Source of the DNA: Myxacorys almedinensis A
GTDB taxonomy: Bacteria > Cyanobacteriota > Cyanobacteriia > Leptolyngbyales > Leptolyngbyaceae
Length of the DNA: 64,000 nucleotides
Assembly: GCF_010091945.1 (NCBI RefSeq)
Contig: NZ_WVIE01000023.1
Location: forward strand, 1 to 64,000
Direction: 5' to 3'
The notes under the pieces were generated by a model. The model saw only the letters and a list, made by a program, of their open reading frames with translations. It was not told where the DNA came from and did no database searches. Below, one piece after another: positions 1 through 64,000 of this stretch; within the stretch, counting starts at the first letter, position 1, and each line of letters starts with the position of its first letter. The position numbers and the translations under genes are program-made.

Positions 1-221
1 AAAATACCAAAAGCCTTGTTGGATTGCTGGTCTAGCCTCCTGTGCTACGCTGCTTGAATTGGATAAAGTCGAGCTAAGAGCCGATGGGTGGATGGGTGGT
101 TTAAGCAAGCGAGAACGGCTGTAACTTACCCCCACTTCACGGTAGCTGCTAGCACAATTGTCAACATAACCTCAATATAACCTTGGGCTATCGTCCCTAG
201 ATTTGGTAGGGTTTTAAGGTG

Positions 222-255
222 CGCTCCTCTATCCCCTTTTTTGGGCAGAGGAGCG
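222..255. promoter_or_regulatory. Hairpin in the argF leader
   Basis: A perfect 9-bp inverted repeat (CGCTCCTCT at 222-230, AGAGGAGCG at 247-255) with a CCCC/GGG-containing loop lies about 47 bp before the chosen argF start. Only a short ATTTTC follows, so it is a weak terminator of whatever precedes the window, or a leader structure of argF. Nothing else recognisable is present in positions 1-301. Confidence 0.4.
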
Positions 256-301
256 ATTTTCGTTCCATTGCCAATTTTTAGAGGAGCTATTGAAGATCGC
301 T

Positions 302-1264
302 ATGGGAGGATTGAAAGGACGGGACTTGCTCAGCTTGGCAGATCTCAGCAGTGATGAGATGAAGGAATTGCTTGATCTTGCCGCTCAGCTTAAGGCAGGA
401 ACGATTCGCCCACGGGCTGAAATTGAGGGACGTGCGCCTGTGTTGGGGTTGCTGTTTTATAAAGCTTCTACTCGAACTCGCGTCAGCTTTTCAACTGCCA
501 TGTATCACTTGGGCGGGCAAGTCCTTGATTTGCCGCTCCATGCTACCCAGGTGAGCCGAGGGGAACCGCTTGTGGATACGGCGCGTGTGCTCGATCGCTA
601 CCTCGATATTCTCGCCATTCGCACGTTTGACCAGCAGGATTTAAAGGTATTCGCCGATTATGCTAAGGTGCCGGTGATTAATGCTCTGACTGATCTGGAG
701 CATCCTTGTCAGATTTTGGCAGATTTGCAAACAATTCAAGAAACCTTTGGAGCGCTATCGGGGCTGACGCTGACCTACCTGGGAGATGGTAATAATGTGG
801 CGCATTCGCTGCTACTGGGTTGTGCGCTTGTTGGCATGAATATTCGGATTGCTGCACCAGAGGGGTTTCAGTGCGATCGCGCGATTGTTGAGCAAGCTAG
901 TGCGATTAGCGCAAGGCGCAACTCCGAAGGAACCGCGGCTGGAAAATCTGAAATTCTGCTTACCTCTGACCCGGTTGAAGCGGTTACGGGGTCTCATGTC
1001 CTCTATACCGATGTGTGGGCAAGCATGGGACAAGAAGATCTGGCAGAATCTCGCATTCCGGTGTTTCAGCCCTATCAAGTAAATGACGACTTGCTGCACC
1101 ATGCAGATAACGAAGCGATCGTGCTTCACTGTCTTCCGGCTCATCGTGGCGAAGAGATTACTGATGCGGTGATGGAAGGTGCTCATTCTAAAGTTTGGGA
1201 TCAGGCGGAGAACCGGATGCATGCCCAAAAAGCTTTGTTAGCTAGCTTGTTAGGGGCAATTTGA
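302..1264 (+). CDS. argF: Ornithine carbamoyltransferase
   Basis: Cytosolic enzyme of arginine synthesis: carbamoyl phosphate plus ornithine gives citrulline. The carbamoyl-phosphate motif STRTR, the HPCQ motif, DVWASMGQE and the ornithine-side HCLPAHRGEE are all present in order. An in-frame TTG at 290 would add MKIA, but it is only three bases from the GAGGAG at 281-286; the ATG at 302 gives the MxxLKGRDLLSL beginning usual for cyanobacterial homologues and is preferred (320 residues). Residues 201-212 (ISARRNSEGTA region) are encoded by a 35-bp dispersed repeat and look like a small extra loop, so the protein is slightly longer than the usual 305-310 residues. The gene appears to stand alone, with pepN 126 bp downstream. 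Confidence 0.95.
   Translation: MGGLKGRDLLSLADLSSDEMKELLDLAAQLKAGTIRPRAEIEGRAPVLGLLFYKASTRTRVSFSTAMYHLGGQVLDLPLHATQVSRGEPLVDTARVLDRYLDILAIRTFDQQDLKVFADYAKVPVINALTDLEHPCQILADLQTIQETFGALSGLTLTYLGDGNNVAHSLLLGCALVGMNIRIAAPEGFQCDRAIVEQASAISARRNSEGTAAGKSEILLTSDPVEAVTGSHVLYTDVWASMGQEDLAESRIPVFQPYQVNDDLLHHADNEAIVLHCLPAHRGEEITDAVMEGAHSKVWDQAENRMHAQKALLASLLGAI
902..936 (-). repeat. 35-bp dispersed in-frame element, copy 1 (inside argF)
   Basis: Reverse-strand copy of an element also found at 13521, 13704 and 27305. On the minus strand it begins GCGGTTCCTTCGGAGTTGCG and ends GCGCTAATCGC. It is read in argF as AISARRNSEGTA without breaking the frame. Confidence 0.8.
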
Positions 1265-1390
1265 GGCGGCGATCCTAATTTTTTTCACGGATCAATTAAG
1301 CTGAATAGGCAAATTCTCTAGATATTGTTCATAATCGAAATGAGTTTGCCTAAGCAGTCATCTAGTGTTGAAAAGGGTCATTTGAAAGCG

Positions 1391-3994
1391 ATGTTGCACT
1401 CTAATGGGTTTGATTCGGAAAATAGTCACAAGCAGTTTGAGTTGCCGGGGGCGCGCCCTCACTACACTCCTGATCGTCCGGGTCAGGTTGAACATATTTC
1501 TCTCGATTTGACGCTCGATCTGCCCAATCGTTCGTTTTGGGGCAGGTGCATGACGCGGCTCAACCCCATTCGTGATGGCATCACTCGCTTGACCCTAGAT
1601 GCGGTGAATCTGACGATCGAGTCGGTCAAAATTGGCGAGGTCGATGGGGAAGGGGATCAGGCGGTTGAGCAGAAATTTGACTACGATGGCGAGCAGATTC
1701 AGGTGTTTTTGGCTGAGCCGACTCAAACGGGGAAGGGGATTGAGCTTGCGATCGCTTACCGGGCAGATCATCCTCAACGCGGCATCTATTTCATTGCCCC
1801 CAATGAGCACTACCCCGACAAGCCGATTCAGGTATGGACTCAGGGCGAAGATGAAGACTCGCGATTTTGGTTTCCGTGCTTCGACTATCCGGGACAACTG
1901 GCAACCTCTGAAATTCGGGTCTGTGTGCCTAAGCAATATCTGGCAATTTCTAATGGGGAGTTAGTGAATACTGAAGCCGATGATGAGTCTGCAACCTATC
2001 ACTGGCGGCAAAATGAGGTTCATCCTACCTACCTGATGACCTTGGCAGTGGGCGATTTTGCCGAATTGAAGGACGAGTGGAACGGCAAACCTGTTACCTA
2101 CTATGTTGAGAAGGGGCGGGAGCAGCAGGCGCGGCTCAGTATGAGCAAAACCCCACAGATGATTGAGTTTTTCAGCCAAAAATATGGCTATCCCTATCCG
2201 TTTCCAAAATATGCTCAGGTCTGTGTCGATGATTTTATTTTTGGCGGCATGGAGAACACGTCTACAACGCTGCTGACCGATCGCTGTTTGCTGGATGAAC
2301 GGGCTGCGATCGATAACCTCAGCACCGAGTCTTTGGTGGCGCATGAACTGGCGCATCAGTGGTTTGGTGATTTAGTGGTGATCAAGCATTGGTCTCATGC
2401 GTGGGTGAAAGAAGGGATGGCGTCTTACGCAGAGGTGATGTGGGTTGAAAAAGAATATGGGGCGGACGATGCCGCTTATTATTTGCTGGGGCAAGCGCAG
2501 GAATATTTGGATGAAGACTCATCGCGCTATCGGCGATCGCTGGTGACTCATGTGTACCGAGAAGCGATCGAACTCTACGATCGTCACATTTACGAGAAGG
2601 GATCGTGTGTCTATCACATGATTCGGAAAGAGCTTGGTGATGAGTTGTTCTATAAAACGATTTCGACTTTTTTAAGCGACAATGCCCATCGCACGGTGGA
2701 AACGGTTGATTTGCTCAGAGCCATTGAGAAAACGACGGGGCGCAATTTGATGTTTTTGTTTGATCAGTATGTTTACCGGGGGGGACATCCTGATTACAAG
2801 GTTGCCTATGGGTGGGATGCTGATAGCAGTCTTGCAAAAGTGACGGTGACGCAATCGCAAACGGAACTTTTTGATCTAAAACTTGCGATCGCAGTGGGAT
2901 ACCTTCAAGCAGACGCTGCCCCGATGCTAAAACCCTTCACGGTGCGAGTTTATGAGAAAGAGCAAAGTTTCTATTTTCCTTTGGAGAAGAAGCCTGATTT
3001 TGTCAGTTTTGATGTTGGCAATGGCTATCTCAAAACGGTTGCCTTAGACTATCCTTTTCCTGAATTGAAGGCGCAATTGCAAGCCGATCCTGATCCAATT
3101 TCTCGCCTGTATGCGGCAGAAGCGATCGCTAAAAAGGGGGGATTAGAAGCGGTTAACGTGCTTTCTGAGGCGTTGCAAAAAGAGGGGTTTTGGGGTGTCA
3201 GAGCTTATGTTGTGCGGAGTCTTTCGACGATCAAGCTCGATCAGGCGGTGAAAGGCGTTCTGGCTGGATTGCGTGACGAGAATGCTAAGGTTCGACGGGC
3301 AACTGTGGAGAGTTTGGCGCACATTTCTACGGACGAGAGTTATCAGGCGCTCAAGGCGGTTGTAGAGCAGGGGGACGCGAGTTATTACGTTGAGGCGGCA
3401 GCGTTGCGGAGTTTGGGACGAGTTGCGGCGGCTGGCTCTGATGATGTGGTTCAAGCCGCGGACGTGTTGCAGGTGATCGGGCGGGTGCTGCAACAGCGGC
3501 AAGGCTGGAATGAGGTGGTGAGAGCAGGTGCGATCGCAGCCCTCAGCCAACTCAAGACTTCTGAAGCTGCCCTCAATCTGATTTTGGAGTACACCCAACC
3601 GGGCATCCCACAACCGTTACGCCTTGCTGCTATTCGCTCTCTCGGTGCGATTTCTACTGGGCAAACCAATGTCAACGTTGAGCGGATTTTAGAGCGGTTG
3701 AACGCTCTATCGCGAGAAACGTTCTTTCTGAGCCAGGTTGCGGTTGCGATCGCGCTTGGGCAAATGGAAACCGTCCACGCGATCGGGGTTCTTCAAGCGT
3801 TGGCAAATCAAACTCCTGATGGTCGCGTCCGCCGCATTGCCGAAGAATCGATTCAAACTGTTCAGAAGACTGTGGGGACTGATAAAGCTGTGAAGCAGTT
3901 GCGGGAAGACCTTGACCAACTTAAAAAAGAAAACCAAGATCTTAAAAGTCGGCTAGAGATGTTGGAAGCAAAGTCAAGTGCCTCACCACGCTGA
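1391..3994 (+). CDS. pepN: M1 family zinc metallopeptidase (aminopeptidase N-like)
   Basis: Zinc aminopeptidase of the M1 family, which removes N-terminal residues from peptides in the cytosol. The exopeptidase motif GGMEN precedes the zinc site HELAH (about residues 318-322), followed by WFGDLV and the third ligand region KEGMASYAE. The last third is a run of HEAT-like helical repeats (for example AKVRRATVESLAHI) ending in a short coiled coil rich in K, E and L. The open frame reaches back to a TTG at 1325 and an ATG at 1340, but neither has a ribosome site; the ATG at 1391 gives about fifteen residues before FELPGARPHY, as I remember for cyanobacterial homologues (867 residues). An 11-bp tandem duplication, CTACGCTGCCA, follows the stop at 3996-4017. 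Confidence 0.9.
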   Translation: MLHSNGFDSENSHKQFELPGARPHYTPDRPGQVEHISLDLTLDLPNRSFWGRCMTRLNPIRDGITRLTLDAVNLTIESVKIGEVDGEGDQAVEQKFDYDGEQIQVFLAEPTQTGKGIELAIAYRADHPQRGIYFIAPNEHYPDKPIQVWTQGEDEDSRFWFPCFDYPGQLATSEIRVCVPKQYLAISNGELVNTEADDESATYHWRQNEVHPTYLMTLAVGDFAELKDEWNGKPVTYYVEKGREQQARLSMSKTPQMIEFFSQKYGYPYPFPKYAQVCVDDFIFGGMENTSTTLLTDRCLLDERAAIDNLSTESLVAHELAHQWFGDLVVIKHWSHAWVKEGMASYAEVMWVEKEYGADDAAYYLLGQAQEYLDEDSSRYRRSLVTHVYREAIELYDRHIYEKGSCVYHMIRKELGDELFYKTISTFLSDNAHRTVETVDLLRAIEKTTGRNLMFLFDQYVYRGGHPDYKVAYGWDADSSLAKVTVTQSQTELFDLKLAIAVGYLQADAAPMLKPFTVRVYEKEQSFYFPLEKKPDFVSFDVGNGYLKTVALDYPFPELKAQLQADPDPISRLYAAEAIAKKGGLEAVNVLSEALQKEGFWGVRAYVVRSLSTIKLDQAVKGVLAGLRDENAKVRRATVESLAHISTDESYQALKAVVEQGDASYYVEAAALRSLGRVAAAGSDDVVQAADVLQVIGRVLQQRQGWNEVVRAGAIAALSQLKTSEAALNLILEYTQPGIPQPLRLAAIRSLGAISTGQTNVNVERILERLNALSRETFFLSQVAVAIALGQMETVHAIGVLQALANQTPDGRVRRIAEESIQTVQKTVGTDKAVKQLREDLDQLKKENQDLKSRLEMLEAKSSASPR

Positions 3995-4062
3995 ACTACG
4001 CTGCCACTACGCTGCCATGAAGGATCAAGGTCAAGCAAGGGCGTTTGTGCCTAGAACTGAAG

Positions 4063-4086
4063 AAAAAAGGCGCACTGGGGTGCGCC
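4063..4086 (-). terminator. Rho-independent terminator of the porin gene
   Basis: A 7-bp stem GGCGCAC/GTGCGCC with loop TGGG (4069-4086) is followed on the minus strand by a run of six T (4063-4068). It lies 40 bp past the stop of the minus-strand porin gene. Confidence 0.8.
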
Positions 4087-4125
4087 TAAACAGAACATTA
4101 ACGACAAAAGATTGACTATCACGCC

Positions 4126-6063
4126 TTAGAAACTAAACTGTGTCCGGATGTTTCCGACATACACTGTTGAGTTACTGGCAAAGTTGTTTGGGTTGAAGAT
4201 GGCATAAAACGCAGGTACGATCGCAATATTGTTGCTCAGGGGGTAGAAGTAGCTCGCTTCTAATTGGTACTGGGTTCCGCCGTCGCCGCCGCCTGCTGCA
4301 AAAAAGCGCCGTCCTCTTGTAATGTCCATTGGCATCAGGAATGTCACCACACCCAGCGCACCCTTTTTACCCAGATCTGGGAAGCCGACCCCCACTTGAA
4401 ACGATTGCGTATTTACCGTTTCATCGATCGGATTGAGCTTGGTTGTGGCGTAGCCGTAGCGCCCAAAAATGCCAAATCTTGGGGAAATTAACCAGTCAAA
4501 GTTCACCGTAAATGCATCTGCCGCCGCGTATTTTAGCCCTCCTGAGGTTACTCCTCCTGTGATTGGGTCAAGTACAGAAAACCCAGGACCAGCATCTACA
4601 TAGCCATAGGGCAACGGTTCTCCGATCGCGCCGCCCACCTGCCCGCCATAGGCTTGAATGCGGGAGTGGTTGTAGCCCAACCGCAAATTAAAGGTCGAGC
4701 TTGGAGAGAAGGTTAATTCAGCCGTGGTGGTGTTTGTGCCGCCAAATAAACCAAATGCTGGATTGCTAGATGTGTTGAAGCCAAACTGAGACGGCAGAAA
4801 TTCGGTGTTTTCGCCTAAGTATCCTGCTGCAAACCGTAACTGAGGGCTGATGTTCCATTCGATCACCGCGCCCGAACCGCGATCGATGGTATTTGTCTGA
4901 GTCGAACCAATCGAGTCAAAGCTACTTGCGCCGGTCAAGAAAAAGGAAAATCGGTTGAAGTCAAAATGGCGATACCAGTTAACACGTGGACCAACGGTGA
5001 CGGTAATGCTTTCACCAACCGGAAAGCTGTAGAATAAATCATGAATGACGACATCGTTGCGACCATTGACGGTGCCTGCTGTCTGATCGGTAAATGGAAC
5101 GCCACTAGCGTTGAAAAAGCCCGCAGAAGCAAACTGGTTGTAAGGTGAAATTCCGTTGCCTGCTGCCAACTGTGTGATCAGGCTATCTCTTCCGGTGAAG
5201 GAGGTGGTGAGGGTTAACCAGGTGAGAAAACTAAACGTTGTTTCTGCACTATCTGCTTGCCCAACAACTGGGGTGCCTGCGGCAGTTCTAACTCCGGCAA
5301 ACCGGGCCTCTGCTGGGGAACCGGGAACGCCTTCATACTGAATGTCATCGCCAGTAAATGCACCTGTGATGTTAAACCAGCCTAAACCGCTCAGTTTTGT
5401 TGTGGTCGAAAACTGTTGCTTTTCTAAGGTCGTGGTTCGAGCTTCGAGGGCATCGACTCGACCGCGTAGGGTGGCTAATTCCACTGAAAATTCTTCCTGG
5501 AGCTTTTGCAGGGTTGCTAGGTCTTCTTTTTTGACGAGATCAGCCGTAGAAGCTGCGATCAATTCGTTTACCCGATCGAGGCAGGCATTTAAGCCCGCCG
5601 CAAATTCGTAGCGCGTTGTTGCTCGGTTTCCGCGATAGGTTCGGTCAGGAAATCCTGCGATGCACCCGTAGCGCTCGACGAGAGACTGCAAAGCTTGAAA
5701 TGCCCAGTCGGTGGGTCTTACATCTGTCAGTTGAGAAACTGAGGTCACCTGTGACATGTCATCAGTTGCTTCTACCTCGTCGGCAGGGTTGGTTAAATTG
5801 TGTGGGGTTGGTGCTATGGGCTGAGTGGCATTGGGCTGTTGAGCAAGCTTTCGCTTTGAGGAGATGTTGCTTGGCAACGCTTGTAAAACGCTTTCTTCGG
5901 CAGGTGCGGTGGCATCGATTAGGCGGCGGGTAGGCGCATCTGTCTGGTGTAACTCTTGAGAGCTAGCAGAGTTGTGAATTTCAGCAGCATTAGTTTGACC
6001 TGCAAACAAAAGTGCGATCGGCGCTATCAAAAATAATTTCCAACTGTTGATTTTGGTGAACAT
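4126..6063 (-). CDS. SLH-domain OprB-type outer membrane porin (iron-uptake porin family)
   Basis: Outer membrane beta-barrel protein of 645 residues. It opens with a signal peptide (MFTKINSWKLFLIAPIALLF, cut near TNA-A). One SLH domain follows at about residues 103-165 (TDVRPTDWAFQALQSLVERY, GFPDRTYRGNRATTRYEFA), then a short coiled coil (LATLQKLQEEFSVELATLRG), then a carbohydrate-selective porin OprB-like barrel to the C-terminal FSF. This architecture is that of the major cyanobacterial porins, whose SLH domain binds peptidoglycan-linked polysaccharide; homologues are implicated in uptake of inorganic ions, including iron. The substrate cannot be read from sequence. It is monocistronic with its own terminator. 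Confidence 0.9.
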   Translation of the reverse strand: MFTKINSWKLFLIAPIALLFAGQTNAAEIHNSASSQELHQTDAPTRRLIDATAPAEESVLQALPSNISSKRKLAQQPNATQPIAPTPHNLTNPADEVEATDDMSQVTSVSQLTDVRPTDWAFQALQSLVERYGCIAGFPDRTYRGNRATTRYEFAAGLNACLDRVNELIAASTADLVKKEDLATLQKLQEEFSVELATLRGRVDALEARTTTLEKQQFSTTTKLSGLGWFNITGAFTGDDIQYEGVPGSPAEARFAGVRTAAGTPVVGQADSAETTFSFLTWLTLTTSFTGRDSLITQLAAGNGISPYNQFASAGFFNASGVPFTDQTAGTVNGRNDVVIHDLFYSFPVGESITVTVGPRVNWYRHFDFNRFSFFLTGASSFDSIGSTQTNTIDRGSGAVIEWNISPQLRFAAGYLGENTEFLPSQFGFNTSSNPAFGLFGGTNTTTAELTFSPSSTFNLRLGYNHSRIQAYGGQVGGAIGEPLPYGYVDAGPGFSVLDPITGGVTSGGLKYAAADAFTVNFDWLISPRFGIFGRYGYATTKLNPIDETVNTQSFQVGVGFPDLGKKGALGVVTFLMPMDITRGRRFFAAGGGDGGTQYQLEASYFYPLSNNIAIVPAFYAIFNPNNFASNSTVYVGNIRTQFSF

Positions 6064-6234
6064 TAACTCTCACACCGTATATCTAAAGGAATAGAGAGAC
6101 ATGTTACCAGAGAAAAACTATTTGTAATGTAATATCTCGTACTTAGATGAGCCGAAATTATCCGGATCAGGCTTCGGGCTTAGGCTTTGTTTGATTTGTG
6201 CAAGCTACAAGCTCAATCTAAAGGAGACGAACTG

Positions 6235-6429
6235 ATGCAATTTCCTCGAAAGCCCTCTTTCCCAGAAGGTGTTTATTTAACGTTTTGCAGCAAGGTAATT
6301 CCAGCTTACCCAACCTTCTTTTTTAATCCTAAGTTGGGTTGTATTAGACTCGATATAGGACTCAAATTAAGTCTCTTATTCTCGTATGAGACTATCTGGG
6401 TTGTAACTATTAAATCTCATGGGAAATAG
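6235..6429 (+). CDS. Doubtful small ORF
   Basis: An ATG preceded by a good ribosome site (AAAGGAGACGAACTG) opens a 64-codon frame, but its second half runs through the GACT/AGTC repeat region and the product has no recognisable domain. It may be the preserved start of a degraded gene. Listed because the ribosome site is unusually good. Confidence 0.2.
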   Translation: MQFPRKPSFPEGVYLTFCSKVIPAYPTFFFNPKLGCIRLDIGLKLSLLFSYETIWVVTIKSHGK

Positions 6430-6830
6430 TGAGACTCTATATTGGACTACAGTTGAGTCGCATATATGAGACTTGAGATTGGTTTTTTCATGAGACAGGT
6501 GCAGAGTTTCATTTGGGACAAAGAGACTCTATCTTGGACTAATATTAAGTCTTATATAAGATGACGAGAATGAAAAACGCGGTTTTTGTCGAGAGCAAAT
6601 TTATCTTTGGCTTATGGTAGCTGCTTTAAGACTAAATTCAGCCTACCTAAGCCGCCTTTCCGCTCCCAAATTCAGATTTTATTAGACCCAAAATGGGACT
6701 CAAAATTAGTCCCATGATTTTATAATGAGACTAATCAACGTGTGAATCTTAAATCTCATGTAATTTTTTGAGACTCTATATTGGACTACTTTTGAGTCTT
6801 ATCTAAGATTGTGAGAAAGAGAAGCCAGAG
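6335..6830. repeat. Degenerate direct repeats with five GACT-N7-AGTC palindromes
   Basis: Two diverged copies of a block of roughly 140-150 bp (about 6341-6480 and 6680-6830), with a partial copy between (from 6524), share the strings TTAGAC, GGACTCAAA, AATCTCATG, GAGACTCTAT and TTGGACTA. Within them GACT-N7-AGTC occurs five times with exactly seven bases between the halves: 6359-6373, 6445-6459, 6537-6551, 6697-6711 and 6784-6798. A direct AGTC-N7-AGTC pair is at 7071-7085. The stretch 6064-7453 holds no convincing gene; it is AT-rich and made mostly of this array and the MITE-like element. Confidence 0.7.
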
Positions 6831-6857
6831 TTTTTGCGGTTAGTAACTTACTTTTCT

Positions 6858-7003
6858 GGCGTTGCTGAATCTAAGTATGCATCGCAGATCTGCCCTCTCC
6901 CTAGCCCTTTCCCCAAAGGAGAGGGAACAAGAATTTTAGCTCTCTTTTCCTCAAGGAGAAGAGTTGGAAAGAAGGGCAAATCATACTTGCATTCAGCAAC
7001 GCC
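6858..7003. mobile_element. MITE-like element with 13-bp terminal inverted repeats
   Basis: GGCGTTGCTGAAT at 6858-6870 is perfectly inverted at 6991-7003. After a three-base interruption the arms continue AGTATG/CATACT. The core contains a further hairpin built on CCCTCTCC and GGAGAGGG. The 7-mer CTTTTCT abuts the left end (6851-6857) and recurs one base after the right end (7005-7011), which could be a target duplication. There is no coding capacity. A 17-bp solo end recurs at 57278. Confidence 0.7.
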
Positions 7004-7453
7004 CCTTTTCTGACTTTCGGTAAGATGTTGTTCAAGATTTAAAGCGGGATCTGATCAGTGCCTAAAATTTAGTCCAATTTTAGTCCAGTAAGTTTATCTC
7101 TGCTAAGTTTTGCTCGCATAACTCTTTGCATGTAAGGTTTTTGGGGTGAAATATTTATAGGAACTTCTGCGGAAAAGGCAGCAAACCCAAGCTACTGCCT
7201 ACCAAAATCTTGCTGAGCAGAGCAGTCTCGACAGTATCACTGACGTTACCCTAGACTAAGTGTTAGCCGTCCTTATCTTTACCTGCATCGCGACGATGAT
7301 ATTCCCTCCCTGGTAAGTTTCTGAAACGCTATCCAACAGGCAATTCGCCCGCTCACTGAGGCGAAGAGTTTGTTCGTGGATTCCCCCTCCAAATCCCAAC
7401 GCTGTGACAAGACTGCGTTGGTCTGTAAATTTGGAGAACGGGAGAGTTTTACA

Positions 7454-8683
7454 ATGCCTTTGAATGGTCAAAACAAAAGAACCAGGACAATTATCTTATT
7501 CATCAGTCTCTTTCTAGCGATCGCAGGATTAGATGAAATTGTGGATGGTGTGATGGGCGCAGCCTATCCACTGATTCGCCATGATCTACATCTTTCCTAT
7601 GTAGAAGTTGGCTTGCTGCTGACGATACCAAATACGCTCAGCAGTATAGTTGAACCGATTTTGGTAGTGCTGGGAGATCTCGGTCATCGACGATTCTTGA
7701 TTTTGGGGGGAGGCATCAGTTTTGCGATCGCTCTCTTGCTCATTTCCCTCAGCCATCACTTTTGGGGTTTATTAGCGGCGTTGATTTTGTTTTATCCGGC
7801 ATCTGGTGCATTTGTCAGTTTGTCTCAGGCAACGCTGATGGATTTGGAACCCACCCGCCACGAGCAAAACATGGCGCGTTGGGCATTGGCAGGATCGATT
7901 GGGAATGGGATCGGTCCTCTGGCGTTGGTGGGTGCGATCGCCTTACACCAAAGTTGGCGGAGTATCTTTTTCATCTTGGCAGTTCTGGCGCTGGGGTTGG
8001 TCAGCCTGATGTGGACATCTCCGATTGCTAGAGCAACGGCATCTACCCCAGTTGAGCCACCCTACCCTAGTTTCCAAAAAGGTATTTGTTATGTTATCCA
8101 CGCACTCAAACAACGCAATGTCCTACGCTGGTTAACCCTGTTGCAATTTTCAGATTTAATGTTGGATGTTCTGCGTGGCTTTTTAGCCCTCTACTTCGTG
8201 GATGTTGTCGGTACAAGTAGTACACAAGCGAGTTTTGCTTTTACCACATGGTTGGGGGTTGGCTTATTAGGCGATGGGTTGCTGATTCCTTTGCTGGAAC
8301 GGGTGCGGGGCATCCAGTATTTACGGGTGAGTGCATTCCTGGTTCTATGTCTTTACCCTACTTTTCTAGTGATTCCAAATGTTACTACCAAAATTGTCAT
8401 TCTTGGCGGTCTGGGCTTTCTAAATGCTGGTTGGTATTCCATCCTTCAGGGGCAACTCTATACCGCAATGCCAGGACAAAGCGGCACCGTGATAACGCTC
8501 AATAACCTGGCGGGTTTATTCGGTGGTTTCATGCCCCTAACATTAGGTTGGATAGCACAGCAATATGGATTGCAACCAACAATGTGGCTGTTTCTAGCTG
8601 CACCTATCGGCTTACTGATTGGGTTACTTCAAAGGCAACCCTTCACAGCGATCGCGCCTGCTTCCAAAGATGAGGACGTGTAA
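7454..8683 (+). CDS. Major facilitator superfamily transporter
   Basis: Integral inner membrane protein of 409 residues with about twelve hydrophobic segments and the MFS layout: an acidic residue in helix 1 (AGLDEIVDGVMGAAYPLI), a short basic loop between helices 2 and 3 (GDLGHRR, the motif-A position), and a longer central loop near residues 190-215. The substrate is unknown; drug or metabolite efflux is usual for such proteins. The open frame extends to a TTG at 7370, but the ATG at 7454 has a GGGAGAG ribosome site and begins the usual short basic N-terminus (MPLNGQNKRTRT). Nothing adjacent suggests an operon. Confidence 0.85.
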   Translation: MPLNGQNKRTRTIILFISLFLAIAGLDEIVDGVMGAAYPLIRHDLHLSYVEVGLLLTIPNTLSSIVEPILVVLGDLGHRRFLILGGGISFAIALLLISLSHHFWGLLAALILFYPASGAFVSLSQATLMDLEPTRHEQNMARWALAGSIGNGIGPLALVGAIALHQSWRSIFFILAVLALGLVSLMWTSPIARATASTPVEPPYPSFQKGICYVIHALKQRNVLRWLTLLQFSDLMLDVLRGFLALYFVDVVGTSSTQASFAFTTWLGVGLLGDGLLIPLLERVRGIQYLRVSAFLVLCLYPTFLVIPNVTTKIVILGGLGFLNAGWYSILQGQLYTAMPGQSGTVITLNNLAGLFGGFMPLTLGWIAQQYGLQPTMWLFLAAPIGLLIGLLQRQPFTAIAPASKDEDV

Positions 8684-9196
8684 TCGGTGTAATCGCGCTA
8701 TGCAGATCAACCTCTAGAATGCCTGTATAACCCATCTACAAAAACGCTTTACGTGAGCCAAAGGCAATGCGTCAAATCCAAAAAATGACTACAGTGAGTT
8801 CCACAGCCTTTGTTGAACTTTTGTAACAGTTAGGTGCTGTTATTTGGGCAACCGTCTAGATTGGAACTGAAAAGCGTCAAGCTTGGTAGTCTAAGAAAAT
8901 GCCTTAAGCATGGTCGTTAAGAGAGTAGTCAACCTGCGATCGCACAAGTTGTAGCTCAGGTCATTGACTCTTTTTCAAACAACTGCTCGTGGTAACGCAT
9001 CTGTTGCCAACCATCAAAAAATCATCATTTTTAACTGTGACCTGTGCGATAAAAACCAGGTCAGGCAAGCCTAAGATCAACTTTGATTTCAAAGCCATCG
9101 CAACACCAATTGCTGCGGTTTGCAGTGCAGCTTGCCTTTCGGGATCGTCAACGTCTCCGCTTTAATCCTGCTCGTCCACGATTTATCTATAGATGA
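8684..9196. other. Gene-free stretch between the transporter and the CIS cluster
   Basis: About 510 bp with no supported gene, RNA or terminator. The only structured content is a possible degraded frame on the minus strand at 8961-9161 (separate entry). Confidence 0.5.
8961..9161 (-). pseudogene. Possible remnant of a degraded gene
   Basis: A minus-strand frame of about 66 codons bounded by stops on both sides reads DPERQAALQTAAIGVAMALK, then GLPDLVFIAQVTV. The composition looks like real protein, but it lacks an upstream start and ribosome site. Probably the stump of a lost gene; I do not recognise the family. Confidence 0.25.
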
Positions 9197-9223
9197 ATTC
9201 TCCCCATGACTAGTAGGGAGAAT
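9197..9223. promoter_or_regulatory. Hairpin or operator before the CIS cluster
   Basis: A perfect 8-bp inverted repeat ATTCTCCC (9197-9204) / GGGAGAAT (9216-9223) with an 11-base gap lies 26 bp before the first CIS start codon. It could be an operator or a leader structure; there is no T run, so it is not a terminator. Confidence 0.4.
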
Positions 9224-9249
9224 CACGCCTCAGTTTGGGAGATTTGTGT

Positions 9250-10119
9250 ATGTTAAACAGCTTGTTAGATGCGCTCAGAGTCCATCTTCCTCCTCCGGTT
9301 GCTGGAGTGCCGCTATCGAGCCTTTCTGCGGTGAGCGTGGTTGACCGAGCGATCGGGATAGGCAACCGGCGGGGGAATGAAACTCGCGGTGGCTTCACAG
9401 TGGTGGCGCTAAAGGGAGGACGGCTGGATACGGTAGTGCGGTTTCAATTGTGGGGCACTCAGCCGAGTCAGGTCGATAGCGCGATCGCGCTGCTACGAGA
9501 CAATATCGAGGCTGCAAAAAACGGGCTGCGATCGCAGGGATTGCTTCGCCTGACCGCGCAGGCAACCTCTGTTCCAGAATTTAACTCGACTTTAAATGCT
9601 TGGATCGGAACGACCGATTATCAAGTCTTGTATGAGTTTCATTTGGATGATACAGAGGGTGCAGAAAGTTTAATCGCCCGAATTCCGATCGAGATTGATA
9701 GTGGATTCGGCGAGTCTACCGTCGTCACCGATCATCTTGTGCGATGGGACGATCAAGCCGCACCTACGTTAGAAGTTCGAGGTCAAGGGGGTGCAAACTT
9801 GCGAGTAGATGGGTTATCGATTTTGGCGTTTCTACCTGCGGGTTGGAACGGCAGTTCGGTAACAATTTCTAGCATTGTTCAAGGCATTGAATCTACCCAA
9901 ACGTTTAGCAGCGTTAGAGCGTTCTTAGAAGAGTTCGTACTAGAGAACAAAACTGCGGTTTTAGGCGGCAATATTTACCAATCTGGATATTGGATTTTGC
10001 CAAAATCTGGTTTTCCTAGCTCAATCACCTTAACGGGTAATAGAGATGTGTTTCAAGTTAGCTATAGTGATGACAAGTTTGATAGTAATGCCATTTTCTA
10101 TCTAAGGCTCATAAGCTAA
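9250..10119 (+). CDS. DUF4255 (Pvc16-like) tail-terminator/cap protein of the CIS
   Basis: Probable cap that closes the distal end of the tube and sheath in extracellular-type contractile injection systems. The N-terminal 175 residues have the DUF4255 look: LLDALRVHLPPP, a central strand-rich core, then TDYQVLYEFHLDDTEG and RIPIEID. The rest is a beta-rich extension (LEVRGQGGANLRVDGLSILAFLPAGW) absent from minimal homologues. The ATG at 9250 is chosen because GGGAG lies eight bases before it (289 residues). It is the first gene of a one-strand cluster and precedes the sheath gene by 88 bp, a usual neighbour in CIS loci. Confidence 0.75.
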   Translation: MLNSLLDALRVHLPPPVAGVPLSSLSAVSVVDRAIGIGNRRGNETRGGFTVVALKGGRLDTVVRFQLWGTQPSQVDSAIALLRDNIEAAKNGLRSQGLLRLTAQATSVPEFNSTLNAWIGTTDYQVLYEFHLDDTEGAESLIARIPIEIDSGFGESTVVTDHLVRWDDQAAPTLEVRGQGGANLRVDGLSILAFLPAGWNGSSVTISSIVQGIESTQTFSSVRAFLEEFVLENKTAVLGGNIYQSGYWILPKSGFPSSITLTGNRDVFQVSYSDDKFDSNAIFYLRLIS

Positions 10120-10207
10120 CTGCTGCATTTTATTTCAGTTTCTTTAGTGAACATCGCTCGAATTCGGAGTTCTGATTTAACCTGTTCAAAATTCAGGAGG
10201 AATCCTA

Positions 10208-11653
10208 ATGCCAGAATTGATTCTGCCAGGTGTATTTATTGAAGTGAGAGCCGAAGCCCTCATTGTTGCAGGAAGTATTACAGTCAGCAATATTGGAATT
10301 GTGGGAACTGCCAAGCGCGGGCCCGTTGGAGAGGTCACTATTTTGGGGAGCTACGCTGAAGCTAGAGAAACGTTTGGCTCCTACGACCCGTTTGAGAACC
10401 CGGATACGGCGAATAACCCACTGACCTTAGTCCGGGCGCTAGAGCTAGCTTACGCGAATGGGGCAACAACGGTGTTTGCCGTGCGAGTGACCGGCACAGA
10501 AGACACAGGCGATCCAGAAAACTCTGTAGCAGCTTGGGGAAAATTTAGCAAAGCCCGAAAAGCATTTCATAACGTTGCCAGCGCGGGCGGCATTGCTACG
10601 ATTTTGAGGGCAAAAAATCCTGGTGTGTGGGGTAACGAGATGACGATTAGCGTGACTGATGCCGCCCCAAATGTCACGGTGACGCTAAAATACAGCGCGA
10701 TCGAGGAAACCTACACCGTTAAAGACGGCAAAGAATTACTCGAAAAAATCAACGCTCCCAACACTGGATCTTTGTTGGTCAGTGCCACAGAGGGAAATCA
10801 ACCGACGCAAGCACCGGGCGTGACAACCGAAACAGCCTTCACTGGAGGCGTCAACAGTAACGATGCAAATGACACCGACTATGGATTAGGACTCGATCAA
10901 TTGCAGAATGAGAATGCTCACATCATTCTGGCAGCCGGACGAGACGGAGCGGCGATCAACAGCAGGCTACAATCCCATGTTGAAACCGCTTCGACCGATA
11001 AAATTAGGCGCGATCGCATCGCCGTAACTGGAAGTGCGCTAGGTGCGACAGTCCCGCAAATCTTAGCGAACACGCCAAGTAGCGATCGCACGATCTTTGT
11101 TGCACCGGGCATCAAGACCAGCGACTCAGCCAATGCAGGCAAGGAAGTCACGCTCTCTGGGGCTTATGCTGCTGCTGCTGTGGCGGGTGCAATCAGTGCC
11201 CGTGATGCACACATTAGCCTGACCAATAAAACCATTTCTGTCAATGCGCTAGAAACTAAATTTACACCCGCGCAATTGGAACAGTTAGTGACCGGAAGAA
11301 TACTGGCGTTAGAGCAACGACAAGGATTTCGGATCGTCAAAGGCATCACAACAGATGATGGTGCATTTCGGCAAATTACCACCCGTCGGATTGTCGATTT
11401 TGCCAAATTTGGAGTGCGATCGGCATCCTCACCTTACATCGGATTGCTGAACAACGATCGAGTGCGTAAAGCCTTGAAAGGCTCGATTAATGGCTTCTTG
11501 GCGGGAATGGTCGATGATGAGATGCTGATCAGTTACGAACTCGATGTGACGGCAACGCGAGAAGAAGAAATTCGCGGGATTGCCAAAGTCATTCTCACTC
11601 TGCGACCAACGTTCAGTATCGACTTCATCAAGGTCACGATGTTCTTAGGCTAG
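10208..11653 (+). CDS. Contractile tail sheath protein
   Basis: The 481-residue sheath subunit whose contraction drives the inner tube. It begins with the sheath N-terminus (PELILPGVFIEV), followed by GIVGTAKRGPVGEVTILGSYAEARETFGSYD, an inserted domain with NPGVWGNEMTISVTDA, a Rossmann-like middle (DRIAVTGSALG, DRTIFVAPGI), and the conserved C-terminal domain (RRIVDFAKFGVRSASSPYIG, RTREEEIR-like TREEEIRGIAKVILTLRPTFSIDFIKVTMFL). A strong AGGAGG precedes the ATG. The tube gene follows after 26 bp. Only one sheath gene is seen, unlike loci with several paralogues. Confidence 0.92.
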   Translation: MPELILPGVFIEVRAEALIVAGSITVSNIGIVGTAKRGPVGEVTILGSYAEARETFGSYDPFENPDTANNPLTLVRALELAYANGATTVFAVRVTGTEDTGDPENSVAAWGKFSKARKAFHNVASAGGIATILRAKNPGVWGNEMTISVTDAAPNVTVTLKYSAIEETYTVKDGKELLEKINAPNTGSLLVSATEGNQPTQAPGVTTETAFTGGVNSNDANDTDYGLGLDQLQNENAHIILAAGRDGAAINSRLQSHVETASTDKIRRDRIAVTGSALGATVPQILANTPSSDRTIFVAPGIKTSDSANAGKEVTLSGAYAAAAVAGAISARDAHISLTNKTISVNALETKFTPAQLEQLVTGRILALEQRQGFRIVKGITTDDGAFRQITTRRIVDFAKFGVRSASSPYIGLLNNDRVRKALKGSINGFLAGMVDDEMLISYELDVTATREEEIRGIAKVILTLRPTFSIDFIKVTMFLG

Positions 11654-11679
11654 TGTTCTTAGGATAAGGAGAGTTATCA

Positions 11680-12183
11680 ATGGCAAATACCAATGTGTTT
11701 CGCGGTTCAGATGCGACCTTGACCCTTGCGATCGACGATCAGCCCGAAGGACAAGCCGCCCAAGAAATTATCGAATTTTATCAACTCAGTCCCGTCGGTC
11801 GCGCCACCAGTGTTGAGGTGTATGTGCAGACCGACTTGGAACTCTTTCACGAAATTGGCAAACGCCACCCTGCCGCCCTACGACCGGGCAATATCAACAT
11901 TTTCGGCAAAGTGGGGCGAGCCTACATCAATGGCGCGTTGCTGCGGCTATTACTAGGCAAAGGTGCGCTCGTGGCGCGTGAACAAGAACCCTACCCGCAA
12001 CCGTCTTTCAATCTATTGCTGGACTTAAAAGATCCGGCGGTTCCCGATACGAGCAGTACGCTGACGATTCACGGCGTCAAATTTGAGAACTGGGCATATA
12101 GCCTACCCGAAGATGACTTTGTGATGGAGTCGGTGACGTTTAAGGGCTTGTTTATCACGGTCGAAGATAAAGAAGCGGCGTGA
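11680..12183 (+). CDS. Inner tube protein (gp19-like)
   Basis: A 167-residue beta-rich protein directly after the sheath gene, the standard position for the inner tube subunit that stacks as hexameric rings inside the sheath. The strand-rich segments (ATLTLAIDDQPEG, VGRATSVEVYVQTDLELFHEIGK) and the late VKFENWAYSLPEDDFVMESVTFKGLFITVED fit tail tube proteins. Some tail-tube families are highly diverged, so the assignment rests on size, fold character and position. The ribosome site is AAGGAGAG. Confidence 0.75.
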   Translation: MANTNVFRGSDATLTLAIDDQPEGQAAQEIIEFYQLSPVGRATSVEVYVQTDLELFHEIGKRHPAALRPGNINIFGKVGRAYINGALLRLLLGKGALVAREQEPYPQPSFNLLLDLKDPAVPDTSSTLTIHGVKFENWAYSLPEDDFVMESVTFKGLFITVEDKEAA

Positions 12184-12192
12184 GGATAAATT

Positions 12193-12666
12193 ATGATGAC
12201 GATGACCGCAGAAGACCTCCTAGCAGGCAGTTCGTTAACCCACGAGGTTGATGTTCCGCCTGAGTTGCTCGGCTCCCATGAACCCCATTCCACTCGCTCA
12301 CAGGTGATGTTGCGTCCGCTCACCGTGCGAGACTTACAGCGCATTGCCAAAGCGGCTCACGACGATGAAAAGCTTTCGGCATCGCTGATTATTCAACAAG
12401 GTTTAGTGGAACCTGCCCTGAAGTTAGACCAAGTTTCTCAACTGCCTGCCGGACTCGCTCGATTTTTGGTCGATCGGATCAATTCGATTAGCGGCATTAG
12501 CACCCCGCAAGATGAGTTGGCAGAATTAGTTCAAGCGCCCTTAGCCCGTGCTTGCTTTGTCTTGGCAAAAGAGTTTGGCTGGACGCCCGAAGAGATTAGT
12601 GGAATGACGATTGGACAAATTTTGCTTTACCTGGAAATGGCAAGAGGCGGAGGTGAAGCAAGATGA
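12193..12666 (+). CDS. Tail assembly chaperone-like protein
   Basis: A 157-residue, mostly helical protein after the tube gene. LRPLTVRDLQRIAKAAHDDEKLSASLIIQQGLV and the C-terminal FGWTPEEISGMTIGQILLYLEM resemble phage tail assembly chaperones, which guard the tape-measure protein during assembly. The stop overlaps the next start as ATGA, so translation is probably coupled; no slippery sequence for the programmed frameshift known from phage chaperone pairs was seen. Any of ATG 12193, 12196 or 12202 could be the start; the first is given. Confidence 0.55.
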   Translation: MMTMTAEDLLAGSSLTHEVDVPPELLGSHEPHSTRSQVMLRPLTVRDLQRIAKAAHDDEKLSASLIIQQGLVEPALKLDQVSQLPAGLARFLVDRINSISGISTPQDELAELVQAPLARACFVLAKEFGWTPEEISGMTIGQILLYLEMARGGGEAR

Positions 12667-13925
12667 CGCCAACGCCAGATCTGCGCCAGTCAATTTACCG
12701 CTTGTCGATCGCGTTGGTGAGTGGAAACGCTCCCCAGTGCTGGCAGCGCGATGTGACTCACGCGATCGCACGTTGGACTCCGTTCTGGCAATCGGGCACT
12801 TGGGTCAGCGCGATCGCATCAACAGATCTACACCTCAACGAGCAAGCCCTGTTTGGATCTTGTTTTAACTCAGTCATCCAAGAGGTGCCTCTAGAATCAG
12901 AGTCACAACCCATTCCGAAATCGAGCCATCGAATCGGATCGAGTGAAATAAACGGTCGCGATCGCAGTTCTCAATTACCGTTCAAACCTGAGTTACGCGC
13001 CTGTGTTCAACAGAACCAGACAAAAACAACACCCTCAGATCGAGTTCGGCGATCAGTTAAAACCTTACCAAGCGAATCGCAACTGCAACACCAAGCAAGT
13101 CACGAAATACTATCGCGCCTTGCTAGGAAAACACAGGTTTCTCAGTCGCTTTCTTCAGGTCATCGAGCCATTTCGCCTGCGGTGATCACGCTGCTCCGGT
13201 CTCGTCCGTCAATCCGTGATGGGCATCCTTTTTCGGCTTACCCTCCTAGATCACTGCGCCGTCAATGGTTGCATACATTGGGTGAACGGGTTCAGGGTTC
13301 TATCAAACTGTCCCAAGAGAACGGAGTGAAGTTAGCAAAAAGCGCAACACAGGAATCACCAGTACCCGAAATGCAACCCGTTGAGGAAGACCTGATTCAG
13401 CCTTGGGCAATGCCACTAGATGGAAAGAAAGTCTCGACCGCGTTTCTGCTGCAATTCGTAAGTGCGAGCAATTCTGGGCAACCCAGGCGCGATCGCACCG
13501 AACAGTCCCAAAGCCGCCCAGCGTTTCCTTCGGAGGTGCGCTCGGCGCTAATCGCACCTCCAAATACCGTTCTGAACCGTTTGAATGTTCCTGAAATTCA
13601 AGCTTTCCAGCAACGCAAATCCCTCCTGCCCGATGCGCCTTCCAGCCATCGAACAGAGCAGCCTGTGACCCATCCAGTTCAAATTCAGGGAGGGGTAGGG
13701 GATGCGATTCCTTCGGAGTTGCGCTCGGCGCTAATCGCGCCTGAAGTTTGGGCACGTTCTCCTAAGCTTATCCCACACCAAAGCCCTGATGCAATGGCTA
13801 AGGCAATAGTTAAGGAAACACAGCCCAGACAACTGCCAACCGTTGAGAGCGATTTGAATGTCCTTGCCACGAACATGAAACGCATTCTAGACGAAGAAGC
13901 CCGACGCTATGGAATTGACGTGTAA
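12663..13925 (+). CDS. CIS accessory protein with disordered middle and two element-encoded peptides
   Basis: A 420-residue protein coupled by ATGA overlap to the chaperone-like gene. A short folded N-terminus (LRQSIYRLSIALVSGNAPQCW) and a C-terminal helix (SDLNVLATNMKRILDEEARR) bracket about 300 residues of low-complexity, S/R/P/Q-rich sequence. The closing helix motif is one I associate with CIS and tail clusters next to chaperone genes. Two copies of the 35-bp element encode nearly identical peptides, FPSEVRSALIAP (about 287-298) and IPSELRSALIAP (about 348-359). Function unknown; the position would suit an assembly factor or, less likely, a reduced tape measure. Confidence 0.5.
   Translation: MTPTPDLRQSIYRLSIALVSGNAPQCWQRDVTHAIARWTPFWQSGTWVSAIASTDLHLNEQALFGSCFNSVIQEVPLESESQPIPKSSHRIGSSEINGRDRSSQLPFKPELRACVQQNQTKTTPSDRVRRSVKTLPSESQLQHQASHEILSRLARKTQVSQSLSSGHRAISPAVITLLRSRPSIRDGHPFSAYPPRSLRRQWLHTLGERVQGSIKLSQENGVKLAKSATQESPVPEMQPVEEDLIQPWAMPLDGKKVSTAFLLQFVSASNSGQPRRDRTEQSQSRPAFPSEVRSALIAPPNTVLNRLNVPEIQAFQQRKSLLPDAPSSHRTEQPVTHPVQIQGGVGDAIPSELRSALIAPEVWARSPKLIPHQSPDAMAKAIVKETQPRQLPTVESDLNVLATNMKRILDEEARRYGIDV
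13521..13555 (+). repeat. 35-bp dispersed in-frame element, copy 2
   Basis: Begins GCGTTTCCTTCGGAGGTGCG and ends GGCGCTAATCGC. It lies in phase in the 12663-13925 gene, read AFPSEVRSALIA. It is 183 bp upstream of copy 3 in the same orientation. Confidence 0.8.
13704..13738 (+). repeat. 35-bp dispersed in-frame element, copy 3
   Basis: Begins GCGATTCCTTCGGAGTTGCG and ends GGCGCTAATCGC. This copy shows 6-bp terminal inverted repeats, GCGATT and AATCGC. In phase in the host gene, read AIPSELRSALIA. Confidence 0.8.
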
Positions 13926-13969
13926 AAGCGATCAATTAATTTAACACTCCACATAACAAGGAGGTGACA

Positions 13970-14518
13970 ATGCAGCCAATGCTAGACGACATTGAACTGC
14001 CCCAGGTTCAAATGATCGATACCCACGAAAAACGAATCCTAGCAGAACACAAACCTCCGGGGATGGCGGGTAGTTTGTTGCAAAACTTAGGACGACAACC
14101 TACGTGCCTTGTTTTGTCTGGCGTTGCCACAGGTACAGATGCAGCAGGCTTAATTGAAAAACTCAACGATAAATTTCAGAATGGGCAACCTCTCCCGTTC
14201 ACCGCAGACATCGTTGCTGATGCAGAGATTGAACAAATGGTGATCGATGATTTGCAGGTGCAAGATCTAGCAGGCAAACCGCAACGCTACGCTTATTTCC
14301 TGACCTTGCGGGAGTACATTGAACCCGTAGAACCAGAGGACGCTTCTTTCCTAGACACCGATATTTTGGGAGATGCTCAAAATCTCATGAGTGATCTAGT
14401 TGAAGGATTAGATATAGGACTAGATTTTGCGACAGGTTTAGAACGCTTTATTGACCCACTAAGTGGCTTATTAGAGCGACTTCAAAAGTTTCGAGAAGAT
14501 GTCGATCGAACTCGTTAA
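13970..14518 (+). CDS. gpU / DNA-circulation-N-like CIS protein, paralogue 1
   Basis: A 182-residue protein whose first 115 residues (QVQMIDTHEKRILAEHKPPG, LLQNLGRQPTCLVLSGV, QDLAGKPQRYAYFLTLREY) resemble the fold shared by P2 gpU and the N-terminus of Mu-type 'DNA circularisation' proteins, which sit at tube ends or on the baseplate hub. A helical tail follows. A GTG at 13964 is also in frame, but AAGGAGG overlaps it; the ATG at 13970 is correctly spaced and aligns with paralogue 2 (MAQPMLGEVEL). This pair may fill the place of the LysM-type hub adaptor of other CIS. Confidence 0.55.
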   Translation: MQPMLDDIELPQVQMIDTHEKRILAEHKPPGMAGSLLQNLGRQPTCLVLSGVATGTDAAGLIEKLNDKFQNGQPLPFTADIVADAEIEQMVIDDLQVQDLAGKPQRYAYFLTLREYIEPVEPEDASFLDTDILGDAQNLMSDLVEGLDIGLDFATGLERFIDPLSGLLERLQKFREDVDRTR

Positions 14519-14550
14519 TGATTTAACTTAAATGTCAAAAGGAGACCAAA

Positions 14551-14967
14551 ATGGCGACGAACCTCTATCAAGAACTCAAAGACGTATTACAAGACTTCAA
14601 AACGTTCCTGGACGACAATGTAGGCACGATCAAACCCGCCGTTCAAGCGTTGGGATCAATTGTGCCTCAAATTAACGAACTCATTAACAAACTCGTGGAC
14701 TTAATGGGCAAGCTCAAAACCGAAATCAACAATCTCAATGTTGGGTCAATTCCTGGCTTAGGAGAAGTCTCCACCTTTACTGACAAAATCAAGTCTTTCC
14801 TCAACACTGCCAAAAACCTATTACCCTCAGAAGCAGGCACAATCGATGATGTCCTCGGTGTTGCAGATGTCATTGGAGGACTCCCTTCTGTCGATGAAGT
14901 TAAAGGTGAAGTGATCACCTTGATTGACGCGATCGTTGTGCATTTAAACTCACTAAAAGCAGCATAA
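14551..14967 (+). CDS. Small helical CIS protein of unknown function
   Basis: A 138-residue, largely alpha-helical and amphipathic protein: heptad-like N-terminus (LYQELKDVLQDFKTFLDDN), INELINKLVDLMGKLKTEIN, glycine/proline breaks, and a hydrophobic C-terminus (VITLIDAIVVHLNSL). No signal peptide. It lies 32 bp after gpU-like paralogue 1 with a good AAAGGAG site. The size is too small for a usual tape measure, though no longer helical candidate exists in the cluster. I do not recognise a family. Confidence 0.55.
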   Translation: MATNLYQELKDVLQDFKTFLDDNVGTIKPAVQALGSIVPQINELINKLVDLMGKLKTEINNLNVGSIPGLGEVSTFTDKIKSFLNTAKNLLPSEAGTIDDVLGVADVIGGLPSVDEVKGEVITLIDAIVVHLNSLKAA

Positions 14968-14994
14968 TTAACATTGCTAAAAGAGGAATAAACA

Positions 14995-15045
14995 ATGAAT
15001 ACAAACATTTTCGACAAAGCCAAACTATTTTTTTCAATTCCTTGA
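14995..15045 (+). pseudogene. 16-codon mini-ORF, possible truncated gene start
   Basis: A well-placed ribosome site (AAGAGGAATAAACA) precedes an ATG reading MNTNIFDKAKLFFSIP and then a stop. It lies in the 136-bp gap between two small CIS genes. It could be the surviving start of a deleted small gene or a leader peptide. Confidence 0.25.
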
Positions 15046-15103
15046 TCCTTGTCGGCTAATCAGGCGATTTAGATCATCAAACCAGCGAAAAGATTCTAGC
15101 GCA

Positions 15104-15325
15104 ATGGCAATATTAGAAGTGTCATTACGAGAATTGCTGTTGCAACTGGATGATCCAACACTCGCAAGTGCGATCGCGGCTATTCCACAACCAGCAATGC
15201 AACGCTTAATTGAAGGTCTAAAACAAGTTTTGAATGCTGTTAAGAATCACCTTCAAGAAGTAGAAGAGTCGGAAGAACTTCGCTCACTCGTGGATCAAAT
15301 TTATACCAAGCTGGAGACACTTTAG
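15104..15325 (+). CDS. Small helical CIS protein of unknown function
   Basis: A 73-residue, leucine-rich, predicted all-helical protein (VSLRELLLQLDDPTLASAIA, LIEGLKQVLNAVKNHLQEVE) with an acidic C-terminus. It ends three bases before the second gpU-like gene, so the two are probably translated together. No weak or strong family match by eye; a structural linker or chaperone is conceivable, but nothing decides it. Confidence 0.55.
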   Translation: MAILEVSLRELLLQLDDPTLASAIAAIPQPAMQRLIEGLKQVLNAVKNHLQEVEESEELRSLVDQIYTKLETL

Positions 15326-15328
15326 GCT

Positions 15329-15979
15329 ATGGCGCAACCAATGCTAGGTGAGGTCGAACTACAGCTAGTTCAAAATATAATTGCAGACGAAGATCAAGTC
15401 CTGAATCTGCACAGTATTCCGGCGCTCGAAGGAGACTTCTTCCAGAAACTAGGGCGACGCATCTCCCGAATCACCCTCACCGGGGTGATCACCGGAACCG
15501 AAGCAGGCGAAGGACTGACAACCTTGCGGGAAAAGTTTCGAGCGGCTGAACCCGTTTCCTTTGTAGCTGACATTGCGACTGCCACCAAACTCGATCAGGT
15601 GGTCATTGAAGCCATGGATGTGCGCGAACTAGCAGGTAAACCAGAGCGATTTGAGTATGCCTTAACGCTTCGGGAATTTATTGCCTCGCCCCAAAGTCTG
15701 CAAGAACAACCCGCGATCGTAGAGGCTGCCGTGAACCAAGACAGTACTCAACAAACCCAACAAATTGTTGAAAACATTGCCTCAGCTGTGGGTGAACTAG
15801 AGGTGCAGGTCACATTGGCAGGCGATCGTCAGAATTTTACAAACATTGTGGTTTTAGTTGAAGGACAGGCAGACTCTGGCGATCGCGTCACCTTTGTCTT
15901 GGAAGACCAACAGGGAGGCGTCTACAGTCGAGATAACGTACCTGCGGGTTCTTATACGATCAAGGCATTCAGGAGGTGA
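15329..15979 (+). CDS. gpU / DNA-circulation-N-like CIS protein, paralogue 2, with beta C-terminal domain
   Basis: 216 residues. Residues 1-115 align throughout with paralogue 1 at 13970 (QPMLGEVELQLVQNIIADED, FFQKLGRRISRITLTGVITG, LAGKPERFEYALTLREF). The C-terminal 70 residues are different: a beta-sandwich-like segment (LEVQVTLAGDRQNFTNIVVL, DNVPAGSYTIKAFRR) of the kind seen in carboxypeptidase-regulatory or SpaA-like domains. A hub or tube-end role is inferred from the fold and from the neighbours. It has only a weak ribosome site and overlaps the AGGAGG of the next gene. Confidence 0.55.
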   Translation: MAQPMLGEVELQLVQNIIADEDQVLNLHSIPALEGDFFQKLGRRISRITLTGVITGTEAGEGLTTLREKFRAAEPVSFVADIATATKLDQVVIEAMDVRELAGKPERFEYALTLREFIASPQSLQEQPAIVEAAVNQDSTQQTQQIVENIASAVGELEVQVTLAGDRQNFTNIVVLVEGQADSGDRVTFVLEDQQGGVYSRDNVPAGSYTIKAFRR

Positions 15980-15984
15980 ACACT

Positions 15985-18900
15985 GTGAGTAATGGTACAG
16001 AAACACAAGGCGTCATTGAAAGTGGACAGCAAGCTAGTTTTCAATTAACTCTTGGCGATCCTGATTTTTGTCGCATTCCAGCCGCAATTTTATTTGATAA
16101 TAATCGTTCCTTTGTGTCACCTCTTCCAGAACACAAACAGGCTTACCAAACTGCCCTCGATCGCATTAATGCAGGGGGAGGGCAATTAGTTGTGGTCGGT
16201 CACACAGACGACGTTGGACAAGTCGATCTCAATGAAAGGCTCTCTGTGAGACGAGCACAAGCAACTCTAGCCGTTTTGGCAGACAACACAAGTGAGTGGG
16301 AAAGCATCTTTATTGCAGAATCATGGGGAGATGATGAGTTTCGGATCATGTTGACAGAAGTGGGGCTGCCAACTACGGCTCAATCGATTCGGCAACATCG
16401 GGAACGAACAGCCGCAGGAGAACAGCGGCGATCGCTACTGTTTACCCAATATTTTCAGAAATTACTGAATAATCCTAGTTCCTCACCCACCGTTTCTTCA
16501 CTATCTCCTCCAATTTTAGGGTGTGGTGAACAGCATACGTTGGCACCCGGAAACGATCGTCCTAGCCGTCGCGCTGAGTTTATCTTTTTCCTAGCAAACC
16601 AATCTCCAACTGTAGCCTGCGACCAATATTTGCTTTGGAGAAATCCATGTGCGCCCCTGTCTTTACCACCGCCTCAACAAGTGAATGCTTTTTTTGTCTC
16701 GGTGAGCGGCAGTGATACCGCCGGAACAGGTAGCGCAAGTCAGCCTTGGCAAACCTTTCAGCATTCCCTTGCTGAGATCAGCAGACTACGGCAATCGAAT
16801 CAGCATGTAATTTTGAATGTGTTGGCAGGTGTCTACAATGAGAATGTTGTTCTACCCACCGAGACCACGTTACTAGGCATTGGTAATGCGGAAGTTCGTT
16901 CTGTCCCTAATACAACAGCACCAACAATCGAAGTTGACAACGTTAGAAACAGTCGAATTAGAGATCTAAAAATTACACAGGGTCAACGCTCAGGCATCGA
17001 AATTAAGAATTCAGATGATGTTGAAGTAAATGGTTGCGAGATTACTGATAACTTCGCACCTCGTGGGGGTGGAATTAAAGTTGTTAACTCTACTAATATT
17101 AAACTAGAGAGTAATCAAATTCAACGCAATCAAGCAGGTACGATTAGTACTGCAATTATTAATATTGACATTGATGTATCAGTCGTTTTTGATCCAGGAA
17201 TTGATGTATTTGATATACAACTAGGCGATGCTCACGGGGGCGGCATTTATCTAGAAAACAGCCAGCAGATTTTGATTCGCAACAATCAGATTCTAGAAAA
17301 TAGAGCCATCCTATTTGGTGGGGGAATTGCCATTGATAATCGTCCCGGATTTGATAGTGCGATCGAGGTTCGAGATAATATCATCACCTGTAACCAAGTT
17401 TCCCACGGGAACTTACAGCCACTCCAGGCACCCCCTATTACCTGTAGTGTGCAAGATATGAATGACCCCGTTGTGGAACGGGCAGAAGCAGAAACGATTG
17501 ATGAAGCGGCGGCTAAGGCGATCACCCTCCTGCATGGTGTGGGTTTAGAAAGTGGATTAGGCGGAGGCATTGCGCTGAGACACGTTTCACCTCAGACTCG
17601 CATTCTCGGCAATACGATTGGGGCAGAGTCTAGACCGAATCGAGCGAGACGAGGCGGTGGAATTGAGTGCTTTACTGGCGCGTATCCTCATATTGAAGAG
17701 AATGCGATCGCATTTAATCTAGTCTCAGATGATGGAGGTGGAATTGCGATCGATCAGTTTGATCCATTTCTTTCCCGCAGTCAGCCTACTTTTCTAAGCT
17801 TCAGACGCGGTTCTATCTTTCCCCGACAACCTATCCGGCTCGTGAACAATCGAATCCGTTTCAATCGCAGCATTGAAGATGGGGGTGGACTCTATGGAAC
17901 AGGAAATGCTCAGATTGAAATTCGGGGTAATGCCACCGTGATTGAAGGAAATCGAGCGGGGGAAAACGGAGGCGGATTACGCATTTCCTACGCAACTCGA
18001 ATGATTGTTGTTGGGGCGAAAATTCTGAACAATCAATCCAACACGATTGGAACAGAGCGCGAAGGTGGTGGCGGAATTGCTGCTCGGAACGCCGAAATCC
18101 AGCTTCAAGATTGTGAACTGAATGGCAATATTGCCAACCACTTTGCAGGGGGTGCAGCCTTCTGCACGTCTACGTTTGAAGGCGGATTTAATCGCGAAGG
18201 ATTTGTTGCGAATCGACAGGGGCAGTTTGACGAGATTATGTTAGTCGATTATGGGTTCACAACCCGACGATATCTGTTCGATCAGTGTCGAGGTAGAAGC
18301 AATGAAGCGAGAGGAAATTCTGGTGCCGGGGGCTTTCTCTACGCGCTGAGGGATTCGACCGTTCAAGACGGTATTCCGAGAGGTGGTATCTTCCCAATTC
18401 AGGTTATTGTTCGGGGAGATCGCACTGCTATCGGAGAAAACACGTCTTCCTATAACAATGCGGCTAATCCAGGCGGTGCATTGCAAAAACGAGGTAATGT
18501 GGTGATTGAACTGTCAGGACGCCTCAGCGCAAACCGCCCAGAAGATCGGGCGATCTTTTTTCCAGATGTGCCTGCTTCTCCAACTGGAATTGCACCCTCA
18601 ACGCCTTCTCCCTCCAACCATCCAGTTGTGATCATCCATCACGATGGACGACCAGACGACCATCCAACCACGTTTCCCTATCAAAATCTTTCGCCCCGAA
18701 TTGATGATGTGCAGCCTCGATTTGGTTTAGTGGCGGGAGGAACTAGCGTTACGATCAGAGGTCAAGATTTTTTACCAGGGGTTCAGGTTTTGTTTGGGAC
18801 TGCGCCTGCCACAATCAACACCGCGACAGACGCCCTGATCACCGTTACCATTCCCCCTAACGCAAGCGGATTCGTTGATGTTACTGTCCGTAATCCCGAT

Positions 18901-19716
18901 TCTCAAACTGATATCGTTCGCGATGGATTTACCTATGTTTTACCGCTCACTATTATTGACGTACAGCCTCGATCGGGTTCCAGCCTGGGTGGGACTTTAA
19001 TTACGATTACTGGAACAGGCTTCTTGACGGGTGCAACTGTCTTGATAGATGGACGTTCTGCTACTGTCGTTTCAGTATCAGCAACCCAAATTACAGCAGA
19101 AACCCCCTCTATTCCTGGCAGATCTGGGGTCGTTGATGTTGAAGTGCAAAATCCGACAGGGCAATCTGAGCGCGTGTCCGGTGGGTTTACTTACTTCGTC
19201 AGTTCACCCAGAATTTTTGGAATTCAACCTCGATCAGGGGCAAGTACGATCGGCGTTCCGGTGACTGTTTCCGGTAATGATTTTCTACCGGGTGCAGAAC
19301 TCTTATTTGGAGGTCAGCTTGCGACTAATATTGTGGTTTCTACAACACAAATTTCTGCAACGACGCCTATACAACCAAATCTCTCTGGATTGGTCGATTT
19401 ACAAGTCACCAATCTGGATGGTCAATCAGACAGGGTATCGGGTGGATATGAATACATTCCACCGCCCAGAATTAGTGATGTTCAACCTCGATCGGGTGCA
19501 TCTACAGGTGGCGATCTAATCACCATCACAGGGTCAGGATTTCAGTCAGGCATTACTGTCTCGCTAGGTAGTTTTGCTGCTACAAGTGTGACTGTGATCT
19601 CTGCAACTGAACTCACAGCAATTACTCCTGCTAGTTCAACCGGAGCCGTGGATGTTGTTATCCTCAACCCCGATCGTCAGGTTGATCGCGTTTCTGGTGG
19701 ATTCACCTATCAATGA
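15985..19716 (+). CDS. Giant OmpA-like / beta-helix / four-IPT protein of the CIS cluster
   Basis: 1,243 residues in three parts. Residues about 25-210 form an OmpA-like domain (GHTDDVG, LNERLSVRRAQATLAVL, and a late RPSRRAEFIFFL), a fold that binds peptidoglycan. Residues about 230-880 form a right-handed parallel beta-helix with PbH1-type turns (RNSRIRDLKITQG, GGGIKVVNSTNIKLESNQI, many GGGI repeats). From about 900 to the end are four IPT/TIG immunoglobulin-like domains of about 86 residues, each starting with a form of IxDVQPRSGxxxGG. There is no signal peptide, as expected for a CIS part assembled in the cytosol. The GTG at 15985 is chosen because AGGAGG lies eight bases upstream. A role in tethering the machine or in surface contact is inferred, not shown. 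Confidence 0.8.
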   Translation: MSNGTETQGVIESGQQASFQLTLGDPDFCRIPAAILFDNNRSFVSPLPEHKQAYQTALDRINAGGGQLVVVGHTDDVGQVDLNERLSVRRAQATLAVLADNTSEWESIFIAESWGDDEFRIMLTEVGLPTTAQSIRQHRERTAAGEQRRSLLFTQYFQKLLNNPSSSPTVSSLSPPILGCGEQHTLAPGNDRPSRRAEFIFFLANQSPTVACDQYLLWRNPCAPLSLPPPQQVNAFFVSVSGSDTAGTGSASQPWQTFQHSLAEISRLRQSNQHVILNVLAGVYNENVVLPTETTLLGIGNAEVRSVPNTTAPTIEVDNVRNSRIRDLKITQGQRSGIEIKNSDDVEVNGCEITDNFAPRGGGIKVVNSTNIKLESNQIQRNQAGTISTAIINIDIDVSVVFDPGIDVFDIQLGDAHGGGIYLENSQQILIRNNQILENRAILFGGGIAIDNRPGFDSAIEVRDNIITCNQVSHGNLQPLQAPPITCSVQDMNDPVVERAEAETIDEAAAKAITLLHGVGLESGLGGGIALRHVSPQTRILGNTIGAESRPNRARRGGGIECFTGAYPHIEENAIAFNLVSDDGGGIAIDQFDPFLSRSQPTFLSFRRGSIFPRQPIRLVNNRIRFNRSIEDGGGLYGTGNAQIEIRGNATVIEGNRAGENGGGLRISYATRMIVVGAKILNNQSNTIGTEREGGGGIAARNAEIQLQDCELNGNIANHFAGGAAFCTSTFEGGFNREGFVANRQGQFDEIMLVDYGFTTRRYLFDQCRGRSNEARGNSGAGGFLYALRDSTVQDGIPRGGIFPIQVIVRGDRTAIGENTSSYNNAANPGGALQKRGNVVIELSGRLSANRPEDRAIFFPDVPASPTGIAPSTPSPSNHPVVIIHHDGRPDDHPTTFPYQNLSPRIDDVQPRFGLVAGGTSVTIRGQDFLPGVQVLFGTAPATINTATDALITVTIPPNASGFVDVTVRNPDSQTDIVRDGFTYVLPLTIIDVQPRSGSSLGGTLITITGTGFLTGATVLIDGRSATVVSVSATQITAETPSIPGRSGVVDVEVQNPTGQSERVSGGFTYFVSSPRIFGIQPRSGASTIGVPVTVSGNDFLPGAELLFGGQLATNIVVSTTQISATTPIQPNLSGLVDLQVTNLDGQSDRVSGGYEYIPPPRISDVQPRSGASTGGDLITITGSGFQSGITVSLGSFAATSVTVISATELTAITPASSTGAVDVVILNPDRQVDRVSGGFTYQ

Positions 19717-19731
19717 AGCGGAGAGAGCATT

Positions 19732-20724
19732 ATGTTTACACCAGCTTACAAACTTACGATTGGTCGCAAAGTCATCGATACAACCAGCGAACCTCAAGCC
19801 AGCACGATCGTCGATCTGATGGTAAATCTTGACTTGAATACACCGAGCGATCGCTTCATCTTAGTTCTCGGTCAAGTTGGACGTTTTAAACCCAATCAAA
19901 ATGACGACGTTAAACTCGAACTAGGCTATGCAGATGGTGATCTAACTCAAGTGATTGAAGGAAAAATTACAACGGTTGAACCCGGACTCACGACGAATCG
20001 AATTATTGGATACAGCGTTGCCTCAGAATTGCTGCGAACCTTTGTAGATGAAACCTTTGAGGGCAGAACAGCAGGTGCGATCGCACGAGAGTTAGCAGGT
20101 CGTGCATCGGTTGAGGTTGCGATCGCCGAAGATGGCATTCTATTTCCAGGCTACGTCATTGATGGTCAGCGTAGTATCTATCACCACATCTATGATTTAG
20201 CCGTGTTGTGCGGCTTTGATTTTTATATCAACGCTGAAGGTGAGTTAGTGTTTAAGAAATTTATCAATGGCAATCGAATTCACATTTTCGAGTATGCGAA
20301 ACACGTTTTATCGTTAGATGTGCTAAAAACGCCGCCGCGTGCAACGTCAGTAGAAGCGTGGGGAGAAAGTCCGGGGGGCAGCCGGGGTGAGCAAGCCTGG
20401 GTTTGGCTAACGCGAGATTTTAGTAATTCTAAAGTAGCCGTCGGATCAGGCAATCCTAAACTGCTCTTAGAGCGATCGACCTTGCGTACTAGAGATGCAG
20501 CGCGAATGGCGGCTGATGCGGCACTTACTGCCATTGGGCGACGGACTCTTCGCGGAAAACTGCTGGCACTTGGGCGAGCGGAAGTGACGTTAGGGGATTC
20601 GATTCGGTTGCGCGATGTGCCCGACTCAGCGTTGAACGAAACCTTTCAAGTTCGTAGCGTTACTCATCACATTACCAAGCAACGTGGTTTCACAACTGCG
20701 ATCGAGTTTCAAAGTCTTGCTTAA
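19732..20724 (+). CDS. Baseplate hub protein, gpD / gp27-like
   Basis: A 330-residue protein of the phage late-control D family, which forms the trimeric hub connecting tube and spike. Key segments are the first barrel (YKLTIGRKVID, FILVLGQVGRFKPNQNDDVKLELGY), the RTAGAIARELAGRASVEV helix region, the second barrel (GFDFYINAEGELVFKKF), and the late LGRAEVTLGDSIRLRDVPDS with FQVRSVTHHI. The ribosome site is GAAGCGGAGAG. It lies 13 bp before the spike gene; together they equal one VgrG split in two, as in phage P2 gpD/gpV. Confidence 0.88.
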   Translation: MFTPAYKLTIGRKVIDTTSEPQASTIVDLMVNLDLNTPSDRFILVLGQVGRFKPNQNDDVKLELGYADGDLTQVIEGKITTVEPGLTTNRIIGYSVASELLRTFVDETFEGRTAGAIARELAGRASVEVAIAEDGILFPGYVIDGQRSIYHHIYDLAVLCGFDFYINAEGELVFKKFINGNRIHIFEYAKHVLSLDVLKTPPRATSVEAWGESPGGSRGEQAWVWLTRDFSNSKVAVGSGNPKLLLERSTLRTRDAARMAADAALTAIGRRTLRGKLLALGRAEVTLGDSIRLRDVPDSALNETFQVRSVTHHITKQRGFTTAIEFQSLA

Positions 20725-20737
20725 TTGGAGCTAGTGT

Positions 20738-21541
20738 ATGTCTTCTATTGTCAGCACCATTCAAAAAATCGTTCAGCAGGAGTTGCAATCGGTTCGCATT
20801 GCCGAATTGGGACTAGTGGAAGCGGTGTATCCGCACCAGGCAAATGACGACAGTGATAACTATGGCTGTGATGTGCGCCTGAAAAATAGTGGGTTGCTGC
20901 TCCGAAGCGTTCCGATCGCGACCAGTCACATTGGCAGTGCTGCCATTCCAAATGTGGGCGACTTGGTGCTGCTGACGTTTTCCAAAGGAGATGTGAATCA
21001 ACCGATTCTGATTGGGCGGCTGTATAACGAACGCGATCGCGCCCCGTTAAATCGCACCGATGAGCTAATTTTTCGCTTACCTCTGGCTCAGGAGGATAAT
21101 AAAACACTCAAGACCGCGATTCGGAATATTCAAAGTAATGACTTGCCGCGTGAAATCTTGATGGAAATGCCGCCCAAAATCACCGTCAAAATTACAGACG
21201 GTACAGTAACCGCAACGGCTGGCAAAACTGAAATGAAGTTAGATCAACCGGATGGGAGTGGTGGCAAAGTCACGGTGGTAGCGGGGCGAACTAAAATCAT
21301 CATGAATCAAGATGGTGACGTAATGATCGAAGCAGTCGGAGCAATGACGCTAAAAGCAAATCGAGATCTAACACTGCAAGGACAAAATGTCATCATTAAA
21401 GGTCAAATGAAAACGGACATCGAAGCTGGAACTCAGGCAACGCTAAAAGCAAACTTGGGTGCAACAGTTAATGGAGGCTTATCGACAACTGTTCAGGGCG
21501 TCAACACGTCCATCAAAGGAATCACTTCATTTTCACCGTAA
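20738..21541 (+). CDS. Baseplate spike protein, gpV / VgrG C-terminal-like
   Basis: 267 residues. After a short helix there is an OB-fold (GLVEAVYPHQANDDSDNYGCDVRL, IPNVGDLVLLTFSKGDVNQPILIGRLYN), the signature of gpV/gp5 spikes. The C-terminal part is a repetitive beta-prism (VTVVAGRTKIIMNQDGDVMIEAVGAMTLKAN cut into strands) that would form the needle. It follows the hub gene and precedes the PAAR-like tip gene by 9 bp, the canonical order. Confidence 0.9.
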   Translation: MSSIVSTIQKIVQQELQSVRIAELGLVEAVYPHQANDDSDNYGCDVRLKNSGLLLRSVPIATSHIGSAAIPNVGDLVLLTFSKGDVNQPILIGRLYNERDRAPLNRTDELIFRLPLAQEDNKTLKTAIRNIQSNDLPREILMEMPPKITVKITDGTVTATAGKTEMKLDQPDGSGGKVTVVAGRTKIIMNQDGDVMIEAVGAMTLKANRDLTLQGQNVIIKGQMKTDIEAGTQATLKANLGATVNGGLSTTVQGVNTSIKGITSFSP

Positions 21542-21550
21542 GGAGACACT

Positions 21551-21883
21551 ATGCCCGGACTTCCCGTAACGATCGGTACGGCTGTGATCATTACGCCTGG
21601 AGCGACAGGAGTGCCAGATTCAGGCATTATTCTCACGGTGCTACCTCCCTTTATTACAGCGAATGGTTTGCCGCTTGCAACATCGGGTTCGATCTGTCAG
21701 ATGGTTAATTCCCTAACGGGTGTTCCCTATCCCTTGGTGATTGGCACTCCTGGAAGTCTTGGCGTGACGGTTGGAGGACGATCGCTCGTTCGGGTTGGCG
21801 ATCGCATTCCAACTCCGCCCGGTATTTTGACCATTTTAGGACCTCCGGCGGCTCCGTTCATCATTGATCAGTGGGGAGCGTAA
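21551..21883 (+). CDS. PAAR-like spike tip protein
   Basis: 110 residues, rich in glycine, proline and isoleucine, with repeated short turns (GTAVIITPGATGVPDSG, VTVGGRSLVRVGDRIPTPPG). Proteins of this size and composition after a spike gene are DUF4150/PAAR-like cone tips that sharpen the needle. The metal-binding histidines of classical PAAR proteins are not evident. An AAGGAGACACT ribosome site precedes the ATG. Confidence 0.75.
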   Translation: MPGLPVTIGTAVIITPGATGVPDSGIILTVLPPFITANGLPLATSGSICQMVNSLTGVPYPLVIGTPGSLGVTVGGRSLVRVGDRIPTPPGILTILGPPAAPFIIDQWGA

Positions 21884-21910
21884 TCTATTTCCCGTAGTGT
21901 GGGGATTGTT

Positions 21911-22726
21911 ATGTCCATTCCAATTTCAAATTTAATCTCAATTGTGATCACAACGTATAATCGAGAGCGTTTTTTAGCAGCCGCGATCGAGAGTGTTTTA
22001 TCGCAGACTTATCAAAAGTTTGAGTTGCTGATCTGGGATGATGGCTCAACAGACGGATCGGTTTCTCTGATTCGTAATTACGCTCGAAATCGCCGTGTGC
22101 AAATCGTTACAGCCCCTCATCAAGGAAGAGTGCCTGCCCTGAAAGCTGCGATCGCGCAAACCAAAGGTACTTATTTAGGATGGATTGATAGCGATGATTG
22201 GTTAGCGCCAACGGCACTAGCAGAAACGGCGACGGTATTGGAGCAATATCCTGAGATTGGGTTAGTTTACACGGATCATATTCTAGTGGATAGAAAAGGT
22301 ACCGTGTTGGGTAATGGACAATGCCATCAAATCCCGTATGCTCGAAATAGATTACTGTTTGATTTCATGACATTCCACTTTCGGTTAATGCGTCGCACCG
22401 CCTTCGAGCAGGCAGGAGGAATTGATCAATCACTCGACTATGCTGAAGATTATGACCTCTGTTTGCGGCTTTCAGAGGTAACGGACGTGTGGCACGTTGC
22501 TCAACCGCTTTACTACTATCGTCGCCACCCAGAGAATATGACGGTGCAGTACCAATGGGAATTAAGCCTTGCGTCTCAAGCCGCGATCGCACGAGCAGTA
22601 AAACGGCGAGGATTAACCGATTGGTTTGAGGGGGAGGGTCAATTCCTGCAAGGCAGATGGCAACAGCAAAAGGGCGCAAATAAATCTGCGGCAAAACGGG
22701 TAAATTGGCTGCTTGGAATTGAATAA
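21911..22726 (+). CDS. Family 2 glycosyltransferase inside the CIS cluster
   Basis: 271 residues with the GT-A fold signature: ISIVITTYNRERFLAAAIES at the N-terminus, WDDGSTDGS, the metal/nucleotide motif IDSDDW, and the acceptor-side EDYDLCLRL. It would transfer a sugar from a nucleotide donor; no membrane segments, so it is cytosolic. It stands between the PAAR-like tip and gp25 genes on the same strand, a place where no CIS structural gene is expected, and a 216-bp gap follows. Sugar modification of a CIS component is one reading; a simple insertion is another. The ATG at 21911 is preferred over the GTG at 21899. Confidence 0.85.
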   Translation: MSIPISNLISIVITTYNRERFLAAAIESVLSQTYQKFELLIWDDGSTDGSVSLIRNYARNRRVQIVTAPHQGRVPALKAAIAQTKGTYLGWIDSDDWLAPTALAETATVLEQYPEIGLVYTDHILVDRKGTVLGNGQCHQIPYARNRLLFDFMTFHFRLMRRTAFEQAGGIDQSLDYAEDYDLCLRLSEVTDVWHVAQPLYYYRRHPENMTVQYQWELSLASQAAIARAVKRRGLTDWFEGEGQFLQGRWQQQKGANKSAAKRVNWLLGIE

Positions 22727-22942
22727 CTTTGGTAAACCATAAGGTGATAAATTTTTTGAAAATGCTCGACACGAGCCGTTCACTTTAGCTATAAAAAACG
22801 TATTGATGTTTATGACTACAAAACCGTTTTTCTCGAACTTTACGCAGCATTATCTCTTTTATAGATTTTGGTTATCGTCGCTTCTTAAAAGCAATTCACA
22901 ATTCAGTTCAAACGCCTTTCAAATTCTATTTCTTAGGACATC

Positions 22943-23413
22943 ATGGCACGCAATGAAGACCGTTGGGGGATCGATTTACAACTGCTGCGTAACTTAGAAC
23001 GCCAGAACAATCGCGATCGCGACAACGATCTGTCAACCCAAGTGCGATCGCAAACCCACCAAACTGATCTGGCTCTACTGCAAGGCGCTGATAACCTCCG
23101 GCAAGCCTTACTACTACGCTTTCTGACCCCTGTGGGAGAACTCACGGCTTTAGGACATCCCAACTATGGCTCTCGCCTAATTGAACTGATTGGCGAACTT
23201 AATAGCGAAACCAATCGCAATCGCGCCAAGCTCTTTGTGCTTCAGGCATTAGCAGCAGAACCACGAGTCAAAGAAGTTCGCTCGGTAGTGGTCACGCCCG
23301 ATCCTCGCGATCGCACCCGCGTCAATATTCACATCTCCCTCACGCCCGTTGATAGCGATACTCCTCTAAATCTCGTTTTTCCCTTCTTTCTTGACAGAGG
23401 TATCACCCCGTGA
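22943..23413 (+). CDS. Baseplate wedge protein, gp25 / gpW-like
   Basis: 156 residues. The core LRQALLLRFLTPVGELTALGHPNYGSRLIEL followed by helical FVLQALAAEPRVKEVRSVVV is the lysozyme-like gp25 domain found in baseplate wedges, which starts sheath polymerisation. The family's conserved glutamate-arginine pair region (GHPNYGSRL) is intact. The stop overlaps the GTG start of the J-like gene (GTGA), indicating coupled translation. The preceding 216 bp contain no supported gene. Confidence 0.88.
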   Translation: MARNEDRWGIDLQLLRNLERQNNRDRDNDLSTQVRSQTHQTDLALLQGADNLRQALLLRFLTPVGELTALGHPNYGSRLIELIGELNSETNRNRAKLFVLQALAAEPRVKEVRSVVVTPDPRDRTRVNIHISLTPVDSDTPLNLVFPFFLDRGITP

Positions 23414-25014
23414 ACACTGACACTGTTAACTTGATTGATCGCTCTTACCCAGAAGTAGTAGATGACATTCTCACGGCAATGGTGGGCGGGGTTGTCAATG
23501 AACCCATTCGCTTTGATGTGAAAGTCGATCTCTACCGCTTGGCAAAGCCTGCTCAAGATATTCGCAGCATTACCAGCACCATTACCAATCCACAAACTGG
23601 AGAAACAGAGCGGTATACCTTTAAGAAAGCGATCGATTACGTATTTAGTGCGCGAGATAATGCTGTTATTTGGCAGCAAGAAGGCACTCTGCCAGATGAT
23701 GAAACGGTATTTTATGTCGATTATTTTTTAACGAATAGTTCCTCACCGATCACCGATATCAATGTTGGAAGTGTCACTCGTACCATTGGTGAAGCGATCG
23801 GGCGAGAGATTGCTACGGTCTATCAACAAATCAACCAAGCGTATTTGGCTGGGTTTATAGATACGGCAACGGGAAAATCATTAGATCTCGTCGTCGCAAT
23901 TCTGGGTGTCACTCGCAAAACCAAAGATTTTGCCCAAGGGTTAGTTAGCTTTTTGCGCGACCCAGCAGCAACAGATGGCAACATCACGATTCCAGAAGGC
24001 ACACTGCTTCGCACCGCACAGGGCATTACCTTTGTAACCGCGCAGGCAGGCACGTTACAGCGTGGGCAAGTCCGAATTGATCTGGCGGTTCTGGCGGGGG
24101 AAGGCTCGAAAGGCAACGCAGGTCTCGTAAATGCGGGTGAGATTAATACGCTGGCTCAACCGATCGCAGGAATTGCCAGCATCACAAACTTTGAGCCGAC
24201 GATTTTAGGGGGTGAAGACGAGACCGACGTTGCCCTACGATCGCGAGCTAAAGCCGCTCTGCGCGGATTGGGTAAAGGAACGTTAGCCGCGATCGCAAAG
24301 GTGATCTTTGAGCAACGCGGAGCCTTAGCCGAAGTGTCTGACCCCAATAGCGCCTTAGATAAGCGATCTGATCCGGGCAAAGTGGTGCTGTTGGTGGAAA
24401 GTGAGCCAGAGCGATTTGCTGGGTTACGAGCGGAAATCGAACAAACTCGCGCTGCTGGCGTGCATGCCTTAGTTGTGGCGCGATATATATTCTTTAAGCC
24501 GCGCATTGTCGCTAAACTGAAATCAAATATTACCGCAACGGGTGACATTAAAGTTGTTGATGAAATGATTGCTGCACTGCAAGGCTATGTGAATAGTTTA
24601 AGTAGTGGTCAGCCTGCGGTTGGAAAAGATATGTTAAACGCATTAAAGCAAGTTAAAGATCTCGATTCGTTCACCATTGTCGATGCGATCGCATGGCAAA
24701 CAGAAGTGGGACGCGACAGCACCGAAACGCTGGTAGACGCCATTCTCGATTCGATTCAAAATACGCCCCCTGCTGATCCGCAAGCGACTCGAAGCGCGAT
24801 CGCGCAGGTGGTTCAATCGGCACCGTCGCTTGTCGTTCCGACTGGAAAACGCACACCAAACCGGAATCTAGTCGTTGGAGCTAGTGGGCAGCGCGCCACT
24901 GATAGCGAGATTGAAGCGGGTGAATTTAGCGTGGTGACACCTGCGATCGCGAATCAGAACTGGTGGATTGTATTGGATCTTGAACGCGCTGATATCGTCT
25001 TACAGGAGGGGTGA
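23410..25014 (+). CDS. Baseplate J-like protein (gp47/gp6 family)
   Basis: 534 residues. The central region (IGEAIGREIATVYQQINQAYLAGFIDTATGKSLDLVVAILGVTR, then IPEGTLLRTAQGITFVT and GSKGNAGLVNAGEIN) is the Baseplate_J signature. The domain after it (GGEDETDVALRSRAKAALRG) is the typical helical segment. This is the wedge protein that forms the iris around the hub. The GTG start at 23410 overlaps the gp25 stop; the following ATG at 25016 is one base past its own stop, so the wedge genes form a tight translational unit. Confidence 0.9.
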   Translation: MNTDTVNLIDRSYPEVVDDILTAMVGGVVNEPIRFDVKVDLYRLAKPAQDIRSITSTITNPQTGETERYTFKKAIDYVFSARDNAVIWQQEGTLPDDETVFYVDYFLTNSSSPITDINVGSVTRTIGEAIGREIATVYQQINQAYLAGFIDTATGKSLDLVVAILGVTRKTKDFAQGLVSFLRDPAATDGNITIPEGTLLRTAQGITFVTAQAGTLQRGQVRIDLAVLAGEGSKGNAGLVNAGEINTLAQPIAGIASITNFEPTILGGEDETDVALRSRAKAALRGLGKGTLAAIAKVIFEQRGALAEVSDPNSALDKRSDPGKVVLLVESEPERFAGLRAEIEQTRAAGVHALVVARYIFFKPRIVAKLKSNITATGDIKVVDEMIAALQGYVNSLSSGQPAVGKDMLNALKQVKDLDSFTIVDAIAWQTEVGRDSTETLVDAILDSIQNTPPADPQATRSAIAQVVQSAPSLVVPTGKRTPNRNLVVGASGQRATDSEIEAGEFSVVTPAIANQNWWIVLDLERADIVLQEG

Positions 25015-25015
25015 T

Positions 25016-28000
25016 ATGCCAAAGACTAAACGCATTCTGAGCTACCTTCCCGGAACCTTTCGCCTCTTCCCTAAAGCGCCCGTTTTGTATGCGGTGGTGG
25101 ATGCGTTTGGTCGAGAATTGTTGTCGGCTGAAAATACGTTGGCGGAGGTGATGAGTTCTCATTGGGTCGATCATGCCGATCGCAATGCAGAAGTAGTGAA
25201 TGATTTAGAACGCCTTGCCGCTCTCTATGGGTTAGCCCCTCGTCGCGATGAAGAGGGTGAAATTTTAGAAGGGGTTGAGGAATTTCGGGAGCATCTCAAG
25301 CGCTATGTACGAACGTTTTTAGAGGGGACGGTAACGGTTCAGGGAATTCTGCGAGTGACAGCCGAGGCTTTGGGATTGCAGATTGCGGATGATTATGCTG
25401 ATCTCGATAGCTGGTGGAATCATCCGTCGTCTGAGGTATCAGCCCCTCGCTTTGTCACACGGGCAATGGTGATTGATGAAGCGGCTCAAGTGGTGTTTGG
25501 CTTTACGGCGGCTCAAGCGGTAGGAACACCTGCGACGAGTGCCGAGGTGATCGGAGACATTGATCTGAGTCGAGGAATCGATTTGCGGCAGCAGAATTTG
25601 CTGCGAGTGAAAATCGATGATCAAGCACCTGTTGAAATCGATTTTGCCAATCATCCCCGCATTCCGCGACCTCGTGCGGCGGTGTTGCAAGAGATTGTCG
25701 ATGCCATTCGCGATCGCATCACTCCTAGCGTCGTTTCTGACGATGGCAAACATTTAGTTCTGCGATCGCTCACCATGGGAACCACAAGCCAAATCGCCTT
25801 CGAGCCGCCCCAATCAACCGATGCGCTAGACACGTTGTTTGGTCTAGCTCCGGGCATCTACCGAGGGCAGGAAACTCCAGCAGCCCCAGCCCGTTTAGTC
25901 GGAACCCAAGATTTGAGCAATGGTGCAGATTTGCGATTCGCTCGGTTCTTGGAAATTGCCGTTGAAGGAACTCCTCCGATCGTGGTGGATTGTGCGGTTG
26001 GCGCGGTTGATTTAGAGCGAGTCGAACTCGATCAAATCGTGGCAAATCTCAATTCTGCCATTTCACCTGCGATCGCAACTCATGACGGCACGGTTTTAAC
26101 CATTACTTCTAATGCAACGGGTATCATTGCCCAACTCGAAGTTCAAACGTTTAACGATGTGGAAAGAGATGCTCGTAACTTGTTATTTGGCAACGTTCCT
26201 ATCACTACGAGAGGAACTGCTGCAAAAGCTGCGAATATTATCAGTAACGTTGATTTGGTCTCTCCTGTTAATCTCTCCCAACGCCAGATGCTACGGTTAA
26301 GCATTAATGGTTCTCTTACAGAAATCAACATTGCAGGCAACACGCCAGAGAAAACGTCTCTCGCTGAAATTATCACTAAAATTAATTCAGCCGTCTCCAA
26401 TTTAGCAAGTACAGCAGAGAATGGTCGGCTGCAACTCAGCGCACCCGCTAGTGAGACAAGTAGCTTAGCGATCTTGCCATTGCGCTATCTCGAACTGATT
26501 GAATATCCGCCAGTCAAACTCTCTCAGCAGATTTCTGTACATCATGGTAATGGTTGGACAATTACGAATGATGGCGTGACCGACACAGTTGCAGAAATTC
26601 AATTAACTACGTCTCAAGGAACAGTCGGGATAACGCTGGTGAATGAAACGGTGGGATGGCAAGTTCGCATTTTAACAGTGCTTGCGATCGCGGAAACCGT
26701 CAAGTTATCCCAAGACCCGGAATTCGGACTCCAAGCCATGATCACGTCTGCAACTGGAGAAGTTCGGGCTGTGCCGGGTTCTCAAATTTTAGTCGGGTTG
26801 GTGCAAGGAACTCAGGCACAAATCCCATTTGCAGGCAGCAAATACCTATCCGACGGAATCCTGCAACTAAATTCTCCTACAGCCGCTAATCTTGTTGTCC
26901 TTCGAGCCAGATCGAGGGATGCTCCGATTGCAGTCACTGTTACAGAACATATTACTTCTGATCCTAGTGGTGCGATCGCACCTCGATTTGATGTAGTGTT
27001 GCGTCAAGAATCGGAATCTGACACTCCTGTTATTGAACAGTACATTGGGGTTAGCATTGGAAACAGTATAAACTCGCTAGTTCAACAGATCAATTCTGGG
27101 TCTACCCGATCCAACCTTGTAAGAGCCGAAGAACTCCCCAAAAACACCGTACTAAGCCTGCCCTGTGGCAACTCTCACTGGCGGTATTTAGAGTGTTACG
27201 GCAGTCGGTTTAATCAGGCGAGGTTCGATCACAATCGGTTTGCAGGCGGATTTTGTGCAGAACGGGGTGTATTCAACGTGAGTCACTTTAGTTCTGCATC
27301 GGATGCGGTTCCTTCGGAGTTGCGCCTTGGGCGAATCGCGGCGGTCTTCACCACTGCCACTGCTCTTCCTGATCCGAGCGTTGACCTAACTTTCAATTGG
27401 GTCAGCCATCGCGCAGGAGCCTTTGTCGTTAATTTACCAAGCGATCTTCCGCCTCGGTTTGGGGGCAAGTTCAACGAAGCCCGCTTTAGCCAGGTCAAAG
27501 ATCAGCCAGAACGCTTCTCAAAAGCGGTGACTGAACCCGCTACCGATCCGCACGCTTTGGTGAGCCTGATTAACCAGGGACTTCCCGACGCAACACCTCC
27601 AATTTTGCCCTCCAACCTCCTGCAAGCGCAGCAAGTCTCCCAACTGCCTATGGGCTGGCAAGCCGTCAAGCTGCCCTTCCGCAAACCGCAATTCCTCAAA
27701 GCTGGAACTCAAGATACGCCTGCCAAACTCTATCTTTCCGAAGAAGGGTTCGAGGAATTTATCGAATTGAGAGCCAGCCAAGGGGGAACCTGGGGCAACG
27801 ACATTGCGGTTTCTGCTCGACCCGCAGGAGCCGCGCTCTACGACGTATCCATTTTCTATCACAGTAGTCGATTTGAAAATGCGAGAGCCGTCGTCCGAGG
27901 AGGTGAGACACTGCCCGACCTGGCTGAAGATCTGCTGAAACCCGGCGCGATCGGAGTTTTGCAGGCGAAAGCTGCTGGAATTCAAGCCACTGTGACTCGT

Positions 28001-28042
28001 AACGGTTGCGGTGATGAATGTTTTACACAATTAGATTACTAG
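25016..28042 (+). CDS. Large tail-protein-I-like baseplate protein with IN-like repeats and a sheath-like C-terminus
   Basis: 1,008 residues. Residues 1-125 (SYLPGTFRLFPKAPVLYAVVDAFG, LERLAALYGLAPR, YVRTFLEGTVTVQGILRVTAEALG) match tail protein I / gp6-partner wedge proteins. From about 180 to 490 there are three similar modules, each opening with a form of DLSRGIDLRQ and closing with a form of LAEIITKINSAVS...GRLQLS, which resemble the flagellar-hook IN motif. The last 100 residues (GGTWGNDIAVSARPAG) resemble the domain inserted in the sheath protein (NPGVWGNEMTISVTDA). Residues 764-775 come from the 35-bp element. The ATG at 25016 has AGGAGGGG upstream; an upstream TTG at 24968 is rejected. 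Confidence 0.75.
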   Translation: MPKTKRILSYLPGTFRLFPKAPVLYAVVDAFGRELLSAENTLAEVMSSHWVDHADRNAEVVNDLERLAALYGLAPRRDEEGEILEGVEEFREHLKRYVRTFLEGTVTVQGILRVTAEALGLQIADDYADLDSWWNHPSSEVSAPRFVTRAMVIDEAAQVVFGFTAAQAVGTPATSAEVIGDIDLSRGIDLRQQNLLRVKIDDQAPVEIDFANHPRIPRPRAAVLQEIVDAIRDRITPSVVSDDGKHLVLRSLTMGTTSQIAFEPPQSTDALDTLFGLAPGIYRGQETPAAPARLVGTQDLSNGADLRFARFLEIAVEGTPPIVVDCAVGAVDLERVELDQIVANLNSAISPAIATHDGTVLTITSNATGIIAQLEVQTFNDVERDARNLLFGNVPITTRGTAAKAANIISNVDLVSPVNLSQRQMLRLSINGSLTEINIAGNTPEKTSLAEIITKINSAVSNLASTAENGRLQLSAPASETSSLAILPLRYLELIEYPPVKLSQQISVHHGNGWTITNDGVTDTVAEIQLTTSQGTVGITLVNETVGWQVRILTVLAIAETVKLSQDPEFGLQAMITSATGEVRAVPGSQILVGLVQGTQAQIPFAGSKYLSDGILQLNSPTAANLVVLRARSRDAPIAVTVTEHITSDPSGAIAPRFDVVLRQESESDTPVIEQYIGVSIGNSINSLVQQINSGSTRSNLVRAEELPKNTVLSLPCGNSHWRYLECYGSRFNQARFDHNRFAGGFCAERGVFNVSHFSSASDAVPSELRLGRIAAVFTTATALPDPSVDLTFNWVSHRAGAFVVNLPSDLPPRFGGKFNEARFSQVKDQPERFSKAVTEPATDPHALVSLINQGLPDATPPILPSNLLQAQQVSQLPMGWQAVKLPFRKPQFLKAGTQDTPAKLYLSEEGFEEFIELRASQGGTWGNDIAVSARPAGAALYDVSIFYHSSRFENARAVVRGGETLPDLAEDLLKPGAIGVLQAKAAGIQATVTRNGCGDECFTQLDY
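27305..27339 (+). repeat. 35-bp dispersed in-frame element, copy 4
   Basis: Begins GCGGTTCCTTCGGAGTTGCG and ends GGGCGAATCGC. It is read AVPSELRLGRIA in frame in the baseplate gene. It shares GCGGTT at the left end with copy 1. Confidence 0.8.
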
Positions 28043-28053
28043 GAGCAATGCAA

Positions 28054-29007
28054 ATGACAACCAATATGACCCCTTATATTGATCGTAAACCAGGCGATTT
28101 AATCACGGCTGAAGATTGGAATGAGTTACAGCGAAAAGTCAAAACAGATATCTCAGAGCAAACGAAACAAGCCATTGATCAAATCAAGAGTGTGAAAATG
28201 GCAGAAGAAGCACAAACGCTACAGGGGAAAACATTCGAGGAGATTTTGGCTAACATTCTAGACTCCGTTCTGAAAGTGCTTCCGGGCAGAACAGGCTATC
28301 TTCAAGTCTTCAAGCAACTCAACGTTGGCAAAGAAGAAAACGTGGAACACAAGCTCAAAGCCTTTCCTCTAGTCGATGTCTATCAACTCGACTATTTTAA
28401 GGTGGTTTGTTCTGAAGATGGCAACAAACCTTATGCCGAGTGGGTGACGTTCTATCTCTATCATTCCAGCGAAAAACGGATTCGGCTCGAAGACGGTACC
28501 AGCATCCCCATCGAACCCATTGGCGGCACTCATCCTTACAAAGTGCCCTTCAAGGATTTGCTAGAGCAATATCACGTTAAATATACCGATAATTCTAGTT
28601 TGGGTGATTTAGAAACCGAGTTTTGGAAGGCGTTCTTTACTCCACCCAATGATGATTTTGATGACGATCAGCATTGTCATTCTCCTTGGTTCGATCGCTG
28701 TTGTCGAGAATCAAAAACGGTGGGAGAACTGAAGAGCCGGGGAGATTGGGATGATCTTTGGCTACAAATGCGCCCGCGCAAGACGATCAATTATCCCGAA
28801 CCTGTCGTCACACCTCAACCGACTCCTGGCACGGAGCCGTTACCCACCCCTGCGCCGACTCAGATCCAAATTGCTCACTTCGACTACGACACGCTGGGAA
28901 TTACCCTCCTCAGCGAACCCGTTCATCCCACTGACGTGACTAATGAATTATCAGAGCGGCGCAACATTCGGCAAGAACTTAAAGTAATGCTGCTGTTAAA
29001 GGTTTAG
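28054..29007 (+). CDS. CIS baseplate- or fibre-associated protein of unknown fold
   Basis: 317 residues. It opens with YIDRKPGDLITAEDWNELQRKVKTDI, a phrase common at the start of tail and baseplate-attached proteins, then a short coiled coil. The middle is strand-rich (VDVYQLDYFKVVC, AEWVTFYLYH), followed by an acidic stretch (DDFDDDQHCHSPWFDRCC) with several H and C residues and a proline-rich linker (TPQPTPGTEPLPTPAPT). The ATG at 28054 is eight bases after AGGAG; the frame also reaches ATGs at 28018 and 28048. It sits between the I-like and the terminal large protein, a position usual for fibre or plug proteins. Confidence 0.55.
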   Translation: MTTNMTPYIDRKPGDLITAEDWNELQRKVKTDISEQTKQAIDQIKSVKMAEEAQTLQGKTFEEILANILDSVLKVLPGRTGYLQVFKQLNVGKEENVEHKLKAFPLVDVYQLDYFKVVCSEDGNKPYAEWVTFYLYHSSEKRIRLEDGTSIPIEPIGGTHPYKVPFKDLLEQYHVKYTDNSSLGDLETEFWKAFFTPPNDDFDDDQHCHSPWFDRCCRESKTVGELKSRGDWDDLWLQMRPRKTINYPEPVVTPQPTPGTEPLPTPAPTQIQIAHFDYDTLGITLLSEPVHPTDVTNELSERRNIRQELKVMLLLKV

Positions 29008-29056
29008 ACAAGGGTTAGACAACAGAAACGTCAACGTAAATAGGGAGTCAGTGGCA

Positions 29057-32000
29057 ATGCAACTCTACACTGAATATTTAGGCGATCGCGACCCTTTTGT
29101 GGGCGATCGCACCGTATGGTTACGGAGTTTACCTGTGGATGCTACTATCACCCAGGCAACGCTCACCCTGGCTCCTTCATCCAGTGGCACTCCGTTTGAA
29201 GAAGTGCTCGACTTCACCCAAACCGATCATCCTCTGGGCACGATCAAAACCGAAGGGACAGGATTTGTGGAAGTTGACTTTCATGCTCGTCGCACGCTGA
29301 CTCACATTCAGGGTGATGGACTTTTAGGGGCAAGCTTGCAGGTCGATTTGGGGGGCGCGTATGTTGATATCAGCGATCGCGGCACAATCCGATCTTCTGA
29401 CGATTCACCATTTTCATTTCCTGCCAGTGGTCAGCTTCCTGCCCTCACTGTGAACCGCTTTAAACTCACGCAAACGGGGACGACAAATCCAACCATTGAG
29501 AGGATTACAGTTCGGTCAGTTCCCACGAATCTTAGCGTCCGATTGGGACAGTTAGCGCCGTTTTGGACGCAGTTAGGAGAATCTGCGATCGCGCAAACTT
29601 CCCCTGATTTTGCCGCGATTCTCAATGCTGTGCTAGTAGACGCAGCAACGGAAAATGGCTTTTATGTGATTCCCTTTGTTGTGCATTCGGATACGATCGC
29701 CCGTCTGAATATCAACCTTCAAATCGACTATATTCTAGAGCAGCGTGTCCTTCCTGATTATTTACCAGAAGTCACAATCCCCTATGACTTTAGTACACTT
29801 CCAGGAATCGATGAGGCATTAACAACGGTGACGCTACCTCGAAACGCAGTTGCGATCGCAGGTAAAACGCAAGCACAAATCCGAGGAGAATTTCAATCGA
29901 CTCGGATCGCCCTCGGTCAGGTAGGAGAAGATGCGATCGCAACGCCTAGCCGAGAGCCAATCAGCGCCATCACCGTGTCTCCGAAGTTAACGCTGGCGCA
30001 TCCATTTCAGTCTGGGCAGGAAATTGAAGTCACAGCGATCGACCTATCGCTTGCCAACACAAAACCTGGTCTAGCGGGGTTGCAGGTTGCCATTCAATCC
30101 GATGCCGATGGCAAACCCTCTGGTGAAGTCTTAACCAGTGCAGACGTAAAAGTTGCCAAACCGTTGCCCAATCAGACCAGTTGGGGCAGTGCAACCTTGC
30201 CCAATTCGTTTCGAGTCTTGCCCAATGTTCGATATTGGATGGTGCTTCAAAGCCTGGTTGGGCAAGCGTCTTGGAGCATTAATCGTGGAACAGAACCCGG
30301 ACTACAATCTAGCACCGATGGCGGATTTTCTTGGCGAGTTGCCACGCTGGCAGAACAACCCGCCCCATTTGCTGCCCTGTTTCGACTGCGAAATTTACCG
30401 GATCGATTTACCGTTCCTGTTCAGGTGCAAATTGGCAAAGGAATTGAAGCCGTTCGACAACGACTAGATGAGTTTGCACCCCTCGGACGCATCGAATTTC
30501 AGTTCGATTTTGCCGCCGAGCTAAACCAATATCTTGCCAGTTCATCCGCCGCTTCCCCGTGTGGTACGGGAGATTTGTTAGTGAACGGCGATTTTTCCGA
30601 TCCCCTGCTTGATGACGCGACTCGAAAGCTGTTTGGGGTTGATGCAGCAAGGGTCGAGAGCAGCGGAGGCTATTCCACCTATTACACTCAACCGCCTACG
30701 ATCGCAGGCACGATCGATTTAAGTCGAGGCATTAATCTTAGTGTTGAACGATTTATTGTTCTAGCGTTGGATAATGGTAAACCGATCCGCATTGATTGCG
30801 CGGGACAAATCCCCAGCCGCACTCAATTATCAGAAATTACTCAAGCCATCAATACCGCTGTCAGGCGGCAAGATGCGGCAAGTGCTGTTCAACTCAGTGA
30901 ACCGCCAAGAACCGTGTTAAGTGTGCGATCCGGTGGAGCTTGGCAAAGCCAATCGCGCCTGTCCCCTAGCCAACCCACCAGCGTAGAACTCTTACCCTGG
31001 TGCAGTACCAAGCTTCCGACAGGGTGGCAGGGAACCGCAGGACACGTCCACCGCATGAAACTCACAGACGGCACAGGTCGCGTCATCGTCGTGTTGGCAT
31101 CTCCAACATTGCTCAATACCTCCGATGCACCCAACCAACCCACGCCGCTATTTTGTTTTCCTACACAACCGCAGACGGGAAACACGACTTCCATTCAAGC
31201 TGCAACGCTTTCGCAACGGATAAATTGCACGGCTGGATGCACTTATTTACTGCAATTTGCATTTGGTGTGATTACAGGTTCTTCTACATCTTCACCACGC
31301 TGGGAGATCGTGTGGTTAAACGCTAAAGGGGATGAACTGCAAACCGACGGAGATGCGATCGCAATTACAGCAAGACTACAGCGAGAAGAACGTCCTCCTT
31401 GGGTACAAACTGCCAAAGTAACGGCTCCAGCCACCGCAACGCAAGCCGACATTCGTTTCAGTTGCTCAGCTTTTGGTGGATTGTGGCTCAGCGCAGTGTC
31501 GTTTGTGCCCACGGTTGAGGCAATTGATAACGGCACCTTCACCCGTTCAGATCAAGCTGATGTGCCGTCAGGCTGGCAGCTTTTAGGAGGATGGATCGAG
31601 AACACCGAGCGCGGTGAAATTCTGAGCGGTAGAGGACCTGAAGATGCGGTTCTTGCCCAGAGCATTCCTGTTGTTGCCCAAGCGAGCTATGAGCTACACA
31701 TTACAGCTTATTTGAGCGATCATCCTACTCCATCCCTAGAGCGATCGCATTCACGATTAGAACTTCACTGGATCGGCATCTCAACGCCTCCGATCGTGCT
31801 TCTGTTAGACACACCAGACTTCTCACTGCGATCGTGGACAGGAACAGTTCCTGCTGGCGTCACTACGGCTGAGATTCGGCTGATCCAACCTCAAGATCAG
31901 GGAGACCTGCTGGTTGAATCCATCTCCTTATCCCGGCTCGACTCCATTTCCCTGCCCATCGTTTTTCTGGCTGAAACCCCCGGACAACTCACCGTCTCAG

Positions 32001-32626
32001 ATCTGCGGGTTGCCTACGATTCTCACAATCCGCCAACGCTGTCTCCAGGGGTTGCTTCACAGTTACGCTCTGCATCGATCGCCTCGCGATCGCTCCCCCC
32101 TCGACAGCCCACTCCAATGCAGCCGCAACCCTTGCTTGCAGGGACAGTTGTGCAACCGCTTTTAGCACAAACACCTCCAGCAGAATCACCCTCACAACAG
32201 CCACCTTCAGAAGAAGCCGAACCTCCACCATCAGACGAGTTACCCGAATTACCGCCCCCTCCTTTCCCTGATCATGCAGTTTCTTCAGAAGATAATGGAG
32301 GATTCACGAGTTCGCTTTTTCGCCGTGCAACAGGCACTCACAAACAGAGCAAATTGATGGCTGCACCCTCGCGCTTACCCGTTGATCGAGTGGCAATCTC
32401 ACCGCAGTCGATCAGACCAACCCCAAAACCAGTTTCGCAACCTTTGCAACATCAGCCAATCATTTCAACGAAAGTGTTCGCGAGGGTGTTGAGAAAAATC
32501 AAGCGTTGGCTATTGCGATTAGTGCAAAAACTGGCGCGAAAACTTTCTTCGGCAACCACGTTTAGCCCGGTTCACCACCAACAAAGTCGCATTGCCAAAG
32601 CTAAAACTCCAACCCATCGATTTTAA
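29057..32626 (+). CDS. Large terminal CIS protein with proline-rich linker and cationic amphipathic tail
   Basis: 1,189 residues, last gene of the cluster. The N-terminal half is beta-rich (YTEYLGDRDPFVGDRTVWLR, GQLAPFWTQLGESA). Near residue 552 is a module starting TIDLSRGINLS, related to the IN-like repeats of the gpI-like protein. The second half has beta-sandwich-like segments (LLVNGDFSDPLLDD, VEAIDNGTFTRSDQADVPSGW) like carbohydrate-binding modules. A proline/glutamate/serine-rich linker (about 1035-1085) leads to a strongly basic amphipathic helix (KVFARVLRKIKRWLLRLVQK) and a histidine/lysine-rich end. No signal peptide. A fibre, surface module or membrane-anchor role is inferred. A GTG at 29051 is an alternative start. 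Confidence 0.6.
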   Translation: MQLYTEYLGDRDPFVGDRTVWLRSLPVDATITQATLTLAPSSSGTPFEEVLDFTQTDHPLGTIKTEGTGFVEVDFHARRTLTHIQGDGLLGASLQVDLGGAYVDISDRGTIRSSDDSPFSFPASGQLPALTVNRFKLTQTGTTNPTIERITVRSVPTNLSVRLGQLAPFWTQLGESAIAQTSPDFAAILNAVLVDAATENGFYVIPFVVHSDTIARLNINLQIDYILEQRVLPDYLPEVTIPYDFSTLPGIDEALTTVTLPRNAVAIAGKTQAQIRGEFQSTRIALGQVGEDAIATPSREPISAITVSPKLTLAHPFQSGQEIEVTAIDLSLANTKPGLAGLQVAIQSDADGKPSGEVLTSADVKVAKPLPNQTSWGSATLPNSFRVLPNVRYWMVLQSLVGQASWSINRGTEPGLQSSTDGGFSWRVATLAEQPAPFAALFRLRNLPDRFTVPVQVQIGKGIEAVRQRLDEFAPLGRIEFQFDFAAELNQYLASSSAASPCGTGDLLVNGDFSDPLLDDATRKLFGVDAARVESSGGYSTYYTQPPTIAGTIDLSRGINLSVERFIVLALDNGKPIRIDCAGQIPSRTQLSEITQAINTAVRRQDAASAVQLSEPPRTVLSVRSGGAWQSQSRLSPSQPTSVELLPWCSTKLPTGWQGTAGHVHRMKLTDGTGRVIVVLASPTLLNTSDAPNQPTPLFCFPTQPQTGNTTSIQAATLSQRINCTAGCTYLLQFAFGVITGSSTSSPRWEIVWLNAKGDELQTDGDAIAITARLQREERPPWVQTAKVTAPATATQADIRFSCSAFGGLWLSAVSFVPTVEAIDNGTFTRSDQADVPSGWQLLGGWIENTERGEILSGRGPEDAVLAQSIPVVAQASYELHITAYLSDHPTPSLERSHSRLELHWIGISTPPIVLLLDTPDFSLRSWTGTVPAGVTTAEIRLIQPQDQGDLLVESISLSRLDSISLPIVFLAETPGQLTVSDLRVAYDSHNPPTLSPGVASQLRSASIASRSLPPRQPTPMQPQPLLAGTVVQPLLAQTPPAESPSQQPPSEEAEPPPSDELPELPPPPFPDHAVSSEDNGGFTSSLFRRATGTHKQSKLMAAPSRLPVDRVAISPQSIRPTPKPVSQPLQHQPIISTKVFARVLRKIKRWLLRLVQKLARKLSSATTFSPVHHQQSRIAKAKTPTHRF

Positions 32627-32749
32627 AGCTCAACCAAAACTCACGTTATCACGATTAGAACGTTCTTCTGATACGACTCAAAGCCCTTGGAGGCTTACGT
32701 CATCAAAAATACCAACCCCTGGCAAAACGTCGCCACAAACAGTCTAAAT

Positions 32750-33427
32750 CTAGTCTGGGTAATGCTTTTGCCACCATTGCACCCAGTCTAACCAGGCATG
32801 ATCCATCAAGCGGGGTTGGTCGATTGCGACCCGCGCATCGATCGCCATCTTCACCCACAGGCAACGCAAATCTCGCAACGGAGCCTGACCCAGAAACCAG
32901 GGAAAAAAGCGCCTCGAAAGCACAGGTAACGTATTTTGCCGTTGGCGCAACATGCGATCGCTAACCGAAGTCCCACCATATTGGGTAATGCAAGCACTGC
33001 GATGCACCTTGCCAAACTCCTTAACCACTGCATATTCCCCGGTAGGCACCTCCACCACCGTGTAGTCAGGCTTGCGAGAAGCCAACGTCGAGTCTTCAAG
33101 AATTGCCGGAACGTGAAGATAGGTATCCACGAAATAGCGCATTTCAACCGCTAGAGGTATTTCGTTATGCAAATATTGATAGTGTCGACCAGATAAGGTT
33201 TGAGCATCAACACTGGTCACAAATGCAGGTGCCGTTTCTTGATGCAAGGTCATAGCGTAGCTTTGCACAAACTGCCATTCACGCAACGGTATTGTTGTTG
33301 GAAACGTGAATTTTGGGAAATCTGGCGATGAAGTTTGCGGAAAGAAAATTAGCTTTCCTAAAACAGTAACACTTCCCAATAACGTAGCAACCAGCAGATA
33401 GCCGCGAATGGATTCCCACTGCTTCAC
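32750..33427 (-). CDS. Cyanoexosortase A system-associated protein
   Basis: 225 residues with one N-terminal membrane segment (GYLLVATLLGSVTVLGKLIFF) and a mainly extracytoplasmic remainder (LREWQFVQSYAMTL, YQYLHNEIPLAVEMRYFVDTYLHVP). It overlaps the end of the exosortase gene by four bases (ATGA), which is the normal arrangement for the accessory protein encoded beside cyanobacterial exosortase A. It is related in role to EpsI-type partners. Molecular function is unknown; a part in sorting or processing of exported proteins is inferred. Confidence 0.8.
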   Translation of the reverse strand: MKQWESIRGYLLVATLLGSVTVLGKLIFFPQTSSPDFPKFTFPTTIPLREWQFVQSYAMTLHQETAPAFVTSVDAQTLSGRHYQYLHNEIPLAVEMRYFVDTYLHVPAILEDSTLASRKPDYTVVEVPTGEYAVVKEFGKVHRSACITQYGGTSVSDRMLRQRQNTLPVLSRRFFPWFLGQAPLRDLRCLWVKMAIDARVAIDQPRLMDHAWLDWVQWWQKHYPD

Positions 33428-34257
33428 AATTCGGCTCCTTCTTGCACATCAGAGGGTTCTGCCTGCTCTAGCAGGTAATAGCAAACTCCGCCTAGCAATG
33501 CTACAGCGATCAAAGAAAAGATCAGTGATCCAGTTCCTAAATGCCAGTATTCAAACGCATCTCGCTTTGCCTGAGCGAACAAAATTGCCATCAGCGCTAC
33601 TCGGATACCGTTAACAAAAAAGCCAATACTAATTGCAATGATGGGCAAAACTGCGGACTGTAGGCGGCTCAACGGAAACAACATGACAAAAATGAATGTC
33701 AACGTCAATAGCTGAAAAATTAAGCTGATTCCAGAACAGCCCGGATAAACCTCTACCGTTCCGGTTGGCATGATCAGGTTGACACCCTGCTGAGTCACCG
33801 GGTAGCCGCCATACCACAGCAAGTTGCTGGCAAAGTCTGCGGTGAGGCGGGAGATATCGAGCGCTGCCATGAGGCTAGTGGTTGGAATGGCAATGAATCC
33901 TAAAATCGCTAATTCGCGCCAATAGTGCTTGAGTTGCCCAAAGCCAGATGCCAACAATGCCAAGCCAAATCCTGAAACGATCGGGGCGAAGCGCAAAAAT
34001 GAATCGTATCCAGTAACCGAAGCGCTCCGGAGTAAAATCCATGCGATCGCAACTATGCCTAAACTTGTGGCTGCAAGCCCGCTGTCGAGTTTGCCCCACT
34101 CTCGCCGCCCTGCCACAAACCAGGCTGCTGCCCAACAGAGCAAGCTTGGCTCTAACAGTTCAGGATGCTCACTCCTCCATACGAGATGCAAGTGGAGCGT
34201 GGTTAGGGCAACAGCAACTCCGAGCAGTAGAAACTTTGCATCAGGAAAAGATTTCAC
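33424..34257 (-). CDS. crtA: Cyanoexosortase A
   Basis: 277-residue polytopic membrane transpeptidase-like enzyme that cleaves C-terminal sorting signals of exported proteins. The catalytic cysteine is in VEVYPGCSGISLIFQLL, the arginine in VNGIRVALMAILFAQ and the histidine in FEYWHLGTGSLIFSLIA, the usual Cys-Arg-His set. About eight hydrophobic segments are present. The downstream partner gene overlaps as ATGA. No protein with a PEP-CTERM-like signal is seen in this window, so substrates must lie elsewhere. Confidence 0.88.
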   Translation of the reverse strand: MKSFPDAKFLLLGVAVALTTLHLHLVWRSEHPELLEPSLLCWAAAWFVAGRREWGKLDSGLAATSLGIVAIAWILLRSASVTGYDSFLRFAPIVSGFGLALLASGFGQLKHYWRELAILGFIAIPTTSLMAALDISRLTADFASNLLWYGGYPVTQQGVNLIMPTGTVEVYPGCSGISLIFQLLTLTFIFVMLFPLSRLQSAVLPIIAISIGFFVNGIRVALMAILFAQAKRDAFEYWHLGTGSLIFSLIAVALLGGVCYYLLEQAEPSDVQEGAEL

Positions 34258-34416
34258 GATCGCTCAATCAACCTAGATATTGCCTGAAGAGCAAGATTAC
34301 TTGATTCGCCAAGCCCCTCACGAGGCTCCAAAGATAGAGCCTTGCAAAGGCTACTGTGTTGAACTACACCTATCTTTAGATATATTGCCGAATTCAGCGT
34401 TACTTGAACGTTGATG

Positions 34417-35145
34417 TTACTTGAGCGGAGAAGATCCGACGTTCACCAGGTGTTTTTGAATCGCTAGCACCGCCGCTTGGGTGCGATCGCGCACCTCTAA
34501 TTTCTGCAAAATCGCATGAACATGCACTCGCACTGTACCCGATGTAATGTACAACAGTTCTGCAATCTCATGATTCGACTTTCCAAGCGCAATCAACCTC
34601 AAAATCTCCTGCTCTCGTGGCGTAAGAGGATTCTCTAATGGGTTTGAATGTGGAGTTAAAGAGTTGGTTGACGTTGCCTCGACGGGTTGATCTGCTTTAA
34701 CTGAACCTGAGTTCTCGGGTTGAAAGGCAGCTTGAATTGCTGTAGTTGCCGTTTGATCCCACCAGGATGCACCTGCGGCGACCGATCGCACCGCCAAAAT
34801 TAACTTCTCAGCCGGGATTCCTTTGAGACAGTAGCCTTGCGCCCCGGCGATGATTAATCGCGCAATCAGGTGAGCTTTAGAATGAGACGTTAACACCAAA
34901 ATGGGAAGGTCGGGAACCGCTTGCTTGATCTGACGACAGGCTTCGATTCCACCGCTGCCCGGTAGTCCAACATCCAGCAGAACGAGATCGAGCGGATATT
35001 GTTTGACTAGTTCTACCGCCGTTTCTCCATCTTCTGCTTCGGCTGCAATCTCCAATCCAGATTCTTGTTGAAGTCGCATCTTTGAGCCCAACCGGAATAG
35101 CTCATCATCTTCGGCAAGTAGAATTCGGAGAATTTTCTCAGTCAT
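34417..35145 (-). CDS. NarL/FixJ-type response regulator
   Basis: 242 residues. Receiver domain at 6-125 with acidic pocket EDD and phosphoacceptor D58 (LVLLDVGLPG), then an unusual linker of about 45 residues, then a LuxR-type helix-turn-helix (LTPREQEILRLIALGKSNHEIAELLYITSGTVRVHVHAILQKLEV). It would bind DNA as a dimer after phosphorylation. It lies nine bases after the histidine kinase gene on the same strand, so the two are a cognate pair. It is not an OmpR-type KdpE, although the kdp operon is next door. Confidence 0.9.
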   Translation of the reverse strand: MTEKILRILLAEDDELFRLGSKMRLQQESGLEIAAEAEDGETAVELVKQYPLDLVLLDVGLPGSGGIEACRQIKQAVPDLPILVLTSHSKAHLIARLIIAGAQGYCLKGIPAEKLILAVRSVAAGASWWDQTATTAIQAAFQPENSGSVKADQPVEATSTNSLTPHSNPLENPLTPREQEILRLIALGKSNHEIAELLYITSGTVRVHVHAILQKLEVRDRTQAAVLAIQKHLVNVGSSPLK

Positions 35146-35154
35146 GGTCAGGTG

Positions 35155-36225
35155 TCATGGCGAAATAGTGGGAAGCCGAAAGGCAAATATTGCCCCGTTT
35201 GGAACTCGATTTTCTGCCCAAATCTTACCACTGTGCGCTTCAATAATCTGCCGACTAAGGTACAACCCTAGTCCCGATCCGGTGGCTTGGCGATCGCTCT
35301 GTCCTTGATAAAACCGCTCGAACAAATGCGGCAACTCTTCTGGCGCGACCCCAAGCCCCGCATCTAAGACCTTGACAACTTGATGCGACGGGCGAGATTC
35401 TAACCAGATTTCGACACTTGCCCCTCTTGGTGAATGATGAATGCTATTTGTAATTAGGTTAGAAAAAACGCGCCGGAGTTGCAGCGCATCGCCCATTGCC
35501 CACAAGGACTGTCGAAATCCAGAATCGCTGTAATTCAAGCTCAAGTGGACGCGGCGGGCGGCAGCTAATTCTCTCAGCGTCAGCATTGCGTCTTGCGCGA
35601 TCGCACCCAACTCAATTGGCTGTAACTTCAGCGTCAGTCCGTCTGCATCGTTGCGATAAATATCTAACATCATTTCGACGAGTTGCAGCGTGGTTTGGTG
35701 GCTACGCTGCATCGTTGTAAAAACGGTCTGCTGAGTTGGGGTGATCGCTCCAAATTCAGCCCTTTGCATGGCTTTAAGCGTTTCTATCGCGCCGAGTAGC
35801 GGAGTTTTGAGATCGTGCGTCAGCGTCGATACAAAGTCTTCGCGGAGACTCGCTAACTGTTCTTGAGCGTGGAGGCGGAGTTGCTGTTGAGCGATCGCGG
35901 CTTGGTAGTGTCGATTGCGATCGCTGATCACACTGGTTACAATCAGCGCCATCACGACGATCGCGCGATTGACGATGGTAGAAGCTTGGCTGAGTTGGTA
36001 AACCGGAAACCACAGATTAGAAAGCGTCAAAAATGCAGCAATTAGCGTAATCAAGAAGGTTTCACGACGACGAAGATGGTTACTCGTCAACACAATGCCA
36101 CCAATGTAAAGATAACCTACTACATATTCTGGTGGTGTCAGATATTCTATGCTCAATGCGAATGCGAATAGAAAAACGATCAGCCAACGTATTGCAGGTT
36201 TGGAATAGAAGTTAACAGCGTTCAT
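35155..36225 (-). CDS. Membrane sensor histidine kinase
   Basis: 356 residues. Four hydrophobic segments in residues 10-100 form a small membrane sensor without a large periplasmic domain. HisKA follows with the phosphorylated histidine H137 (FVSTLTHDLKTPL), then HATPase with an N box (VFSNLITNSIHHS), a G1 box with DAGLGV instead of the common DNGxG, and a G2 box (GSGLGLYLSRQIIEAHSGKI). It is the first gene of a two-gene operon with the NarL-type regulator and is divergent from kdpA across a 272-bp intergenic region, which is where shared control of kdp would act. Confidence 0.9.
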   Translation of the reverse strand: MNAVNFYSKPAIRWLIVFLFAFALSIEYLTPPEYVVGYLYIGGIVLTSNHLRRRETFLITLIAAFLTLSNLWFPVYQLSQASTIVNRAIVVMALIVTSVISDRNRHYQAAIAQQQLRLHAQEQLASLREDFVSTLTHDLKTPLLGAIETLKAMQRAEFGAITPTQQTVFTTMQRSHQTTLQLVEMMLDIYRNDADGLTLKLQPIELGAIAQDAMLTLRELAAARRVHLSLNYSDSGFRQSLWAMGDALQLRRVFSNLITNSIHHSPRGASVEIWLESRPSHQVVKVLDAGLGVAPEELPHLFERFYQGQSDRQATGSGLGLYLSRQIIEAHSGKIWAENRVPNGAIFAFRLPTISP

Positions 36226-36497
36226 TGGAAGATTGCTTCAAGCAACAACACAGAGTTTATACAAACAGTCTTTAATCTGATGATGCCTGTTAGTTTCTTT
36301 TTCGTCTCCTACGACGTGAACTCTATATCAGAAAGTATAGAGTTCAATGCTTGAAATACAAAGGTTCTAAACGTCTCACCCTATTTCAACTGATATGCTG
36401 ATCGACGCTTCCTGTCTGAATAAGTTATATCTCTTTGTAAATTGCTAGGTGTTCTTGTAAAAGCCAAAATCGTCTTATCGAATTCATAAATTCCACC

Positions 36498-38222
36498 ATG
36501 CTTCAAGGCTGGATTCAGATTACTCTCACGCTGGCGATCGTGGTTGCTATAACGCCACTTTTAGGCAGCTACATGGCTCGTGTTTATTTGCATCAACGGA
36601 CGCTTCTTGATCCGATTCTTCGTCCTGTTGAACGAGTTATCTATGCACTCAGTGGCATCAACATCCAAGAATCGATGACAGGTTGGCAGTATGCGCGATC
36701 GCTCCTGCTTAGTAATCTAGTCATGGCGATTTTGGTGTATCTCATCTTTATGGGACAAGGTTTCTTGCCGCTTAATCCCACAACGCTGAGCGCTCCGACT
36801 TGGGATACTGCCCTGCATACCACGATCTCGTTTGTTACCAATACCAATCAGCAACACTATTCGGGTGAGACGACGTTCAGCTACTTCAGTCAGATGATGG
36901 GACTGGGGTTTCTGATGTTCACTTCAGCCGCCACTGGGTTAGCTGTGGGAATTGCTTTTATTCGTGGATTGACGGGACGATCGCTCGGAAATTTCTATGT
37001 CGATCTGACCCGATCGATTACTCGGATTCTGCTGCCGCTCAGTATTGTCGGTGCAGTGCTGTTGCTGATGCTGGGCGTTCCTGAGACGTTGGATGGAGCC
37101 GCGATCGCAACCACATTAGAAGGCGCGACTCAAGCGATCGCTCGCGGACCCGTTGCTCACTTTGAAATCATCAAGGAATTGGGAGAGAACGGCGGCGGAT
37201 TCTTTGCGATCAACTCTGCTCACCCGTTTGAAAATCCCAATGCGGCTACAAATCTGATTGAAACTGTAGCGATGATTGCCATTCCAACCTCGCTGATTTA
37301 TACCTACGGCGTTTTCGCTAATAACCGCAAACAAGCATGGCTCGTCTATGGCATGGTGTTTGCCATTTATCTAGGATTTGTGATCATCACTGCGATCGGA
37401 GAATATGGGGGTAATCCAACGATCAATGCATTACTCGGAACTCCGCAGCCGAATTTGGAAGGGAAAGAAGTCCGCTTTGGTTGGGCGCAATCTGCACTAT
37501 TTGCCGTGACCACTACGGGAACGATGTGCGGCGCTGTCAATGCGCTAATTGATTCGTTTATGCCTCCGGGTGGGTTTGTGACGCTCTCAAATCTATTCTT
37601 GCAAATTGTGTGGGGCGGACAAGGCACAGGAACAGCGTATCTCTTTGTCTATCTAATTTTGGCGGTTTTTGTCACCGGACTGATGGTAGGACGGACTCCA
37701 GAATTCTTAGGACGCAAAATTGAGAAGCGAGAAGTCGTTCTGGCGAGTTTTATGGTGTTGCTCGTCCATCCAATTTTGATTTTGATTCCAGGTGCGATCG
37801 CTTTGCAGTTCCCCCTTGGGGTAAACGCTTTAGCGTTTCCTGATCAATTCGCTGGAATTAGCAACCCTGGATTTCATGGCTTATCTCAAGTGATTTATGA
37901 ATATGCGTCTGCCGCCGCGAATAACGGTTCTGGACTCGAAGGATTAGCCGATTCTCAACCCGCAGCGACCGGATTGTGGTGGAATCTCAGCGCTTCGGTC
38001 GCCCTTCTGGGTGGACGCTACATTCCAATCATTGCCCTGCTGTTGCTTGCCGATAGCCTATCTCGCAAACAGCCCGTGCCAGAAACCGCAGGCACGTTAC
38101 GCACCGATACTCCCTTGTTCACGGGTGTCACGGCAGGCGTCATTCTGATTCTGGGAGCCTTGACCTTCTTTCCGATTTTGGCATTAGGACCGATCGCAGA
38201 AGCCTTCTCGCTCGGCGGTTAA
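36498..38222 (+). CDS. kdpA: Potassium-transporting ATPase, potassium-binding subunit KdpA
   Basis: 574-residue polytopic membrane protein that holds the K+ selectivity filter of the high-affinity Kdp pump. Filter-type loops are visible: [51 protein letters not shown] and [16 protein letters not shown]. Length equals the family norm. It leads the operon kdpA-kdpB-kdpF/G-kdpC-kdpD, all closely spaced on one strand. Confidence 0.97.
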
Positions 38223-38256
38223 CGTCGTCCTGATTTACTCTTCTATTCTTCCACCC

Positions 38257-40347
38257 ATGACTTCCAATCCTTCTGATCTCCGTCAGCCCAGAGGTTCGCG
38301 CAATCAACGGCGACACACGCCCAAAGCCAATATGTCTGGCATTTATCGTCGCGCCATTCGAGATGCCTTTGTGAAGCTCAACCCGCGCGTTGCCATTCGT
38401 AACCCTGTGATGTTTGTCGTGTGGATCGGGACGATCGTGACCGCTCTAGTCACGCTTGATCCCAATCTTTTCGGGACGGCTCAAGGCGAGAATCCGCGTC
38501 TGTTTAATGGCTTGATTACGATCATTTTATTTTTCACAGTTGTGTTCGCCAATTTTGCGGAAGCCGTTGCAGAAGGACGCGGAAAAGCACAAGCTGACTC
38601 ACTGCGGGCGACAAAATCAGATACCGTTGCGCGTAAAGTTCTGCCCGATGGCACGATTCAAGAGGTCAGTTCAACCACGCTTCGGCAAGGCGATACGGTT
38701 AAAGTCATTGCCGGAGATCTGATTCCTGCTGATGGTGAAGTGATTCAAGGCGTCGCCTCTGTGGACGAAGCGGCGATCACCGGGGAATCGGCTCCTGTGT
38801 TGAAACAACCGGGTACAGACATTGCCAGTTCAGTCACGGGCGGAACTCGAATTATTTCAGACGAACTGACGCTGCGGGTCACGTCCGATCCGGGGAAAGG
38901 ATTTATCGATCGCATGATTGCGCTCGTTGAAGGGGCGGAACGCTCGAAAACGCCGAACGAAATTGCCCTGACGGTGTTGTTAGCGGTACTGACGTTAGTG
39001 TTTCTGATCGTGATTGCGACCCTGCCTCCGATCGCGACGTATGTTCAGGCTCCGGTTAGCATTGCGGCTCTCATTGCATTGTTGGTCGCATTGATTCCGA
39101 CAACGATTGGTGGATTGCTCAGCGCGATCGGGATTGCGGGAATGGATCGCGTGGCTCAGTTCAATGTGGTCGCTACATCAGGACGCGCTGTTGAAGCCTG
39201 CGGAGACGTAAGTACTCTAATTCTCGATAAAACTGGAACGATCACGTTAGGAAACCGCCTAGCCGATGAATTTATCCCGGTGAATGGGCACAGTCTCCAA
39301 GAAGTGGCTCAGGTGTCGCTGGCAGCGAGCGTGTTTGATGAGACGCCAGAAGGAAAATCGATCGTGCGGCTCGCCCAGCAACTCGGCGCAACCGTGGACT
39401 TCGATCGCGCCTCAGCCGAAGGGATTGAGTTTTCGGCAAGAACCCGCATGAGTGGAACCGATCTGCCAAACGATCGCGAGGTGCGAAAAGGCGCGGTGGA
39501 TGCGATTCGGGGGTTTGTTAGATCGCGCAGTGGAGCAATCACGCCCGACTTAGATCAAGCCTACGAAAAAGTCTCCAGACTCGGTGGCACTCCGTTAGCG
39601 GTCTGCGATGGTGGCGATCTCTACGGCGTCATTTATCTCAAAGACATCATCAAACCCGGCATTCGAGAGCGATTTGATCAACTCCGGCGGATGGGAGTCC
39701 GCACAATTATGCTGACTGGAGATAATCGAATTACGGCGTCTGTGATTGCTAGTGAAGCTGGAGTAGATGACTTTATTGCAGAAGCGACTCCCGAAGACAA
39801 AATTGATGTAATTCGGGCTGAACAAAGTAAAGGTAAGCTGGTCGCCATGACGGGAGACGGAACAAACGATGCGCCTGCCCTCGCTCAAGCGAATGTCGGC
39901 GTGGCAATGAATTCTGGTACTCAAGCCGCCAAAGAAGCCGCGAACATGGTGGACTTAGATTCTGATCCAACAAAGCTGATTGATCTAGTCACGATCGGAA
40001 AGCAACTTCTGATTACCCGTGGAGCGTTGACCACGTTCTCCATTGCCAATGATATTGCAAAATACTTTGCGATTATCCCTACTATTTTTGCGGCGGCTGG
40101 AATTGGAGCATTGAATATTATGCGGCTTTCGACGCCTCAATCTGCTATTCTTTCTGCTCTGATTTATAACGCGCTGATCATTCCTGCTCTAATTCCATTA
40201 GCGCTGCGAGGCGTGCAATTTCGACCGTTGACCGCCAATCAACTTCTACGACGAAACATTTTTATCTATGGCATTGGTGGAGTGATTGCCCCATTTGTTG
40301 CCGTCAAACTGATCGATATAATCATCAGTGCAGTTGGTCTAGCGTAA
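38257..40347 (+). CDS. kdpB: Potassium-transporting ATPase, ATP-hydrolysing subunit KdpB
   Basis: 696-residue P-type ATPase. The phosphorylated aspartate is in [10 protein letters not shown] (about residue 324); the actuator motif appears as [10 protein letters not shown], and the hinge as [22 protein letters not shown]. The N-terminal 25 residues are a basic, low-complexity extension ([18 protein letters not shown]). It follows kdpA by 34 bp. Confidence 0.97.
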
Positions 40348-40366
40348 TTTTTCTTTAGGAGTTCAT

Positions 40367-40627
40367 ATGATCCGTAACTTAAATTCAATGCTCGCTGATG
40401 TGGGTGAAACTTGCTCTACTGGTTGGGATTCTGGGCGTCGGCAACAGGTTCCGCGCTACCTGTTCTTGCTGCTTTGTCTCAATCTCGTTGCCGCACCTGC
40501 CGTTTATGCCGCAACCGATGGCGCATTCTCCAAAACTCAATCCTATGCGATCGCACTCCTCGCCCTCACCACCGTCGCCCTCGCCGCTTATCTGTTCGTT
40601 GTCATCTTTCAGCCCGAACGGTTCTAA
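40367..40627 (+). CDS. kdpF: Small Kdp membrane subunit (KdpF-like C-terminus; KdpG position)
   Basis: 86 residues with two hydrophobic segments (YLFLLLCLNLVAAPAVYAA; YAIALLALTTVALAAYLFVV). The second segment ends FQPERF, the hallmark of KdpF, the 29-residue stabilising subunit of E. coli Kdp. The N-terminal half is an addition, and the gene lies between kdpB and kdpC, as described for kdpG of Anabaena strains; it may be the same gene under either name. A TTTAGGAG ribosome site precedes it. Confidence 0.8.
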   Translation: MIRNLNSMLADVGETCSTGWDSGRRQQVPRYLFLLLCLNLVAAPAVYAATDGAFSKTQSYAIALLALTTVALAAYLFVVIFQPERF

Positions 40628-40648
40628 GTCCTTTTATCGTTTACTGCT

Positions 40649-41251
40649 ATGAGCTTAACTCGCGATATCTCTAGAGCCATCCGCTCTACTCTCGTCCTGT
40701 GGATTCTGACTGCCGTCCTGTATCCGTTTGCAATGTTGAGTTTTGGACAAATTGCCTTTTCCAATCAAGCCAATGGCAGCTTGATTAGAAATGCTGGAGG
40801 AACCGTGATTGGATCGGCGCTGATCGGACAGCCATTTGAGAGCGATCGCTACTTCAACAGTCGCCCTAGCACGACTAGCTACAGTACGGCTGACCCAAAC
40901 AATGATGCCAACAGCATCCTGAAAACCGGGGTTTCGGGCGCTAGTAACTATGCTCCGAGCAATCCAGAACTCCAAAAACGGGTTCAATCTGAGGTGGAAC
41001 GTCTGAAGCAAGCAGGCATTCAACCGACCGCCGATTTAGTCTATACTTCCGGTTCCAGTCTTGATCCTCACATTTCAGTCGAGGCAGCCAGAGCGCAGGT
41101 TGCTAGAATTTCTAGAGTCCGCAACATCGAGGCGAACAAACTGGAATTGCTGATCACTCAACACACAGAAGGTCGCTTTTTAGGCATTTTTGGTGAACCT
41201 GGCGTCAACGTTCTGCGCTTAAATCTGGCGTTGGATCAGAGCAATGCTTAA
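40649..41251 (+). CDS. kdpC: Potassium-transporting ATPase subunit KdpC
   Basis: 200 residues: one N-terminal membrane helix (STLVLWILTAVLYPFAMLSF) and an extracytoplasmic domain with the family phrases GSALIGQPFESDRYFNSRPS, SNYAPSNPEL, DLVYTSGSSLDPHISVEAARAQVARI and LGIFGEPGVNVLRLNLAL. It assembles and stabilises the KdpAB complex. Family-typical length. Confidence 0.96.
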   Translation: MSLTRDISRAIRSTLVLWILTAVLYPFAMLSFGQIAFSNQANGSLIRNAGGTVIGSALIGQPFESDRYFNSRPSTTSYSTADPNNDANSILKTGVSGASNYAPSNPELQKRVQSEVERLKQAGIQPTADLVYTSGSSLDPHISVEAARAQVARISRVRNIEANKLELLITQHTEGRFLGIFGEPGVNVLRLNLALDQSNA

Positions 41252-41317
41252 GGTGTTCGATCGCGTCCTGATCAGAATAACTCCGCCTCAATTTTCTATA
41301 ACGATCGCTGATTACAA

Positions 41318-42418
41318 ATGATGCTTCGTCGTGGCAAACACAAAATCTTTATTGGCATGGCTCCCGGCGTCGGTAAAACGTACCGAATGCTAGAAGAGGC
41401 GCACCGATTACGGCAAGATGGAACCGATGTCGTGATTGGCTTGCTCGAAACGCACGGGCGTCAAGATACGGCTGAAAAAGCGATCGGACTTGAATTGATT
41501 CCTCGGAAAACGGTGAACTGCTCTAACATCATGCTCACCGAAATGGACACCGACGCTGTGATTGCCCGTTGTCCTCAGCTTGCCCTAGTTGATGAGCTTG
41601 CCCATACCAATGTCCCCGGATCACCGCACGAAAAGCGTTACCAAGATGTAGAAGAGATCTTAGGGGCTGGCATTGATGTTTTTTCCACAGTCAATATCCA
41701 GCATCTAGAGAGCTTAAATGATTTAGTGGCTCGCATTACCGGTGTTGTGGTACGCGAACGAGTCCCCGATCGCTTACTAGAAGAAGCCGATGAAGTTGTC
41801 GTGATTGATGTCACACCCGAAACGCTGGAGAATCGATTGCTCGAAGGCAAAATCTACGCCCCTCAAAAAATTGATCAAGCGCGTCAAAATTTCTTCCAAC
41901 GCCGTAACCTGATTGCATTGAGGGAGTTAGCCCTCCGAGAAGTTGCCGATAGCGTTGAAGGGGATGGAATTGAACAAGATACTCAAACGACTTATTCCAC
42001 CGCTCACTTCTGCAATATTCACGAGCGCATTTTAGTCTGCGTTTCCACTTATCCCGACGCGGTACAACTGATTCGACGCGGCGCTCGAATTGCAGGATAC
42101 GCCCACGCGCCTCTCTATGCAGTGTTTGTGCGTGATCCCGATCGCTTTCTCAGCCGCAGCGAAAGTATGCACCTCGAAACCTGCGATCGCTTATGCCAAG
42201 AGTTTGGCGGCACATTTATTCAAGAGACAAGCAGCGATATTGCTCAGGCGATCGCAGATGTCGCCAAAAAATATCGGATTACTCAAATTGTGATTGGCGA
42301 AAGTCAGCACTCACGCTGGAAGGTCTTTCTCCGACGATCGCTCACTCAACAGTTTCTCCGACTGCTCAAAGATATCGATATCCACATTATTTCAACAGAA
42401 AAAGAAGTCAAGGGATAG
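41318..42418 (+). CDS. kdpD: Truncated KdpD: N-terminal sensor domains only
   Basis: 366 residues, against about 900 for full KdpD. The KdpD domain carries the Walker A motif (GMAPGVGKTYRML, about 13-25) and LVDELAHTNVPGSPHEKRYQDVEEIL; a universal-stress-protein domain follows (ERILVCVSTYPDAVQLIRRGARIAG to HIISTEKEV). Membrane segments, HisKA and HATPase are absent, and the frame ends cleanly. Such short KdpD proteins at the end of kdp operons are known in cyanobacteria and must act through another protein. The divergent kinase/regulator pair at 34417-36225 is a plausible partner, by position only. Confidence 0.93.
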   Translation: MMLRRGKHKIFIGMAPGVGKTYRMLEEAHRLRQDGTDVVIGLLETHGRQDTAEKAIGLELIPRKTVNCSNIMLTEMDTDAVIARCPQLALVDELAHTNVPGSPHEKRYQDVEEILGAGIDVFSTVNIQHLESLNDLVARITGVVVRERVPDRLLEEADEVVVIDVTPETLENRLLEGKIYAPQKIDQARQNFFQRRNLIALRELALREVADSVEGDGIEQDTQTTYSTAHFCNIHERILVCVSTYPDAVQLIRRGARIAGYAHAPLYAVFVRDPDRFLSRSESMHLETCDRLCQEFGGTFIQETSSDIAQAIADVAKKYRITQIVIGESQHSRWKVFLRRSLTQQFLRLLKDIDIHIISTEKEVKG

Positions 42419-42460
42419 AGAGAATGGCATGATGGGACAAATTCTTTTTTCCCTCGTCCT

Positions 42461-43600
42461 ATGCGTGTTATTGGTCTGATCAGTGGAACCTCGGTTGATG
42501 GCATTGATGCGGCTCTCGTGGAAATTTCTGGCTCTGGGTTTGACCTGCAAGCAGAGCTAATCAAAGGGGCGACTTATCCCTATCCAGCAGCGTTGCAGCA
42601 GCAAATTTTGGGCGTTGGTGAAGGCGAAGCAGTTTCAATGCCCGACCTTGCCGACCTTGACGATCGCATCGCGGCGCAGTTTGCCCAAGCGGCGATCGCT
42701 ATCCAAGCCCACCATCCAAAAGCAGACTTGATCGGCTCTCATGGGCAAACCGTTTTTCATCGCCCTCCCGATCGGAGAAACGGGTTACAGCTTGGCTACA
42801 GTATGCAGCTTGGGCGAGGAGAGGCGATCGCGCATCTGACCCAAATTCCCACCGTCAGCAATTTTCGAGCCGCTGATATCGCCCTGGGCGGGCAAGGCGC
42901 TCCTTTAGTTCCTCCGGTTGATGCGGCACTGTTTAGACATCAAACCTACGATCGCTGCGTTCAAAACATCGGTGGCATCGGGAATCTCACGTATCTTCCG
43001 GCTAAAGATTCAGAGCGCTCAACTAAGATTCTCGGTTGGGATACCGGACCTGGAAATATGCTGCTCGATCTTGCGGTTCAGCACCTGTCGAATGGTGAAA
43101 AAACCTTTGATGACAACGGTGCATGGGCAGCCACCGGAACGCCCGATCGCACCCTGGTAGACCACTGGCTCCAGCAAGCCTATTTTCAAGCCCCACCCCC
43201 CAAATCCACCGGGCGAGAGCACTTTGGGCAAGCCTACCTAGAACAATGCCTGCTTGATGCGCGTGATCTAAACGCGGCAGATCTGCTAGCAACCTTGACC
43301 GACCTCACCGCCGCGACGATCGCTCATAGCTACAAAACCTTTCTGCCTCGCCTGCCCGATCAGGTGCTGATCTGCGGTGGCGGCAGCCGCAACGCCTATC
43401 TGAAACAGCGCATTCAAACTCACCTCAGTGAATGTACGGTGTTAACCACCGATGATGTCGGGCTGAATGCCGACTTTAAAGAAGCGATCGCATTCGCGGT
43501 GCTTGCCTATTGGCGGCATCACCACTTTCCCGGTAATCTTCCGGAGGTCACCGGAGCCACCCGCGCCGTATTTCTAGGGGAAATTTACCACGTACCATAA
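42461..43600 (+). CDS. anmK: Anhydro-N-acetylmuramic acid kinase
   Basis: 379-residue cytosolic sugar kinase of peptidoglycan recycling: hydrolytic ring opening and phosphorylation of 1,6-anhydroMurNAc to MurNAc-6-phosphate. The opening [57 protein letters not shown] and the C-terminal [11 protein letters not shown] are all family signatures of the ASKHA fold. It begins 42 bp after kdpD but is functionally unrelated. Confidence 0.95.
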
Positions 43601-43666
43601 AACACCTACGTGATAGCATGGGGAGCCACTGAGGTCATCCCTATCCCTCCGGCAAGGACTGTCACC

Positions 43667-44113
43667 ATGAACCATACCTTTCTCATGGAATCTGGACGCT
43701 GGACGCTCCAAGGAAACTGGCTAGAGCGAGACGGAACCCCCATCTTGGTGAAAGGCAAAATCCTCATCGCCTGGAGCCGCGATGACTGGTTCACGATGGT
43801 GACAAAACTAACGTTTCCAGCCGACGAACACGAGGAAATTAGCTTTCAATACCGAGGGCGTCTAGACGCGGGCGATCGCCGCTACACGTTTGTTCTTCAG
43901 CACAGTCTCTTGGGTCGCGTGGAGGGGGAAGGGTGGATTGCGCCAGAATCGATTGTGCAACGCTACTGGGCATTGGGCGATCGCCAGCGACGCAGCGGCT
44001 TTGAGACCTTGTATCGCCTCAACGAGAAAAAATATTATCTTTCTAGCAGCGTTTTGTCCGGGCATTATCTGACCAATACGGTAGAGGCAACCCTAGAGCG
44101 CCAACCCGCCTAA
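43667..44113 (+). CDS. Conserved hypothetical beta-rich protein
   Basis: 148 residues from the ATG at 43667; the open frame reaches a GTG at 43610, just after anmK, without a ribosome site. The sequence alternates strands and polar turns (LMESGRWTLQGNWLERDGTP, EEISFQYRGRLDAGDRRYTFVLQHSLLGRVEGEGWI, DTLYRLNEKKYYLSSSVLSG-like end), suggesting a lipocalin-like or small beta-barrel fold. I know similar proteins from cyanobacteria but no function. No signal peptide. Confidence 0.7.
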   Translation: MNHTFLMESGRWTLQGNWLERDGTPILVKGKILIAWSRDDWFTMVTKLTFPADEHEEISFQYRGRLDAGDRRYTFVLQHSLLGRVEGEGWIAPESIVQRYWALGDRQRRSGFETLYRLNEKKYYLSSSVLSGHYLTNTVEATLERQPA

Positions 44114-44132
44114 GCTTCATCCGGCGGTGTTA

Positions 44133-44160
44133 ACAGGTAGGTGTTGACAGGTAGGCGTTG
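44133..44160. repeat. 14-bp tandem duplication
   Basis: ACAGGTAGGTGTTG is followed directly by ACAGGTAGGCGTTG. The 298-bp stretch between the two neighbouring genes (44114-44411) otherwise shows nothing convincing. Confidence 0.5.
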
Positions 44161-44411
44161 ACCGGGGTTGACAACAGATGAAACTCGGATGTACAGGTTG
44201 CCTTGGAGGGAGAGAAACTGCTTAAGATCTGCGATCGCGCCTCTGCTCTATGGGCAACCTCCACTGCCCTATCCACTGCCTCTTCATCTTAGAGCCAACG
44301 ATCCGTTCAAGAATTTGCAGTTACTTTACAAAGTGAACTGTCCATACTGAGGTCACGCCTTTGCCGCTCTTGCTCTTCATTTTCCTATTCTCCTATTCCC
44401 CGAAAACGCCC

Positions 44412-45956
44412 GTGCAGACCCGCTCCCGCAAAGATCCTAGAATTGGACAACTTCTCTCCAATCGCTATCAACTGATCGAATTGATCGGGCGCGGAGCGAT
44501 GGGGCAAGTGTACAAAGCAGAAGATGTGTTGCTGGGCGGCGTCATTGTGGCGATTAAGTTTTTGGCGCAAACCCTGCTGACTCGAAAAATGCGCGATCGC
44601 TTCCGCAGCGAAGCCCGCACCTGTGCCCTGCTGAGCACCAAAAGTATGCACATCGTCCGCGTGATGGACTATGGCGTAGACGAGCAAGAAGTGCCCTACT
44701 ATGTGATGGAATATTTGCAGGGCAGTAGCTTCAGCGATATTATTTCGTCGCAAAATCTGCCGTTGCCTCGGTTTTTGGGGTTGGCTCGGCAAATTTGTGC
44801 GGGCATCCAATGCGCTCACCAAGGCATTACGATCGACGGCTCTACCTACCCCATTATCCACCGAGATATTAAGCCGAGTAACCTCCTCGTCACTCAAGAT
44901 CCGGGCTTTGGAGAACTGGTCAAAATTCTCGACTTTGGCATTTCCAAACTGTTGCAAGCAGACGTTAGCCAAACGAGTTCTTATATGGGCACGCTGGCGT
45001 ATTCGTCGCCAGAGCAAATGGAAGGGCGCGAACTCGACTCGCGATCAGATATTTACAGTTTGGGCGTTATGCTGTTTGAGATGCTCACCGGAAAGATGCC
45101 GCTTCAAGCCGATACCCATTCGTTCGGCAGTTGGTATAAAACCCATCACTTCCAACCGCCGCGCACGTTTGAATCGATCAATCCCAGTCTCAAAGTCCCC
45201 AAAATGCTTGAGAATTTGGTGATGAGTTGTCTTGCCAAAGATGTTAACGATCGCCCCCAAACGATCGCCGATATTCTCAAAGCGCTAGAGCCACTAGAAC
45301 AGCGCTACAATGCCACGCGCCAAATTAGCCATCGCATCGGTGAAGCACTACTCCGACGCCCCGTTGTGGCTCCTGTTCGCAGCCCTGATGCGCTATCGCC
45401 CGATGAGGCGTGCCAGCTAACGACGTGGCCAAAAGATAAGCCTGTTGCTCAAATTGTGTTTCCTCACATTCTAGAAACCAAGCGAGAAACGCTGGCGACG
45501 ATTTGGGTGATGCTGTCTCAGCAAGAGATTGAAAATATTCAGATTGGCAAGCTCTACAATCGCCTGTACAAGAATTTTTTGTGTACAATGTCTCCGCACC
45601 CGATGATTTTGTGGATCACGGCGCTGTATAACCAAATTCATCACAAAGATTCCGATCCTCGCTGGTTGCGTTGTTACCTCGATCTGAAAACCGAGCAGGG
45701 TGAAAAAATTTCACGGTTACTGATTGATAAAGAGAAGTATTACATTCTGTTTTTTGCGCTTGAAGATCCCCAGCACTGCGCCTATGTGTTGCCGTTACAG
45801 ACCACTCCAGCCCAGCGATCGCAGTTGCTTCAGTGGATGATAACCAGCCGCACTTGGACTTCGGTAGGCAAGGCAGCCCTGAGTAAAGACATCCTTAGAG
45901 ACGAATTTGAGAGACTCAGACCTGCGATCGCCGAAGAACTACAGGTTGCTCAATAA
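44412..45956 (+). CDS. Serine/threonine protein kinase
   Basis: 514 residues. Hanks-type kinase domain at about 15-285: glycine loop IGRGAMGQVYKAED, lysine in VAIKFLAQTL, catalytic loop IIHRDIKPSNLL, DFG in ILDFGISKLL, activation segment GTLAYSSPEQMEG. The C-terminal 230 residues are not a known sensor to me; no membrane segment, so it is cytosolic. The frame extends to a TTG at 44361 giving a hydrophobic stretch (LLLFIFLFSYSP) encoded by C/T-rich leader; the GTG at 44412, just before RIGQLLSNRYQL, is preferred. Confidence 0.9.
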   Translation: MQTRSRKDPRIGQLLSNRYQLIELIGRGAMGQVYKAEDVLLGGVIVAIKFLAQTLLTRKMRDRFRSEARTCALLSTKSMHIVRVMDYGVDEQEVPYYVMEYLQGSSFSDIISSQNLPLPRFLGLARQICAGIQCAHQGITIDGSTYPIIHRDIKPSNLLVTQDPGFGELVKILDFGISKLLQADVSQTSSYMGTLAYSSPEQMEGRELDSRSDIYSLGVMLFEMLTGKMPLQADTHSFGSWYKTHHFQPPRTFESINPSLKVPKMLENLVMSCLAKDVNDRPQTIADILKALEPLEQRYNATRQISHRIGEALLRRPVVAPVRSPDALSPDEACQLTTWPKDKPVAQIVFPHILETKRETLATIWVMLSQQEIENIQIGKLYNRLYKNFLCTMSPHPMILWITALYNQIHHKDSDPRWLRCYLDLKTEQGEKISRLLIDKEKYYILFFALEDPQHCAYVLPLQTTPAQRSQLLQWMITSRTWTSVGKAALSKDILRDEFERLRPAIAEELQVAQ

Positions 45957-46026
45957 TTTACCGTGAGTTCGACACCCCCTTTCCCGTCGCGGCATAACTG
46001 CCGTGAAAGAACTGATCAAACTCCCG

Positions 46027-47439
46027 TCAAGAAAGGTTTTTTAACGGTTCTGCCGATGGGCGAAGCATCGTTTCTGGACGCACGATCGCATCAAATTCGT
46101 CTGCATTCAGAAAGCCTAGCGCTAGACAAGCCGATTTCAGCGTCGTCTTCTCCTGGTGGGCTTTTTTGGCAACCTGAGCCGCGCGATCGTAGCCAATATG
46201 TGGGTTTAAAGCAGTCACTAACATCAATGAGTTTTCTAGAAAGTGTTGAATCTGATCGCGATTAGGTTCAATGCCAACCACCATATGATCGGTAAATGAA
46301 GAACACGCATCCGATAAAATGCGAACAGAATGCAAAAGATTATGAATGAGAACAGGTTTGAACACATTAAGTTCAAAGTTTCCTTGCGTACCTGCCACTG
46401 CGATCGCGCTGTCGTTTCCCAACACTTGCACACACACCATGGTCATCGCTTCGCATTGAGTGGGGTTCACCTTTCCCGGCATGATCGATGATCCAGGTTC
46501 GTTAGCAGGTAAGACAAGTTCACCCAACCCACAGCGCGGCCCCGACCCCATCCAGCGGAGGTCGTTGGCGATTTTCATCAACGCGCAGGCAAGAGTTTTA
46601 AGGGCACCGCTCGTAGCAACAATGCCATCGTGGGCCGCCAAAGCAGCAAATTTGTTGGGCGCGCTGACAAACGGCAACCCAGTCAGGGCAGCAATCTCAG
46701 CCGATGTTCGTTCTGCAAATTCAGGATGGGTGTTGAGTCCGGTGCCAACGGCAGTTCCCCCGATCGCAAGTTCATACAAGCCTGCCAAACTCGCTTCGAT
46801 GCGGTCTAAGGCTTGCTCTAACTGAGCCACGTAGCCTGAAAATTCTTGTCCCAAGGTTAAGGGAACGGCATCCATCAAATGAGTGCGACCCAGTTTAATA
46901 ATAGTGTCAAACGCGATCGATTTTTGGTGCAATGCATCGCGAAGTTTTTTAACCATCGGAATCAATCGATGATGAATCGCTTCGACAGATGCAATATGCA
47001 TCGCAGTTGGAAACGTATCGTTAGACGATTGAGACAGATTAACGTGATCGTTGGGATGAATGGGATCTTTACTGCCCATTGTGCCTCCTGATAGCTCGAT
47101 CGCTCGGTTAGAAATCACTTCATTGGCGTTCATGTTGGTCTGCGTTCCGCTGCCAGTTTGCCATACGCTTAACGGAAAATGATCATTTAATGTGCCTGAA
47201 ATCACTTCATCGGCGGCTTGAATCAGGAGCATCGCCGTTTCGGGAGACAACTTTCCGAGGGATTGATTGACAATCGCCGCCGCTTTTTTGAGGATGCCAA
47301 AGGCGCGAATTAATTCGACCGGCATTTTATCGTTACCGATCGCAAAGTAAAGCAGCGATCGCTGGGTTTGTGCGCCCCAATAAGCATGGGAAGGAACTGC
47401 GATCGCACCCATGCTGTCGGTCTCTGTTCGTGTATTCAT
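46027..47439 (-). CDS. fumC: Fumarate hydratase class II
   Basis: 470-residue iron-independent fumarase converting fumarate and malate. Family signatures [49 protein letters not shown] and [19 protein letters not shown] are intact. The frame begins at 47451 (MRGT), but the ATG at 47439 ([11 protein letters not shown]) starts at the usual place. It is tail-to-tail with the kinase gene and separated from the protease gene by a terminator. Confidence 0.96.
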
Positions 47440-47469
47440 CGTGCCCCTCATCTCACAAGCTCAATTCAT

Positions 47470-47494
47470 AAAAAAAGTGCGCTAGTTGGCGCAC
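47470..47494 (-). terminator. Rho-independent terminator of the subtilase gene
   Basis: Stem GTGCGC (47477-47482) / GCGCAC (47489-47494), loop TAGTTG. On the minus strand it is followed by a run of T (complement of the A run at about 47470-47476). It lies 41 bp past the subtilase stop. Confidence 0.75.
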
Positions 47495-47534
47495 CCTTAT
47501 CTTATGCTTGATCTTATGCTTGGAATCTGGGTCT

Positions 47535-49640
47535 TTACACGCCCAGGGTTAACTTCCAGAAATTTAGCGTTCCGGTATCGTTTGCGATCGCATCGACGAC
47601 GCGCAACTGCCATTGCCCCTGGGCGCTTTGCCCTAACAGGCGTCTCAGCGTTGGTGTTGTTTGCAGCGTATAGACTACTTGCAGTTGGGTTCTGCGTCCC
47701 AAAGTTCGACCTTGCAGCAGCACCACCGTGCCCAACGGCGAGATCAAGCTCACTTCGATATCTCCAAGATACGTATGATCAATGCCCACACTGACTTGCA
47801 CATCGCGAACGGCAGCAGCATCATTGACCTGAACCGCACTGATCACGCCTTGGGCACTATTGTCTGGAATCGAGGCGGGATTGACGTTTTGGGCTGAAAT
47901 AGAGCGGGTAGGAGACAGCAGAGATCGCCGTTGCACTGCCGCTTGCACCGCCTTTGCAGCGTTAACTTTACCATACCCAAACCAATCGCAGCGACCATTC
48001 AACTCGTAGGTTCCTTTGCGGAGTCCCAACTGAGGGTCAGCGTCAGTATCGGTAATTTTATCTGCCGTTTGTTGCAAAATTTGCCGCACCTCTTGGGCGC
48101 TCAGATCCGGGTTGGCAGACAGCACCAACGCCGCCACCCCAGCCACCAGGGGGCAAGCGCTCGATGTGCCCCCAAAGTCAGACGCGAAATTGCTGCGATC
48201 GTAGCCCCGATCTCCCACGAGATCGGCGGTAAACACCCCCAACCCTCGCAATGGCACTCGGATTTGCGGCGGCGTATACACATAGCCTAACTCTGGCAAT
48301 CCCAATCCTGGAGGTGCATTGTTGCTGGGCGCGCACACCGAAATCTCTGCGCCCCAATTGCTATACGCCGCTTTCTTATTCAAGCTAGTGCAGGCAGAAA
48401 CCGTAATCACATCCGGGTGAGCAGTAAATCCGCCAAGCCACTTGGTCGCGCCGCTAATCACGTTGCCTTGCCAGCCAGATTCATTGATCGTGCCATTGGT
48501 CGGTCGGTTAGCGTTGCCCGCCGCAAACACAATCACGCACCCTTTGCCGTTGCGCCCGGTGGTAGCAGCGCGAGTAATAGCCGCTTTTTGCCGGAGGGAC
48601 GGCGGATAGTAAACGGCACTTGGCCCCCAACTACAAGAGATCACTGCCGCACCGCGATCGACGGCCCACCCAAATAACGCTTCGATGGTTTCATCATCTA
48701 GAAATCCGGTGGTGCGAATTGGCATCAACGCACACTCCGGAGCCACACCAACGACGCCATACCCGTTTTCTTCTGCCACAGCAACGCCTGCACATGCGGT
48801 GCCGTGATCTTCGCCAGTTTCGTCTGGCAGAGGCAGAAAGTCTTTTCCTCTAAAGTCTCTGGGCGCAACAATTTTACCGACGCCTTGAAAATCGGGGTGA
48901 TTGAGATCGACGGCATCATCCATCACCGCCACTGCGATCGCACGACTGCCCCGCGTCACATCCCACGCTTGCTCTGCAAACACATGAGAACCCGCCGCCA
49001 AATCAGCCCCACCATTGTGATGAAGATGCCACTGCTTTGGATACATCGGGTCGCTGGGGCGATAGAGAGCCTGCTGTTGCACAATTATATTCGGTTCTGC
49101 GGTGAGAATTCCGGGTCGGGTAATCAGACGATTGGTAATCTTGAGGGGATTTTCCGTCGCGGCATTGGTGAGTTGAAACACAAAGGCATTGGGAATACCG
49201 AGAATCTGTTTGACCTGCTCTACCCCAAACTCTTGCGCGATCGCACGTCTTTCATCGGCATTTACAGCAGGCGCAAACTGAATCGTGATCTCGTTGGTGA
49301 GATAAACCTGAGATCCTGGAGTGTCTTGAAACTGGTAGATGTGGCTGGCATAGTTCACCTGCTCTAAGGCACGAATCTGTTGCATCACCTGATCTTTCTG
49401 TGCCGGATCGACCACTAATTCGGTCAGCTTAGACGGTGCCGCCCCTTGGGTTCGTTCGGTGGGAAAGTCATTCACCAAATTCCAAGCAGCTTCTTTGGAT
49501 GTTGCATTTACAGCAAAGCGATCGTCAACTTTTTCGAGTAATAGTTCCTCGCCGCCGCGCTGAAGAATGCTGCCGCGATGCTGGGCAGAAATACTGGCAT
49601 TCCCTGGTTCATGGTCGGGTAGATTGGGCTGATTGGTCAT
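47535..49640 (-). CDS. Subtilisin-family serine protease with P domain
   Basis: 701 residues. A long N-terminal prosegment-like region (about 1-200) precedes the S8 catalytic domain: aspartate in AVAVMDDAVDLNHPDF, histidine in EDHGTACAGVAVAEE, oxyanion asparagine near VFAAGNANRP, serine in GGTSSACPLVAGVAALVLS. The last 120 residues form a proprotein-convertase P domain (VSVGIDHTYLGDIEVSLISP, GQWQLRVVDAIANDTGTLNFWKL). There is no signal peptide (MTNQPNLPDHEPGN), so it is either cytosolic or exported by a non-Sec route. Cyanobacterial proteases of this build are often calcium-dependent; that is inference here. Confidence 0.92.
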   Translation of the reverse strand: MTNQPNLPDHEPGNASISAQHRGSILQRGGEELLLEKVDDRFAVNATSKEAAWNLVNDFPTERTQGAAPSKLTELVVDPAQKDQVMQQIRALEQVNYASHIYQFQDTPGSQVYLTNEITIQFAPAVNADERRAIAQEFGVEQVKQILGIPNAFVFQLTNAATENPLKITNRLITRPGILTAEPNIIVQQQALYRPSDPMYPKQWHLHHNGGADLAAGSHVFAEQAWDVTRGSRAIAVAVMDDAVDLNHPDFQGVGKIVAPRDFRGKDFLPLPDETGEDHGTACAGVAVAEENGYGVVGVAPECALMPIRTTGFLDDETIEALFGWAVDRGAAVISCSWGPSAVYYPPSLRQKAAITRAATTGRNGKGCVIVFAAGNANRPTNGTINESGWQGNVISGATKWLGGFTAHPDVITVSACTSLNKKAAYSNWGAEISVCAPSNNAPPGLGLPELGYVYTPPQIRVPLRGLGVFTADLVGDRGYDRSNFASDFGGTSSACPLVAGVAALVLSANPDLSAQEVRQILQQTADKITDTDADPQLGLRKGTYELNGRCDWFGYGKVNAAKAVQAAVQRRSLLSPTRSISAQNVNPASIPDNSAQGVISAVQVNDAAAVRDVQVSVGIDHTYLGDIEVSLISPLGTVVLLQGRTLGRRTQLQVVYTLQTTPTLRRLLGQSAQGQWQLRVVDAIANDTGTLNFWKLTLGV

Positions 49641-50331
49641 AGCATTCTCTAGATATTCAAATGAGAACTCAACGTCCCACGCTTGGTTAACATCAGTTTA
49701 GTCTGCACAAAGTTTTTCGATCCTGGTTTTTTCTGATCGAAACTCGCAGTTTGTTTAGAATTATGCTTAGCGTTAACGGCAGCTTTACGATTTTTACTAT
49801 AGATATGTGATCATAAAGTTTTTGCTCACATTTTTGATCACAAAGGATTCAGACCCACCCTGTTTGATTGAGACCGCTTGATCGAGGTTCAGAAAATCCC
49901 ACGAACTGCATGAAGCGGGTAGAGCATTTGTCTGACAAAAATTTATCAACTTTCAACCGATTAAACTAATAAAAAATTGCATTGTGAATAAATAGGTTTC
50001 ATAACGATGAAAACACTCCGTTTGTTCCCAATTATTGATAACCAATTGAGAACCTTAGAGGATCTCTGTAGTTGCCGATCCTACCCTTCAGTAGCCCTAA
50101 CAGTTGGCAGTCCTACAATGGATGCCCGTAGAGAATTCACACAAATGCTACCAATGCGATCGCGTGCAAGACACGACTCAAATCGACAATTTGAATGTGT
50201 TGAATTTGTGTTTGAAGAGAAAATCAGCCCTTTAGTTTGCCAAGATTGGCGATTAGATTTCAGAAGTGTTTTAGTAGTGATAAGATACCTGAAGTTTAAT
50301 TATCCACTACTGCAAATACGGTCTAGTTTTC
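49641..50331. other. Long intergenic region, one doubtful ORF
   Basis: About 690 bp between divergent genes. An open frame of 110 codons at 50007-50339 (MKTLRLFPIIDNQLRT) has no ribosome site, no recognisable domain and overlaps the next gene; I do not accept it. No RNA gene or terminator was identified. Confidence 0.4.
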
Positions 50332-50952
50332 ATGATTGATTCTGGAACTGTTCGTCACCTTCGTACTTCAGGATTGATTGCACTTTCAATTCTGACTAGT
50401 CTGGTGCTGACCCATCCGGTGAGTGCCCAAACTCCGAAACTTCCGTCGGGTGCGAATCAGGCACAACCGATCGATCCAAATGACCCTAATGTTGTGCGTC
50501 CGCTTCCGCAAAACGACAGCGTGTTGAGCTTGCAGGGCGGGCAACGCCTTATGGGCGAGGCTGAACGGGCGGTTTCTGCCCAAAACTACCCCTTAGCGAT
50601 GAAAAAACTGCAAGATGCCCGGCAGGTATACAATCAGTTGTCCAATTTTTACCAGGAATTAGCGAGCAGTTTTTCTGGAATTGATATTCGAGTTGCAGAC
50701 AGTCAGCGCAAGAAGGCACTAGAAACTGCTCAGATGCGAGATCAGGCAACCTACCAACTCGCACTGGTGCATCGTGCGATGAATCAGCCCGAATTAGCCG
50801 TTCCGCTTTTAGTGCAAATCATCCGCAGTCAACAACCAACGCGGGACTTGGGCAAAAAATCTTATCAGCAGTTGCTCGAACTCGGCTTTGTCGATGTGCA
50901 GTATCCCCGCACGGCTGAGCAACCCGCTACCCCTCCTGCCGCTCAAAAATAA
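50332..50952 (+). CDS. Secreted helical-repeat protein of unknown function
   Basis: 206 residues. A signal peptide (GLIALSILTSLVLTHPVSAQ) is followed by a proline/asparagine linker and a TPR-like helical region (AERAVSAQNYPLAMKKLQDARQVYNQL; QLALVHRAMNQPELAVPLLVQI; SYQQLLELGFVDVQ). It ends in a low-complexity PAT-rich tail. Probably periplasmic or thylakoid-lumenal. A strong terminator follows at 51069, so it is a single-gene unit. Confidence 0.7.
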   Translation: MIDSGTVRHLRTSGLIALSILTSLVLTHPVSAQTPKLPSGANQAQPIDPNDPNVVRPLPQNDSVLSLQGGQRLMGEAERAVSAQNYPLAMKKLQDARQVYNQLSNFYQELASSFSGIDIRVADSQRKKALETAQMRDQATYQLALVHRAMNQPELAVPLLVQIIRSQQPTRDLGKKSYQQLLELGFVDVQYPRTAEQPATPPAAQK

Positions 50953-51068
50953 GCGTTTTAGCGCGCATGTTGTAAAGCATCTCCTGGGAGTTGAGTCAGA
51001 AGCCTAAATCAGGGGCTTTTGACTTGAGAGTTTGACCCCAACGGTTGATGCCATGACCCCAATGGCAA

Positions 51069-51100
51069 GCGGGACGTTCTAGATAACGTCCCGCTTTTTT
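51069..51100 (+). terminator. Strong Rho-independent terminator
   Basis: A perfect 10-bp stem GCGGGACGTT/AACGTCCCGC with loop CTAGAT is followed by six T. It ends the 50332-50952 gene. Confidence 0.92.
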
Positions 51101-51118
51101 AAGTAGCAAAGTTTTGTC

Positions 51119-52708
51119 TTAAAGCTTTCTGGCTTGGCAAAACTTGCGATCGCGATCCGACTGCGGCTCTTGCCAAGAGTAAGCAAAGTGACTAATTGCC
51201 GAAATTCGGGGCGCAAACTTTCGCAGCGCCTCCATCTGAACTTCTAACGGTGGGCGGTTGCTAATCGACTGCTGCCAAATCCCAGCTAACACAGGTCTGA
51301 CTTGCGTTCCCGGAGACGCTTGGCTAATGGTGCGCTGCACTTGATTAACAATGCAATCGGCACGACCACACACCCCATAGACCATGGGATGCCACTCAAT
51401 ACTGTTAGGAAATCGATCCCACGGCTGCAACCGCGAATCAAATCCCCCCTGCCCGATCGCTTGGTTGCCCTCTGGGAAAAACACCGCACCCGCCGGAATT
51501 CCGGCTTGCCGAGCCGGGTAAATGGCAGCATTGAGAAAGTCCACCACGCCTTGCATGCCATGGGCAACGCTCAAGCGCCAAAGATCGGCTTGCAAAAGGG
51601 CACGGCGCTGCCCCACTGGGGCGCGAAACTCAGTGCTAAGGGGTTGGCGTCCTTGCCACATTGGATTTGTTTCGTTGCGAAAGAGTTTATCAACAGCAGC
51701 CACATCACTTGCGTTAATAGAACCACGAGCAATAAATCGCTTGATTAGCTCTCGCCCTTTGCCATTGGTGCCCCGCTCATAAAATGCTTTGCGGGAAGCT
51801 TCGCCGTAGATCCACAGATCCTGTACTTTGGTTGCGATCGAAGCTTCTCCTGTACTACGCGGATAACGAATATAATCAAACAAAATTCCGTCAGGGCGGC
51901 GTTTTAGCACCTCCTGCACCATCCGGTAGTAGTCTTGTTTGGCTGCCAAGCTATACGGGTCGATAAACGCTTCGTTCGGGTTGACTTCTCCCAAATCAGT
52001 GCTTAGCCCGGCTAAGGTGTTGGCAGACAAGCTCGTTTGCCCGCGCCCGTTCCGTAAAAGTGAAATCTGTTTACTGGGCTGAATGGCATAGCTATAGCCA
52101 AAATTCATGGCAAACATCCACGAATACACCGACAAACCCCGCTCTCGCCCCTTTTGAATGATCTGGGCAAGGAGATCCGCCCGTTCGTTGCCGGCGCTTT
52201 TGATCACGGGTTGCCATGCGGTCGGGTTGTCACTGGCAGGCAACAAGACCTGTCCGTTATAAAACGTTTCGACATACACCTGGTTGTAGCCCCGATCGAC
52301 GATCCGATCGAGCACTTCTTCTAGCGCTCCGGGCTGCAAATCGCACTCATACAGGCGTATCCACAGCCCCTGAGTCTTCAACCAGTTTTGATTGCGGCAT
52401 TGTTTTAGCTGCGCGGCTTGTTTTGCAACGATCTCCTGGTAGCGCCGTTTTGCGGCTTGTTTGCCGCTCAACGCATCGCGCCGAGCCGTTTCCTTGCGAG
52501 CAATTTCATCGGATGTTTGTTGACAGTAGGGGAGAAAATTGGCTTCAGCCGGAGGTATCCAGAAATTTTGAGCGACGATGCTTGACCCCACGAGGGGTAA
52601 GGCGATGCCCCGAACCAGGGCAGAACCGTATTTCGTGATGCGTTGAAGACTGGTAGAGCAGATTGCACTTACCCTACCCCAACCAATATTGCCTTGCCCG
52701 TAAACCAT
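51119..52708 (-). CDS. GHL10-type family 10-like glycoside hydrolase
   Basis: 529 residues from the ATG at 52708 (the frame reaches a GTG at 52750). A hydrophobic N-terminal segment (GIALPLVGSSIVAQNFWIPP) suggests export. A helical, K/R/A-rich linker leads into a TIM barrel: LWIRLYECDLQPGALEEVLDRI, YNQVYVETFYNGQVLLP, RGLSVYSWMFAMNFGY, RPDGILFDYIRYPR, SIEWHPMVYGVCG. These are features of the GHL10/DUF187 family that includes FenI-like proteins of cyanobacteria. The likely substrate is a cell-wall or extracellular glycan; not determinable here. Confidence 0.85.
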   Translation of the reverse strand: MVYGQGNIGWGRVSAICSTSLQRITKYGSALVRGIALPLVGSSIVAQNFWIPPAEANFLPYCQQTSDEIARKETARRDALSGKQAAKRRYQEIVAKQAAQLKQCRNQNWLKTQGLWIRLYECDLQPGALEEVLDRIVDRGYNQVYVETFYNGQVLLPASDNPTAWQPVIKSAGNERADLLAQIIQKGRERGLSVYSWMFAMNFGYSYAIQPSKQISLLRNGRGQTSLSANTLAGLSTDLGEVNPNEAFIDPYSLAAKQDYYRMVQEVLKRRPDGILFDYIRYPRSTGEASIATKVQDLWIYGEASRKAFYERGTNGKGRELIKRFIARGSINASDVAAVDKLFRNETNPMWQGRQPLSTEFRAPVGQRRALLQADLWRLSVAHGMQGVVDFLNAAIYPARQAGIPAGAVFFPEGNQAIGQGGFDSRLQPWDRFPNSIEWHPMVYGVCGRADCIVNQVQRTISQASPGTQVRPVLAGIWQQSISNRPPLEVQMEALRKFAPRISAISHFAYSWQEPQSDRDRKFCQARKL

Positions 52709-53011
52709 AAATGATCGAACAATTCCTATAAAACAGCTAACCCTCCTCACCTGAGTTTTATAAACCAGAAGTAGGAGAATGGTTACAAAAAATCGCTAAA
52801 TAATTCTGGCAGTTGTTCTAATCGTTCAGAGCCTCTGCCAGAACATTTAGCAAAGCAAGCGTTTCAAGGTTGCTTTTAAACTTTGCATTTTAGAGTTTAC
52901 CGTCTCCGGTTCCAACACCGAAGCTGCGATCGCAATCCTTGCACAATCTATATCCTTGAGCTTGGTAGAAAAATGCAGGAGTTTCTCAGCAGGCAAATCC
53001 TGGTGTGCGGG

Positions 53012-54097
53012 TCATTTCTGCTGCCTCAAACGGTGCTCAGAGGCAAGACTGCTCATTGTGGCATCGGGTTCCGAGGGCGATAGGTTGGGTTCCGGTAGGT
53101 TGGGTTTTGAGGGCGATGCGTTTTCGCGGGGTGCGGCACTGGCTGCTGGTTGGCGAGCCACTGGGTGAACGGAGAGAGCTTGCGCGATCGCATCTAACCG
53201 CCGCGCTTGGTCTCGGCTAATGCTCGATTCTGTGTTGCCAAGCCCAGGTGCATCCCACCGATTGGTCGCAGGATTGATGTACGCATAAGTCCGGGCGCGC
53301 AAAACAGCATCTGTGCCGCGAAAGCCCTCCGTCTGAGCTTGCCGGAGCCGTTCGACATAGCCACCTTGGGCGAGGGCAGCAAGGGGGGCTTGGTTGGCTA
53401 AATCGATCGCATTTAGCTGCTCTTCGAGCGATAGCTGCACCCCGTTTCGCTCCGCCGTTTGGCGAATTACCTCAAACTGTTGGCGCAAGCGAGACAGTTG
53501 CCGTGCGTCTGCTTCTTCGGGCGATCGCGCCCCATGCTGGTAGGAAAAGCTACCCAAATTCCACACCGCATTGCCCGGATCGACGTGTCCATAATACGCC
53601 CACGTTTTGCCGCCGTCCGGAGTCCGCGTTCCTTCTGCGCTACCCACGGCAGTGGCAACCAACGAGTTAGATCCTCCCTCAAACAACTGATCAGGAGACA
53701 AAAGAATGGAACGCCGAGGAGCCGAATCGACCGGAGCAGGCTCGATCAACCGGGGCAGTTTTGCAGGAGCAGGGTTGATCGAGTTTTGGGTTGAGCGTTG
53801 CGGGGCAAGACGGGGAGACGGCTGAAACTCAACCGCGACTCTCGCTGGCTTAACTGGCTCTGCAACAGGTGGAGGGGGCTGAGGAGAGTCCTCCTTTTGT
53901 TTAGTGGGCATGTCTCGTTTTAGGGTGCCGCGCCCATCGATCTGGGTTGGTGCTGGCAAGAGTTCTGGGCGGGGCGTGGGGGATAGCGTCTTAAGGGCAG
54001 GCGGGGCAAAATTTAACCCGGGGCTAGCTTGAGCAGATTTTGCAGCCCCCAATACAAGAGCCGCAAGGCTCAGGGCTACACATACAAGTCGCTTCAT
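53012..54097 (-). CDS. Secreted protein of unknown function, last gene of a four-gene operon
   Basis: 361 residues with a signal peptide (KRLVCVALSLAALVLGAAKSAQA). Residues 25-140 are proline-rich and disordered. The folded region contains LVATAVGSAEGTRTPDGGKTWAYYGHVDPGNAVWNLGSFSYQHGA split over about 50 residues, then helices (LSRLRQQFEVIRQTAERNGVQ). This conserved segment looks cyanobacterial to me but I know no function. The gene is eight bases after the lipoprotein gene, and the C-terminus is again disordered. Confidence 0.65.
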   Translation of the reverse strand: MKRLVCVALSLAALVLGAAKSAQASPGLNFAPPALKTLSPTPRPELLPAPTQIDGRGTLKRDMPTKQKEDSPQPPPPVAEPVKPARVAVEFQPSPRLAPQRSTQNSINPAPAKLPRLIEPAPVDSAPRRSILLSPDQLFEGGSNSLVATAVGSAEGTRTPDGGKTWAYYGHVDPGNAVWNLGSFSYQHGARSPEEADARQLSRLRQQFEVIRQTAERNGVQLSLEEQLNAIDLANQAPLAALAQGGYVERLRQAQTEGFRGTDAVLRARTYAYINPATNRWDAPGLGNTESSISRDQARRLDAIAQALSVHPVARQPAASAAPRENASPSKPNLPEPNLSPSEPDATMSSLASEHRLRQQK

Positions 54098-54104
54098 GGT
54101 GTTT

Positions 54105-54560
54105 TTAAGGCTTTAGGGTACGTTCTAAAAAAGCTTTATCGGGTTCAACAATTGCCCAGGTTTTATCTTGTTTGAGCAGAGCCGCAAATTGCACAATTGT
54201 TGCCCGTCCGAGGGATTGCCCTTGGCGCAGCGAGCCGGTAGTGGGCGATCGCAGCCCACAAAATCGAAACAGGTAAGCGGGAATCGTGGGCGTTGAGAAA
54301 TAAAGGCAGCCCCGTCCATCCACGAAGGTGTCGCCGTCGTAGGGCGCGTAGACGGCGTTTCCGTTTAAAAAAATTGACGTATCGCCCAATCCACCGGCTA
54401 CGGTGTACCCCGCGATCGCATCTCCGGGCTGGAGTCCCCATTTTTGGTAAAGCGGAACCTCAATCTGAGAGCGGGTCGTAGCAGCCAGTTGGCATCCTCC
54501 AAGCATGAGCGCCCCGAGCAGAAGCCCTGCGCTAATGCACCCAAAACCGAAACCCCGCAT
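54105..54560 (-). CDS. Small lipoprotein of unknown function
   Basis: 151 residues from the ATG at 54560. A type II signal peptide ends at the lipobox LMLGGC, so a diacylated envelope protein is expected. The mature part is beta-rich (YQKWGLQPGDAIAGYTVAGG, VYAPYDGDTFVDGRGCLYFS). The frame extends to 54620, but those codons lie inside the upstream gene and would bury the signal peptide. It overlaps that gene by 29 bases, indicating coupled expression. Confidence 0.65.
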   Translation of the reverse strand: MRGFGFGCISAGLLLGALMLGGCQLAATTRSQIEVPLYQKWGLQPGDAIAGYTVAGGLGDTSIFLNGNAVYAPYDGDTFVDGRGCLYFSTPTIPAYLFRFCGLRSPTTGSLRQGQSLGRATIVQFAALLKQDKTWAIVEPDKAFLERTLKP

Positions 54561-54939
54561 ACTGATCCCCTTCGTACAACACCACCAGTTGAGTTTTCGG
54601 CTGAAACTGGACAAAATCATCGGCTTCGACTAAGTAAACATCCCGCTCAGCCGGTGTGTCAGAGCGAATCTGAGCGTCGGGCAAGGTGCAGTAAGGCTCC
54701 TTCAGAAGGTCACGAACCTTGCCTTTAGCGGCTCCTTGCTCGATGCTGAGGAGTTTGGCAATCTGGGTTCTAGTCAGCTTGCGATCGCCGTTCGCAACGG
54801 TTTGACACACCTCACCCGCTTTCGTGCCAAACGAAGGTAAACTTCGGGACTCTAGCAACAGCGCGATCGCAAGTAAGGCGGCTCCTCCAGCCAGCAGTTG
54901 CTTGGGCGTCAGCCTCCCAAGCGTGTCGGAGTACTTCAT
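54532..54939 (-). CDS. Membrane-anchored protein of unknown function
   Basis: 135 residues: short cytoplasmic start, one membrane helix (QLLAGGAALLAIALLL), then a globular domain (LTRTQIAKLLSIEQGAAKGKVRDLLKEPYC with a helix-turn-helix-like feel, then YLVEADDFVQFQPKTQLVVLYEGDQYAGFRFW). The start overlaps the stop of the gene before it as ATGA. No family recognised. Confidence 0.6.
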   Translation of the reverse strand: MKYSDTLGRLTPKQLLAGGAALLAIALLLESRSLPSFGTKAGEVCQTVANGDRKLTRTQIAKLLSIEQGAAKGKVRDLLKEPYCTLPDAQIRSDTPAERDVYLVEADDFVQFQPKTQLVVLYEGDQYAGFRFWVH

Positions 54940-55829
54940 AAAAGTTTCCCTCCAATCACCAAACCCGCCGTGATCAGCAGCAATCGGTAGAGAATAATGG
55001 GCGACACTTGCGGTAAAAATAGCGCCGCATAGATTGCCATCAACGCTGGAACAAAGACCAACAGAGCGATGGGCAGCCCTAAGACTGGCAGGCTCGACGC
55101 GATGAGATAGAGTCCGTACCGCAATCCGGTGGATGCCCCTATCCAGAGAACAGCATCTAGAGCAACCTCAGAGGGCTGAGGCGGCAACTTCACGACTCGT
55201 TGCCAAATCCGTAGGGCAATTGATTTCAGCGTCCGCCGCCGCACCCGACGACGAGGCGGCTGAGACAGATGGGGCGGCAAAGAGAGCGCTGGAATCGGCG
55301 AGGAAGGCATCTGTGTTGTGCCATTCATTGCTTCCGGACGGGGAAGCGGAGGTTCTGCGGCAGGCGGCGGTGCCACCGATTTTGGTGGATAGACCGGAAG
55401 TTCAACGCCTGATGCGCGCTGATCGGGAGATTCAATATCTTGCGCGATCGCTTTTAACCCTTCCATGTCTTCCAGCATTTCTTCTAAAATGGAGGCAATC
55501 TGCTGCCGAAACTGCTGAACGTCGTGTTCGCGGGGGGCGGGCTGCGCCGCGATCGTAGAACGTGAAACCTCCCAAATCGGTTTGACGGGCGTAGAGCTAG
55601 TCTGCTTTGATTTAAGGGCGGTTTGAGGCTTGGTTTTGGGTGAAGACTTTGCAGACGATTGGCGTTTGCGCTTAGGGGTCGCCTCAGCCGAGGCAGCGTC
55701 AGCCGTTTCTGGGTTAACCTCGGGTTGGGCGGTTGGTTCCTTCGCTAGCCGAGAGGTGCGCCGCTTTTTAGGGCTGGGTTGGTCTTGGGGTATCTGGGTA
55801 GATTGGCTATCTGCTTTCAGTTCTGTCAT
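54936..55829 (-). CDS. Disordered/membrane protein, first gene of a four-gene operon
   Basis: 297 residues. Residues 1-75 are K/S/P/T-rich and disordered (KKRRTSRLAKEP, TPKRKRQSSAKSSPKTKPQ), then a helix (FRQQIASILEEMLEDMEGLKAIAQDI), a proline linker, a basic patch (RRRVRRRTLKSIALRIW), and about three C-terminal membrane segments (YGLYLIASSLPVLGLPIALLVFVPALMAIY; YRLLLITAGLVIGGKL). The basic, disordered N-terminus could contact DNA or anionic lipid. It is preceded by a palindromic operator at 55856-55895. Confidence 0.6.
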   Translation of the reverse strand: MTELKADSQSTQIPQDQPSPKKRRTSRLAKEPTAQPEVNPETADAASAEATPKRKRQSSAKSSPKTKPQTALKSKQTSSTPVKPIWEVSRSTIAAQPAPREHDVQQFRQQIASILEEMLEDMEGLKAIAQDIESPDQRASGVELPVYPPKSVAPPPAAEPPLPRPEAMNGTTQMPSSPIPALSLPPHLSQPPRRRVRRRTLKSIALRIWQRVVKLPPQPSEVALDAVLWIGASTGLRYGLYLIASSLPVLGLPIALLVFVPALMAIYAALFLPQVSPIILYRLLLITAGLVIGGKLL

Positions 55830-55855
55830 GACGGCTCCTGGAGGCTAGCGAATCA

Positions 55856-55895
55856 TTTAGTACAATAGTACTATTAATAGTATTAGTGTACTAAA
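55856..55895. promoter_or_regulatory. Nested palindromic operator before the four-gene operon
   Basis: TTTAGTACA (55856-55864) is inverted as TGTACTAAA (55887-55895), and between them lies a perfect 14-bp palindrome TACTATTAATAGTA. The unit AGTACT/AGTAC repeats across the site. It is 27 bp upstream of the minus-strand start at 55829, ideal for an operator bound by a dimeric repressor. Confidence 0.7.
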
Positions 55896-56003
55896 TGCTA
55901 TAAGTCAAGCGATGCCGTGTTCGTAATTTGCATGGGCTGACTAGCCTTACAGAGAGAAATTGATTCGCCTGATGCCCTAAAGCGACGGAATAAACAGAAA
56001 GTC

Positions 56004-56036
56004 CTTTATCACAAGTTGGCGCAGTCTGTGATAAAG
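56004..56036. promoter_or_regulatory. 10-bp hairpin before the cupin gene
   Basis: CTTTATCACA (56004-56013) is perfectly inverted as TGTGATAAAG (56027-56036), with a 13-base loop; a run of T begins seven bases later. It could be an operator, or a weak terminator, upstream of the gene at 56098. Confidence 0.45.
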
Positions 56037-56097
56037 AAGACGTTTTTTTATGATTAGATGACTTAAACTAAAAGTAGAGCTACCAAAGGAGATCCCT

Positions 56098-56538
56098 ATG
56101 GGTCTGAAACGCGGTATTGAAATTATTCCTTTATCCTCGGTAAAAGGAGGAATGGCTGAGTTCTACACGCCTCAATCAAGTCACGAGACGATGTTGGTCA
56201 ACGTTCCCGCCGGGACGATCGATGACTTGTTTGTGCATCACTTTCAAACCGATCAACTCCTAGTTGTGCGTGGCAGCTTTGTTCTAGTCGTGTTGCAAAA
56301 TCGCCAATATCAATACATTCCGTTAAGCGAAGCTCACCCCACGATCGCTAAGATTCCGCCGGGCGTTCCCCACGGGGCGATCAACCCAAGCGCTGAGCCT
56401 TGTGTGCTGGTCAACGCTGTGTTACGCCATGGTGCACCATCTGAGCGTGACTATCGCCCACTTCGGCAACCCTTCCCCTACGATATGAATACGGTCAATC
56501 GATTGCTGCACAATCTCACCTCTCTGACAACGGCGTAA
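56098..56538 (+). CDS. Cupin-domain protein
   Basis: 146 residues forming a single RmlC-like beta-barrel. The first cupin motif region (VPAGTIDDLFVHHFQTDQLLVVRGSFVLVVL) carries two adjacent histidines and the second has IPPGVPHGAINPSAEPC. It could bind a metal or be an isomerase/epimerase relative; no specific substrate can be inferred. An excellent AAAGGAGAT ribosome site precedes the ATG. It is 77 bp before the response-regulator gene and may share its transcript. Confidence 0.75.
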   Translation: MGLKRGIEIIPLSSVKGGMAEFYTPQSSHETMLVNVPAGTIDDLFVHHFQTDQLLVVRGSFVLVVLQNRQYQYIPLSEAHPTIAKIPPGVPHGAINPSAEPCVLVNAVLRHGAPSERDYRPLRQPFPYDMNTVNRLLHNLTSLTTA

Positions 56539-56615
56539 CGGGCGTTGCCAGAGTGAGCATTTTCAAGGATCGCTTGACCAGAAGCCCCTCATCTGCATTC
56601 CGATGCCTCTTGTTC

Positions 56616-57269
56616 ATGCCGTTGACCATTCTTGTTGCTGAAGACGACTTAGGCACTCGTCTTTCGATCGGCGATTACCTCGAATCTTGCGGTTACTCAG
56701 TTGTGTGTGCTGAGAACGGTCGAGAAGCGCTTGCCTTGGTTGAAACCTATCAACCTCATCTGATCATCACAGATGTGACGATGCCGCAGATGGACGGCTA
56801 TGAGTTTGTGAGGCGAGTCCGCAAGCGCCCGGCAATGCGGCTGTTGCCGGTTGTGTTTTTAACCGGGCGCACTGATCCTCAAGAACGGGTCATGGGCTAC
56901 CAGCTTGGCTGTGATATCTACTTGGCAAAGCCGTTTGAGTTGACCGAGTTGGGCGCGATCGCGCGGAATTTGCTCGATCGGGTGCAGATGATTGAGTCGG
57001 AATGGCGATCGCGGCTGCAAGCGGCAGAACCTGTGGTGCGATCGGAGACTTCTAACAAATATGCGCCTTCCCTGATCACCCTGACCTCGCGGGAGAAAGA
57101 GGTGCTAATTTTGCTCAGTGATGGACTCTCGAATGGTCAAATCGGGGGTGAACTTCATCTCAGTTCTCGCACCATCGAAAAGTATGTGAGCAGTTTGCTG
57201 AGAAAAACAGATACCAACAACCGAGCGGAGTTAGTTCGCTATGCGATCGAGCATCAGCTTGTAGATTAA
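56616..57269 (+). CDS. Response regulator with LuxR-type DNA-binding domain
   Basis: 217 residues. The receiver has the acidic pair in LVAEDDLGTR, phosphoacceptor D53 (LIITDVTMPQMDGYEFV) and the lysine in IYLAKPFEL. The C-terminal LuxR domain is typical (LTSREKEVLILLSDGLSNGQIGGELHLSSRTIEKYVSSLLRKT). No kinase gene is adjacent, so it is an orphan here. The frame opens at a GTG at 56553, but the ATG at 56616 starts the receiver at the usual point. Confidence 0.9.
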   Translation: MPLTILVAEDDLGTRLSIGDYLESCGYSVVCAENGREALALVETYQPHLIITDVTMPQMDGYEFVRRVRKRPAMRLLPVVFLTGRTDPQERVMGYQLGCDIYLAKPFELTELGAIARNLLDRVQMIESEWRSRLQAAEPVVRSETSNKYAPSLITLTSREKEVLILLSDGLSNGQIGGELHLSSRTIEKYVSSLLRKTDTNNRAELVRYAIEHQLVD

Positions 57270-57277
57270 CTTGGGGA

Positions 57278-57294
57278 TGCATTCAGCAACGCCC
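57278..57294. repeat. Solo end of the MITE-like element
   Basis: TGCATTCAGCAACGCCC is identical to the right end at 6988-7004. No matching left end was found nearby. It starts eight bases after the response-regulator stop. Confidence 0.6.
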
Positions 57295-57358
57295 AATCGG
57301 CAGGTTGCATCCCACCCAAAATGGTATCTTCCCATCGCATGGCTCAGCGATCGCATCT

Positions 57359-58228
57359 TCACTCACCCTCCAGCAGCCCATACTGTCTACACAGCCCTTG
57401 CAATTCCTGCTTCACGCGATCGCGCACCCCCTCTGGAAAAACCACCTCACAATCTTGCCCATACCGCAACACCTCTCGAATAAACCAAAACGTATTGCTG
57501 ACTCGCCTCACCACCCGCCTCACCTGCGGCAGATCCGTCAACCATTCATTCACCTCATCGTGGGAGGTCTTACTTCGGTAAGCAAACGCTAACCCTCGAA
57601 ACAAGTGCATCTCAACCCGAATTGTTGCCAAGCTAGAATGCCACTGTCCTGAAACAGGCGCGATCGCGGCATCTGCGATCCGGTCAAACCTTAAACACCG
57701 GTTGTGCCTCAACTCTGGCAGATCTCGGCTGTCTTCCGTTTCCTCGCACCAACAATCGAGATAGTGCCGCTCTTCATGAACGGCAACTTCGGCGCATCGG
57801 ATCGTAAATTGCCACACCCGTTCTGCTGCATCCTGATAGGACAACTGAAACGGTTGCTGCCGTTGGATATAGCGCTCTACTTCGAGCCGCCACGGCGGTG
57901 AAGGATGCTGGATAAATTGCTCTAATTCTATTCGCATCGGGATAGAAATCTCACTGCGGCTTACCAGAATTTGCGCGATCGCTAAGGCATCCTGAATCTG
58001 CCCTGCATCTAGCAACGCAGTCCGGGCATGGTTTAACGAACGAATTCGCTCTGCCGTCCAGTCGTGGTTTGGGGCAATGATTAGCTGGCGACGTGCGATC
58101 GCTTCGACCAATTTAGAAATATTGGCGCGATCGCCCCACGTCATGCCCAATTCGAGCGCTAGGCTCTCTAGCTGTGCCTTGTCGCGATCGGAAATCGATA
58201 ACGTAATTGATTCACCTTTACGACCCAT
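57359..58228 (-). CDS. WYL-domain transcriptional regulator of the CRISPR-Cas locus
   Basis: 289 residues. The N-terminus (SITLSISDRDKAQLESLALELG) looks like a ribbon-helix-helix DNA-binding segment, and the remainder is a WYL-type ligand-binding region (FQLSYQDAAERVWQFTIRCAEVAVHEERHYLDCWCEE, RLFRGLAFAYRS-like, then a WCX-like C-terminus). WYL proteins next to subtype I-D loci are known; the Synechocystis protein Sll7009 negatively affects crRNA accumulation from its I-D array. It is divergent from cas3' with 82 bp between, which holds two ACGTACACTT boxes. Confidence 0.85.
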   Translation of the reverse strand: MGRKGESITLSISDRDKAQLESLALELGMTWGDRANISKLVEAIARRQLIIAPNHDWTAERIRSLNHARTALLDAGQIQDALAIAQILVSRSEISIPMRIELEQFIQHPSPPWRLEVERYIQRQQPFQLSYQDAAERVWQFTIRCAEVAVHEERHYLDCWCEETEDSRDLPELRHNRCLRFDRIADAAIAPVSGQWHSSLATIRVEMHLFRGLAFAYRSKTSHDEVNEWLTDLPQVRRVVRRVSNTFWFIREVLRYGQDCEVVFPEGVRDRVKQELQGLCRQYGLLEGE

Positions 58229-58236
58229 ATTTATGT

Positions 58237-58308
58237 ACGTACACTTTGAACTTGCATATTTTTATTATGCCGATATGATAGACCTATAGCAACTCGTCAC
58301 GTACACTT
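58237..58308. promoter_or_regulatory. Paired ACGTACACTT boxes between the WYL gene and cas3'
   Basis: ACGTACACTT occurs at 58237-58246, nine bases from the WYL start, and at 58299-58308, two bases from the cas3' start. The first overlaps the 10-bp palindrome TGTACGTACA (58234-58243). The spacing is 62 bp. A likely binding pair for the divergent WYL regulator, letting it control both directions. Confidence 0.6.
58252..58279 (+). promoter_or_regulatory. Candidate cas3' promoter
   Basis: TTGCAT (58252-58257), a 16-bp spacer and TATGAT (58274-58279) form a reasonable sigma-70-type promoter. The resulting leader of about 25 bases contains the second ACGTACACTT box. Confidence 0.45.
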
Positions 58309-58310
58309 CG

Positions 58311-60488
58311 ATGAGCAATTATTCTATTACGCTCCAGCCAGTTTATTCTTGCCCTGCGCCAGAAGCGTCGGAGAAATTGAGGCTTCCGGATCAATGGGTG
58401 CTTTCCTGGCATCAGGCAGAAACTTTAAGAGCATTGCAAGATCCAACGATCGATGTGGTCTTTAATACCGCAATGACAGGCGATGGAAAAAGCCTAGCCG
58501 CTTATCTGAGCGTTCTTCAAGGAGACTGTTGTGCGATCGGGTTATATCCCACTAACGAGCTTGCAAGAGATCAGGAAACTCAAATTAAGAACTACATTGA
58601 ACAGTTCAAACCAGAAAATGATCCACGAGTTGTGAGATTGAGCGGAGCAACATTAGAAAACTATGCAGAAAATGAAGACCTGCGAAAAAGTGCCGCGATC
58701 GCGACTCGAACTGAGCAAACAGAAGTTTTACTAACCAATCCGGATCTCTTTCACTACTTGCATCGAGGGGCTTATCTCATGCCGGATGATAGTCCTGACA
58801 AGCTGTGGGGACGAATCGATAAAGTCTTTAAGCTATTCATTTTTGATGAGTTTCATGTGTTCGCTGCGCCTCAGATTTCGAGCGTGATTAATACAATGCT
58901 ATTAATTCGATCGACGAGTCGGCGCAGAAAGTTCTTGTTTCTTTCTGCAACACCAGATGAACAGTTAATTCAGCGATTGAGAAAAGCAGGATTTCGCTGC
59001 AAAGTCATTGACCCGATCGCAGAAAATAAGTATCAATTCCCTGTCTCAGCCGAGCAACAAGAACAGCTTAAATCAGAAAATTGGCGACAAGTTGCACGAT
59101 CGATTAGGCTCAACTTTGTACCGTTGGAGTCTGCTGCAAAAGCCTCAGAAACATGGTTAAGAGATAATGCAGCATTGATTTTAGAGCAGTTCCAGCAACA
59201 TCCTGGAAGTAAAGGGGCAATAATTCTCAATTCGATCGCAGCAGTCAAGCGATTGAAACCTTTCTTTCAAGAGCAACTCTTACCCTATGGTTTAACAGTC
59301 AATGAGAATACGGGACTATCTGGAACAACAGAGCGAGAACAGTCTTTGTCTGCTGATCTGATTTTGGGAACCAGTACGATCGATGTCGGAGTTGACTTTA
59401 AGATCAACTTTCTCATTTTTGAATCGTCTGATGCAGGTAATTTTATCCAGCGCTTTGGACGATTAGGGCGACACGATGGCTATCAACTGAACAATCGAAC
59501 GATTCAGTTTAAGAACTTTACGGCTTATGCACTTGTTCCGAAGTTTTTCACAGAGCGACTGTTTGAAAGAGACTCACCTCCATTGATTCAAGGTGAACAA
59601 TACGATCGTCCTTTTTTCAATGCGACGGTTTTAGATGAGTATCGGACTATCAATGATTTTCGGGGTTACTACAAACGATGGGGAGCTTTTCAGTCGCTTC
59701 ATCTGGGTCGCAAATTAGCACACAAAACGATTCAAGACCAATACGCGAGTAGTTTAGAAGAATTTCAGACCGCTTGTGAGACTGTTTTCGATCGCTCTTT
59801 TAGAGAACTAGCTGGGTTTGTAAAAGGCTGGGGGGAGGCTTGGCAAAAACTTTCGGGCAAAAAAGAGAAAAGTCCAATTTATGAGGATGCTTGTAGTTTC
59901 AGAGGCTCTAGTCCGTTACAGTGCGGCATCTATGATTTGACTGAAGAGAATGAAAGCGATCGCTTTAAAACTTACGATCTCCCCGGAGTTCTCAGCAATC
60001 TAGAAATCGAGATCACGACCGAAGCGGCGTTCATACGATCGCTCAATGACACCGTTCAGCGCACTCAGCACCCGATTCCGAAAGGTCGATTTTCTCACTG
60101 TTTAGCCTTTATGAAACTTCATCGCTATCGAGAAGAGCGATCGAATTGGAAATTTACCTATTCAGGAGACCTCAGCGCAAAAGCCTGGCAAATTCAAGTT
60201 CTCACAGGAATCGAAGTCTGGCAACCGGATAACCCTTGGGCAAGCGAGATCAATAAACGACTGAGAATAGAGGGCTTGGTTGCTTACGTGGTAAAGCGTC
60301 CTGTGGCTGATGTGCGATTTAAGCTAAAGCTGCCGATGCACTTTCAGATTTATCCGATTAGTGATTCGCGCAGTTTTCATGATGTAGTTGCGCCTCATGC
60401 GATCGCGTTTGGACAAAGCGCCCTTCTCCTCGACACCCTCGCCTACCAACTCAAAAGCAAAGGAGGCGAAGACCCATGGATATTTTGA
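58311..60488 (+). CDS. cas3': Type I-D CRISPR-associated helicase Cas3'
   Basis: 725-residue superfamily 2 helicase of subtype I-D interference, which unwinds target DNA; in this subtype the HD nuclease sits on Cas10d, and indeed no HD domain is seen here. Walker A is TGDGKS (56-61), motif II is DEFH (179-182), motif III is SAT (212-214), and motif VI is in FIQRFGRLGRHDGY (378-391). The ATG at 58311 follows the upstream box by two bases and has no good ribosome site, which may itself be regulatory. The stop is one base before the first CRISPR-like repeat. Confidence 0.92.
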   Translation: MSNYSITLQPVYSCPAPEASEKLRLPDQWVLSWHQAETLRALQDPTIDVVFNTAMTGDGKSLAAYLSVLQGDCCAIGLYPTNELARDQETQIKNYIEQFKPENDPRVVRLSGATLENYAENEDLRKSAAIATRTEQTEVLLTNPDLFHYLHRGAYLMPDDSPDKLWGRIDKVFKLFIFDEFHVFAAPQISSVINTMLLIRSTSRRRKFLFLSATPDEQLIQRLRKAGFRCKVIDPIAENKYQFPVSAEQQEQLKSENWRQVARSIRLNFVPLESAAKASETWLRDNAALILEQFQQHPGSKGAIILNSIAAVKRLKPFFQEQLLPYGLTVNENTGLSGTTEREQSLSADLILGTSTIDVGVDFKINFLIFESSDAGNFIQRFGRLGRHDGYQLNNRTIQFKNFTAYALVPKFFTERLFERDSPPLIQGEQYDRPFFNATVLDEYRTINDFRGYYKRWGAFQSLHLGRKLAHKTIQDQYASSLEEFQTACETVFDRSFRELAGFVKGWGEAWQKLSGKKEKSPIYEDACSFRGSSPLQCGIYDLTEENESDRFKTYDLPGVLSNLEIEITTEAAFIRSLNDTVQRTQHPIPKGRFSHCLAFMKLHRYREERSNWKFTYSGDLSAKAWQIQVLTGIEVWQPDNPWASEINKRLRIEGLVAYVVKRPVADVRFKLKLPMHFQIYPISDSRSFHDVVAPHAIAFGQSALLLDTLAYQLKSKGGEDPWIF

Positions 60489-60489
60489 T

Positions 60490-60603
60490 GTTTCAGTCCC
60501 GTTGCCGGGATTTAGAAGAATCTGACGGAGATGAAACAGCTTACGCCATTAAGTGCAGACGTATTTATTTCAATCCCGTTGCCGGGATTCAATTCCCTGT
60601 GTT
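60490..60603 (-). CRISPR. One-spacer CRISPR mini-array, or crRNA-like regulatory RNA gene
   Basis: Two 37-bp repeat-like units (60490-60526 and 60567-60603) flank a 40-bp spacer-like segment. Their cores, TTTCAGTCCCGTTGCCGGGA and TTTCAATCCCGTTGCCGGGA, differ at one position and fold as TCCCG-TTGC-CGGGA. Read on the minus strand the unit ends CGGGACTGAAAC, like I-D repeats I remember from Synechocystis CRISPR1, so the RNA would run opposite to cas3'. In that direction the first repeat has a diverged 5' half and the handle ATTGAAAT instead of ACTGAAAC. A weak -10 box TACAAT lies at 60632-60637 on the minus strand. There is no spacer series, so a standard array is unlikely; a CreA-like element is the alternative. 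Confidence 0.65.
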
Positions 60604-60786
60604 TAACGCAAGGCTCCGCAGACATCCTGAAATTGTATCAAGTCTCGACTTATTTAGCCGTTAAATAGGTCTGAACTTGAAAAATCTCTTGCCATCGGCT
60701 GTCGATCAGGCTAGATTTTGATCGGCTAAAAGAAATGGTTCGTTTGAACTGTAAATTTAGTCACATCTTTTACCACGGAGGATTTT

Positions 60787-60990
60787 ATGGATTCCAAGAA
60801 GACCAAGCTAGAATTGTTGCGCGAACTTCTCTCGGATGCAACATGGCACTGGGGCGATGAACTGGCTGTAAAAGTCGGACATCGTTTTGGGGCAACGATT
60901 AAACTAGCTAGAGACAAAGGCTACTTGATTGAAACGAATCGAGTGGGGCTGAAAAATCGCTACCGGATGTTGAAAACTTCAGTTCGTTAA
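60787..60990 (+). CDS. Small winged-helix-like DNA-binding protein
   Basis: 67 residues: KTKLELLRELLSDATWHWGDELAVKVGHRFGATIKLARDKGYLIET is a helix-helix-turn-helix with a following wing (NRVGLKNRYRML). It has an excellent CGGAGG ribosome site. I recall similar small proteins from cyanobacterial genomes, without a function. Its place between cas3' and the toxin-antitoxin genes suggests a local regulator, possibly of the latter. Confidence 0.7.
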   Translation: MDSKKTKLELLRELLSDATWHWGDELAVKVGHRFGATIKLARDKGYLIETNRVGLKNRYRMLKTSVR

Positions 60991-61011
60991 AAACTTTAGG
61001 CTCTCTATAAT

Positions 61012-61100
61012 TCTAAGAAAGTCTGCCTACGATTAGAGGGAAGTTCTCGAATAGCTTTCGGCATTAAGTACAGGCATAAGTAATCTCAACCCCCTTCTAG
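61012..61100. repeat. Diverged copy of the mini-array's spacer region
   Basis: At 61053-61078, 26 bases match the spacer-like segment at 60538-60563 at 21 positions, including CATTAAGT. Weak similarity continues on both sides: TCTCAACCCC where the array has TTTCAATCCC, and TTCTAAGAAAG near the position of TTTAGAAGAA. It lies 130-155 bp before the start of the DUF433-MNT gene, in its presumed promoter region. No gene is present in 60991-61207. Confidence 0.5.
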
Positions 61101-61207
61101 ATACTTCGGTAACAAGGTTGGTTAAGTAACGATAAATCCTAAACCTAAAATGCAAATCGCCCTAAACGCTTCCCTCTTTCTTTAACTTATCTAAAAAGTT
61201 GCGGGAC

Positions 61208-61882
61208 ATGAATGAACAAACCCTTCTAAAGCGAATTACGATCGATCGCAAAATTCTCAATGGCAAACCTGCGATTCGGGAACGCCTTACTGTTGAACGC
61301 GCCTTAGAACTACTGGCAACCGGAGAAACGTTTGAAACAATAGTAGAAAGTTATCCTTGGTTGGAACGGGAAGACCTTCAAGCTTGTCTAGTTTATGCCC
61401 GTCAGCTAGTGCTTCAGGAACAAGCTAAACCCTCATATCAGCAGCCACAAACTTTAGAAGATCTCATTGAACTGGTTCCGCAAATCCTTGAGCAAGTTCC
61501 CTACCTCAAACTATTAGTGCTCTTTGGCTCCAGAGCTAGAGGGGATCATGATGCAAACAGCGATTGGGACTTTGCTTTTCTGTGTGATGAAGAACGCCGT
61601 AAAGAGTACGAAAAGGGAGGCTTCGACTTTCTTCGTATCTGGGGAGTTTTGCAACAGGTTTACAAGCTAGGCGATGACCAGATTGATGCGATTGATATGA
61701 AAGAGTGTTCAGATGTGCTAGCGCATAATATTGCAAAAGACGGGCAGATCCTTTATGAACTCGAACCCGGAGAATTTGAGCGATTTCAGCAGCAGAAACT
61801 AATGAGTAAAGAACAACTTAAAATTTTTCGGCAGCAACAGCGAGAGATGATTCAATCTACCTTAGAGAAATTGAAACGATGA
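61208..61882 (+). CDS. DUF433-MNT nucleotidyltransferase antitoxin fusion
   Basis: 224 residues from the ATG at 61208. Residues about 5-70 are a DUF433 (VapB45-like) domain: RITIDRKILNGKPAIRERLTVERALELLATGE with EREDLQACLVYA. Residues about 95-190 are a minimal nucleotidyltransferase: LLVLFGSRARGDHDANSDWDFAFL, with GSRARG at 107-112 and catalytic aspartates D119 and D121. MntA-type enzymes neutralise their HEPN toxin by adding AMP to a tyrosine. The stop overlaps the next start as ATGA. DUF433 is itself usually an antitoxin or DNA-binding domain, so the fusion may combine transcription control with toxin modification. Confidence 0.85.
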   Translation: MNEQTLLKRITIDRKILNGKPAIRERLTVERALELLATGETFETIVESYPWLEREDLQACLVYARQLVLQEQAKPSYQQPQTLEDLIELVPQILEQVPYLKLLVLFGSRARGDHDANSDWDFAFLCDEERRKEYEKGGFDFLRIWGVLQQVYKLGDDQIDAIDMKECSDVLAHNIAKDGQILYELEPGEFERFQQQKLMSKEQLKIFRQQQREMIQSTLEKLKR

Positions 61883-62349
61883 AGGAATTCACCTCGATCA
61901 CGGTTGGCGAAAAAATAGGAGGAATTGGAAGGCGATTACAACGCCTCGATCGCTTTCAATCTCTGACGTTGGACGAATATCTGCAAGATGAAGATATACA
62001 AAGCATTATTGAACGCCTACTTGAACAAATTATTCAATCTGCTCTTGATATCAATCGGGCTTTCCTCAAGCGCGTTGCTGGAATTGCTTCAGAAGGTGGC
62101 AAAGCTCCAAAAAATGCTGAGACATTTACCTTAGCTGGGCAGTATGGATTGATTTCTCCAGCATTAGGTAAACGTATGGAGAAATCAGGAGGATTTCGCA
62201 ATGTACTAGCTCACTTGTATGACGAAATCATTGCTGAAAAGGTATACGAAGCTCTGCAATATGCTTTGACTGATTACCCACAGTATGTTGCAGAAGTTGA
62301 AGCCTATTTGAATTTACTGGAACAAACAGATGACGAAGAATCAGACTGA
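61879..62349 (+). CDS. HEPN-domain toxin (HepT-like RNase)
   Basis: 156 residues, all-helical. The RNase motif is R107-x4-H112-x-Y114 (FRNVLAHLYDEI); Y114 is the residue that MntA-type partners modify with AMP. It has an N-terminal extension of about 25 residues beyond short HepT proteins and an acidic C-terminus (LLEQTDDEESD). It is coupled to the antitoxin gene by ATGA and overlaps cas10d by 20 bases, so toxin and Cas effector are made from one transcript. Confidence 0.87.
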   Translation: MKEFTSITVGEKIGGIGRRLQRLDRFQSLTLDEYLQDEDIQSIIERLLEQIIQSALDINRAFLKRVAGIASEGGKAPKNAETFTLAGQYGLISPALGKRMEKSGGFRNVLAHLYDEIIAEKVYEALQYALTDYPQYVAEVEAYLNLLEQTDDEESD

Positions 62350-64000
62350 TCATCAAATAGAGCAATTATCGCTTGATGTGGAAGAGATGACAGAAGGTAT
62401 AGATCAACTAGATGATTGGAAAGATGATTCTGAGCTAGAAGGTGAAAGCAGTTCTCGCACGATCGAACCCGTTCAACGCGAGTTACTCACTCTCAAACTC
62501 CTTCGAGAAGCAATTCAGGCGCAAAATCCGAATGATGCTGTGATGCAAGACTTTGCTGAGTATGTTTTACCGAATCTATTGAGAATTGCGATCGGTGTTA
62601 CTGCAAAAGGCGGAAAATTTACAGAGCGTCGAGATGCAGAAGCTGCGGCGAGAGGAGAAAAAAATACAAGTAGGCGTAGTGCAGCAGACCAGTCGCTGAA
62701 TACGCATTTGTTGAACGGGCTGTTTCCAGCGAATCTAATCGAACAGAGACTAGAAAAGCTTGATACTACGATTCGTAGAGTAGTGAAAGAAAAAGAACGG
62801 AGACTTGCGATCGCAGGCTTCATTCTTCACGATTTTGAGAAATTTCCTGATGTTCCCGATGACTGTCGCAAATTAGCGATCGCAGAACATCGGCAAATTA
62901 TTGATCAGAAAGTTCAACAGCTAGGACTCGATCGATTTATTGATCCAAACAATGCTGAAACGTATCGAGATTACATTGATGACTTACTTTGTATTGCCTA
63001 CAATGCACAGCGACGATGGGACACAAATTGGAACTTTTCTGAGTATGGACTAGACCCGATTCTCAACGGTCAGAAGCTTTCAAGCCTTGCGAATCTAGCT
63101 TGTCTCGCAGATTCTCTGGCTTCGATCGTCAAACATCCGCATGATGCTAAAACTTCTAGGCTCAAAGAGCTAATTCATACGCTTAGTGATGGAAAGCTGA
63201 AATTTACCTATCACAGCATTTCAGAAAATCGCGGTGCTCTAACAAACGTTGTTAATAATGCGCTAGTAGATGCACATACGAACCTCAATACAGATGAGTG
63301 TATCTATGAGCCGTTGCTATACCTGCCAACTGGAGTAATCTATCTCGCGATTAAAGATGCACCAGAGATCGATCCCAGCGATCTCCCTGATCGAGTCGTC
63401 AATAAAATCAAAGACCTATGTACTGAGCAATTACGGCTCAGACAAACTGGATTTGGGCGAGACGGCAAAGGAATGAAATATGCCGATTACTATGGATTGT
63501 TTTGCAGCGATCGCACTTTGATGCAAATCGCACTGGATGCAACTCTGCGAATTTTGTCGCCGAGTAAACCGTCAGTCGCGAAGAGTCGGAATGACAAGCT
63601 AATCGATTTTCAGCAGAAAGGTGCGTTGTCTTCTGATTATGATTTTGGCTTTGAAGATGACATTCGCATTGACCAGATTGCTGAATTTGGCGATGTGGTG
63701 AGCCGCAAAATTTGGGGCGATCGCGTTGAAAAAATCACCACTGCCCGCAGACACGATAAAAAACTTCCTGAACTTCCTGACCTAAATTTGACGCAAATCG
63801 TTGCTGAGTCGCTAGGACTGGCTGAATATTTACCGCAAATTCGAGAGATTCAGAAAATTAATGAGACGCTCAAGGAGAGAAAGCTCAAAGGCAGCACAGG
63901 TGGAATTCCTTACGAATGGTACTATCTAGCCGCAAAGTATCTAGAGCAGCATCCCGGCATTGAGAATGTCCGTGAACTGTGCGATCGCATTATCACTTGC
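62330..64000 (+). CDS. cas10d: Type I-D CRISPR-associated protein Cas10d (Csc3), N-terminal part
   Basis: The frame opens at the ATG at 62330 and is open for 557 codons to the window end, so the C-terminus is missing. The first 45 residues are acidic and disordered (SLDVEEMTEGIDQLDDWKDDSE). The HD nuclease motif is in AIAGFILHDFEKFPD (H167, D168). Later segments include LANLACLADSLASIVKHP, CIYEPLLYLPTGVIYLAIKD and RQTGFGRDGKGMKYADYYGLF. Cas10d is the large subunit and carries the nuclease of subtype I-D. The 20-base overlap with the toxin gene indicates a common operon; csc2, csc1, cas6 and the adaptation genes would be expected downstream. Confidence 0.9.
   Translation, partial: MTKNQTDHQIEQLSLDVEEMTEGIDQLDDWKDDSELEGESSSRTIEPVQRELLTLKLLREAIQAQNPNDAVMQDFAEYVLPNLLRIAIGVTAKGGKFTERRDAEAAARGEKNTSRRSAADQSLNTHLLNGLFPANLIEQRLEKLDTTIRRVVKEKERRLAIAGFILHDFEKFPDVPDDCRKLAIAEHRQIIDQKVQQLGLDRFIDPNNAETYRDYIDDLLCIAYNAQRRWDTNWNFSEYGLDPILNGQKLSSLANLACLADSLASIVKHPHDAKTSRLKELIHTLSDGKLKFTYHSISENRGALTNVVNNALVDAHTNLNTDECIYEPLLYLPTGVIYLAIKDAPEIDPSDLPDRVVNKIKDLCTEQLRLRQTGFGRDGKGMKYADYYGLFCSDRTLMQIALDATLRILSPSKPSVAKSRNDKLIDFQQKGALSSDYDFGFEDDIRIDQIAEFGDVVSRKIWGDRVEKITTARRHDKKLPELPDLNLTQIVAESLGLAEYLPQIREIQKINETLKERKLKGSTGGIPYEWYYLAAKYLEQHPGIENVRELCDRIITC

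Follow-up and report, generated by a model that had tools for sequence, protein, structure and literature searches.

Self-directed guide RNAs have been reported for CRISPR-Cas types I-B, I-E, I-F and V-A. CreTA, a CRISPR-regulated RNA toxin-antitoxin, is described for the I-B system of Haloarcula and the I-F system of Acinetobacter; its guide CreA pairs via positions 1-5 and 7-11, with positions 6 and 12 dispensable (PMC8501985), and known CreP proteins, the guide-repressed protein toxins of CrePA, typically carry a KilA-N domain (PMC12737573). For type I-D, the PAM is GTN (PMC10212523, PMC9123187). I-D Cascade binds ssRNA in vitro independently of a PAM, with a designed target matching the crRNA spacer, and the same paper leaves open how the complex picks among ssRNA, ssDNA and dsDNA (PMC9123187). 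No I-D case of such a guide, nor a guide with a second, RNA-side target, was found in the open-licence literature.

The window, i.e. the whole stretch of 64,000 nucleotides analysed here, contains the cas3d side of a type I-D locus with the gene order WYL regulator, cas3d, guide unit, HTH gene, DUF433-MNT gene, HepT gene, cas10d, further genes and a CRISPR array. The genes after cas10d are presumably csc2, csc1, cas6, cas4, cas1 and cas2, names assigned from gene order. The protein-coding features are:

58311-60488, plus strand: cas3d, the type I-D helicase Cas3' (PADLOC Cas3d, E 3e-194)
60787-60990, plus strand: small winged-helix gene (HTH, PADLOC PDLC01152), the first gene past site A
61199-61882, plus strand: DUF433-MNT nucleotidyltransferase (cargo)
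61879-62349, plus strand: HepT-like HEPN ribonuclease (cargo)
62330-64000, plus strand: cas10d, 1132 aa in all, extending past the window end

The product of 61199-61882 is an MNT antitoxin-like protein with a DUF433 domain fused to its N-terminus. In related loci (L053-L132), the interval between cas3d and cas10d is a cargo hotspot with varying combinations of HepT/MNT pairs, DUF433 genes and transposase-like genes, and with 339-aa PDDEXK-type proteins. Wherever cas10d was located, in the window as in other loci, it lies downstream in the same direction, often with other genes intervening. Synechocystis 6803 was ruled out as a model strain by its gap of only 13 bp between cas3 and cas10d. Outside the cas genes, two adjoining 22-nt arms with 91% complementarity were noted at 55854-55897.

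The guide unit follows cas3d directly, beginning at the second base past its stop codon, and is read on the minus strand, antisense to cas3d. It consists of a single 40-bp spacer (60527-60566) between one repeat unit at 60490-60526 and another at 60567-60603, which confirms the arrangement given for 60490-60603 in the initial annotation, as well as its observation that the first repeat is degenerate in both the 5' half and the handle: the 5' half is lost and the handle reads ATTGAAAT in place of ACTGAAAC.

60567-60603, minus strand: psi-repeat 1, first in RNA direction, with degenerate 5' half and handle ATTGAAAT
60527-60566, minus strand: psi-spacer AAATACGTCTGCACTTAATGGCG..., matching site A at positions 1-16 except 6 and 12, and element B in part at positions 4-29
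60490-60526, minus strand: psi-repeat 2, handle ACTGAAAC, with one base different from the C15 array repeat over the 3' 26 nt
60632-60637, minus strand: TACAAT, candidate -10 of the guide RNA, assigned by eye and absent from the promoter-scan list

The stem core CCCGGCAACGGGA is kept in both repeats, the spacer starts with AAATACGTCTGCACTT in crRNA sense, and the handle is taken to be 8 nt long. Of the 120 copies of the core in the whole genome, contig C3 carries 77 as an array, the C15 array has 37, four lie on C27 and two belong to the unit. The C15 array sits after the cas genes and has the repeat GTTTCAAAAACCCAAATCCCGGCAACGGGACTGAAAC; the ordinary array repeats differ from those of the unit in the 5' half. 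The unit thus stands apart from the three ordinary arrays of the genome, with degenerate repeats that keep stem and handle. The third array (C27, 38786-39028) is short, with four copies of the C15-type repeat, and a spacer stretch TTTTTATTAGAAAATAGTGATTCCTTGCCCACACA is common to the C15 and C3 arrays (L021, about 16701; L022), though their repeat 5' halves differ. An Rfam search of 58000-62500 gave no match up to E 1.

Related loci were collected by an aligned-Cas3d search, from which the best 80 of 200 matched loci (cyanobacterial-type, with record titles) were kept. Together with the window's own locus this made 81, of which 80 were usable, L111 being left out as its contig ends after cas3d. 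A unit with such a repeat end was found at the same position and in the same orientation in 61 of the 80 usable cyanobacterial I-D loci (from the best 80 of 200). Under a strict rule, by which units with the handle less than 50 nt or more than 170 nt from the cas3d stop were left out, 60 loci remained; L063 was lost to this rule despite a 10/10 site, and the looser rule was used for the 61/80 count and for the 64 units below. L103 was scored as lacking the unit, though unit-like repeats with a GAATAAGTCTG spacer sit about 1 kb further on its minus strand (about +980 to +1072 past cas3d). The small-gene count covered 83 loci, three plasmid loci among them, 64 with and 19 without the unit; the 64 include Stanieria pSTA7437.01 (L136), which has a lone repeat-like handle and no GTN seed site among the matches listed.

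The 5' side of the operon downstream of the unit holds the following elements:

60660-60678, plus strand: site A, PAM GTT (60660-60662) and protospacer AAATAGGTCTGAACTT, identical to spacer positions 1-16 except 6 and 12
60689-60717, plus strand: sigma70-like pair TTGCCA-17-TAGATT, overlapping the expected Cascade footprint at site A
60640-60658, minus strand: inverted second site A' with seed-like AAATAAGTC, flanked by GCT, not GTN, and assigned by eye

For scoring, the seed was defined as spacer positions 1-5 and 7-11, and targets were sought within 300 nt with a GTN flank, positions outside the seed serving only as tie-breakers. In the window, site A matches in 10 of 10 seed positions with GTT. 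The exact pattern GTNAAATANGTCTG occurs in the genome only at site A and with one mismatch in 16 more places (25 for the reversed control pattern). A GTN-flanked target of the locus' own spacer was present at 9/10 or better in 49 of the 60 unit loci (set from the best 80 of 200) and at 8/10 in 54, leaving 11 and six loci, respectively, where it was missing. Seed matches of at least 9/10 with GTN were obtained with 0.15% of 6000 shuffled spacers and 0.85% of 2482 spacers of other classes. When the search was repeated free of the PAM, a site was found in 50 of 60 loci, and 49 of these 50 best sites were GT-flanked. Over these 50 loci, the match rate was near 1 at positions 1-5, 0.34 at position 6, 0.80-1.0 at 7-11 and 0.30 at 12; past the seed it was 0.64-0.82 at 13-16 and 0.14-0.44 beyond. 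The distance from the handle-spacer junction, determined for the 46 plus-strand 9/10 loci, was 71-134 nt in 42 and 160-304 nt in four. By single linkage the spacers formed eight clusters, with 9/10 sites in four of them (29/32, 18/21, 1/1 and 1/1), 8/10 sites in one more (2/2) and none in the three singletons L085, L108 and L127. The large clusters are diverse, including AAATACGTCTG, GAATAACCATG, TTCCGTAGCTA, ACGAGCTACTC, ATGACATACTC and CTCGCCTACTC, each with its own matching target. An inverted GTN site towards the guide's own promoter region was found in 15 of 52 loci, compared to 2 of 1040 shuffles.

Comparison with related I-D loci, which the initial annotation had proposed, revealed conservation of the unit (61/80) together with a covarying target at 9/10 or better (49/60). 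Chance origin is excluded, since different genera share the unit and a change in the guide is accompanied by one in the target. The alternative that the unit is the decayed leftover of an ordinary array, also raised in the initial annotation, draws on the ordinary arrays with the same core repeat in this genome; it was rejected and has a negligible probability given that the unit keeps its place and orientation in 61 of 80 loci and that its target covaries in 49 of 60. Scanning this part of the window for promoters yielded two hits, against 1.7 in shuffles, i.e. no excess. Site A appears as a target at a promoter-like site of the small winged-helix gene, where we infer a working promoter. After the precedent of CreA, Cascade held at such a short seed match would very probably act as a repressor there.

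Past site A, the first gene is in most loci a small ORF, and these ORFs fall into four families, which we counted in the 83 loci with models built from members of the same loci: HTH (28), coiled-coil (13, of which the assignments of L077 and L122 are weak, with E about 7e-4), QLxLF...AA (11) and a second winged-helix-like family (3). Of the 64 loci with the unit, 55 have a small gene, compared to one of the 19 without (p 1e-10). Within the cas3d-cas10d slot, nine of 64 units lack a recognised small gene, whereas one of 56 small genes lacks a guide; this asymmetry favours a gene that is unsafe without the guide, and a dedicated regulator would look similar. Across 12 independent pairs of loci, unit and small gene changed in the same way in 7.8, showed no change in 4.2 and never changed in opposite ways (median p 0.008).

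Three of the families track their own spacer type in 40 of 42 loci, the types having been defined after the spacers had been seen: HTH genes go with RAATA spacers (26/28), QLxLF genes with YTC (11/11) and the second winged-helix family with CCATG (3/3). For the coiled-coil family the spacer type is 'other' in 13 of 13, a mixture that includes none of these three types. Mapped on the Cas3d tree (L060 missing), the family labels require 42 changes, compared to a mean of 46.8 and a minimum of 42 in 30 label shuffles. Family is therefore near-random on this tree, which indicates that the cassette is swapped almost freely, guide and gene staying together.

The QLxLF and HTH families were also searched irrespective of cas genes in 242 genomes, and 26 loci (L137-L162) out of 39 places matched were checked. 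The QLxLF search gave six matches, all six directly past cas3d and five with guide and 9/10 site A. HTH matches occurred in 29 of the 242 genomes; among 20 loci fetched, 14 had the guide and a 9/10 site A and six had no recognised guide or scored site, two of these lying before cas3d, three in stretches without cas3d and one after cas3d without a scored site. In L157 and L162, more distant I-D loci, HTH relatives precede cas3d rather than follow it.

The HTH protein of the window has a winged-helix fold, with ArsR-like proteins as best PDB matches at E 0.04 and none below 0.001. Two of the four small families look HTH-like, one of them by weak matches only. The QLxLF proteins of class 2 (L073, L095, L089, L125, L118, L059, L098, L106, L097, L068 and L134, at about +320 to +860 past cas3d) have about 62-69 aa and two motifs, QLxLF (QMELF once) and another of QLxL type; the C-terminal residues are AA in all 11 and LAA in eight. 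The motifs resemble clamp-binding signals and the LAA tail a degradation signal, which makes these proteins candidate clamp binders with a degradation tail. The coiled-coil proteins occupy the same slot in L061, L066, L096, L100, L062, L075, L079, L104, L112, L063 and L127; several end in LQNLVDFYCPPD or alike, with ends such as CPPD, and their guides have many different spacers, with no element B at 16/24 where scored (L063 unscored). In Pfam, no KilA-N match was listed for six window proteins and ten small proteins.

On these associations, the predicted partner of the guide is a small gene of four alternative families, rather than the HEPN-MNT pair that the initial annotation had placed under its guard. 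In the window this pair does lie downstream of site A and element B. Its genes show no association with the unit, however: HepT is present in 26 of 61 loci with and seven of 19 without the unit (p 0.79), MNT in 30 of 61 and six of 19 (p 0.20). Some loci, such as that of PCC 7117, have the unit and a small gene yet no toxin-antitoxin pair before cas10d. Specific repression of HEPN-MNT is therefore highly improbable, and the pair was ruled out as the guarded one on co-occurrence; being downstream in the same direction, it could still be co-repressed together with cas10d. Of the CreTA-like design that had been suggested, the part that stands is a conserved guide of CreA/CreR type with a PAM-flanked, part-complementary target at a promoter-like site. 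The small proteins themselves could be toxins, at odds below even, and are about as likely to be regulators of cas genes.

A second match to the spacer lies further downstream:

61053-61078, plus strand: element B, which has no GTN flank and whose sense RNA can pair with guide positions 29-4, each sixth position being free across the family
61035-61044, plus strand: helix P1, 5' strand
61168-61177, plus strand: helix P1, 3' strand

The element B family was first seen in local alignments of the spacers to the downstream region, as minus-strand matches. As the guide sequence lies on the minus strand of B, the transcript of the plus strand is complementary to the guide. In an ungapped test with spacer positions 9-32 and a threshold of 16/24, B was found in 40 of 60 unit loci, compared to 2.2% with shuffled spacers, 3.7% with swapped spacers and three of 60 on the plus strand. 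Among the 20 loci below threshold are all 12 of the 60 whose small gene is of the coiled-coil family; in L127, a B-like match with gaps was seen. In class 1, B lies past the HTH gene, inside a helix AGAGGGAAGC/GCUUCCCUCU and ahead of the following cargo gene or cas10d; in class 2, it lies just past the promoter-like site and before the small gene.

For positions 4-30, the number of matching loci out of 40 was 34, 35, 12, 32, 16, 33, 37, 39, 13, 33, 37, 36, 39, 39, 13, 33, 38, 22, 33, 39, 7, 40, 37, 38, 38, 39 and 5, dropping steeply at 6, 12, 18, 24 and 30 and less so at 8 and 21. Matching was poorest at multiples of six in 38 of 40 loci; the same phase was the worst in each of the three named spacer groups, while the two ungrouped loci had no clear phase. 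In 16 non-redundant loci, 19 of 80 flipped positions matched, compared to 299 of 352 others (p 5e-26, with cells counted, not events). Within strict groups, B fitted its own spacer better than permuted ones, with 18.71/24 versus 17.66 (sd 0.20) in the RAATA group and 18.00 versus 14.53 (sd 0.63) in the YTC group, and 0 of 5000 permutations reaching the observed value in each. Out of 28 further loci (L134, L135, L137-L162), ten with a 9/10 site A and a spacer not 30-nt-identical to the set were kept, a choice by which their site A profile is selected and which includes some near relatives of set members; B was present in all ten, with 14 of 50 flipped positions matching versus 192 of 220 others.

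A GTN flank is absent at element B. In the main group, spacer positions 2 and 3 match in one and two of 24 loci, respectively, while the YTC group has matches at positions 2-5 in 9-11 of 11 loci. We consider it unlikely that B is a dsDNA target, given the missing GTN and the mismatches at positions 2-3 in nearly all main-group loci; since positions 2-5 match in the YTC group, the case there rests on the missing PAM. PAM-independent ssRNA binding by I-D Cascade explains how B could be recognised, and on the simplest reading, which we consider probable, the complex that acts at site A also binds the leader RNA, with B as its target there.

Element B may have originated as a copy of the unit: its flank resembles a repeat end (GGGGGTTGAGATT versus GGGATTGAAAT), and spacer DNA and B have the same orientation. 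That B is still just what remains of a duplicated unit, or a protein-binding site common to B and the spacer DNA, is unlikely, as the 6-nt mismatch periodicity, seen in three groups and in the ten further loci, is the trace expected from pairing inside Cascade, and as B and spacer covary within two groups (0/5000 permutations each). Chance decay would not keep every sixth position free, and B as a simple duplicate was dropped on the position profile.

The surrounding RNA suggests a structured leader. Each of the ten pairs of helix P1 is kept in 16-18 of 18 sequences, with a two-sided change in only two of 16 predicted pairs of the leader fold. The leader RNA of the window is no more stable than shuffles (z -0.86), and the score of another hairpin, ahead of B, exceeds that of shuffles only slightly (9.8 versus 7.4, sd 1.3). 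An RNA toxin within the leader is a possible partner of the guide.

We read the unit as a crRNA-like regulatory guide of the I-D system that acts on site A and element B as part of an exchangeable cassette, and put the probability of this reading at roughly 0.7. Sequence statistics carry the guide itself, its target at site A, the PAM, the 6-nt periodicity, the pairing with B and the linkage of guide and gene. The unit would be transcribed on the minus strand, and its RNA cut by Cas6 at both repeats and loaded into I-D Cascade; this expression and loading, the direction of the effect and the role of the small protein, toxin or regulator, are what we infer. Guide nucleotides 1-11 to 1-16 would recognise site A at the promoter of the small gene heading the cas10d-side operon, and as the pairing is too short for full interference, Cascade would stay there and block transcription. 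Through positions 4-29, the same guide would pair with the sense leader RNA of the operon at element B, and B, lacking a PAM and with the seed mostly broken, should escape attack as DNA. As long as Cascade is available, the operon would thus be held down both at the promoter and through its RNA; loss of Cascade, its titration by crRNAs or its inhibition would release the operon. Guide and small gene would be exchanged as one unit between I-D loci. The fuller proposal, in which one guide has two targets, promoter DNA at A and leader RNA at B, in an exchangeable cassette with at least one small protein perhaps blocking replication at the sliding clamp, seems to us an even bet.

Two narrower accounts of the output were weighed against this. 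The guide could serve autorepression of the CreR kind only, setting Cas levels via the promoter of the cas10d operon, with the small gene as its unguarded first gene and perhaps a cas regulator; we give this somewhat less than even odds. It accords with the co-directional cas10d, with loci in which no small gene is recognised (in L116, site A is at +160 and the cas10d match starts at +373), with the HTH-like nature of two of four small families (one by weak matches) and with CreR being given for I-B, I-E and V-A in reviews. Such autorepression would not require spacer type to track small-gene family, nor does it sit well with small genes almost never occurring without a guide in the cas3d-cas10d interval (1 of 19 loci without the unit) or with the QLxLF...AA family, which is unlike a regulator. 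The other account, addiction of the CreTA/CrePA kind, holds that the small genes encode toxins kept down by guide and Cascade, so that a cell in which Cascade is lost or inhibited is poisoned. It would fit the alternation of four unrelated small genes in one slot, the excess of guides without gene (9/64) over genes without guide (1/56), the position of all six QLxLF matches from 242 genomes directly past cas3d, and the QLxLF motif, second QLxL-type motif and AA end (11/11), which resemble clamp-binding and degradation signals. The ordinary-looking winged helix encoded in the window and the six of 20 examined HTH loci without a recognised guide speak against it, and we rate this account as less likely than not.

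Should the two-target reading be true, element B would, to our knowledge, be the first RNA target found in nature for a type I Cascade. It would supply a natural purpose for RNA binding by I-D Cascade, and the defence system may regulate itself both at the DNA switch of the neighbouring genes and through the RNA of the region. Site A, the partner gene and the RNA-side match go beyond what the initial annotation saw. The QLxLF small proteins are a lead towards a new growth inhibitor, and the cultured strain Picosynechococcus sp. PCC 7117 has guide, site A, element B, small gene and cas10d, with no toxin-antitoxin gene annotated between.

The self-targeting guide described here appears in type I-D, in most of the cyanobacterial loci examined and with small partner genes of its own. 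It shares with CreTA two degenerate repeats around one spacer in a cas locus, the first repeat being more degenerate, and a PAM with seed pairing at 1-5 and 7-11, positions 6 and 12 being free in both, at a promoter, here a putative one. Unlike CreTA, the system is I-D, the partner resembles a small protein gene and not an RNA toxin, pairing reaches position 16, and there is a second, PAM-less match on the sense RNA. As in CrePA, the guide is directed at the promoter, here a putative one, of a small protein gene within the cas locus, and this gene lies directly under the guide's target; in place of a KilA-N protein, which was not found, there are four alternative small genes. With CreR, given for I-B, I-E and V-A, it shares limited complementarity to a promoter, here a putative one, upstream of cas effector genes, and it differs in being I-D, in the dedicated small gene that usually stands between promoter and cas10d, and in the second target proposed in the leader RNA. 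The ssRNA bound by I-D Cascade in PMC9123187 was a designed target, whereas element B would be a natural one. The type of guide is thus known from CreTA, CrePA and CreR, and a guide with two targets is the part that would be new in principle.
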